In this document: piece after piece, positions 1 to 39,656 of the stretch
Layout: each line of letters opens with the position of its first letter
Numbering within the stretch: the first letter of the stretch is position 1
Assembly (NCBI GenBank): GCA_028708095.1
Contig: JAQVZQ010000003.1
Coordinates: 1-39,656, forward strand
Source of the DNA: Dysgonamonadaceae bacterium
Lineage (GTDB): Bacteria; Bacteroidota; Bacteroidia; Bacteroidales; Dysgonomonadaceae
Direction: 5' to 3'
DNA: 39,656 bases
Position numbers and translations under genes: made by a program
Notes under the pieces: model-generated
The model's database searches: none
The model's input: the letters and a program-made list of their open reading frames with translations, nothing else
What the model was told of the DNA's origin: nothing

Positions 1-261
1 TCCAGTAACTCTTTCACCAATTTCAAGGTTTTTAACACCATCACCCATTGCTTCAATCACTCCAACATATTCGTGACCAATTGTCATGGGTGTTTTAATG
101 GTACGTTGTGACCACTCATCCCAATTGTAAATATGTAAATCGGTACCACAAATGGCGGTTTTTTTTATTTTGATAAGCACATCATTAACTCCAATTGCGG
201 GTATTGGAATATCTTGCAGCCAAATCCCCTTTTCGGGACGCAACTTTACCAAAGCTTTCAT
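1..261 (-). CDS. tdh: L-threonine 3-dehydrogenase, N-terminal part
   Basis: The first 87 residues of a zinc-dependent medium-chain dehydrogenase; the rest lies beyond the left edge. The family oxidises L-threonine to 2-amino-3-ketobutyrate with NAD+ in the cytoplasm. The visible part has the zinc-site motif [15 protein letters not shown], with Cys at about residue 38, followed by GHEYVG at residues 62-67, which is the pattern of this enzyme rather than a generic alcohol dehydrogenase. It starts at ATG 44 bases after the stop of kbl on the same strand. Kbl uses the Tdh product directly, so the pair forms the threonine-to-glycine route and is probably co-transcribed. The identification is strong despite truncation. 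Confidence 0.9.
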
Positions 262-305
262 ATTGATGTTGTTTTAATATGTTTGGACTACTTTGAATGT
301 CTGGA

Positions 306-1493
306 TTAAATCACTTTTAATTCTCTCCCCACTTTGATAAATGCATTAATTGCTTTATCTAAATGCGCACGCTCATGACCAGCCGAAAGCTGCACCCTAA
401 TTCTTGCTTCGTTTTGAGGCACTACAGGATAATAGAATCCTATTACATAAATGCCTTCATCTAATAGTTTGGCTGCAAACTCTTGTGAGAGTTTTGCATC
501 ATATAGCATAACTGCACAAATGGCAGATTGAGTTGGTTTGATGTCAAACTTTGCTTCTTTCATTTTTGCAACAAAATAGTCCACATTCTCATGTAGTTTA
601 TCTTGTAGCGTGTTATCTTCTTGCAACATCTTAAATGCTTTTATTCCAGCAGCAGCAACAACAGGTGGTATCGAGTTAGAGAAAAGATAGGGGCGCGAAC
701 GTTGACGCAACATTTCTACAATTTCTTTAAGCCCCGTTGTGAAGCCACCAATAGCTCCACCAAAAGCTTTACCCAAAGTTCCAGTTATCATATCAGCTTT
801 ACCAAAACAATTGTACTCTTCTGTTACACCACGACCTGTTTTCCCAACAACTCCAGCCGAATGACTTTCGTCAATCATAACCAATGCATCATATTTTTTG
901 GCGAGTGCCATAATCTTGTCCATTGGAGCGGCATTTCCATCCATAGAGAATACACCATCGGTAACAATGATTCTGAATCGTTGACTCTGTGCTTCTTTCA
1001 ACTTTGCCTCCAAATCAATCATGTCAGCATTGGCATATCGGTATCGCTGTGCTTTGCAAAGACGCACACCATCAATAATAGATGCATGATTTAAAGCATC
1101 AGAAATAATTGCATCTTCTTCTGTAAGTAGAGGTGCAAATGCACCTCCGTTAGCATCATAACATGACGCATATAAAATAGTATCTTCCGTGCCAAAAAAC
1201 TCACTGATTGTATGCTCAAGTTCTTTATGCAAATCTTGTGTACCACAAATAAATCGAACAGAAGACATACCATACCCACGCTCATCAAGTGCTTTTTTCG
1301 CTGCTTCAATCAGTTTAGGACTATTGGATAAGCCCAGATAGTTATTTGCACAAAAATTAAGCACCTCTTGTCCTGATTGAACTTTAATTTCTGCCATTTG
1401 TGGAGAAACAATAATTCTTTCATCTTTAAAAAGTCCTGCATCTTTAATTGCTGTCAATTCTTTTTGCAGGTGTTCTTGGATCTTTCCGTACAT
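306..1493 (-). CDS. kbl: Glycine C-acetyltransferase (2-amino-3-ketobutyrate CoA ligase)
   Basis: A PLP-dependent enzyme of the alpha-oxoamine synthase family that cleaves 2-amino-3-ketobutyrate with CoA to glycine and acetyl-CoA. It has 395 residues from the ATG at 1493 (MYGKIQEHLQ); the frame stays open ten codons further upstream, but this start fits the usual length of about 398. Visible motifs are NNYLGLSNSP near the N-terminus, the DESHSAGVVG segment that contacts the cofactor, and TGTLGKAFGG containing the PLP-binding lysine. It lies between ribBA and tdh on the minus strand, and tdh begins 44 bases downstream, which supports a threonine catabolic unit. Confidence 0.95.
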   Translation of the reverse strand: MYGKIQEHLQKELTAIKDAGLFKDERIIVSPQMAEIKVQSGQEVLNFCANNYLGLSNSPKLIEAAKKALDERGYGMSSVRFICGTQDLHKELEHTISEFFGTEDTILYASCYDANGGAFAPLLTEEDAIISDALNHASIIDGVRLCKAQRYRYANADMIDLEAKLKEAQSQRFRIIVTDGVFSMDGNAAPMDKIMALAKKYDALVMIDESHSAGVVGKTGRGVTEEYNCFGKADMITGTLGKAFGGAIGGFTTGLKEIVEMLRQRSRPYLFSNSIPPVVAAAGIKAFKMLQEDNTLQDKLHENVDYFVAKMKEAKFDIKPTQSAICAVMLYDAKLSQEFAAKLLDEGIYVIGFYYPVVPQNEARIRVQLSAGHERAHLDKAINAFIKVGRELKVI

Positions 1494-1503
1494 AATATTT
1501 ATT

Positions 1504-1590
1504 TTAATGATGTTTTGCACCAACTAACAACGAAGAAATAATCCATGCAAAGAGTCCTCCAATTATTAATCCAATGAAAATAAAAGCCAA
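1504..1590 (-). CDS. Possible 28-residue hydrophobic peptide
   Basis: An unconfirmed small open frame between ribBA and kbl. From a TTG at 1588-1590 it would encode a peptide with the core AFIFIGLIIGGLFAWIISS, ending VGAKHH before TAA. This is one clean transmembrane helix with glycines and a basic tail. The frame is the same as ribBA and follows its tandem stop codons TAG TAA, and it ends ten bases before the kbl start. There is no ATG, so either TTG is used or this is the relic of a larger membrane gene. The helix-like composition is what argues for coding. I do not recognise a family. Confidence 0.3.
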   Translation of the reverse strand: MAFIFIGLIIGGLFAWIISSLLVGAKHH

Positions 1591-1599
1591 ATCTATTTA

Positions 1600-2814
1600 C
1601 TATAGCTTTTTAAGATTATGTCCCATCTTACTTTTTTTAGTCTCCATGTAAAACTTATTATAAGTATTAGGGGGAATTTCAAGAGGAATATTTTCAGTTA
1701 CTTTAAGTCCATATGATTCCAAACCAATACGTTTTACGGGGTTGTTTGTCAGTAAACGCATTTTAGTTACACCTAAGCTTCTCAAAATTTGAGCGCCCAC
1801 ACCATAGTCGCGTTCGTCAGCTTTATATCCCAAATGTAAGTTTGCATCTACTGTATCATAACCTTCTTCTTGAAGTTTGTATGCTTCAACTTTTGCCATC
1901 AAACCAATGCCCCTTCCCTCTTGATTGAGATATACCACAACACCTTTCCCTTCTTTCTCAATCATATCCAAAGCTTTGTGCAATTGCTCACCACATTCAC
2001 ATCTCTTTGATGCAAAAATATCACCCGTAAGACATGATGAGTGCATACGCACTAACACTGACTCATCTTCTTTCCACTCACCTTTAATAAGGGCTACATG
2101 TTCTTGGCCAGTAGCTTTTTGTAAAAAAGGTATCAAGTGAAAATTACCATGTTCCGTTGGCAGATCGACTTCTTCGCCTTTCTCAATAAGAGATTCTTTT
2201 TGAAGACGATATTTAATCAGATCAGCAACAGATATTATTTTCAAGTCAAACTTCTTGGCCATCTCCATCAATTCGGGTAGACGTGCCATCGATCCATCTT
2301 CTTTCTTTATTTCGACCAAAGCACCCGCTGGATAAAGTCCCGCTAAGCGAGCTAAATCAATCGTTGCCTCAGTGTGTCCCGCTCTTCTCAATACCCCTCG
2401 TGATTCAGCACGAAGAGGAAAAATATGTCCTGGTCGACCAAAATCTTCTGGCTTTGTTTCTTCACGGGTTAACGCAAGTATAGTTTGAGCTCTATCGTAA
2501 GCAGAAATTCCTGTTGTACAGTTGTGAGTAAGTAAATCTATTGAAACTGTAAATGGAGTTGCATGAACAGATGTATTATTTGGAACCATCATTGGTAAGT
2601 CAAGTTCTTCGCAACGTTCATTAGTTAGAGGTGCACAAATGAGACCTCGAGCGTGCGTTTCCATAAAGTTTATTTTATCGGGAGTAATACATTCTGCAGC
2701 TATCACCAGATCACCTTCGTTTTCACGATCCTCATCGTCTACTACGATAATGAAGTTACCTTTTCTAATCTCTTCAATAGCATCTTCAATAGTATCTAAT
2801 ATAATTTTTTGCAT
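1600..2814 (-). CDS. ribBA: Bifunctional 3,4-dihydroxy-2-butanone-4-phosphate synthase / GTP cyclohydrolase II
   Basis: Carries out both entry reactions of riboflavin synthesis. The N-terminal half (about residues 1-200) is the RibB domain, converting ribulose 5-phosphate to dihydroxybutanone phosphate, with the acidic motif [12 protein letters not shown]. The C-terminal half is the RibA domain, opening GTP, with the zinc-binding segment [18 protein letters not shown] (three cysteines) and [10 protein letters not shown]. It has 404 residues from the ATG at 2814 ([11 protein letters not shown]); an in-frame ATG at 2832 is also possible but adds an atypical leader. It starts 45 bases after the stop of the LptF/LptG-like gene, so the two probably share a transcript. 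No FMN riboswitch was seen in this short gap. Confidence 0.96.
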
Positions 2815-2859
2815 AATATAGTGTGTAAACAAGTTTTTAGATTAAAACAAACAATGCGT

Positions 2860-4782
2860 TTATAACCTTTCTGTAATTAATTGTAAATCGTTATTTAGCT
2901 CTTTCACTTTCATCAGTTCGCTATTCAATCGTTTTTCAAAAAGAAGCGATACTAATCTCATGACCAATCCAAAAGGAACAAAACAAGCAAATATTTTTGC
3001 ACCAGTTGAGCCTGGTGTGAAGGGACGTTGATTTGATGTTATAATTGGATATTCTTCCGCTTTCTTAAGAACAGAAGGATAAACAGAGTTGGCTATTACG
3101 TTTAGCGTTGACTCCAATTCGTTCTTTATACTGACAAATTCTTTATCATAATTTTCGTCAAACCAATAGGTCATATAACTCATAGATTTATATTCATTCA
3201 AATAAGCATCAATCTTATCATTCAACAGTTCCAACTTACCTGGAAGTTCATGATATGATGGAGGTGAAATAACCACTTCCTTCATTGGATAATATCTATT
3301 TTCGCGAATGAAAAATATTTTTTTAACAAAACTCAAGTATGCATCTGCATTCAATATAACGGAATCATTCATAGCTTTGTATGTTAGAAAAATTCCTAAC
3401 GGGAACAAAATAAATGAACTGAACCACATACCTACCCAATGAATCCAAACACCGTCACGAGTCATTTTATATCCAACATTATCCAGAATGTAATAAATAA
3501 TAAACAAGATAACTGACACCACAATTGGCATACCTAATCCTCCTTTTCTTATTATAGAACCAAGAGGTGCACCAATAAAGAAAAAGATAAAGCAAGCGAA
3601 CGACAATGTGAATTTCCTATGCCACTCTACCCAATGTCTATTAATTGCTTTTTGTGTTGACACTTTTTTCATAGACTTAAATAAATATTCATTGCCGTTG
3701 TTTTCAGCTTTTATACTTGCATTTCTCATAATTAAAGATTGAATCTCTAACGTTTGGTTATAAAGAATTGTATCTAAAGGAGCAATTTCTGCACTTTGTG
3801 CTAATTTAGCTATAGAATCTTTTTCTGATTCATATGAATTTCTAAATGTAAGATAGGAGTATGTTTTCATTTGTTTTCTGTCCACCAAATTCATACTATC
3901 CATTTCCAAATTCATTGAGTCAATCGAGAATTTGAGCTCCGCAGAGTTTTTTGAAACATAGCTGGAACTTGTATTTTCCTCTAATGCACTATCTTCCATT
4001 CTATTAAAGTTTGCATCAAATGGAATGAGCATTTGCTTTGTTTTAAAATCTTCCCGACTGTATGGTACAAAGTCTTTTGATTTATTAGTAGAGCCTATAT
4101 TATCACTCTGAAAGTTTTGAAACTGCTGTCCATGATACATCGAGAAAATAAGCGAAAGTTTATCTTGTGAGATTTTCATTGAAGCAGAATCGCATACAAT
4201 TACAGCCATGCTATTAAAACCTTTAGAGACATCGTATATCACCACGTCATACAACATTCCTGTTTTGCGATTTTTCCGATTAATAAATATATTGTAGTTA
4301 TCGATATCTTTATAAAAGACACCTTCAGGAATATCCAATTCTGGGGATTTTTGTCTAATCGAAATTAAAAGAGAATAAAACTTCACCTGTATTTTGGGCA
4401 TGGCGTAGTTTTGAAAAAAGAATGCTCCAATACTAATAAATATGATGAGGACAATGAGTGGCTTCATTGTTTTGAGTAAAGGTACTCCTGCCGATTTTAT
4501 TGCTAAAAGCTCAAGTCGTTCACCTAAGTTTCCAAACACCATAATAGATGCAAGCAAGATAGATAATGGTAAAGCTAATGGTATAAGATTAAGCGATGCA
4601 TACAAGAACATCTCGGCCAGAACCTTCAAATCCAATCCTTTCCCGACCATGTCCTCAACATGTTTCCAAAGAAATTGCATCAACACTAAAAAAAGGCAGA
4701 TGACAAATGTCATTGAAAATAGCGGCAGAAAGGATTGTAGGATAAAACTATATAATCGTTTTAAGTGGAATCTTTTTTTCAT
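2860..4782 (-). CDS. LptF/LptG (YjgP/YjgQ) family permease
   Basis: An inner-membrane permease of the lipopolysaccharide export family, whose members work with the LptB ATPase to extract LPS and pass it to LptC. Hydrophobic helices sit near residues 10-40, 60-85 and 100-125, followed by the family-typical stretch LLAIKSAGVPLLKTMKP. A large soluble insert of about 250 residues (the periplasmic jelly-roll) comes next, then three more helices. At 640 residues it is much longer than the roughly 360 of E. coli LptF. The excess is a longer insert plus a C-terminal extension of about 120 residues that contains another hydrophobic stretch (FACFVPFGLVMRLVSLLF). The start ATG at 4782 is preferred over 4791. 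A promoter match lies just upstream and ribBA follows. Confidence 0.88.
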   Translation of the reverse strand: MKKRFHLKRLYSFILQSFLPLFSMTFVICLFLVLMQFLWKHVEDMVGKGLDLKVLAEMFLYASLNLIPLALPLSILLASIMVFGNLGERLELLAIKSAGVPLLKTMKPLIVLIIFISIGAFFFQNYAMPKIQVKFYSLLISIRQKSPELDIPEGVFYKDIDNYNIFINRKNRKTGMLYDVVIYDVSKGFNSMAVIVCDSASMKISQDKLSLIFSMYHGQQFQNFQSDNIGSTNKSKDFVPYSREDFKTKQMLIPFDANFNRMEDSALEENTSSSYVSKNSAELKFSIDSMNLEMDSMNLVDRKQMKTYSYLTFRNSYESEKDSIAKLAQSAEIAPLDTILYNQTLEIQSLIMRNASIKAENNGNEYLFKSMKKVSTQKAINRHWVEWHRKFTLSFACFIFFFIGAPLGSIIRKGGLGMPIVVSVILFIIYYILDNVGYKMTRDGVWIHWVGMWFSSFILFPLGIFLTYKAMNDSVILNADAYLSFVKKIFFIRENRYYPMKEVVISPPSYHELPGKLELLNDKIDAYLNEYKSMSYMTYWFDENYDKEFVSIKNELESTLNVIANSVYPSVLKKAEEYPIITSNQRPFTPGSTGAKIFACFVPFGLVMRLVSLLFEKRLNSELMKVKELNNDLQLITERL

Positions 4783-4816
4783 TAATACCAAGCAGACTTC
4801 AATTAAATTAGTAGTG

Positions 4817-4824
4817 CAAAGATA
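4817..4824 (-). promoter_or_regulatory. Bacteroidota -7 promoter element before the LptF/LptG-like gene
   Basis: TATCTTTG on the minus strand matches the TAnnTTTG element recognised by the primary sigma factor of this phylum. It lies about 35 bases before the preferred ATG. No clear -33 TTTG partner is visible. Confidence 0.55.
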
Positions 4825-4939
4825 ACAATTTCGTTGGTACTAAAATGATTTAAACATCTAAAGTAATTAAATTAAAAAGACTAATATAGAGTATTGTTTT
4901 ATTCCCTGATATAACCAAAAGTGTAATTTTGATCTTAAT

Positions 4940-5326
4940 TTATATACCCAATTTCCTTTTTAATTCATCAATTTGATTTTCCCACAAAAAAACAGCATCA
5001 TCTTTGTCAGAAGAGCAAGCAAAATCGGTTATCTCTAAAGCTATATCACCCGTCAAAGCCATTTTGTGCAATCGAAACTCGAAATAACTACTTGATTTAT
5101 CTTCTGTCAACCAACAATATCTAACCTGACTTATGGGCTTTTTTAATACCATTTCGGCACTTGTTGTTTTATTATTCCAAGTAAAAGTATAGAATATTTC
5201 ATCTTCTAAATTCACTTTATCAGCAAACCATTCTTCTAAAGCTGTGGGCTCTGTTAACATTCGCCATAGGCTCTGTTGAGATGCATTTCCCAATACAAAC
5301 TCAATGTTGTATTTTTCTTTTTCCAT
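4940..5326 (-). CDS. START-like (SRPBCC superfamily) domain protein
   Basis: A small cytoplasmic protein of about 128 residues, from the ATG at 5326 (MEKEKYNIEFVLG); the open frame extends 13 codons further without resemblance to the family. The pattern of an N-terminal beta-strand, LWRMLTEPTALEEWFADKV, then a series of strands and a C-terminal helix (DDAVFLWENQIDELKRKLG) is that of Bacteroidota START-like/AHSA1-type helix-grip proteins. These bind hydrophobic ligands or act as co-chaperones, but no ligand can be inferred here. It stands alone, with non-coding DNA on both sides. Confidence 0.65.
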   Translation of the reverse strand: MEKEKYNIEFVLGNASQQSLWRMLTEPTALEEWFADKVNLEDEIFYTFTWNNKTTSAEMVLKKPISQVRYCWLTEDKSSSYFEFRLHKMALTGDIALEITDFACSSDKDDAVFLWENQIDELKRKLGI

Positions 5327-5597
5327 GAAAACTGGATTATGTTTCTTAGGTTGGACAATATACAATTAATTTATGTAATATTAGCACTATGTATAAAAAT
5401 TAACTTGTAATTCTTCATCACTTAGATTCAAATAGAAGACTAAGCAATTAAATTTTCAATTATCAAATGCTTAACTTCTCATTTTAATCCATTTAAACCG
5501 CGACTCAGCCAACTACCTCATTTAATATGATGCATTCTAAATCAGATAGTTTTTTCAACATCTAATTTTCAAAGAGTAGGTGCAAAATATAAAAACA

Positions 5598-5630
5598 AAC
5601 GGCCAATCTGATATAAATAGATTGACCGTT
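5598..5630 (-). terminator. Rho-independent-type terminator after the NagB-LmbE gene
   Basis: Two 12-base arms, 5598-5609 and 5619-5630, pair with one mismatch around a 9-base loop. On the minus strand the hairpin is followed by a T-rich run (GTTTGTTTTTATATTTTGC). It lies 29 bases past the stop of the gene ending at 5659. The rest of 5366-5658 shows nothing else convincing. Confidence 0.7.
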
Positions 5631-5658
5631 GATATACTAATTAAATACTAACTATTTG

Positions 5659-7641
5659 TTATGATGGAATATATTCCACAAATGCCTCAATGGCTTCATA
5701 AGAAGCCAATCCAAGCTTCCAATAAAGCTCTGCTGTTGCTTTGTTTCTATCTTCAGATCTTTGCCAAAACAGACGCTCATCATTACCAAGGAATGGCGCA
5801 TTTTCCATTTGAGATTGATGTTTAAGAATTGCGTTTCTCTTTTGACGAAGCTCCTCAGGTGATAATGGTACAGCCATTTCTATATGATCAATCTCCCACT
5901 CCATCCATGCACCGCGATACATCCAAATACGACAATCTTTCAGCCACTCATCTTTTTTCATTATGTCGACCGCTGCAAAAATTGCATCCAGACACACTTT
6001 ATGAGTTCCATGAGGATCAGCCAAGTCTCCTGCAACATACATTTGGTGAGGCTTGATGGTCAGAATAAAGTCTTTTACAATGTTTACATCAACTTCTGAA
6101 ATGGGTGATTTTTGTACTTTACCCGTTTCATAAAAAGGAAGATCAAGAAAATGAACATTTTCATTGGGTATTCCTACATATCGTGTTGCTGTTCTCGCTT
6201 CTTCTCTACGTATACGGCCTTTGATAAATAAAATATCAGGTGTATCTAAGTCTTCCTTCGTTTTTTCATGCATCAAATAATGCAATATTTGCTTATATTT
6301 ATCTCGTAGCTCTATATTATCAGGATCATATTTTTTACGAACACTGTTTATTAATGAAATATAGCGAATAACTTCTTCATCACTCACAGCAATATTACCA
6401 GAAGTCTGATAAGCCACATGCACTTCATGTCCCTGATTAACCAATCTCTGGAATGTTCCCCCCATAGAGATAACGTCATCATCGGGATGTGGGCTAAAAA
6501 TAATTACTTTCTTTGGATAAGGAGTCGCCCTTTCAGGACGATATGTATCATCAGCATCAGGTTTACCTCCAGGCCAGCCCGTAATGGTGTGTTGCAGTTC
6601 ATTAAAAACTTTAATATTTACATTGTACGCCGAACCATAAATAGCAAGAAGTTCGTTTAATCCATTCTCGTTGTAATCTTTATTGGTTAGTTTGAGTATG
6701 GGCTTTTCTACTTTAGTACATAACCATACTATTGCACGACGAATCAGCTTGCTATTCCATTCACAACTTGTTACTAACCATGGATAGCTGATTCTTGTTA
6801 AATTGTCAGCAGCTGATAAATCAACCACTACTTTTACATTTGTATGAGTTTGAAGCATTGATGCAGGCACATTATCTGTAACAGGCCCTTCCACCATTAT
6901 ATGAACGCTTTCCGCTTTTTGTTCTCCCCAAGCAATCAGGGTTACCTTTTCAGCCTCCAGCATATCAGATAGCCCCATAGTAATTGCACCTACAGGAACT
7001 TTATCTTTTGTTCCAAAAATTGTAGCGGCATCATTTATGGAGTCTCCATCTAAAACAACTAATCGAGTTTTAGAATAAGTATTACTACCTGGCATATTGA
7101 ACCCAATATTACCTTTGCTTCCAAGACCTAACAAAAGATAGTCTAATCCATTAAGTTTATGTAAATCATTTTCAAATCGTTCACACGATTCTAACACATC
7201 ATCCTTATCTACCATTACATCCGGAGAAAATACATTCTCTGGTTTTATATCAATATGATTCAAGAAAACTTCTTTTAGGTAGCTTAAGTTGCTATGCGCC
7301 TCATCACTTACAGGAAAATACTCGTATGTGTTAAAAACAATAAGATTTTTAAAGCTCACTTTCTCCTCTTTGTGAATTCGGATAAGTTCATTGTATACGC
7401 TATGTGGTGAAACTCCACCAGGTAGTCCCAATACAAAAGTTTGATTATTCTTTTGCTTTGCAAGCATCCCTTTAACTATATCTTTTGCAACTTTGGCAGA
7501 ACCCTTTTCAATACTTTCAAAAATCTCAGTATTAATTTTCTCGTATCGCGTCATTGAGGATTCTTCAAATGCGTTTTCTGGTCGGTAATACCTCTGAGGT
7601 ATTCGTTCTAAAGAAATCTGTGAACTTAAATCTAATCTCAT
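5659..7641 (-). CDS. NagB-like / LmbE-type (PIG-L) deacetylase fusion, deaminase site degraded
   Basis: A 660-residue two-domain protein of a Bacteroidota family usually annotated as glucosamine-6-phosphate deaminase. The N-terminal domain (about 30-300) has the NagB fold signature LGLPGGVSPHSVYNEL, and the C-terminal domain (about 375-650) is a PIG-L/LmbE deacetylase-like domain with the metal motif SPHPDDDV at 382-389 and DLADPHGTH at 538-546. Compared with E. coli NagB, the catalytic positions are changed: Asp72 is Tyr106 (FNTYEY), Asp141 is Lys176, His143 is Asn178 and Glu148 is Met183. Deaminase activity is therefore unlikely, while the LmbE metal site looks intact. A sugar-phosphate sensor or N-acetyl-sugar deacetylase role is possible but is inference. 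It has its own promoter match and a terminator, so it is probably monocistronic. Confidence 0.85.
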   Translation of the reverse strand: MRLDLSSQISLERIPQRYYRPENAFEESSMTRYEKINTEIFESIEKGSAKVAKDIVKGMLAKQKNNQTFVLGLPGGVSPHSVYNELIRIHKEEKVSFKNLIVFNTYEYFPVSDEAHSNLSYLKEVFLNHIDIKPENVFSPDVMVDKDDVLESCERFENDLHKLNGLDYLLLGLGSKGNIGFNMPGSNTYSKTRLVVLDGDSINDAATIFGTKDKVPVGAITMGLSDMLEAEKVTLIAWGEQKAESVHIMVEGPVTDNVPASMLQTHTNVKVVVDLSAADNLTRISYPWLVTSCEWNSKLIRRAIVWLCTKVEKPILKLTNKDYNENGLNELLAIYGSAYNVNIKVFNELQHTITGWPGGKPDADDTYRPERATPYPKKVIIFSPHPDDDVISMGGTFQRLVNQGHEVHVAYQTSGNIAVSDEEVIRYISLINSVRKKYDPDNIELRDKYKQILHYLMHEKTKEDLDTPDILFIKGRIRREEARTATRYVGIPNENVHFLDLPFYETGKVQKSPISEVDVNIVKDFILTIKPHQMYVAGDLADPHGTHKVCLDAIFAAVDIMKKDEWLKDCRIWMYRGAWMEWEIDHIEMAVPLSPEELRQKRNAILKHQSQMENAPFLGNDERLFWQRSEDRNKATAELYWKLGLASYEAIEAFVEYIPS

Positions 7642-7753
7642 AATTATATCTTAAATAGTGTTTTAATATTTTCTAAGTGTCATTATTGTAGTCGATAGTA
7701 TTAAAAACCACTTTATTCTCATGTATCAAAAAGATTAATATACTACCTCCTTA

Positions 7754-7761
7754 CAAAGATA
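7754..7761 (-). promoter_or_regulatory. Bacteroidota -7 promoter element before the NagB-LmbE gene
   Basis: TATCTTTG on the minus strand, about 113 bases before the ATG. The implied leader is long for this window. It holds AAGGAGG at 7746-7752 and a 19-codon open frame at 7663-7722 (MRIKWFLILSTTIMTLRKY), but the spacing between those two is too wide for a normal ribosome binding site. Confidence 0.5.
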
Positions 7762-7783
7762 AACAATTTAATCAAAAAATGTT

Positions 7784-9169
7784 TCAATTCCTAATGCTTG
7801 TTTGAGCATCTTTCTTTCGTGTCACTTGTGCGTAAATAATGAGTGCAATGGCTGAGATAGCACCGATACCTACAAAATAGTACCATATATAATGTGCATT
7901 AGCGGTAGCAAGTGAGTAAGCTGCCTGATCCAATCTACCATTGACATCCATAAATAAACGAGGATCGGGACAATATTTTTCTAATAAGAAGCCAGATAAT
8001 CCAAAAGCAAATAGGAATGAGAAAAAAGAGTGAAGGTGACTAAATCCTAAATACAATCCCTCTTCGCCTTCGGGTGCTTGTAAAGAGAAATACTCTAAAT
8101 AACGAGGTGAAATGAAACATTCTGCCAAGGCTTGCATACCAATACCAATGATCATCATAAATGCCACTGGATGCATACCCATAATTGAAGGAATGTCCAA
8201 TTGATTACCAATTGACATAACCAAAGCAGAAAAAGGAATTATAAACATCCCTATAAGCATAGAGGTCAATGCACTCCGATTCTTCATAAATGAAGTAACA
8301 AAGTTAACTGAAATGAACACAACCAAAGGATTCACATTAGCATACCAACCAGGTGATGCACCTTCTCCAATTAATCGAATTACATACTTGGGCATTGTTG
8401 CATACATTTGGCTTTGAATCATCCAAAATCCACTAATGATAAGCATAAGTAACATTAATCGTCCATTCATTGCAACTTTCAACATTGACTTACCTATTTC
8501 TCCAAAGCTTTTCCCTTGACCTTCGGTCTTGGTGGATTTATAGAAAAAGACAACCAATATAAAAGCAGCAAAAGTCATGAATGCAGAGAAGTAGTTGAGA
8601 TATACAAGCCCCTGATCGCCCATACTTCTACGAAGTGGATCAACTACAGTTTTCCCGATGAAAGCTCCTATATTTACCATCATATAGAATATGGCATAAC
8701 CTTTGGCTCTATTCTCAGTGGTAGTCTCTCTGGCAATAGTACCCGAAATAACTGCTTTAATAAATGCACCACCTATTACAACAAATACCAATACTGGAGC
8801 AATAGACCATCGTAGCCAACTCTCGTTGAGTCCAGTGAAGGTTGTTGTCATGTCATACTTTACCAGACCTGCACTTTCCAACAAAGTTGGAAGTAAACCC
8901 AAACCTCCATACCCAATAGTAAGTAAGAAAAAAGCCAAGATGATGGCAGATCTAAACCCAATGCGGTCAGCATAAGCACCAGCAAAAGTTGGCAATAAAT
9001 ATAGAGAAGCAGAAAAAATACCTGCAATGAATCCAGCTTCAATATCTGAAAACCCCCAGACATTGGATAGATAAAGAGTGATAACTATAAAAACAGCATA
9101 ATATGCTAACCGCTCAAGTAGTTCTACTATGTTTGCTGTCCAAAACGCTTTTGAATATTTAATCATCAC
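7784..9169 (-). CDS. Major facilitator superfamily transporter, POT-like
   Basis: An inner-membrane transporter of 461 residues with about twelve hydrophobic helices. The first helix carries ELLERLAYYAVFIVITLYL, resembling the ER-x-x-YY motif of proton-coupled oligopeptide transporters. It is followed by GAYADRIGFR, the loop motif between helices 2 and 3 common to the superfamily. The substrate cannot be read from the sequence: peptides are possible from the POT resemblance, and an amino-sugar role cannot be excluded given the neighbouring NagB-LmbE gene, although each gene has its own promoter match. The start at 9169 begins MMIKYSKAFW; the second Met is equally possible. Confidence 0.8.
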   Translation of the reverse strand: MMIKYSKAFWTANIVELLERLAYYAVFIVITLYLSNVWGFSDIEAGFIAGIFSASLYLLPTFAGAYADRIGFRSAIILAFFLLTIGYGGLGLLPTLLESAGLVKYDMTTTFTGLNESWLRWSIAPVLVFVVIGGAFIKAVISGTIARETTTENRAKGYAIFYMMVNIGAFIGKTVVDPLRRSMGDQGLVYLNYFSAFMTFAAFILVVFFYKSTKTEGQGKSFGEIGKSMLKVAMNGRLMLLMLIISGFWMIQSQMYATMPKYVIRLIGEGASPGWYANVNPLVVFISVNFVTSFMKNRSALTSMLIGMFIIPFSALVMSIGNQLDIPSIMGMHPVAFMMIIGIGMQALAECFISPRYLEYFSLQAPEGEEGLYLGFSHLHSFFSFLFAFGLSGFLLEKYCPDPRLFMDVNGRLDQAAYSLATANAHYIWYYFVGIGAISAIALIIYAQVTRKKDAQTSIRN

Positions 9170-9211
9170 TTTATTGTTTAATTTAATAGAAAAACTATGT
9201 TATAATTGGAA

Positions 9212-9219
9212 CAAAGATA
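9212..9219 (-). promoter_or_regulatory. Bacteroidota -7 promoter element before the MFS gene
   Basis: TATCTTTG on the minus strand, 42 bases before the ATG at 9169, which would give a short leader. It is the same octamer as at four other genes in the window. Confidence 0.55.
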
Positions 9220-9273
9220 ATAAATTTATGTGCTTACAATATTCATTTAAACATTAAGCATATTTGAAAAAAA

Positions 9274-11703
9274 CTATTCCATATCAATCACCGTAATTCC
9301 CGACCCTCCAAACTGCACATGCTCGTCATTATATTTCTTCACCCCATTCACAGTACCTAAGTATTCGCGAATAACTTGACGCAAAGCACCTGTTCCAGTG
9401 CCATGTAATATGCGCACACGCCCCACTCCGACCTGAATAGCATCGTCAATAAAATACATTACTGCTTGTAGTGCCTCATCAACACGCATACCACGCACAT
9501 CAATTTCTTGCTTGAAGTTAAGTTTCTTGTCATACACAATATCCGATGATGATTGATTGTAGAAATTGCGGTTTGGATCTTCTTTCTTTAATTGATTCTT
9601 ACTCACTCGCTCTAATTTGCTTAAATCAATGGTTGATTTTATGACACCAAATGCCACTGTCGCCTTTTTCTCCTGTAGTTCGATGATTTCTCCTGCTGTT
9701 TGTTGTCCTTCCAGACGAACAACATCGCCCACTTGCAAAGAAGCACTGTCAATAGTAACTTTTCGAACCGTTTTTACTCGCTTCTTTTTCACCTTTGGTG
9801 ATTTTTCCTCCTTTTGCAATACTTGCGTTTTAAAATCGCTCAACGACTCACGCACTTGCTTAGTACGTTTTTTGTCTGCTTGCGATTCACGAATCTCGCG
9901 AATGGTATTTTCGATAAGCGCATTACTATCAGTAAGCAATTGAGTTGCTTCGGTTTTGGCTTTCGATAGTATTTCTTTCTTCTGTTTATTTATGTCATCA
10001 AGATTGCTCTCATAACTTGATGTCAATTGATTTAACTTATTGCTTTCACGTCTAATTTCATCACGTTTACGCGCCCAATACCGTTTATCGCGGGCAATAT
10101 CTTGCAAATATTTGTCCATATTAATGTAATCGCCACCCACTTTTTCGGAGGCATGAGCAATAACCTCTTCGGGCAACCCTATTTTGCGTGCAATTTCTAC
10201 AGCGAAAGAACTACCAGGATTACCAATTGAAAGGGTGAACAAGGGTTGCATCAAATGCCGATCATAAAGCATGGCACCATTGATAACTCCTTCGTTTTCG
10301 TTGGCAAAATGTTTCAGATTTTGATAGTGCGTGGTAATAACGCCATAAGATTCCTGAGCATTATATCTCTCTAACAAAGCCTCAGCAATGGCTGCACCAA
10401 TTTCAGGTTCTGTACCACTACCAAACTCATCAATTAGTAGCAACGACTTATTGTTGCAGTTCTTCACGAAGAACTTCATGTTCAATAAATGTGAACTATA
10501 AGTAGAGAGGTCGTTTTCTATGGACTGCTCGTCACCAATGTCAATAAATATATCATCAAATACCCCTACATGAGAGTTCTCTTTCACAGGAATCATCAGT
10601 CCACATTGCACCATATACTGAAGTAACCCCACAGTTTTCAGACAAACTGATTTGCCTCCGGCATTGGGTCCCGATATGATAAGTATTCTATTCTCTCCCT
10701 GCAAAGTAATATCTAAAGGAACTACTTTTCTCTTCTGTTTGGTGAGTGCCAAGTATAGCAGTGGATGATAAGCGTGCACCCAATCTATCTGTTGCGTGTT
10801 GGAAATAGATGGTTTGATGGCATTGATCTGCAAACCGAACTTAGCTTTGGCTCGGATGAAATCAATTTGCGCCAAAAAATCATACGATTGCAACAAATCG
10901 GGCAGAAATGGGCGTATATAATCAGCAAAGGCAACCAATATTTTAGTTATTTCTCTTCTTTCGTCATTTTCCAATTCCCTAATTCGATTGTTTGCTTCAA
11001 CAACTTCACTGGGCTCTATAAAAACTGTTTTGCCCGAAGCTGATTCATCATGCACAATACCCTTTATTTTTCGTTTGTGTGATGGGTTTACTGGAATTAC
11101 CAATCTCCCATCACGCATCGAGAGACTCACATCTTTATCAACATACCCTTCTGATTGGGCTTTGCGCAAAATGGAGTGTAAGGTTTTAGAGATATTATTG
11201 ACAGCACCAGCCAAATGTCGACGAATGTCTGCTAACTGTGGCGATGCATTGTCTTTTATTTTTCCAAAGTTGTCAACAATGGCATCAATGCGGTTAGTAA
11301 CTTCGGGGTACACCACCACATGCTCGACGAGAGACAATAAATGGGGATAAAGTGGTTCAGACTCATCGCTTTTATTAAGAAATGAGACAATAGTGTTGAT
11401 GGTTTGAAGTGAACGTTTGAGCTCGAACATGGTGGAGGTATCAATCCATGTGCCCACAACCCTGATGCGCTTCAACATGGAGCGTACATCGTAGAAATAA
11501 TCGGACGGAAAGTTGTCTTCTTCCTCTAAAATATGGACAAATTCATCCACCCGATTAAGACTCAATTCAATTTCATTGAAGTTGGTAGTGAACTGCATCT
11601 TATCTACCTTTTCACGTCCAAGCGTGCTAAGGCAATTGGCTGCTACCAATTCTCTTATTTTGTAAAATTCTATTTTATATTCGAAATTCTCTGGATATAC
11701 CAC
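9274..11703 (-). CDS. mutS2: MutS2 family protein with Smr domain
   Basis: A cytoplasmic MutS-family ATPase of 809 residues. Order: an N-terminal core and lever region; Walker A ISGPNAGGKS near residue 340; a Walker B region LLIDEFGSGTEPEIGAAIAEALL; a long charged coiled coil at about 510-610; a KOW-like segment; and a C-terminal Smr domain (IDVRGMRVDEAL, then ILHGTGTGALRQVI). It lacks the mismatch-recognition domain of MutS1. Family members suppress recombination by cutting branched DNA and, in Bacillus, rescue collided ribosomes; which applies here cannot be told. It starts with the family-typical MVYPENFEYKI and is transcribed away from the esterase gene. Confidence 0.95.
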   Translation of the reverse strand: MVYPENFEYKIEFYKIRELVAANCLSTLGREKVDKMQFTTNFNEIELSLNRVDEFVHILEEEDNFPSDYFYDVRSMLKRIRVVGTWIDTSTMFELKRSLQTINTIVSFLNKSDESEPLYPHLLSLVEHVVVYPEVTNRIDAIVDNFGKIKDNASPQLADIRRHLAGAVNNISKTLHSILRKAQSEGYVDKDVSLSMRDGRLVIPVNPSHKRKIKGIVHDESASGKTVFIEPSEVVEANNRIRELENDERREITKILVAFADYIRPFLPDLLQSYDFLAQIDFIRAKAKFGLQINAIKPSISNTQQIDWVHAYHPLLYLALTKQKRKVVPLDITLQGENRILIISGPNAGGKSVCLKTVGLLQYMVQCGLMIPVKENSHVGVFDDIFIDIGDEQSIENDLSTYSSHLLNMKFFVKNCNNKSLLLIDEFGSGTEPEIGAAIAEALLERYNAQESYGVITTHYQNLKHFANENEGVINGAMLYDRHLMQPLFTLSIGNPGSSFAVEIARKIGLPEEVIAHASEKVGGDYINMDKYLQDIARDKRYWARKRDEIRRESNKLNQLTSSYESNLDDINKQKKEILSKAKTEATQLLTDSNALIENTIREIRESQADKKRTKQVRESLSDFKTQVLQKEEKSPKVKKKRVKTVRKVTIDSASLQVGDVVRLEGQQTAGEIIELQEKKATVAFGVIKSTIDLSKLERVSKNQLKKEDPNRNFYNQSSSDIVYDKKLNFKQEIDVRGMRVDEALQAVMYFIDDAIQVGVGRVRILHGTGTGALRQVIREYLGTVNGVKKYNDEHVQFGGSGITVIDME

Positions 11704-11781
11704 AATAGCTTTGTATCTGTTTTATTCATTTTGCTTTGCAAACACTCGGTTTACAAAACTGCGTTAGCGATGTTAGCACCA

Positions 11782-11789
11782 CAAAAGTA
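11782..11789 (-). promoter_or_regulatory. Bacteroidota -7 promoter element before mutS2
   Basis: TACTTTTG on the minus strand fits TAnnTTTG and lies about 78 bases before the mutS2 start, in the divergent region shared with the esterase gene. Confidence 0.45.
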
Positions 11790-11856
11790 CATCAATTATT
11801 AGAAATAGCTATACATTATACAATACGTTAACGGCAGTCACAATATATTCAAACTT

Positions 11857-11895
11857 TTTCTGTAATACAGCCAGAAATATTATCTTTGATTTCTG
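11857..11895 (+). promoter_or_regulatory. Esterase-operon promoter with overlapping dyad
   Basis: TATCTTTG at 11881-11888 matches the -7 element. It sits inside an inverted repeat, CAGAAAT (11872-11878) and ATTTCTG (11889-11895). Just upstream, TTTCTG at 11857-11862 pairs with the same CAGAAA, and CTGTAATACAG at 11860-11870 is a near-perfect palindrome. A dyad covering the promoter core suggests an operator, but no regulator can be named. Confidence 0.4.
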
Positions 11896-11958
11896 ATATA
11901 AATAGTCGTTGCGATGCTTCGTCTCTAAAAATAATAACATTATTATAAATATTTTCTC

Positions 11959-12783
11959 ATGAAAAAGTATTTCATCCTAACCCTCATCCTTTGTTTCACA
12001 GCATCAGCTGCAATCCTCGCCGCTCAAGTAGACACGGTTCAAACATTCAGCAAATCCATGAACAAAGAGATACCCGCAGTGGTCATCACCCCCCAATCGT
12101 ACAACAAACAAAACCAATATCCCGTGTTATATCTGTTACACGGTCACGGAGACAACTATTCTGGTTGGACAAAGCTATGGGATGATGCAAAAGATATGGC
12201 CGATCAATACAATTTCATCATTGTATGTCCCGATGGAAACAAGACAAGTTGGTATTATGATAGCCCGATGGACAGCACATCACGCTATGAAACATATGTG
12301 GCAAAAGAATTGGTGGAATGGATTGATAAAAACTACACAACCATCCCATCACGCAAAGGCCGTGCTATTACTGGTCTTAGCATGGGTGGACATGGTGGGC
12401 TTTTTCTTGCTTTTCGCAACCAAGACGTCTTTGGTGCTTGTGGTAGCATGAGTGGTGGTGTCGATATCAGACCATTTCCAAACAATTGGAGCATTAAAAA
12501 ACACCTCGGTGAGCAAAGCGAACATCCTGAAAACTGGGAGCATTATACAGTGATGGGAATGTTGCATTTATTGCGCCCTGGAGCACTGGAAATAACAATA
12601 GATTGTGGCATTGAAGACTTTTTTTATGACGCAAATGTGCGTTTGCACAACGAATTGAACTACCGAAACATTCCGCACACTTTCATTTCGAGACCAGGAA
12701 AACACAATTGGGACTTCTGGAGAATATCAGTGAAGTATCACGCCCTATTTTTCAACGAATACTTTAACAAAGGAGATAACTAA
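11959..12783 (+). CDS. Secreted esterase of the esterase D / putative esterase family
   Basis: An alpha/beta-hydrolase of 274 residues with an N-terminal signal peptide (MKKYFILTLILCFTASAAI, cleavage near residue 21), so periplasmic or exported. The catalytic triad is readable: nucleophile Ser in GLSMGGHGG, Asp in CGIEDFFYDAN and His in GKHNWDFW. LLHGHGDNYSGW supplies the oxyanion-hole region. The closest known relatives are acetyl-xylan and feruloyl esterase-like and S-formylglutathione hydrolase-like enzymes; the substrate is unknown. The stop is two bases before the next start, so it is translationally adjacent to the metallophosphoesterase gene and the two probably act in the same compartment. 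Confidence 0.85.
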   Translation: MKKYFILTLILCFTASAAILAAQVDTVQTFSKSMNKEIPAVVITPQSYNKQNQYPVLYLLHGHGDNYSGWTKLWDDAKDMADQYNFIIVCPDGNKTSWYYDSPMDSTSRYETYVAKELVEWIDKNYTTIPSRKGRAITGLSMGGHGGLFLAFRNQDVFGACGSMSGGVDIRPFPNNWSIKKHLGEQSEHPENWEHYTVMGMLHLLRPGALEITIDCGIEDFFYDANVRLHNELNYRNIPHTFISRPGKHNWDFWRISVKYHALFFNEYFNKGDN

Positions 12784-12785
12784 AT

Positions 12786-14645
12786 ATGAAAAAAATATTT
12801 TTTACAACCATCGCAATACTTGTATCACTATTGATGTTGGGGCAAACCAACATCACACCATTCAAGTTTGCATTAATCACAGATACACATATTGGCAGTC
12901 CAAATAATGACGAAGATTTGCAGCGAACCATCGACGATATCAATCAAAATCAACCCGAAGTTGCTTTCGCAATCGTGTCGGGTGATATCACCGAGTTTGG
13001 CTCGGACGAAGAGCTGACCATTGCCAAAAACTTATTTGACCAGCTGAAAGTTCCTGCCTATATTATCCCTGGCAATCACGATTCCAATTGGTCAGAAAGT
13101 GGCACGAATAGCTTCTTGACCATATTCGGCACAGAGACATTCGGCTTTGAGTACAACGGATACAAGTTTTTTGGCTTGCCGTCGGGACCGAATATGCGCA
13201 TGGGACCAGGGCAAATTCCGAGGGAGGGCATTGAGTGGTTCAAACAACAATTGGCAGAAACCGACAAGGACATGCCGCTGATATTTGTGAACCATTACCC
13301 GATGAACAACACCCTCAACAATTGGTTTGAGGTGATGGATGCACTGAAACCATATAACATTAAGGTGATGTTGTGCGGACATGGGCACAATAATAGGAAG
13401 CACAACTTCGAAGGCGTGAACGCCGCCATGCTTCGCTCCAACTTGCGGGCAAAAAAAGATTACGGTGCGTATAATATTGTATCGGTTACCAAAGACTCCA
13501 TCATATTTCAAGAACGTGTGGTGTCGGGCGAAACCCTCGACCCTTGGCTCAGCTACGCTACCCATGATCGTACAAAATGGGAGGAGAACCCACCGCGTCC
13601 AGACTATAGCATTAACGATAATCATAACTTTGTTAAGGAAATTTGGTCGATGCAAGAGAGCGGAGATATGGGGGGCGGTATGGCATTACACAAAAATAAT
13701 TTGATATATACCAACACCAAAGGAGAAATAAAAGCGGTGAACGCACGCACAGGCAAAAAGCGTTGGAGCTACCAAACAGGGGGCAAAATATATTCCACAC
13801 CTGTCATGTGTAGCGACAAAGTTTGGGTAGCATCGACCGACAAAAACTTATATGGTCTGCGATTGAAAAATGGCAAACCTCTGCTTACATTGCCAAATGA
13901 CAAATCGGTGGTTGCATCGGCCGCTTGCGACAAAAACAGTGTGATACTTCCTGGTACAGATGGCAAATGCACGGCATGGAGTGCTAAGACAGGCAAACAA
14001 TTGTGGCAGTTTGACGAAATTGAGAACTTCACGTTAACTCGCCCATTGGTAAAAGATGGCGTTGTATATTTCGGAAGTTGGGGCAATGAGTTTTATGCAC
14101 TCAATACGTCAACTGGCAAATTGAAATGGAAGTGGAACAATGGACAAACCAATCGCATGTTTTCGCCCGCACAAGTAGTTCCCATCATTACGCACAACAA
14201 AGTTTTTCTTGCATCTCCCGACCGATTCATGACTGTGTTGGACGAGCAAACGGGTGCTATAATTTGGCGACACAACGACTTAGACAATCGCGTTCGCGAG
14301 TCAATTGGCGTGTCGGAAGATGGAAATACCATCTATGCCAAAACAATGGATGGCAATATTCTGGCAATTGATGCCACGATGAACGAGCGCAAAATAAAAT
14401 GGATTTCATCGGGCGAAGATATGGGCTACGAATTGACCCCCACACCTGTAGTTGAGAAAAACGGCGTTGTATATGCGCCCACCGACAAGGGTTTAATTTA
14501 CGCATATAGTGCCGCCGATGGCAGTTACTTATGGAAATATCGCATTGCAACGGGACTTATCAACATGATATTGCCGACTGATGCCAACGAACTCTATGTT
14601 TCGTCGATGGATGGCAAATTGATGAAGCTGAAAGTGATGAAATAG
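12786..14645 (+). CDS. Secreted metallophosphoesterase with PQQ-type beta-propeller
   Basis: A 619-residue exported protein with signal peptide MKKIFFTTIAILVSLLMLGQ. Residues about 25-220 are a calcineurin-like phosphoesterase with all the metal-binding motifs: ITDTHIG, SGDITEFG, PGNHDSNW, FVNHYP and CGHGHNN. Residues about 290-619 are PQQ/pyrrolo-quinoline-like propeller repeats, each ending with a Trp-containing motif (TGKKRWSYQTG, TGKQLWQFDE, TGKLKWKWNNG, TGAIIWRHND, DGSYLWKYRIATG). Propellers of this type usually serve as binding scaffolds. The combination suggests a phosphoesterase that docks to an envelope partner or polymer, but the substrate is not known. It follows the esterase gene by two bases. 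Confidence 0.85.
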   Translation: MKKIFFTTIAILVSLLMLGQTNITPFKFALITDTHIGSPNNDEDLQRTIDDINQNQPEVAFAIVSGDITEFGSDEELTIAKNLFDQLKVPAYIIPGNHDSNWSESGTNSFLTIFGTETFGFEYNGYKFFGLPSGPNMRMGPGQIPREGIEWFKQQLAETDKDMPLIFVNHYPMNNTLNNWFEVMDALKPYNIKVMLCGHGHNNRKHNFEGVNAAMLRSNLRAKKDYGAYNIVSVTKDSIIFQERVVSGETLDPWLSYATHDRTKWEENPPRPDYSINDNHNFVKEIWSMQESGDMGGGMALHKNNLIYTNTKGEIKAVNARTGKKRWSYQTGGKIYSTPVMCSDKVWVASTDKNLYGLRLKNGKPLLTLPNDKSVVASAACDKNSVILPGTDGKCTAWSAKTGKQLWQFDEIENFTLTRPLVKDGVVYFGSWGNEFYALNTSTGKLKWKWNNGQTNRMFSPAQVVPIITHNKVFLASPDRFMTVLDEQTGAIIWRHNDLDNRVRESIGVSEDGNTIYAKTMDGNILAIDATMNERKIKWISSGEDMGYELTPTPVVEKNGVVYAPTDKGLIYAYSAADGSYLWKYRIATGLINMILPTDANELYVSSMDGKLMKLKVMK

Positions 14646-14712
14646 GTCAACAAATCAGTGATTTTATTAACAAATAGTGTTGATGCGTGTAGAAAGTGGT
14701 CATAAAAATCAA

Positions 14713-14922
14713 CTTGGAGGGTTTCTGTACACAGAAAGGTACCTCGGGAGGTTACTTGGAGGGTTTCTGTGTGCAGAAAGGTATCTCGTTAACTAACATG
14801 GAGGGTTTCTGTGAGCAGAAAGGCATCTCGGGAGGTTACATGAAAGGTTTCTGTGAGCAGAAAGGTGTTGCGGGAGGTACGGTGACTACTTTCTGTTCAC
14901 AGAAAGTAGTGATCTCCTTCGA
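14713..14922. repeat. Array of five 42-bp direct repeats with palindromic cores
   Basis: Five head-to-tail units of exactly 42 bp start at 14713, 14755, 14797, 14839 and 14881, with no spacers. Units 1 and 3 agree at 36 of 42 positions; unit 5 is the most diverged. Each has a core TTTCTG-N4-CAGAAA, and in unit 5 the palindrome extends to 12-base perfect arms (14885-14896 and 14899-14910). Units 1 and 3 add a second small dyad around CTCGGGAG. The plus-strand frame is open through all five units, since 42 is a multiple of three, giving a 14-residue motif such as EGFCEQKGISGGY, but only a GTG start is available. This is probably a structured intergenic element rather than a gene. Confidence 0.85.
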
Positions 14923-14938
14923 TTGGAGGGTTATTCCA

Positions 14939-15064
14939 CCAATTTAGTATACGTTTTAAAAAATGCGGAGGGTAAATTGGTCGATTTAGGGTGCGAATTT
15001 AAAAAAGTGATGCCTTTTTCTGTCGATTTAGGGTACACTATTAAAAATGTGTATGCTTTTTCAC
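14939..15064. repeat. Second family of 42-bp repeats, two clear units and one degenerate
   Basis: Units at 14981-15022 and 15023-15064 both begin TCGATTTAGGGT and agree at 30 of 42 positions. The preceding 42 bp (14939-14980) agrees with the first at 23 of 42 and looks like a decayed copy. The family differs in sequence from the array just upstream but has the same unit length. Plus-strand frames are closed by the TAG in TTTAG. The rest of 14646-15306 contains only AT-rich DNA and the promoter below. Confidence 0.7.
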
Positions 15065-15262
15065 ACGAATAAGTTATATATTTTTGAAGTATGTAAGGTC
15101 ATTGCAACCAAAAAGAGCATTTTGCAATATTGCCAAGAGATTTTTTATTTACTTTAATAGGAGAACTCAAAAAAAAGGTCACTCTAAAACTAAATCACAA
15201 CCAATTTGACAAAATATGCAGACATAAACTGTAAAACACCTCTCCAAATTAACTAAAAACAG

Positions 15263-15270
15263 TATATTTG
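15263..15270 (+). promoter_or_regulatory. Bacteroidota -7 promoter element before the fimbrillin-like gene
   Basis: TATATTTG fits TAnnTTTG, 36 bases before the ATG at 15307. GAGGAGG follows immediately at 15270-15276, but it is too far from the ATG to act as a ribosome binding site. Confidence 0.5.
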
Positions 15271-15306
15271 AGGAGGAATAAAAGTTTAACTAAAAACCTA
15301 AATATA

Positions 15307-16665
15307 ATGAAACACAAAATCTCACTTTTATTGGCAACTCTTGCGATGCTTAGCCTAACTGCATGCATGAAAGAATACCCAACACCTACAGAAGCAAATA
15401 AAGAAATTAATGTAAAAGCTTCAATTGAAGAATTATTTGGTCAAGACAAACCCACCAGCCGAGCTATAGGAAATAGCTGGGAGAGTGGTGATGCCATAGG
15501 CATATTTATGATTAATAATGGTTCCACACTATCATTACCCGCATTGGCTGCCAATGCGAAGTACATGACAAATGGAACAAATATTTTTACACCAACTTTG
15601 GGCAATACGGTAAACTTTCCAATTAATAAATCTAAAGTTGATTTTATTGCTTACTATCCATATACATCTTTACTAAATGGATTGGATTATCCAATTGATA
15701 TTTCTGACCAAAGTAATTTTTCAGATATTGATCTGCTTTATTCCAATAACGTTAAAGGAGTAAACTCATCATCTGGCAGTGTAGACTTAAAATTTAAGCA
15801 TCAGCTTGTGAAGATTGTTTTAAATATATCCATGGACGAAACCGTTATAGATTTTACGGAATTACAAGCAAGCATTACGAATGTGAATACAAAAGCCAAC
15901 TTCTCGTTAATAGATGGGACAATAAATAATGAGACCATGCCAAAGTCTGTTTTATTTAATATAAACACCGATGGAACAACAGGTAGCGCAATATTATTAC
16001 CAACAAACGACATATCAGACAAATCCTTAATTATTTCATTGGATACAACTTCATATTTTTTTGATCTAAGCAAAACAGTTGAAATAAAATCTTTTGAAAA
16101 GTCCACTGCCTATGTTTTTAATGTAACCCTTAAACCTGGTGAAAAGACTTTATTGAAAGTTGAATCTTCTTCAATTGAAAAGTGGATAACGGGAGCATCT
16201 GAAGATATCATTGCTAAAACAAATACAACTGAAGATAGCCCCAATGTACCAGAAGAAGAAGAAGAGGGCGATGGAACTGAGGAGAAGCCATATAATATTA
16301 CTCAAGCACTGACAAAGGTTTATGAGAAAAATGTTTGGGTGACTGGATATATTGTTGGATTTTACAATACTTATTCAATTAATAGCTTTGCATATGGAAT
16401 TCAAGATGCAAGAATTGGAAATGCGGCTCTCGCATTATCGCCAGATGAAATTGATTATAATAAAACATTTCCAATTGATTTAATAAGTATTGCAAATAAT
16501 ATTGCAAGCAGGATCAATTTATATGATAATCCAGATATGTTTAAAGAACAGATAACTATATATGGTGATATCGATTATTTTAATAAACCAAATGGAGATG
16601 CAAAGGGACTTAAAAATGTGAGTAAAGTGATTATTAATGGTGTAACATATAAAAAAACAGAATAA
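15307..16665 (+). CDS. Fimbrillin-family lipoprotein with C-terminal DUF6359-like domain
   Basis: A surface lipoprotein of 452 residues. The signal peptide MKHKISLLLATLAMLSLTAC ends in a lipobox with Cys20, which fixes the start at 15307 rather than the open upstream codons. Residues about 30-300 match the fimbrillin/Mfa-like architecture: the N-terminal segment INVKASIEELF, SWESGDAIGIFM, then FIAYYPY and LKFKHQLVKIVLNIS. A Glu-rich linker leads to about 130 residues (GTEEKPYNITQAL, VWVTGYIVGFY, GLKNVSKVIING) resembling DUF6359, an OB-fold-like domain of Bacteroidota surface proteins. A fimbrial accessory or adhesin role is likely by family, but no chaperone or usher-like partner is adjacent. 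Confidence 0.75.
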   Translation: MKHKISLLLATLAMLSLTACMKEYPTPTEANKEINVKASIEELFGQDKPTSRAIGNSWESGDAIGIFMINNGSTLSLPALAANAKYMTNGTNIFTPTLGNTVNFPINKSKVDFIAYYPYTSLLNGLDYPIDISDQSNFSDIDLLYSNNVKGVNSSSGSVDLKFKHQLVKIVLNISMDETVIDFTELQASITNVNTKANFSLIDGTINNETMPKSVLFNINTDGTTGSAILLPTNDISDKSLIISLDTTSYFFDLSKTVEIKSFEKSTAYVFNVTLKPGEKTLLKVESSSIEKWITGASEDIIAKTNTTEDSPNVPEEEEEGDGTEEKPYNITQALTKVYEKNVWVTGYIVGFYNTYSINSFAYGIQDARIGNAALALSPDEIDYNKTFPIDLISIANNIASRINLYDNPDMFKEQITIYGDIDYFNKPNGDAKGLKNVSKVIINGVTYKKTE

Positions 16666-16703
16666 TGCCCGCTATCTAATTTTTCCGTACTATGACAAAA
16701 AGC

Positions 16704-16734
16704 GAAAGGACATAACCAAAGTTTATGTCCTTTC
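16704..16734. terminator. Bidirectional terminator between convergent genes
   Basis: Perfect 12-base arms GAAAGGACATAA (16704-16715) and its complement (16723-16734) enclose a 7-base loop. On the minus strand the hairpin is followed by GCTTTTTG, and on the plus strand by a short T-rich end. It lies between the fimbrillin-like gene and the convergent NlpE-like genes. Confidence 0.75.
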
Positions 16735-16786
16735 TTAAAACGGTTATATCGAAATATACCGTACCTCATTTATAATGAGAAATTCA

Positions 16787-17224
16787 TCACATTCTTTTCT
16801 TTAATATATAATGGTCTGCCAAGTCACCTGTATTGACCTCACCATTGTCGTCTAATAGAATCAAATAATTTTCACCCACTTTATATTGAGTTGGTGCACC
16901 CTCAGCTTGTAATGATATTGAATTACCATCATCGTTCCAAGTAAAGGTACCTTCATTTGAAAACTCATTCTCAACCCCTGGTTTGGCCAAGTATTTATAA
17001 TGAGAAATATAATAATTATCTTCTTTCAACTCAATCATTGTTTCTATTCCTTCACAATCTGCACATGGCAAAATACCTACGTAAACCCCTAACCAGTCCA
17101 AAGCGATTTCTGAAGTGTGCGAATCAATCGTTGTCTCATCAGAGCTTCTTTGTTTTTTATTCTGGTTCGTACATCCCATTAAAGTAAATACTAACAATGT
17201 GATCAAAAGCGCAAATCTGTTCAT
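16787..17224 (-). CDS. NlpE-like lipoprotein, copy 1
   Basis: A lipoprotein of 145 residues with signal peptide and lipobox LMGC (Cys18). The mature part contains WLGVYVGILPCADCEGIET, the hallmark of the N-terminal domain of NlpE, including its CxxC pair. It continues with strands ending in GTFTWNDDGNSISL and a C-terminal lipocalin-like strand set. E. coli NlpE is an outer-membrane lipoprotein that signals surface contact and copper or folding stress through Cpx; Bacteroidota lack an evident Cpx system, so the role here is unknown. It follows copy 2 by 41 bases on the same strand. Confidence 0.8.
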   Translation of the reverse strand: MNRFALLITLLVFTLMGCTNQNKKQRSSDETTIDSHTSEIALDWLGVYVGILPCADCEGIETMIELKEDNYYISHYKYLAKPGVENEFSNEGTFTWNDDGNSISLQAEGAPTQYKVGENYLILLDDNGEVNTGDLADHYILKKRM

Positions 17225-17265
17225 GAAATATTTATTAATAATTTAAAATGATTGAGGCACCCCCC

Positions 17266-17721
17266 CTACATTTTCTTTTTCAAAACATACCTATCTACCA
17301 ACTCACCCGTAATTATATCACCTTCGGCATTTAATAAAATCAATTCATTTTCGTCTACCTGAAATTGACTTGTTTCATCTTTAGACTCTAAAGTAATTAC
17401 TTTCCCTAAAATAGACCAAGTAAAAGTTCCATCTTGACTAAACTCATCGTCTCCTGTATGACCTAAATATTTGTAATGAGCATTATAAGTTTGATTCTTT
17501 TTTAATTCAATAACCGTTTCAATTCCTTCACAATCGTCACAAGGTAATATTCCTTCATACGATCCAACCCAACCTAAATCATCTTCTGAGTTGTTAGTAC
17601 TAATCATTGTATTATCTACTGAAGTTGAATCCTGAATATTTCCCGATTGTTTACTACTGGGGTTTGTACAACTTGCCATAACAATTGCAAGTAATGTAAT
17701 TATAAATCCTAATTTGTTCAT
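17266..17721 (-). CDS. NlpE-like lipoprotein, copy 2
   Basis: A paralogue of the next gene downstream: 151 residues, signal peptide with lipobox MASC (Cys18). The same core is present (WVGSYEGILPCDDCEGIET, then HYKYLG, GTFTWSILGKVITL and the C-terminal DRYVLKKKM). The two share layout and most motif residues but differ clearly across their length, so the duplication is not recent. It is the promoter-proximal member of the pair. The 184 bases between it and the upstream lipoprotein gene show no recognisable promoter or terminator. Confidence 0.8.
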   Translation of the reverse strand: MNKLGFIITLLAIVMASCTNPSSKQSGNIQDSTSVDNTMISTNNSEDDLGWVGSYEGILPCDDCEGIETVIELKKNQTYNAHYKYLGHTGDDEFSQDGTFTWSILGKVITLESKDETSQFQVDENELILLNAEGDIITGELVDRYVLKKKM

Positions 17722-17905
17722 ATCGTTACTATTTAAATTTATTTATCGGTGGCGATGCATATGTACTACCATGCTTACCAACCATTTACTAATCATAAAT
17801 TTAACAAACATGAAATATTTTAGTTCATATTGGAGGAGATTAATATCATAATTCTGTTACTTAACTTAATACCAAACTCCATCCTATATTATATTCTCAT
17901 AGGTT

Positions 17906-19342
17906 TTAATCAATCGGTGAAACAAATACTTCTAATGGATTTAAGCTATCCTTTTCCACATTATCAACTTTAAAAGAAACAAAATCTGTTTTACTTGTAT
18001 TAGATGCCATAATATATTTCTTTCCCTTTTCATCTTGCTTAATCATTAGATGCATATCACCATTGTCTCTCTTTTCTAATGTTTTTAATTTAAAGATATC
18101 CAAGTTGCTTTTCATCTCTTCAAGAGTTGGTTGCAAAGCATCCCAAACCTCTGGGGCTTTTCTTCTATCGTTCCAAAAGAAAATACCAGTTGCACCATGA
18201 ATAATAGAAGTATACATTTGGCACCTAACTTGACTTACATAATCCTCTGCTGATATATTACCAGGCTTAGCGTAGCCATTCCCGTCAAAAAACAACCAAA
18301 TAGGAATCGTAGGGTCACCTAAACCTGCTCTAATTGCATCAACTGTAAGACCTGCCAAGACAGGATTAGCGTAAAAGTCTCTAAAAGCATTAATTCCGAA
18401 AGCATTGCCATTACCCTTGTAGGCTTCTGCATATGCTTTTATATTTTCGTAATGGTAAGATTTTAATTCTTCAAGTGTATAAGATGTGTACGAGTAACTA
18501 TTGTCTTTAAATTCATATGCTGGAACTCCATTAAATCCTTCATTAAATGCCAATAAAGGATATCCTTCACCTTTAGCAAGAGCATACTTTGCATAACTTT
18601 GAGCTGATTCACTGGTCACTTCGTAGGGAGGTGTTTCAGGCATTGATGAATGATCTTTAAGATATCTTTTTTCAAAGAAAAAAGCACTTCCTTTACCATG
18701 TCCTGCTAAATCAGCAAAAATAATGGGATTAGAGTTTGGGTCTTTTTGCTTTTCAAGCTCTATCAACTTATTATAAATCCAATTTCCAACTACGGGTGGT
18801 GTATACCAATGATTTTGAGCCAAACCCATCGACACTTCATCAATCGGGAGATAAGCACGTTCTACATTTTCATATTGAAGAATATGCTTACTAAGTTCAT
18901 CATTTAACTTACTCACTAATTCATTATCATTTTCAATATTCTTCATATACTGACTCTCATAGTATCCTTTTTCAATACCCTTGCTCTTAATTGCAGGCTT
19001 TTTAGACAAAAAGTCCATTAAAATTAAAGATGGCCTTATACTCATATATATGATATCTTTTCTCTGTTGATCAATATGGTGAAAAGATATATTTATGTTG
19101 CGTGATTGCTTATTATACACATCCACACTATTGGCATCCTCAGCTACATAACCAGGAATATTCCATGCTCCAATAGGAAAAAACTTTTCTGTCTCGCCAT
19201 TGGTTTTCTTCAAAAACCAAGCTTCATCAACTAAACCATCCTTGTCCTTATTCGAAGAGGATTGACTATTGTCTCTACTATTACAGCTTGCTCCCAGTAA
19301 AATTAAGAGAGAAAAAAATAAAATAAAATTTCGTGAATACAT
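17906..19342 (-). CDS. Glycoside-hydrolase-like lipoprotein, tandem copy 1
   Basis: A lipoprotein of 478 residues with lipobox LGASC (Cys20). I do not recognise an established family. It has features of a (beta/alpha)8 hydrolase: an early FFPIGAWNIPGY strand, YLPIDEVSMGL at 164-173 with adjacent Asp168 and Glu169 at what could be a strand-4 end, LLAFNEGFNGVPAY with Glu268, and late strands IWLFFDGNGYAKPG and HGATGIFFWND. The segment EVWDALQPTLEEMKSNLDIF is like the helix after the last strand in such enzymes. Hydrolase activity and catalytic residues are inference. It is last of three homologues on one strand, 45 bases after copy 2, and retains no Glu-rich linker. Confidence 0.6.
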   Translation of the reverse strand: MYSRNFILFFSLLILLGASCNSRDNSQSSSNKDKDGLVDEAWFLKKTNGETEKFFPIGAWNIPGYVAEDANSVDVYNKQSRNINISFHHIDQQRKDIIYMSIRPSLILMDFLSKKPAIKSKGIEKGYYESQYMKNIENDNELVSKLNDELSKHILQYENVERAYLPIDEVSMGLAQNHWYTPPVVGNWIYNKLIELEKQKDPNSNPIIFADLAGHGKGSAFFFEKRYLKDHSSMPETPPYEVTSESAQSYAKYALAKGEGYPLLAFNEGFNGVPAYEFKDNSYSYTSYTLEELKSYHYENIKAYAEAYKGNGNAFGINAFRDFYANPVLAGLTVDAIRAGLGDPTIPIWLFFDGNGYAKPGNISAEDYVSQVRCQMYTSIIHGATGIFFWNDRRKAPEVWDALQPTLEEMKSNLDIFKLKTLEKRDNGDMHLMIKQDEKGKKYIMASNTSKTDFVSFKVDNVEKDSLNPLEVFVSPID

Positions 19343-19387
19343 AAATATAATATATTAAAAAATAAATTTAGAAACTTCCTGTTCAAT

Positions 19388-20788
19388 TTAAATTGGAGAA
19401 ACATATACCTCTAATGGAGCCAAGTTATTTTTTTCCACATTTTCAACTTCCAAAGGTACATTGTTAGTTTTACTTGTATTAGATGCCATGATATATTTTT
19501 TTCCCTTTTCATCTTGCTTAATCATTAGATGCATATCACCATCGTCTCTCTTTTCTAATGTTTTTAATTTAAAGATGTCCAAGTTGCTTTTCATCTCTTC
19601 GAGAGTTGGCTGCAAAGCATCCCAAACCTCTGCAGTTTTACGGCTATCGTTCCAAAAGAAAACACCGGTTGCTCCATGAATAATTGATGTATACATTTGA
19701 CACTTAACTTGATTTACATAATCCTCTGCAGATATATTTCCAGGCTTTGCGTAGCCATTCCCATCAAAGAATAACCATATAGGAACTTTTGGATCACCTA
19801 AACCTGCTCTTATTGCATCGACTGTTGTTCCTGCTAAAACAGGGTTATCACGAAAGTCCATAAAAGCATTAATTCCAAATGCATTGCCATTGCCTTTGTA
19901 AGCTTCAGCATATGCTTTTATGTTTTCGTAATGGTAAGACTTTAATTCTTCAGGTGTATAAGATGTGTATGAGTAGCTATTATCTTTAAATTCATAAGCA
20001 GGAACACCATTAAATCCTTCATTAAATGCCAATAAAGGAAATCCTTCACCTTTAGCTAAAGCATCTTTTGCATACTCTTGAGCTGATTCATTAGTCATCT
20101 CGTAAGGAGGTGTTTCAGGCATAGATGAGTGTTCTTTAAGATATCTTTTTTCAAAGAAAAATGAGCTCCCTTTACCGTGCCCTGCTAAATCAGCGAAAAC
20201 AATGGTGTTGGGATCAATTGTTTGTAGTTTTTTGTAAATTACTTCGCCAACTACAGGAGGAGTATACCAATGATTCTGAGCTAAACCCATTGACACTTCA
20301 TCAATCGGCAGATAGGCACGTTCAACATTTTCATATTTTAAAACATGTTTATGGAGTTCATCATCTAACACAGTCAATAATTCTTTATCATTTTCGATGT
20401 TTTTCAAGTATTGACCTTCATAATAACCTTTTTCTTTTCCTTTGCTTGTAATAACTGGCATTTTAGATAAAAAGCCCATTAAAATATAAGAGGGTCTTAT
20501 ACTCATATACATAATATCCTTTCTCTGTTGACCAATATGGTGAAAAGATATATTTATGTTGCGTGATTGCTTATTATATACATCAGTACTATTGGCATCC
20601 TCAGCTACATAACCAGGAATATTCCATGCACCAATGGGAAAGAATTTTTCCGTTTCACCGTTAGTTTTTTTTAAAAACCATCCTTCATCAGCTAATTTAT
20701 CCTTATCAGAGGAGTTTTGGCTATTTATACAACTAGTTCCCAGAATAATAAAAAAAGAAAACAGTAAGATTAAATTTCTTGAATTCAT
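19388..20788 (-). CDS. Glycoside-hydrolase-like lipoprotein, tandem copy 2
   Basis: Middle member of the triplet: 466 residues with lipobox LGTSC (Cys20). It is very similar to copy 1 across the whole length, including the blocks around FFPIGAWNIPGYVAEDAN, YLPIDEVSMGLAQNHWYTP and FNEGFNGVPAYEFKDNSYS. It differs by a short deletion where copy 1 has IELEKQKDPNSNPI (here QTIDPNTI) and in its last 40 residues. The near-complete retention of candidate active-site residues argues that all copies are functional proteins. It lies 54 bases after copy 3 and is probably in the same transcript. Its function is not established. Confidence 0.6.
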   Translation of the reverse strand: MNSRNLILLFSFFIILGTSCINSQNSSDKDKLADEGWFLKKTNGETEKFFPIGAWNIPGYVAEDANSTDVYNKQSRNINISFHHIGQQRKDIMYMSIRPSYILMGFLSKMPVITSKGKEKGYYEGQYLKNIENDKELLTVLDDELHKHVLKYENVERAYLPIDEVSMGLAQNHWYTPPVVGEVIYKKLQTIDPNTIVFADLAGHGKGSSFFFEKRYLKEHSSMPETPPYEMTNESAQEYAKDALAKGEGFPLLAFNEGFNGVPAYEFKDNSYSYTSYTPEELKSYHYENIKAYAEAYKGNGNAFGINAFMDFRDNPVLAGTTVDAIRAGLGDPKVPIWLFFDGNGYAKPGNISAEDYVNQVKCQMYTSIIHGATGVFFWNDSRKTAEVWDALQPTLEEMKSNLDIFKLKTLEKRDDGDMHLMIKQDEKGKKYIMASNTSKTNNVPLEVENVEKNNLAPLEVYVSPI

Positions 20789-20842
20789 AAAAATAATATA
20801 TTAAAAATGATTTTATAAACTTCTTATTTATGTGTGCATTTT

Positions 20843-22342
20843 TTAAAAAGGAGCTATATATACTTCTAATGGTGCCAAACTATTCTTTTCCAGATTATCA
20901 ACTTTTAAAGGCACAGTGCTAGTTTTACTTGTATTTGTTGCAATAATATATTTCTGCCCTTTGTTATCTTTCTTAATCATTAGGTGCATATCATTATCGT
21001 CTCTCTTTTCTAATGTCTTTAATCTAATGATATCTAAGTTGCCTTTCATCTCTTCCAGAGTTGGCTGCAAAGCATCCCAAACCTCTTGTCCACTCGGATT
21101 GTTCCAAAAGAAAACACCAGTTGCTCCATGAGTAATTGAAGTATACATTTGGCATTTAATCTGTTTAATATAATTATCTACGGGTACGTTTCCTCTTGCG
21201 TATCCATTACCGTCAAAAAACAGCCAAATAGGAACTTCTGGGTCACCTAAACCTGCTCTGATTGCATCAACAGTAAGTCCTGCTAAAATGGGATTTGCTG
21301 CAAAATCTCTAAAAGCGTTAATTCCAAATGCATTTCCATTTCCTTTGTAAGCCTCAGCGTATGCTTTTATGTTTTCGTAGTGGTAAGACTTTAATTGTTC
21401 AAGTGAATAAGATGTGTATGAGTAACTAGTTGGTGAGAATTTATAAGCAGGAACTCCATTAAATCCTTCAAGAAATCCCAGTAATGGTAATCCATTATTA
21501 TTTAGAGCATGATTAGCATACTCTTGAGCTGATTCATTAATCATTTCATATGGAGGGCTATCAGGCATTGATGAATGATCCTTTAGGTATCTTTTTTCAA
21601 AGAAATATGTACTCCCCTTTCCATGTCCGGCTAAATCAGCAAAAACAATGGGATTGGCATTAGGGTCTTTTTGTTTCTCAAGTTCTATTATTTTTTTATA
21701 AATCCAATCTCCAACAACAGGTGGTGTATACCAGTAATTCGAAGCTAACCCCATTGATACCTCATCAATAGGTAGGTAAGCTCTCTCTACATTTGGATAT
21801 TCGTTATACATATGATTTGCAAGTTCATTTGACAGTTTATTTTTCAATATATTGTCACTTTCAATGTTTTTCAAATACTGGCTCTCATAATAGCCTTTTT
21901 CATTCCCTTTGTTCTTGATATCTGGTTGTCTACTCAAAAAATCCATTAAAATATAAGATGGCCTTATACTCATATATATGATATCTTTTCTCTGTTGGCC
22001 AATGTAATGAAAAGATATATTTATATTACGTGATTGCCTATTATATACACTTACAGCATTGGGATCATTAGCTTCATATCCAGGAATACGCCATGCACCA
22101 ATGGGGAAGAACTTTTCTGTTTCACCATTTGTTTTTTTCAAAAACCAAGCCTCTTCAACTAAACCCTCCTCCTCTTCTTCTTCTTCTTCTTCTTTGTTCT
22201 TGTCTTCTTCTTTGTCTTTACCCTCTTCTTCCTTTTTTTCTTCCTCTTTGTCAGGAGGAATTAAACTGTCATCGTTATCATTACAGCCGATTAAAAAAAC
22301 AGTAAATAAAAAAAGGAGCAATGTGAGATTTCGTAAGTACAT
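20843..22342 (-). CDS. Glycoside-hydrolase-like lipoprotein, tandem copy 3, with Glu-rich linker
   Basis: First-transcribed and most diverged of the triplet: 499 residues with lipobox FLIGC (Cys20). After the cysteine comes NDNDDS and then about 35 residues almost wholly Glu, Lys and Asp, encoded by a CTT-type trinucleotide tract, before the shared AWFLKKTNGETEKFFPIGAW. Acidic residues directly after the lipid cysteine resemble the Bacteroidota surface-export signal, so surface exposure is likely but inferred. The Glu of the FNEGFNG motif is kept (LEGFNG), as is the PIDEVSMGL block. The longer charged linker may hold the domain away from the membrane. Confidence 0.6.
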   Translation of the reverse strand: MYLRNLTLLLFLFTVFLIGCNDNDDSLIPPDKEEEKKEEEGKDKEEDKNKEEEEEEEEEGLVEEAWFLKKTNGETEKFFPIGAWRIPGYEANDPNAVSVYNRQSRNINISFHYIGQQRKDIIYMSIRPSYILMDFLSRQPDIKNKGNEKGYYESQYLKNIESDNILKNKLSNELANHMYNEYPNVERAYLPIDEVSMGLASNYWYTPPVVGDWIYKKIIELEKQKDPNANPIVFADLAGHGKGSTYFFEKRYLKDHSSMPDSPPYEMINESAQEYANHALNNNGLPLLGFLEGFNGVPAYKFSPTSYSYTSYSLEQLKSYHYENIKAYAEAYKGNGNAFGINAFRDFAANPILAGLTVDAIRAGLGDPEVPIWLFFDGNGYARGNVPVDNYIKQIKCQMYTSITHGATGVFFWNNPSGQEVWDALQPTLEEMKGNLDIIRLKTLEKRDDNDMHLMIKKDNKGQKYIIATNTSKTSTVPLKVDNLEKNSLAPLEVYIAPF

Positions 22343-22506
22343 AATATTAAGTATTTAATTGTTAATTATGAAAATTGCAACAAGGCATTTGTTAGTTATT
22401 TACAAAGTAAGTCATTTTAATAAAACACTCCCCATCCTTTTGCGTAAATATACACTCAAATAACGTATCTTAATTTTGATAATATCAACTTATAGTCATT
22501 ATGAAG

Positions 22507-22582
22507 TAATGATAGAAGATATATTTTAGAATTAATTCTCAAGATAATGATAGAAGATATATTTTAGAATTAATTCTCAAGA
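22507..22582. repeat. Perfect 38-bp tandem duplication
   Basis: 22507-22544 and 22545-22582 are identical, head to tail. The second copy contains the stop codon of the small membrane-protein gene ending at 22577. Each unit contains the dyad AGAATTAATTCT. Confidence 0.9.
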
Positions 22583-22969
22583 TATAAATGCACTTATACC
22601 ATTAATAAAATCGTAGAACCATTCAAAAGAAAATATAGTATTGAACTTACTACCCCACCACCAAAGAAAAGGTATCATAAAAATGCCGATTATTCCTAAG
22701 ATAACACTTACTTTAGCTCTATACAAAAAAGAGATGAGACCAATAAATAACAAGGAAACAGGCCCAATACAAAAGAACCACCACCAATTGAACTGTAGCG
22801 ACAATAACACCAATGATACGAGCCCTGCAATAGCACCAAGCCATCCGATAGAACCAATTGCAACACCTAAAAATTTATTTGATCCCTCATAATCTATATA
22901 GACCTTAACATTAAGAGCTGACCAGCATAACAATGCCGTGGTTATCCAAAATAAGTGATTGAAAATCAT
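22577..22969 (-). CDS. Small integral membrane protein, unknown function
   Basis: A protein of 130 residues with four hydrophobic helices (about 5-20, 32-55, 58-85 and 88-108) and unusually many Trp residues, including WWWFF and LWWWG. No catalytic or binding motif is visible and I do not recognise a family. It begins MIFNHLFWITTALLCW with no signal peptide cleavage site. The C-terminal end lies in the second unit of a 38-bp duplication, so its last codons may differ in relatives. It is flanked by non-coding gaps of about 215 bp upstream, in which I see nothing, and 235 bp downstream. Confidence 0.6.
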   Translation of the reverse strand: MIFNHLFWITTALLCWSALNVKVYIDYEGSNKFLGVAIGSIGWLGAIAGLVSLVLLSLQFNWWWFFCIGPVSLLFIGLISFLYRAKVSVILGIIGIFMIPFLWWWGSKFNTIFSFEWFYDFINGISAFIS

Positions 22970-23184
22970 ATTGCGATAATTTATAAATATAAATAATTGA
23001 GTTGATTTGCTCTAGTGTTTAGTTTATATCGAAAACTATTAGTAATGAACAACCGTTTCTTGTGCTAATATAAGATGAAATTAAACCTTAAAGCGTTAAT
23101 GATAGAACCTATACTGTTAAAAATAATGTTCGTAATTTTACTACAAAAACTTTTTAAGAATAATGCAATATATGTATTACCTCA

Positions 23185-23682
23185 TTAATTAATCTCCAAC
23201 ACTTTAAACACACTCTCCCCATGTTCAAGTTTAAGAATAGCCCTTTCACCCACTTTTTTATTCATCAATAACTCTCCAAGTGGTGAGGTAAAAGCAATTT
23301 TACCTTCTCTCAGGTTGGCTTCATCTACACCCACAATTTGAAGTTGTCGTGTCTTTTTGCTTTTCCCAATTTGCAGCAAAACTGTAGAACCAAATCGAAC
23401 TTCGCTTTTGTCTTGCTCTTCGTGATTTATAACTTGAGCAGTCACAATTCGCTCTTCTAATTGCTGTAATTTTATATTCAGCACTTTCACAGCATTAAGT
23501 TTTCCATGCTCATCTCCCTCATTCCAAGTTTTCAACTCAGTCAAAAGGTCTTCTTTTTCTTTCAATAATGCCTCCAATCCAGCTGGTGTAACATAATTAG
23601 TAACACCTCGGGGTAAATCAGCCCGCGGTGGTACAAAAGGAACTTCTAGTCGTTCATCTTCATTTACAAATGCTCTGCTCAT
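23185..23682 (-). CDS. GreA/GreB family transcription elongation factor
   Basis: A cytoplasmic RNA polymerase secondary-channel protein of 165 residues from MSRAFVNEDER; the ORF is open for another 11 codons upstream, but MSRAF is the conserved beginning. The N-terminal half is a coiled coil (about 45-95), with acidic residues near its tip (WNEGDEHGK) as expected for stimulating transcript cleavage. The C-terminal half is the FKBP-like Gre domain (FGSTVLLQIGKSKK, IAFTSPLGELLMNKKVGERAIL). Family members rescue backtracked polymerase. This sequence is closer to the GreB-like subgroup starting MSRAF than to classical GreA. A promoter match lies 110 bases upstream. Confidence 0.85.
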   Translation of the reverse strand: MSRAFVNEDERLEVPFVPPRADLPRGVTNYVTPAGLEALLKEKEDLLTELKTWNEGDEHGKLNAVKVLNIKLQQLEERIVTAQVINHEEQDKSEVRFGSTVLLQIGKSKKTRQLQIVGVDEANLREGKIAFTSPLGELLMNKKVGERAILKLEHGESVFKVLEIN

Positions 23683-23791
23683 AATATTAATTGTCGTTAC
23701 ATAATGTTTAACCACTTTCAGAATAATGTTGTAATAAGTGTTTCCTTAGATTTAATAAGCAAATACACTAAAAATGGTTTTCTGTTGCAAC

Positions 23792-23799
23792 CAAAGATA
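23792..23799 (-). promoter_or_regulatory. Bacteroidota -7 promoter element before the Gre-family gene
   Basis: TATCTTTG on the minus strand, about 110 bases before the ATG at 23682. It lies in the divergent region shared with the TspO-like gene. Confidence 0.5.
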
Positions 23800-23931
23800 C
23801 AAAAAAATGGAACATATTCACAATGAAAACTTTTATCTCAATTAAATTATAAGTAAATTTGAGAAAGAGTAGACTAAACAAAGTGAATTTAAAATGATAT
23901 TACATTTATATTAGCCAATCAAAAATTAATG

Positions 23932-23939
23932 TATCTTTG
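23932..23939 (+). promoter_or_regulatory. Bacteroidota -7 promoter element before the TspO-like gene
   Basis: TATCTTTG on the plus strand, 132 bases before the ATG at 24071. It is back to back with the matching element serving the Gre-family gene. Confidence 0.5.
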
Positions 23940-24070
23940 AGTATGTATATATCATTAAATTAATACATCCCACGAAACTAAGAAGAATAACTGTATACAA
24001 CCCGTTTATTTATTCTATGAAGTATTTTTAATGAAAAATTTAGCTTCAAAACAACTTAAACTTAACCCTC

Positions 24071-24874
24071 ATGGAAAAATTAAAAAAACAACAATCTCTT
24101 TCTATTCTGAATTTTTTAGCAGTACTATTTGCCATTAGCATTAATTATTACTCGCAAATACATACCATCAATGGCAATCGTGTGAGCGATATGAGTAACA
24201 AATATTCAAACTTATTTACTCCAGCAGGTTATGCATTCGCAATATGGGGTATTATATTCATAGCCATTTTTATTTTTGCAGCATATCAAATTTATAGAAC
24301 TTTGATCCTTAAGAAAACATTCGATTTCATTAGCCAAACAAGTGGATGGTTTGTTCTTGCAAACGTGGCCAATGGATTTTGGATTATTGCGTGGCTATAC
24401 GACTACACATTATTGTCAGTTGCCATAATGTTAGTAATACTTTTCTCGCTTCTAAAAATTGTGGCAAATACTGATATGGAACGTCGACGTGTTCCAGCAA
24501 AAACAATCGTTTTTGCTTGGTGGCCTATATCAATATATGCAGGTTGGATCTCTGTGGCCACCATAGCTAATATTGCAGCTTATTTGTCAAAAATTGGATG
24601 GGATGGTGGTTTTTTATCACCTATAACGTGGACAATTTTGCTTATTGTAATTGCCACCCTTTTAAATTTGTTTTTGATATTCACCCGTGGAATGCGTGAA
24701 TTTGCAATAGTTGGAGCTTGGGCATTAATTGCTATCTATGTAAGGCATCAATTAAATTATGAGACTATTGCAAACTTCGCTATTGTTGGAGCCTCAATAA
24801 TTCTTTTTTCAATAGTTATTCATGCATACATAAATAGGAAAATTAATCCGTTCTATGGAAAATATTTTTCATAG
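24071..24874 (+). CDS. TspO/MBR-like tryptophan-rich membrane protein
   Basis: An integral membrane protein of 267 residues with about eight hydrophobic segments and many Trp residues. The segment LFTPAGYAFAIWGIIF resembles the TspO signature F-x-P-x-G-x-x-F-x-x-x-W, and W-x-x-A/N-F-W type motifs recur later. Classical TspO proteins have five helices and about 160 residues, so this belongs to the longer TspO-like group. TspO proteins bind porphyrins or sterols and modulate stress or pigment metabolism; the ligand here is unknown. The start MEKLKKQQSLSI gives a positive-inside N-terminus. No operon partner. Confidence 0.6.
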   Translation: MEKLKKQQSLSILNFLAVLFAISINYYSQIHTINGNRVSDMSNKYSNLFTPAGYAFAIWGIIFIAIFIFAAYQIYRTLILKKTFDFISQTSGWFVLANVANGFWIIAWLYDYTLLSVAIMLVILFSLLKIVANTDMERRRVPAKTIVFAWWPISIYAGWISVATIANIAAYLSKIGWDGGFLSPITWTILLIVIATLLNLFLIFTRGMREFAIVGAWALIAIYVRHQLNYETIANFAIVGASIILFSIVIHAYINRKINPFYGKYFS

Positions 24875-25351
24875 CACCTATAAAGTTGTTGCAAATTATT
24901 ATTGTGTGTGTGTGAAATTGTTGAGTCATGTTCAACACTAAAATGCTTTCTAAGAAACACTATATATATAACACCAGATAATGATTCTGCCATTAGCATT
25001 TTAATACCCCCTTCGTCAATCCTATTCTTTTTCAACCAACTAATTAAAAGTTTAACTAATAAACATTTGACATTTAACTCTTTTGTTTAATTATATTAAG
25101 TATTTTTGTATGCGACATGTGTTTTTTTTACAGGGGCAAGTCAATTATAAATTGTCTTCCTTGAATTAAAACATCATTGAAACAGATAAAGATTGAAAAG
25201 AAAAAGAATTTAAACACACACACTATAGAAAACTAAAAACAAGTCACGTTCTCTTGAAATATTATGTGTTTTCTGTATAACTGAGTCTATATATCAATAA
25301 GCTAACTAAATTAATCGTTACAAATAAAACTAAAAACAGGGAGGCTACTAA
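24875..25351. other. Non-coding stretch between the TspO-like and NERD genes
   Basis: AT-rich DNA with a short TG dinucleotide run near 24903 and TATTTTTG at 25101-25108, which fits the -7 element on the plus strand but lies about 245 bases before the next gene. No hairpin terminator, RNA gene or convincing open frame was found. Confidence 0.4.
25339..25344 (+). promoter_or_regulatory. Strong Shine-Dalgarno sequence before the NERD gene
   Basis: GGGAGG ends seven bases before the ATG at 25352. This is unusual in a genome where other starts show only A-rich leaders, and it fixes the start codon. Confidence 0.6.
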
Positions 25352-26092
25352 ATGGGAATATTTGCAATAATAGTAACTGCTTTGGTATTTGTTTACAGCA
25401 TAAACCGACATAGGAATAATGAGAAAAGAAATGCGAGAAAAATTTCAAGGCAATTGAATAAGCTTCATGCTAATGAATATAAAACTCTTAATAAAAAAAG
25501 AGTAAAGTCACCTATCGGAAGCAGTCAAATTGATTACATCGTTATATCAATATATGGTATCTTTATTATTGAAAGCAAGAATTATGCAGGACAAATTGAT
25601 GGTGAAGAAAATTCTAAATATTGGACGTACACCAAATTTAAAAAGAAAATAAAATTTAAAAATCCTATTAAAAATAACCAAGAACACATAGATGCATTAA
25701 AGGTTGCGCTGTCGGATTATACACAAATAATTTATCATCCCATTGTTGTTTTTACAAGTAATGCAAAAATAAATAGCATCACATCGTCAACACCTGTCAT
25801 ATATAGTAATCAACTCTTTCTAACTATTATGGCCAAAAGAGAAACTCCGAATTTAAATATTGAACAAGTAAATAACATCACAGCTAAAATAAACGAAGGA
25901 ATCATCTCCGAAAAAAAGAAAATACGTGCTTTTAAAGATCAAAAAAGCATACGTGCACAAAAGCGTAAAGATAAATCATTAATTTGCCCCAGATGTGGTA
26001 ATGATTTAATCGTCAAAGAGGGACCATATGGCAAGTTTTATGGTTGTTCAAATTATCCAAAGTGTAGATGCACGGTGACGTATAGAGGGTAA
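25352..26092 (+). CDS. NERD-domain protein with topoisomerase-type C4 zinc finger
   Basis: A 246-residue protein with an N-terminal membrane helix (about 1-17), a basic stretch, a NERD (nuclease-related) domain at about 40-160, and a C-terminal zinc finger CPRCGNDLIVKEGPYGKFYGC plus a final CXXXXXC-type Cys at about 212-240. NERD keeps the nuclease-like residues: Asp in SQIDYIVIS and the E-x-K pair in IIESKNYAG. The zinc finger is of the kind found at the end of bacterial topoisomerase I and binds single-stranded DNA. The combination suggests membrane-tethered DNA processing, but the substrate is unknown. It has an isolated position and an atypically strong Shine-Dalgarno. Confidence 0.85.
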   Translation: MGIFAIIVTALVFVYSINRHRNNEKRNARKISRQLNKLHANEYKTLNKKRVKSPIGSSQIDYIVISIYGIFIIESKNYAGQIDGEENSKYWTYTKFKKKIKFKNPIKNNQEHIDALKVALSDYTQIIYHPIVVFTSNAKINSITSSTPVIYSNQLFLTIMAKRETPNLNIEQVNNITAKINEGIISEKKKIRAFKDQKSIRAQKRKDKSLICPRCGNDLIVKEGPYGKFYGCSNYPKCRCTVTYRG

Positions 26093-27001
26093 AGTCAAAG
26101 AACTTCCATCCATGTAGCAGAAAAAGTAAAATATCTAAAATAAGCGTTTTTTCAAAACTCCATAAACAGGTCCACTTTGAAAACTCTCGATTACTGATAA
26201 TGAGTCTTTTTCTACCTTTTTTTTCCTAAAGTGATCTACCGTTTTACTGCTAACTCACCATGTCCAATTACTTTCCACTTACGACTTATTACTTACTTCT
26301 TTATATTATCCTCGCTTATTGGATTTAATATCCGCTCTCTCCAGAATACTCACTATTCTCACCGATTTCTCTCACGTTACACAATGAAAGAGAGTTATCA
26401 AAACAGTTTTGGCTAAAGTACACCATAAAAGCTGGGTTATTTATCACGGTGAGCGACTAAATTATTTTGAAATACTGCTTTTTGTTTCATTTTCGCACCA
26501 AATTACTTTTATTATAGTGCTTTAATATCGATTGAGCCAGCATCTTTTGCTTTTTTGTCGAGTCAATCCGTGGTTGAGTCAATAAAATTGTCTTTTTTGG
26601 TTGGTCAATCCACTGTTGACCGACCAAAATTCACTCCGCTTAACAGACAACAGTTAAATGAGTGACCATCGGAGGCTTTTTTACTCATTATTTTAACATA
26701 AAAGCCCTGTTTTGCGACGAAACAGTTATTCAATGTCTAATTTAACTAAATATTTAAGTGTAGATGATTACTTCCTCTTCTATATAGTAGAGAAACCTAG
26801 CGATTAAGTGGCAAAAGGTTAGAGAAAAAACAATTTTAATGCGCTTTAGCTACAAATTGTTGCATTTATCGACTAAACACCCTTGGAAAGGTTGAAACTC
26901 TTACGTTAAAGCATTAGTGTAGGCATGTTTTAGATATCATTGGCTAAAAGAAAGCCAAAACCACATAGTTAAAATCTGAAGTAATGGTGAAAATAGAGAA
27001 G
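26093..27001. other. Long non-genic stretch of about 0.9 kb
   Basis: No open frame here resembles a gene on either strand. It holds the 42-bp repeat pair at 26551-26634, a weak hairpin at 26940-26958 just past the helicase gene stop, and otherwise AT-rich sequence without recognisable RNA or mobile-element ends. Confidence 0.6.
26551..26634. repeat. Pair of 42-bp direct repeats containing a stem-loop
   Basis: 26551-26592 and 26593-26634 agree at 28 of 42 positions, sharing a leading T6G, GTCAATCC, GTTGA and AAAATT. The second unit forms a hairpin with 14-base arms (26595-26608 and 26616-26629, one mismatch) around a 7-base loop. No T-run follows in either direction, so it is not a standard terminator. 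A further T6 lies exactly 84 bp on, at 26677, without wider similarity. Confidence 0.65.
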
Positions 27002-30000
27002 CTATTCATTTAAAACTAACGTTTTTTCTTTCAAAAAGTCAAGCAATGTAGCATAGATGGGATGACGATTCAAAATATGTGAGTTGCCAACAATGAAGAG
27101 CTGTTTACGTGCTCGGGTCAGTGCTACATTGAGCTTTCTGTCCACCGTCCCATCTCTGTTCAAATTGCATAAATAATCTAATTGGTAATATTTATTGACA
27201 CAAAAAGATATCAAAATGATATCACGTTGACTTCCTTGATACCTTTCAACGGTATCCACACTTATTTGATCGTGACCAGGAATGTTTGCTTCTTCAAGTT
27301 TTTGTTTGATAAGTGCAATTTGATTGCGATAAGGTGCTATAATACCAACTTTAGATGCGCAAAATGTTTTATTACTTTGTTCATACACCCTCTTTATAGA
27401 TTGTACCAGTTTCACAATGGTTGCTGCTTCAGAATGGTTTATTTTATTTGAAGTAGCCTCCTCAGCAATTTTCTCTGTAGATAGAAACATCAATCTATTC
27501 TTAGCCACCCAACTATCTAACTCATTGTTTTGTAAATCCATTAGATTTAGGGGTTGAGATTGCCAATCCATTGCTGGCAGAAGATTCTCTTCATAGAAAT
27601 ACTTTGAAGGGAAAGCTGCAATATCTATGTGCATCCGTCCTTGATATATTAGTTGTGAATAGGCGTGAGTCCACTGATTTAGGATACAAGTATGCAACAA
27701 TCGTTCAAAAAAAGAATCACGACAATCTTTCATGCCAATATCTATAAGTGACTGTTCCTTTACTTTTGAACTATTTTCATTTTGAAGAACAATTGTGGCT
27801 AACTGATTGTGGTCTCCAATCAAAATAAACTTCTCTACATTTGTCAATACCCCCACAATCTGAGGTTCCAATATCTGAGAAGCCTCATCAATAATTGCAA
27901 CATCAAATTTCTTAAGATTGAAAAGCTCTTGTTTGCCATTGATAGACGAAAGGGTTGAGATAAAAATTCGTGTATTCGCAATCTCCTTCACTAAGTCTTC
28001 TCTGCTAAGGGCTTGTTCGGCAATGTTCTGCAATAAACGATGTTTGTATGGCTCTTCACAAGTCAACTCTGTGCCAACTCGTATGAATTTGTCGCACGCA
28101 CCCTCTGTGCAACCGAATGCAGCATTCACAGCTTCGCAAAGCTCATTCACCGCACGATTTGTATAGGCAAGAACAAGTATGTTTTTTGTTTCATCGGCAT
28201 AGTATCTTTCTATAAGTTGTCGTGCAAAAATTGATGTCTTGCCCGTTCCGGGAGGACCTACTATCAAGAAATAGTTGTCTGAAGCCAACGCTTTTTCAAT
28301 CACATCATTTGCATGTAATGCAGATGGGTTAAATTGATATTCTTTTGATGTTGGAGGAGTGATTCCTAAAAGTAAAGATCGTTTTTCACGAGATGCACTC
28401 AGAAAGGCAAACAGACTTTTGTAAAGGCCGTTGTAAGACGAATCGAGTGTATCGTGTTCAATTGCCCAATGTTGATGATTGTCAAAATGCTGCTTGTTGC
28501 GCTGTTTGAACCGAAAGTAAACTACAACCTCAGAACCACTAATAGAAGAAATAACTCCTTTTAATATTTGGTTGTTCAGCACATTGTCATGTTCATTTTC
28601 TCGTGGATATACAATGCAAATATCGCCTTCACGAAAGTTTACAAGGTCGTTATTTTGGGTTGTGCGCTTAAAGGTGATGTCCATTCCTCTTTTTGTATCA
28701 ACAATGGCATCAATCTCTAAATCGTAAAGCAAATCAAGGGCATCTGCACGTTCTTGAAACTCGCTGTTCCAAAGAGCTGCAAAGCCAGTCGGTGATTCGT
28801 GTGCTATGTCGCCAATCTTTTGTAAATAGAGTTCTTTGGTAATAAACTGAACAAAGCGATAGAAGTAAATTCTTTCTAATTCAGTGCTTTGCGCAAGAGT
28901 ATCATCTATCTTCTTTATTTTTTGAACATAAAATTCAGGAATCCTCATTGATGAATACTTCAAATTGCTTAGACTATTGAATTGAGCTTCAACTTCAGCA
29001 ACAGTACCCTGCGTTATAGAATATTCGGTACTAACAATCAAGTTGCGTACATTTAAAATTTGTTTTTCTAAAGCTTGATAAACAGCAGCAAAGCGCAAAT
29101 TTTGCCCTGGAATAATTCCTGCAGAATAGAGAATGGCTGCATCAATGTCTCGGGCTTCTAAATCATACACACTTTTTATCATCAAGCGATATATGGCAAC
29201 TTGAACCTCATGGTTCAACGATACTTTACCAGCGTCACTATTTGGATAAGGTAAACGACCCGATTTCAATTCAATTAATTTAAACTTTGAATTGACCTCT
29301 TTGTTTAGCCCCACTTGTAATAAGTCTAATCGGCCCTGAAAACCGTACTTTTCGCTAATAAAAGCTGGTTCTAATGTTGATTTTCTGGGATTTATTTCCT
29401 GTAGGGGAAAATCGTCTCTTATTACGCGCTTAATATTTTGAAATTGAGTTGCTGCCTTTGTCATAAACGAACGAAAATCCTTATCTAATCTAATATCTTC
29501 GCACGATGCAAATTCAAAAGGAGATTCTTTGAATGAACGAAAGAAAACATCATCAAAGGTCAGTTCATCCGGATTGTCAACAAATATCAATTCATCTAAA
29601 AAGAAATTTGCCAGATTACCTAACAGAATGTAGTTTCGGTTTTCAACTCTTTCGAACTTGTTCATAAAGTAGTTCAAGTGTGAGACAGAGAAATTATAGA
29701 AACAATTACTAATTGCTGAAGCATCTATTAAATAGTCAGGTTCAAAGACAAATTTTTTAGGAATCAGATAACCTAACTCATCGGTGGAGCAGTCAATTAA
29801 ATTGAGCTGTGCACCTATACTGAAACGTGAAATAGATTCGTTGAAAGCAATATTTTCAGGTGTCACATTGTAACGAACTGTAACTTGTTTGCCAGGAGTA
29901 CTTTCAACAGCACATACCATTAAACTTTTTTCGGAATCAATTGTCAGAAGTTGTACACGTAAGGTATCATATTCTTCACTCTTTAATGGTTCTGATTGAG

Positions 30001-30418
30001 CGATATATGATACATAATATTCTTGCTCCGTAACAACATCTATTTCAGTTTTCTTTTTATTCGACATTTCATCATTTGAAGTTGTTGAAGTCAACAATTC
30101 TTTGTCACATAGCTCAAGAATGGCCCGCACTGATTGGTCGAATGTCTTTTGATTGATTAATGCATTGGATCTCCTTAGCTCAGTTACCTTCACCCTAAAG
30201 TTTTGAAGTTGCCACTCTGTTTGTTTTGACAAATCATATTTTTGGGCAATGAAAACCAAGCGTGAGAAAAGCGTTGAAAATTGCATGGATTCATTTTTGG
30301 TAATTTCTTTGCTTAATCTTTCCAAAAGTTGCTTTAGTTGTATCGATTTACTCGAAAGACTGTTTGATGATTGTGTTATCTCTTGAATTTCTTCGTAATA
30401 GTTTTGTGTGTTAATCAT
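27002..30418 (-). CDS. Dna2-like fusion of PD-(D/E)XK nuclease and superfamily 1 helicase
   Basis: An 1138-residue protein. About residues 230-480 carry a Cas4/AddB-type nuclease core: YGFQGRLDLL (Asp near 363), LIELKSGRLPYP (E-x-K near 382-384) and then NHEVQVAIYRLM, the Q-x-x-x-Y motif. Only one cysteine precedes the core and no CxxC follows, so the iron-sulphur cluster of Dna2 seems absent. About 680-1120 is an SF1B Upf1-like helicase: GPPGTGKTS near 720, DEASQILEP near 843, GDHNQLA near 868, APYRNQI, RYQGSQRDIILIS near 1060 and VALTRAR near 1100. A role in DNA end or flap processing is inferred. It follows dgkA by 21 bases. Alternatives are a phage-defence or RNA helicase. Confidence 0.85.
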   Translation of the reverse strand: MINTQNYYEEIQEITQSSNSLSSKSIQLKQLLERLSKEITKNESMQFSTLFSRLVFIAQKYDLSKQTEWQLQNFRVKVTELRRSNALINQKTFDQSVRAILELCDKELLTSTTSNDEMSNKKKTEIDVVTEQEYYVSYIAQSEPLKSEEYDTLRVQLLTIDSEKSLMVCAVESTPGKQVTVRYNVTPENIAFNESISRFSIGAQLNLIDCSTDELGYLIPKKFVFEPDYLIDASAISNCFYNFSVSHLNYFMNKFERVENRNYILLGNLANFFLDELIFVDNPDELTFDDVFFRSFKESPFEFASCEDIRLDKDFRSFMTKAATQFQNIKRVIRDDFPLQEINPRKSTLEPAFISEKYGFQGRLDLLQVGLNKEVNSKFKLIELKSGRLPYPNSDAGKVSLNHEVQVAIYRLMIKSVYDLEARDIDAAILYSAGIIPGQNLRFAAVYQALEKQILNVRNLIVSTEYSITQGTVAEVEAQFNSLSNLKYSSMRIPEFYVQKIKKIDDTLAQSTELERIYFYRFVQFITKELYLQKIGDIAHESPTGFAALWNSEFQERADALDLLYDLEIDAIVDTKRGMDITFKRTTQNNDLVNFREGDICIVYPRENEHDNVLNNQILKGVISSISGSEVVVYFRFKQRNKQHFDNHQHWAIEHDTLDSSYNGLYKSLFAFLSASREKRSLLLGITPPTSKEYQFNPSALHANDVIEKALASDNYFLIVGPPGTGKTSIFARQLIERYYADETKNILVLAYTNRAVNELCEAVNAAFGCTEGACDKFIRVGTELTCEEPYKHRLLQNIAEQALSREDLVKEIANTRIFISTLSSINGKQELFNLKKFDVAIIDEASQILEPQIVGVLTNVEKFILIGDHNQLATIVLQNENSSKVKEQSLIDIGMKDCRDSFFERLLHTCILNQWTHAYSQLIYQGRMHIDIAAFPSKYFYEENLLPAMDWQSQPLNLMDLQNNELDSWVAKNRLMFLSTEKIAEEATSNKINHSEAATIVKLVQSIKRVYEQSNKTFCASKVGIIAPYRNQIALIKQKLEEANIPGHDQISVDTVERYQGSQRDIILISFCVNKYYQLDYLCNLNRDGTVDRKLNVALTRARKQLFIVGNSHILNRHPIYATLLDFLKEKTLVLNE

Positions 30419-30439
30419 TTTCTTAGTGTCTAATTTATT

Positions 30440-30808
30440 TTAGAGACATAAAAGTTTGGGTAGAAATATAATAAGACCAGCAATAAGTGCCACAATTGCA
30501 ACAAATAATACTGCAGCAGCAGCGAGGTCTTTCACTTTCTTTATGGTTGGGTGAATTTCATGATTGCTTGCAAAGTCTGCCAATCTTTCAATTGAAGCAT
30601 TTACAGCTTCAAAAGCAAACACGAATCCAATAACTGAACAAACAATAATCCATTCGTATTTTGAGATTCTTAATAAATAGCTCATAAGGAGAACAATTAT
30701 AGTAAGAGCAACATAAATGCGCGCATTATGCTCCTCTTTAATTAAAGTGCAAATGCCATCAAAAGCATGAGCTAATGATTTTATTCGTCCTTTTATATAT
30801 TTTATCAT
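30440..30808 (-). CDS. dgkA: Diacylglycerol kinase / undecaprenol kinase family protein
   Basis: A small integral inner-membrane kinase of 122 residues with three to four hydrophobic helices. Family motifs are clear: EEHNARIY near the first interfacial helix, EAVNASIERLADF (the catalytic Glu and nucleotide-binding segment) and KKVKDLAAAAVLF (the conserved Lys-Asp-x-x-Ala-Ala). These proteins phosphorylate diacylglycerol or, in many bacteria, undecaprenol to feed cell-wall lipid carrier recycling; the sequence does not settle which. It sits between the GNAT gene (57-base gap) and the nuclease-helicase gene (21-base gap) on the minus strand, probably one operon. Confidence 0.9.
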   Translation of the reverse strand: MIKYIKGRIKSLAHAFDGICTLIKEEHNARIYVALTIIVLLMSYLLRISKYEWIIVCSVIGFVFAFEAVNASIERLADFASNHEIHPTIKKVKDLAAAAVLFVAIVALIAGLIIFLPKLLCL

Positions 30809-30865
30809 GCTTTTTTCGTGTTTAAATAATTGAATGTGATCAGTTGCTGATAATCAATACACTAT

Positions 30866-31366
30866 TTATTTTAAAGATAATTCAAAAACAAAATCGTCCA
30901 TAATAAAACCATCGCCAATATCAATGACCTCTTCTTTTTCTAAAAAGAAACCGTGCTTATTGTAAAAACTTATTGCGGTTTTATTATTCTTGTTTACATT
31001 TAAAAATAATGCCGTGTTATTTGACTTTAGTGCTTTTTGGGCTACATAGTCAACCATCTTTTTCCCCACACCTTTACGTTGATATATGGGTGAGATATAA
31101 AGTTTGTGAATCTTTGTTTTATAGGTTGCGTTATGATTGGTCTCATAGGATACATATCCAATATTATGACCATCATTTTGAGCAATAACAAATTTGTGAC
31201 CTTCATCCATCTGCTTCTCTAAAGAAGAAATACTATACATGAGATTCATCATATAGTGTATCTGCTCAACAGGAAGTATTGAAGCAAAGGAGACAGGCCA
31301 CAGTTGTTCTGCGAGCTCCTTAATAATTAATACATGGTCTTTATTGGCTGTTATTAGTTTTATCAT
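30866..31366 (-). CDS. GNAT family N-acetyltransferase
   Basis: A cytoplasmic acetyltransferase of 166 residues from MIKLITANKDH; the open frame extends 25 codons upstream, but the promoter match at 31391-31398 lies inside that extension, so the shorter start is right. The acetyl-CoA motif is KLYISPIYQRKGVGKKMVDY (pyrophosphate loop Q-R-K-G-V-G), followed by ALFLNVNKNNKTAISFYNKHGF, typical of motif B. The substrate is unknown; the closest pattern is the amino-acid or small-molecule GNATs. It is first gene of a likely operon with dgkA and the nuclease-helicase. Confidence 0.85.
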   Translation of the reverse strand: MIKLITANKDHVLIIKELAEQLWPVSFASILPVEQIHYMMNLMYSISSLEKQMDEGHKFVIAQNDGHNIGYVSYETNHNATYKTKIHKLYISPIYQRKGVGKKMVDYVAQKALKSNNTALFLNVNKNNKTAISFYNKHGFFLEKEEVIDIGDGFIMDDFVFELSLK

Positions 31367-31390
31367 AAGTTTTATAACATTAAACTGTTT

Positions 31391-31398
31391 CAAAAGTA
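31391..31398 (-). promoter_or_regulatory. Bacteroidota -7 promoter element before the GNAT gene
   Basis: TACTTTTG on the minus strand, 24 bases before the ATG at 31366. This decides the choice of start for the GNAT gene. Confidence 0.5.
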
Positions 31399-31458
31399 CA
31401 AAAAATGTTTTATTAAAAAAACAGTATCTGATTATGCTCATCTCATTAAATCATTTTC

Positions 31459-31466
31459 TATCTTTG
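31459..31466 (+). promoter_or_regulatory. Bacteroidota -7 promoter element before the zinc-ribbon gene
   Basis: TATCTTTG on the plus strand, 35 bases before the ATG at 31502. It is divergent from the GNAT promoter, with about 60 bases between the two elements. Confidence 0.5.
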
Positions 31467-31501
31467 TAAGAACAACAAACCTTATAAAGATACTTGATTG
31501 C

Positions 31502-32668
31502 ATGTCACAAAAATGTCCTTTATGCGGAAAAGACAAAGCAGATAAAAGTTTGTTTTGCAAAGAGTGCACTGTTAAATTAAACAGTGAATATGAAGTGAAT
31601 ATCCCTGAATTGAAAGAGACACAAGATATTTCTGCAGAAATGCAAAGCAAAAAGGAGATGAGTGATCACGAAGAAGCTGAGGTTGCTTCTCCAAAAAACG
31701 CTACAAGTAATTCTTCATGGGTTGACACACGCAATGATTCTCAAAAATCTTATTATGAAATAGAGAGGGACAAAAAACCAAAACGAACTCGTTTTGTGCT
31801 TATTTCTCTTTTTCTATTAGCCGTAGTGCTCATTTCAGCATTGTACATATACAATAATAATGTGAAAAATGCGAACTTAGAACGCTCTGCATGGGAAGTT
31901 GCGCAACGTGAAAACTCTGTTGATGCTTACCTAACATATATGGACGAATATCCGCAGGGAAAATATGTTGGTGAAGCCCAAACTAAAATGCGTAGTCTTA
32001 AAAAAAATGAATCTGATGCGTGGGAAAACCTCAGAGCATCTGAAAACACAGTTGAGTTTACTGATTTTCTGCAACTGTATCCCAGTAGTCCCTATGAACG
32101 TAAAGTGAAAAATCGTTTGGACTCTTTATTGTGGATGTCATCACTTAAAGAAAATTCATCGCAAGCTTATTCTGACTATATAAACATGTCAACATCTGGA
32201 GAGATAACTGGTCACTACATAGGTGATGCTCAAAAACGTTTAAGCATGTTGGAACAATCAACTCCTGTAAACGAAGCAGATTTAGAGAATATAAAAACAA
32301 CCATTAACGGTTTCTTTTTGGGGCTATCAAACATTTCACATGAGGAGTTAAGCCAATATCTTACACCGATTATCAGTAGATTCGATAAAGCAACCAATAT
32401 TCCTAGAGAAGAAATGATTGGCCAATTGCTTCTGATTGCTGCAAAATCGGATGCAAAATCAATTAAATTTGATCCTAATTTAAATCAAATAAGGTACAAA
32501 CAAATGGGTAATAATACTTACGAAGTAAATGTTCCACTCCAGAAACAGTTTTTGGGAACAAATGGAGGAAACAATCAAATTAAAGGCTACATTGTTCACC
32601 TGAAATTAGATGATAGTTTTCAAATTTACTCTTTCTACGAAACCAAGCCATATAATGAAGCACCCTGA
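31502..32668 (+). CDS. Zinc-ribbon, single-pass membrane protein with repeated helical motifs
   Basis: A protein of 388 residues that I do not recognise as a named family. It begins with a zinc ribbon (Cys5, Cys8, Cys19, Cys22 in CPLC and CKEC), then an acidic Ser-rich linker, a membrane helix at about 97-117 and an extracytoplasmic part. The latter has three copies of a motif like AW-x7-NS-x2-AY-x2-Y-x2-YP-x-G-x-Y (about 130-240), which suggests TPR-like helical hairpins. A C-terminal domain (about 255-388) could be NTF2-like. The topology implies a cytoplasmic zinc end and an outward helical repeat. uvrB follows 37 bases later, possibly co-transcribed. Confidence 0.65.
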   Translation: MSQKCPLCGKDKADKSLFCKECTVKLNSEYEVNIPELKETQDISAEMQSKKEMSDHEEAEVASPKNATSNSSWVDTRNDSQKSYYEIERDKKPKRTRFVLISLFLLAVVLISALYIYNNNVKNANLERSAWEVAQRENSVDAYLTYMDEYPQGKYVGEAQTKMRSLKKNESDAWENLRASENTVEFTDFLQLYPSSPYERKVKNRLDSLLWMSSLKENSSQAYSDYINMSTSGEITGHYIGDAQKRLSMLEQSTPVNEADLENIKTTINGFFLGLSNISHEELSQYLTPIISRFDKATNIPREEMIGQLLLIAAKSDAKSIKFDPNLNQIRYKQMGNNTYEVNVPLQKQFLGTNGGNNQIKGYIVHLKLDDSFQIYSFYETKPYNEAP

Positions 32669-32705
32669 CACGAACAAATGGCAAAACTGATTGTTTTTAA
32701 CACCT

Positions 32706-34730
32706 ATGACATTCGAATTAACTTCACTATATAAACCAACAGGAGATCAACCCCAAGCTATCAAAGCTTTGGTTGAAGGATTGAATGACAACGTACGATA
32801 CCAGACACTTCTGGGTGTTACGGGGTCGGGTAAAACATTTACTGTTGCCAATGTAATTCAACAAGTAAACAAACCAACATTGGTGTTAAGCCACAACAAA
32901 ACATTGGCAGCGCAACTGTACAGCGAGTTTAAAAGTTTTTTTCCGAACAACGCAGTTGAATACTATGTATCGTATTACGACTATTATCAGCCCGAAGCAT
33001 ACCTTCCTTCACGCGACTTGTATATTGAGAAGGATTTATCTATTAATGAAGAGATTGAAAAACTACGTTTAGCTGCAACATCTTCACTACTTTCAGGTCG
33101 AAAAGATGTTATAGTAGTTTCCTCTGTATCTTGTATATACGGGATAGGAAACCCTGAAGACTTTAATGAAACAATCATTGAGATAAAAGTAGGAAAAAAA
33201 CTTGTTCGCGATGTTTATCTCAGAAGTCTCGTTGATAGTTTATATTCCCGCAACGAATTAGAGTTTAATCGTGGCAATTTCAGAGTTAAAGGCGACACAG
33301 TAGATGTTTTCCTTGCCTATCATGACTATATAATTCGCACCATATTTTGGGGAGATGAAATTGAAAGTATTGAAAGCATTGACCCATTAACGGGTGTGAC
33401 TATGGAAAGATTGGATAATTATCGAATATTTCCCGCCAATCTTTTTGTAACAACAAAAGAACGTATTTTTCGAGCAATTGACGAAATACAAATAGATTTG
33501 GGTAAACAGGTAGAGTTCTTCAAATCGATAGGAAAACCATTAGAAGCTAAGCGACTATATGAACGTGTTACGTTTGATGTAGAAATGATTAAAGAGATAG
33601 GTTATTGTTCAGGCATTGAAAACTACTCTCGCTATTTTGATGGCAGACTGCCTGGCACAAGACCTTTCTGTTTATTGGATTTCTTTCCTGATGATTATCT
33701 TACAATAATTGACGAGAGCCACGTAACCATTCCGCAAATAAGGGCGATGTATGGAGGAGACCGCTCACGGAAAATAAATTTGGTTGAATATGGATTCCGT
33801 TTACCTGCAGCAATAGATAACAGACCACTCAAATTTGAAGAGTTTGAAAATATAACTCCTGAGATAATATTTGTGAGTGCAACACCTGCAGACTATGAAT
33901 TGGAAAAATCAGAAGGCGTTATAATTGATCAGGTGATTAGACCAACTGGTTTGCTTGATCCTATAATAGAGATACGCCCTACCCTCAATCAGATTGACGA
34001 TTTAATGGAAGAGATACAGTTGAGAGTGGAAAAAGATGAGCGCGTTTTAGTAACCACTCTTACAAAACGCATGGCAGAAGAACTTACTGACTATTTGGCA
34101 CAAAATGGTGTGCGTTGTACATACATACATTCTGATGTAGAAACTTTAGATAGGGTGAAGATTATGGACGAGTTACGAAATGGAGTGCATGATGTATTAA
34201 TTGGAGTAAATCTATTGCGTGAAGGGCTCGATTTACCAGAGGTTTCTTTGGTGGCTATCTTAGATGCAGATAAAGAGGGATTCTTACGTTCTCATCGGTC
34301 ACTTACTCAAACGGTGGGTCGAGCAGCACGAAATATTAACGGAAGATCAATTTTCTATGCTGATCGAATTACGGATAGCATGAAAAAAACCATGGACGAA
34401 ACCAATAGGCGACGTGAAAAACAAATTGCCTATAACACCAAGCATGGTATAACACCAACTCAAATAAATAAATTAAAAACTGCATCGTCACTTGGTAAAT
34501 TCGCAAAAACTGCAGAGCCCAAAGCTTATATTGAACCTGACTTTTATGCTTCTGTTGCTGAAGAAACTGAAGATATTAAATATGGTGACAGCAAAGAGGA
34601 TTTGAAGAAATTGATTGAGAGAACCCGCAAGTCAATGAACAGTGCAGCAAAGAAGTTGGAGTTTTTAGAGGCAGCCCAATTACGTGATCAACTTATTTTA
34701 CTTGAAGATAAACTGAAAGCTAAAATATAA
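32706..34730 (+). CDS. uvrB: Excinuclease ABC subunit B
   Basis: The damage-verification helicase of nucleotide excision repair, acting with UvrA and UvrC in the cytoplasm. It has 674 residues from [19 protein letters not shown]; five in-frame upstream codons are unlikely to be used. Visible motifs: Walker A GVTGSGKT, the beta-hairpin region [26 protein letters not shown], the helicase motif [19 protein letters not shown] and QTVGRAARN. The C-terminal UvrB/UvrC interaction helix is [20 protein letters not shown]. Length is normal for the family. fhs follows after 61 bases. Confidence 0.97.
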
Positions 34731-34791
34731 TATATATCTCATCACTAATAATTTAAGATTAAAAAAAAACAAATATAAAACATTTCTAATA

Positions 34792-36456
34792 ATGAAATCG
34801 GACATACAAATTGCTAAAGAAACTAAGTTGATTAAGGTGAAAGATGTAGCCGAAAAAGTTGGCATCCCACGTTCAGAGGTGCAGAACTTTGGAAGACATA
34901 TGGCAAAGGTACCATTGTGCCTAATTGACAAAAAGAAAGTAGACAAAAGCAACCTTATTTTAGTTACCGCCATTACGCCAACAAAGGCGGGAGTTGGTAA
35001 AACCACTGTTTCAATTGGGCTTGCATTGGGGCTAAATAAAATTGGAAAAGACGCCATTGTTACATTACGTGAACCATCTTTAGGCCCAGTATTTGGGATG
35101 AAAGGTGGTGCTGCTGGTGGAGGCTACTCTCAAGTATTGCCAATGGAGAATATAAACTTACACTTCACAGGAGATTTTCATGCTATTACTTCAGCACACA
35201 ATACTATTTCAGCTTTATTAGACAACTATATGTTACGTAATCAATCTTGCAGTAAAATGATAAAGCAAGTATTGTGGAAAAGAGTTTTAGATGTAAACGA
35301 TCGAAGTTTACGATATGTAGTAACAGGTTTAGGTCCTGGTAACGGTGTGCCATACGAAGGGGGTTTTGATATTACTGCTGCATCGGAGTTAATGGCAATA
35401 CTTTGTCTTGCTGAAAACGAAAATGATTTGCGTCGTCGTATAGAAAATATCTTGTTGGGTTATACTCACGACGACAAACCATTTACTGTGAAAGATTTGG
35501 GTGTAGCAGGTGCAATTACAGTGCTTATGAAAGATGCCATCAATCCTAATTTAGTACAAACAACAGAAAACACCCCAGCATTTGTTCACGGAGGTCCATT
35601 TGCTAATATCGCTCATGGTTGCAACTCTGTCACAGCAACTAAAATGAGTATGACTTATGGCGAATACGTAATAACTGAAGCAGGATTCGGTGCTGATTTA
35701 GGAGCTGAGAAGTTCTTTAATATTAAATGTAGAAAAAGTGGTTTATCTCCCAAGTTAACCGTAATTGTTGTGACAGCTCAAGGTTTGAAAATGCATGGAG
35801 GAACACCTGAAAAGCTAATTAAGGAGAAAGATACAATTGGGTTGACAAAAGGATTGGAAAACTTAAAAAAACACTTGGAAAACCTTGCTTCATTTGGACA
35901 AACAGTATTGGTGGCATTTAATAAATATGCTACTGACACTGATGAAGAAATTGAAATTGTTAGAAGTTTCTGCAAAGAAAGCAATGTATATTTTGCAGTA
36001 AATGGAGCTTTTGTAAAAGGTGGAGAAGGTGCTGTCGATTTTGCAAATGAAGTTGTGAAAGCAATAGAAAACAATCCATCTAAACCACTCACCTTTACAT
36101 ATGATGATGAGGACACCATTGAAGAGAAAATAGAGAAAATTGCAATGAAAATTTATGGTGCACGTGATGTTGTTTTTGGAGAGAAAGCATTAAAAATATT
36201 GAAGAAGATAGATGGAACTCCTTTATCTAAATTCCCAGTTTGTATTGCTAAAACACAATACTCTTTCTCTGCTGATCCTAAAGCCTATGGTGTGGCAAAA
36301 GATTTCCGTTTCAAGATAAACGACATTGTTATCAATCAGGGTGCTGAGTTTATTGTGGCAATTGCAGGAGAAATGATGCGCATGCCTGGTTTACCAGCCG
36401 ATCCACAAGCCCGGAGGATCGATATAAAAGATGGTGAAATATATGGTTTAAGCTAA
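34792..36456 (+). CDS. fhs: Formate-tetrahydrofolate ligase
   Basis: ATP-dependent formation of 10-formyl-tetrahydrofolate from formate, a cytoplasmic one-carbon entry step. It has 554 residues, the usual length. The phosphate-binding loop is [20 protein letters not shown], followed by [22 protein letters not shown] and [13 protein letters not shown], all family signatures; the C-terminal end has [14 protein letters not shown]. folD, the partner that interconverts methylene- and formyl-tetrahydrofolate, lies three kilobases on, on the other strand. The A-rich leader without a Shine-Dalgarno is normal for this genome. Confidence 0.97.
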
Positions 36457-36479
36457 TAAATAAGGAAAATGAATATCAT

Positions 36480-37334
36480 ATGACCTGTAAATTTTATTTT
36501 ATATTATCAGCTTTGCTTTTAATGTTCCCAAAGAATATAGTTTCTCAAGAAACAGACTTGGCTAAGCAAGATGAAGTTTTGTTTGATAAATATGTAGAAC
36601 ATATTTCTCAATACAAAACGAAGACTATGGAGAAAACTTTGGAGAAAACAGCCGAGTTTTTTCTAAATACTCCATATGTTGCACATACACTTGATCAAAA
36701 TGAAGATGAGAGATTAGTTGTCAATTTCAGGGGACTGGATTGCGTTACTTTTGTTGAAAATGTTTTGGCACTATCGCTTGTTACTCATAACAATGAATTA
36801 TCGATGGATTGCTTTCGGGATATTTTGATCAGAATACGTTATCGTAACAATGAAGTGTCGGATTATGCATCCCGAATACATTATACATCTGACTGGATAT
36901 ATGAAAATCAAAAACAAAAACTCATCGAAAATATAAGCAACCAACTTTCGGGTAAAAAAGAAACAAAGCAAATAAACTTTATGTCTTCACATAGAAATGC
37001 TTACAATAAATTGAAAAAAGATGATGTTATGTTGGGTAAGATTGTGGATATAGAAAACACAATAAATAAGCGAGGAGGATTTTATTACTTACCAAAAGAA
37101 ATGATTAATGCCAAGGCAGATGATATTCCTAACATGGCAATTATTGGTTTTGTTACATCTATCGATGGCTTAGACACATCGCATGTTGGGTTTGCATATA
37201 GAAAAAACGGAGAGCTGAAGTTTATCCATGCATCCCTTATTAAAAGTAAAGTTGTAATAGATGAGCAAACGCTGAGCAATTATTGTAATTCTCGAAAAAG
37301 ATGTAAAGGAGTTATTGTAGCAAAGGTTTTATAA
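36480..37334 (+). CDS. DUF1460 family secreted amidase-like protein
   Basis: An exported protein of 284 residues with a signal peptide (MTCKFYFILSALLLMFPKNIVS). It matches DUF1460, an NlpC/P60-related fold seen in Bacteroidota whose structural relatives act on peptidoglycan peptides. The presumed catalytic Cys is in GLDCVTFVENVLAL (about residue 89), and the His may be in DTSHVGFAYRKNGELKFIHAS. Activity is inferred from fold only. It follows fhs by 24 bases on the same strand and may share its transcript, then meets the convergent MgtC-family gene ten bases later without a visible hairpin terminator. Confidence 0.8.
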   Translation: MTCKFYFILSALLLMFPKNIVSQETDLAKQDEVLFDKYVEHISQYKTKTMEKTLEKTAEFFLNTPYVAHTLDQNEDERLVVNFRGLDCVTFVENVLALSLVTHNNELSMDCFRDILIRIRYRNNEVSDYASRIHYTSDWIYENQKQKLIENISNQLSGKKETKQINFMSSHRNAYNKLKKDDVMLGKIVDIENTINKRGGFYYLPKEMINAKADDIPNMAIIGFVTSIDGLDTSHVGFAYRKNGELKFIHASLIKSKVVIDEQTLSNYCNSRKRCKGVIVAKVL

Positions 37335-37343
37335 TACTTTCTT

Positions 37344-37802
37344 TTATTCCTCATCAGCATCTCTCTTTTGCTTCCGACTTTCTCTTTCCTGGCTTCTTGA
37401 AAAAATCTTATCTGTTTTAAAACTTACATTAATCATAAATACTGCAAAAGTACAAATAAGTACTTCCCAATACATTCCTAATCCAGCTAAACAACCAAGT
37501 GCTGCACTGCACCAAACGGTTGCTGCAGTTGTTAACCCTTGTATACTTCCTCCATGATGCAGAATAACTCCTGCACCTAAAAAGCCAATTCCAGTAACTA
37601 TTTGCCCTATAATCCGTGTAGGATCAGTACCTGAGTGATCGGATAGAGAGACATTGATGAGAACATATATGCAAGCACCCATTGCAACTAAAGTATTCGT
37701 ACGAATACCTGCACTTTTGTTGCTACGTTGACGCTCAAGACCAACAAGTGCACCAGCAAAAATTGAAGCTAATAATCGAAGAACAAAGGATAATATAGTC
37801 AT
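37344..37802 (-). CDS. MgtC/SapB family membrane protein
   Basis: An inner-membrane protein of 152 residues with four to five helices. The family core is unmistakable: LLASIFAGALVGLERQ, SAGIRTNTLVAMGACI, IGQIVTGIGFLGAGVILH and GLTTAATVWCSAALGCLAGLG. The charged C-terminus (SRSQERESRKQKRDADEE) is cytoplasmic. MgtC itself supports growth at low magnesium inside macrophages and modulates F-type ATPase, but most environmental homologues are unassigned, so a magnesium role is only a possibility. The C-terminal soluble domain of Salmonella MgtC is absent, which is the SapB-like short form. Confidence 0.88.
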   Translation of the reverse strand: MTILSFVLRLLASIFAGALVGLERQRSNKSAGIRTNTLVAMGACIYVLINVSLSDHSGTDPTRIIGQIVTGIGFLGAGVILHHGGSIQGLTTAATVWCSAALGCLAGLGMYWEVLICTFAVFMINVSFKTDKIFSRSQERESRKQKRDADEE

Positions 37803-37894
37803 TGTTTAGATATTTAAATTACTTGGTTGTACATTATAACAATTATAAGTGCAAAAACGATTAAATGAATGGATAAATTGCATGAATCATTAAT

Positions 37895-38968
37895 TTAAAG
37901 TGGTGCATTAGCAGTCTTAATTGCCCTATCGACAAAACCTTTTAACATTAAGTGTTCATAAGGTGTTAAAGTAAAGTCTTTCTGATAATTTTCATCATCC
38001 TTATCAATGGGCAAAATATGATAAACAGCTTTACCTGATTTGAAGATTTTATGTACCCAAACCAAGGAGTAATCAACTGATTCTATATTAACGAAAGCCT
38101 CATCTTTAGCTTTACTCAAAACAATCTCCGCAATCATGCCTCCATCAGTATCTGGTTTGCGTTGATTTGATATAAAATTTCCGAGAGAATAGAAAACAGT
38201 ATTTATAATACGATCATTCAATTTTGTTGTCTGAATGGGTTGGATAACATGCGGATGATGTCCTATCACAATCCTCACCTTGTTGTCCAACAAAAATTGT
38301 GCGATTTTTTTTTGGCTCTTTGAAGGTTTTGTATGATATTCTTCACCCCAGTGCATCACAGCAATCATTATATCAGGCTTTAGAAGTTCAGCCGATTTCA
38401 AATCTTTTTTTATAAGAAGTGTATCTATTATGTTAACAATGTTTGGTTCTTCTACTTGAATATCATTGGTACCGTATGTGTAATTTAAAAAAGCAATGCG
38501 AATTCCATTCTTTATAATCATCAAGGGATAAGTGAGTTCACGTCTTTCAAGCGATTTAAATGTTCCCGTTTGTTTTGCACCTAACTCTTTTATAAACTCG
38601 ATGGTTTGTTCTAATCCTCTTTTGCCAGTGTCCAAGCTGTGATTGTTGGCTGTAAAGAAGAAGTTAAAACCTGCATCATACAGTGCAGTAGCAAACTCGT
38701 TGGGTGAGCTAAACTGAGGGTAACCTTTGTAAGGAGCTCCACCAAGTGTTGTTTCAAAATTTACTCCAGCAATATCAAATTGAGATATGTTGTTTTTCAC
38801 AAATTGAAAAACTGGTGCGTAATTATATCCACTATCAGTGTTAGCAGCATAAAATTGAGGCATATGCTGCATGGCATCACCCGCAAAAAGCAGCGTTACT
38901 CTCTTTTCTTGAGCAATGACTGTTATCGATGATAAAGAAAGCAAGATAATCAGACACTGAATACGCAT
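37895..38968 (-). CDS. CapA family protein (PGA_cap metallophosphoesterase fold)
   Basis: An exported protein of 357 residues with signal peptide MRIQCLIILLSLSSITVIAQ. It opens with VTLLFAGDAMQHMPQ and continues FDIAGVNFETTLGG, FFFTANNHSLDTGKRGL, MIAVMHWGEEYHTKPS and VIGHHPHVIQPIQ, the full motif series of the CapA/PGA_cap fold. CapA in Bacillus takes part in poly-gamma-glutamate capsule export, but no CapB or CapC gene is nearby and many Bacteroidota have lone homologues, so a capsule role is not supported here. It follows folD by 26 bases and is probably in its operon. Confidence 0.87.
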   Translation of the reverse strand: MRIQCLIILLSLSSITVIAQEKRVTLLFAGDAMQHMPQFYAANTDSGYNYAPVFQFVKNNISQFDIAGVNFETTLGGAPYKGYPQFSSPNEFATALYDAGFNFFFTANNHSLDTGKRGLEQTIEFIKELGAKQTGTFKSLERRELTYPLMIIKNGIRIAFLNYTYGTNDIQVEEPNIVNIIDTLLIKKDLKSAELLKPDIMIAVMHWGEEYHTKPSKSQKKIAQFLLDNKVRIVIGHHPHVIQPIQTTKLNDRIINTVFYSLGNFISNQRKPDTDGGMIAEIVLSKAKDEAFVNIESVDYSLVWVHKIFKSGKAVYHILPIDKDDENYQKDFTLTPYEHLMLKGFVDRAIKTANAPL

Positions 38969-38994
38969 TCTATTGTAAAATTATGAAGGGACTT

Positions 38995-39656
38995 CTACTT
39001 ATACACTTCTTTTTCACCTGCTAATAATGTATTTTTGAGCAACGATACAATTGTCATGGGACCCACTCCTCCTGGCACTGGTGTAATATAGGAACATTTG
39101 GGTGCTACTTCATCAAAAGCAACATCTCCTGTTAGTTTAAAGCCCGATTTAGTTTTATCGGAAGGAACCCGTGTAGTACCTACATCAATCACCACTGCTC
39201 CTTCTTTCACCATATCTCCTTTAAGGAATTCAGGGACACCTAAAGCAGCGATTATTATATCAGCTTGCAAACAAATTTCTTTTATATTTTTGGTGCGACT
39301 GTGACAAATTGTTACAGTACAATCACCTGGATATCCTTTCTGCATCATTAACATCGCAGCAGGTTTACCCACAATATTACTTCGTCCTAAAATCACGCAA
39401 TGTTTACCACTTGTTTCAATTTCATATCGTTTCAATAGCTCTAAAATTCCTGAAGGAGTTGCTGACAAAAAACAAGGCAATCCCAAAGACATACGACCAA
39501 CATTAACAGGATGGAATCCATCAACATCTTTACGAAAGTCGATTGCTTCAGTCACTTTATCTTCTGAAATATGCTTTGGAAGTGGCAATTGCACAATAAA
39601 TCCATCAATATCAGGATCATTATTTAATTTATTAACCGTTTGCAACAACTCCTCTT
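38995..39656 (-). CDS. folD: Methylenetetrahydrofolate dehydrogenase / cyclohydrolase, N-terminus missing
   Basis: The bifunctional enzyme interconverting 5,10-methylene-, methenyl- and 10-formyl-tetrahydrofolate. About 220 residues are present; the reading frame continues off the right edge ([10 protein letters not shown]), so the TTG near 39648 is not a real start. Motifs: [44 protein letters not shown] (the NADP-binding region) and the C-terminal [14 protein letters not shown]. Together with fhs in the same window it covers formate assimilation into the folate pool. capA-like follows 26 bases after its stop. Confidence 0.96.

Follow-up and report, generated by a model that had tools for sequence, protein, structure and literature searches.

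One of five dispersed intergenic arrays of 42-bp tandem units, each built around the palindrome TTTCTG-N4-CAGAAA, lies in the 39,656-nucleotide stretch of DNA analyzed here (the window). We estimate an about even chance (roughly 0.5) that these arrays have spread as an intergenic minisatellite and line up sites to which a dimeric protein binds.

The window array consists of five head-to-tail 42-bp units, and its dyads span positions 14722 to 14905. A repeat search of the window placed the dyad copies at 14722, 14764, 14806, 14848, and 14890, with every step exactly 42 bp; in order, they read TTTCTGTACACAGAAA, TTTCTGTGTGCAGAAA, TTTCTGTGAGCAGAAA (twice), and TTTCTGTTCACAGAAA. TRF returned a period of 42, 3.9 copies, and 0% indels at 14715-14878. 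The motif TTTCTGNNNNCAGAAA occurs five times with at most one mismatch in the 39.7-kb window, always within the array, versus 0.25 expected occurrences, and none of 100 shuffled windows reached five matches. The sequence-only reading had described a seamless five-unit array located between a phosphoesterase unit and a fimbrillin-like gene and distinct from CRISPR, all of which was confirmed: the upstream neighbor is a metallophosphoesterase/PQQ-repeat gene that ends at 14645, the downstream neighbor is a fimbrillin-like gene (Mfa_like_1, DUF6359), and the 42-bp units follow each other without the unique spacers that separate the repeats of a CRISPR array. The limits given to the array had to be extended, since homology starts at 14627, a degenerate sixth unit precedes the five, and a second repeat family follows them. 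The features are as follows.

14627-14679, + strand: leader common to the window array and the array on contig C448, from a local alignment of window 14627-14935 with C448 2575-2843; it starts inside the final codons of the PQQ/metallophosphoesterase gene on the upstream side
14680-14721, + strand: degenerate sixth 42-bp unit (TTGATGCGTGTAGAAA...), 5' of the array, matched at 29.5 bits (E 0.0023) by a covariance model whose building alignment itself included this unit
14722-14931, + strand: the five 42-bp units; each combines dyad A (TTTCTG-YNNR-CAGAAA) with a GTTANNTAAC-like dyad B that is weaker and centered at +21 bp
14885-14910, + strand: last dyad, whose arms extend to 11 base pairs, ACTACTTTCTG-TTCA-CAGAAAGTAGT; on its own a strong hairpin (-13.3 kcal/mol)
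14935-15082, strand -: a further family of 42-bp repeats (CCTAAATCGACAGAAAAAGG...; also CCTAAATYGACAGAAAAAG...) next to the dyad array, from a TRF row at 14980-15062 and BLAST against the same genome

The unit is dimeric, with two dyads spaced on a 21-bp lattice: the weaker one (with TC..GA outside) is centered exactly 21 bp past the first. A mean of 4.35 of 9 positions formed Watson-Crick pairs at the +21 offset versus ∼2.2 at other offsets, a value that, given the 42-bp periodicity, is equivalent to a tendency of the first dyad's outer arms to pair. Twenty-one base pairs correspond to two turns of B-DNA, so dyads at this spacing all lie on one side of the helix.

A covariance model trained on 25 units was run over the full genome (3.76 Mb in 454 contigs) and detected exactly five arrays, ∼25 units in total, with nothing else above noise and no single copies of the unit. 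A scan with the dyad pattern found, besides the window array, 42-bp arrays on C72, C166, and C448 and a decayed array on C28. The interval is exactly 42 bp throughout all five arrays despite the divergence between units, and all five are intergenic, flanked by unrelated genes. The neighbors of the other four are as follows.

C72 array: AsnC and tRNA-Gly; upstream of a HEAT/GH2-like gene
C166 array: an ORF without a Pfam match and an rlmD-like RNA methyltransferase gene
C448 array: an RNA-binding-protein-like ORF (assigned by eye) and CrcB/UvrD
C28 array (decayed): DUF2807 and an outer-membrane efflux protein

The neighboring genes differ between the window and C448 arrays. As the alignment of these two arrays begins at 14627, the copied piece takes in ∼90 bp ahead of the first full dyad. 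Searching 101 genomes of the family (three congeners) with the TTTCTG dyad-pair pattern gave no match outside this genome. In congener G003, the rlmD locus is present with no array upstream of rlmD; in congener G002, the ortholog of the PQQ gene ends differently, with no array downstream. The gene neighborhood of the C448 (CrcB) locus in a congener differs from that in the array-bearing genome. We also observed that the final codons of the PQQ/metallophosphoesterase gene, stop included (14627-14645), lie inside the copied element and encode KVSGI* where the congener has KVMK*, a difference suggesting that the element may have replaced the 3' end of this gene.

The dispersal of the arrays bears on the main rival explanation, a passive mobile minisatellite of the BrickBuilt/MITE or REP-like type, in which a transposase would mobilize non-autonomous DNA in trans and would alone recognize the dyads. 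This explanation is compatible with the binding-site reading, and we consider it possible, if on the unlikely side. The five dispersed intergenic copies, the leader and array shared by two loci with different neighbors, and the array-free orthologous places in the two congeners all speak for it, as does the precedent of BrickBuilt in the same order; the absence of single copies from the genome argues against it, and no terminal inverted repeats were seen by eye at the ends of the shared element, for which two copies are long enough to compare. BrickBuilt of Porphyromonas gingivalis (Klein et al. 2015, PMC4596501) is a minisatellite/MITE with a 23-nt unit and 19 elements, many of which have a leader and a tail ending in terminal inverted repeats, and its copy number varies between strains (PMC4596501). 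The present arrays resemble it in being spacer-free tandems, intergenic, dispersed at unrelated genes of one genome, limited to one species of Bacteroidales, provided with a leader next to the repeats, and without an Rfam match. In contrast, they number five, each 42-bp unit (2 x 21) contains an invariant 16-bp dyad, and a leader is found in two arrays, with no tail or terminal inverted repeat by eye in the two copies that can be compared; the strain variation of BrickBuilt has a counterpart only in the cousin array of G250 and G488 described below. BrickBuilt is the nearest described kind, and the present feature is an intergenic minisatellite with unusual anatomy. REP palindromes typically number more than 100 in a genome and often alternate in orientation in BIMEs (PMC2817692). 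REP/BIME elements with their RAYT transposases (PMC2817692, PMC3733652) are, like the present arrays, short intergenic repeated palindromes that are sometimes regularly spaced, whereas here the genome has only multi-unit head-to-tail arrays with ∼25 units altogether. The literature searched on such arrays yielded only BrickBuilt and REP work, and within it Bacteroidales intergenic minisatellites are described only for P. gingivalis.

The dyad is constrained in sequence. Across 23 units, identity was 95% at the twelve arm positions, 43% at the four central positions, and 47% at the other 26. The contrast between the arms and the remaining positions (47%) gave a permutation p of ∼1e-5 and is somewhat overstated, since the units were picked partly by their dyad. 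The window array showed 0 substitutions in the 12 arm columns versus at least 41 in the other 30. At the loop edges, position 7 is Y and position 10 is R in 23/23 units. Pair changes between the arms were not above those of shuffled arms in this genome, which indicates that the exact bases are conserved rather than pairing as such. The sequence-only reading had proposed the reverse, namely conservation of the dyad rather than of exact bases, and had suggested arm covariation as a check; neither the substitution counts nor the covariation analysis upheld this proposal. The conserved quantity is the exact sequence of the arms and not just their pairing.

This constraint weighs against an RNA element, in which the transcribed array would fold into tandem hairpins within a 3' UTR or leader and act on mRNA stability or termination. 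Both strands do fold better than shuffles (z of -5.6 and -5.9), and the last dyad is by itself a strong hairpin, but surplus folding energy is expected of any tandem palindrome, isolated dyads are weak (-3.5 kcal/mol), and the array has neither the Rfam match nor the compensatory pairing of a structured RNA family. We regard an RNA function as quite unlikely, and of the hairpin and the protein-binding site initially offered as alternatives for each copy, the protein site stays plausible while the hairpin is weak for isolated dyads.

That the array is translated, as a peptide repeating every 14 residues (FCxQKxISxxxxxx) within an 83-aa ORF at 14696-14947, is highly improbable. Stops are rare in one forward frame (2 across 23 units versus 9 to 28 in the others), and 21 and 42 are multiples of 3. 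However, codon position 3 is the least variable outside the dyad (0.43 versus 0.57 and 0.51), the window and C448 arrays differ by 15 nonsynonymous to 3 synonymous codon changes, no Pfam match was obtained, and some copies contain stops. A coding origin was rejected on the codon-position diversity and the nonsynonymous excess.

In order to look for similar arrays elsewhere, we searched 393 Bacteroidales genomes with a degenerate dyad pair, allowing gaps that give periods of 21 to 51 bp, and 10 genomes matched. Among the matches listed, the array loci (this genome, two loci in G417, G250, and G138) always had a period of 21 or 42 bp, and the non-array matches among the 10 genomes were pairs at 32-33 bp. 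G138 carries a 42-bp array of TTTCTGTCAACCGAAA with a weak second dyad in between, the same anatomy as in this genome, and 21-bp arrays are present in MAGs labeled Prevotellaceae (L034) and Dysgonamonadaceae (L035). A 21-bp dyad array downstream of uvrB occupies the same locus in G250 (L057, contig C133) and G488 (L153, contig C75), with ∼20 units in the former versus 7 in the latter and flanks that are 89-95% identical. The G250 array is the only one with within-array covariation (p 0.003), TTCCG..CGGAA switching to TTCAG..CTGAA. Similar arrays occur sporadically in other Bacteroidales lineages. Across lineages the arms are TTTCNG/CNGAAA, including at L195, where pairing is partly lost, which fits recognition of a double-stranded DNA sequence. 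A chance or neutral one-off tandem duplication, for which the absence of the arrays from congeners might speak, is hardly credible given five arrays, arm conservation, exact phasing, and cousins in other families, and the one-off case that the sequence-only reading had named as its refutation is contradicted by the other arrays of this genome and the cousins in other Bacteroidales.

Two 33-bp pairs from the search, one within a long ORF (G159) and one upstream of a GTP-binding elongation-factor-like ORF (G166), were judged to be chance or unrelated sites. No phage, plasmid, or viral sequence matched the array, and the hits of a generic TTC-N8-GAA triple pattern in viral contigs were mostly to low-complexity or coding repeats. 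Separately, a viral-collection contig (L107, IMGVR_UViG_3300031772_004851) has a perfect 21-bp array of TTCCTGTGCAGGAACGGGGGG at 26-123.

Dyads of the same type also occur in promoters. At four of the loci with 32-33-bp pairs, from four Bacteroidales families (L190/L056, L191/L059, L192, and L193), two or three copies of TTTC[T/A]G-N4-C[A/T/C]GAAA lie at that spacing just upstream of an AAA_14-DUF4143 ATPase gene; these genes are the G432 query and orthologs that share 59-78% identity with it. The dyads close to the gene start are TTTCTGTAAACAGAAA, TTTCAGTTGACTGAAA, or TTTCTGTTAACTGAAA, and their inner arm position changes between lineages. Such a promoter position is typical of operators, and these dyads look like a conserved operator of the AAA_14-DUF4143 gene. 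The array-bearing genome had no ortholog of this ATPase at E 1e-100. It is conceivable, although doubtful, that one Bacteroidales DNA-binding protein family reads TTTCNG-N4-CNGAAA dyads set on the helical repeat, with the 32-33-bp pairs serving as operators of AAA_14-DUF4143 genes and the long 21/42-bp arrays serving in some lineages as chromosomal docking or titration sites.

Rows of protein-binding sites account best for these observations. A near-invariant palindromic core within a freely mutating remainder makes the arrays look like protein sites lined up along one side of the DNA, not like genes or RNA hairpins, and fixed arms on a constant helical phase, a free center, and operator-like use in promoters are together most consistent with binding sites of a dimeric protein. 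Clustered operators and iteron-type sites bound by dimeric proteins likewise repeat a dyad in direct orientation at an integral helical phase. In contrast to such arrays, those described here lie at five unrelated intergenic places with no common adjacent replication or regulator gene. The window array would accordingly be one copy of a lineage-specific dispersed minisatellite whose invariant dyad is most likely an operator-like site of a putative homodimeric protein. This protein would load side by side along the array, and the resulting cluster may organize or insulate intergenic DNA or may titrate a regulator; arrays would grow by tandem duplication and be copied into new intergenic places. 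Several observations run counter to the binding-site reading. As the genes flanking the arrays share no function, no regulon is apparent, and docking, insulation, or titration by the putative protein is what we infer. Multiples of 21 preserve a reading frame as well as a helical phase. Since the arrays are absent from congeners and most Bacteroidales, any function is not conserved, and recent spread or gene conversion, instead of selection, could have kept the arms fixed. Invariant dyads locked to two helical turns and recurring in unrelated families point to a putative DNA-binding protein, for which the dyad provides a precise bait sequence.

Further 42-bp families in the genome were sought by BLAST and the covariance model. 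The second family, adjoining the dyad array, recurs by BLAST on contigs C166, C253, C339, and C75 of the same genome, likewise as arrays with a few units each. Elsewhere in the window, a perfect 38-bp tandem duplication (22507-22582) lies immediately 5' of an uncharacterized ORF (20843-22342, - strand), and the N-terminal region of this ORF is encoded by a TCT-rich repeat at 22170-22250.
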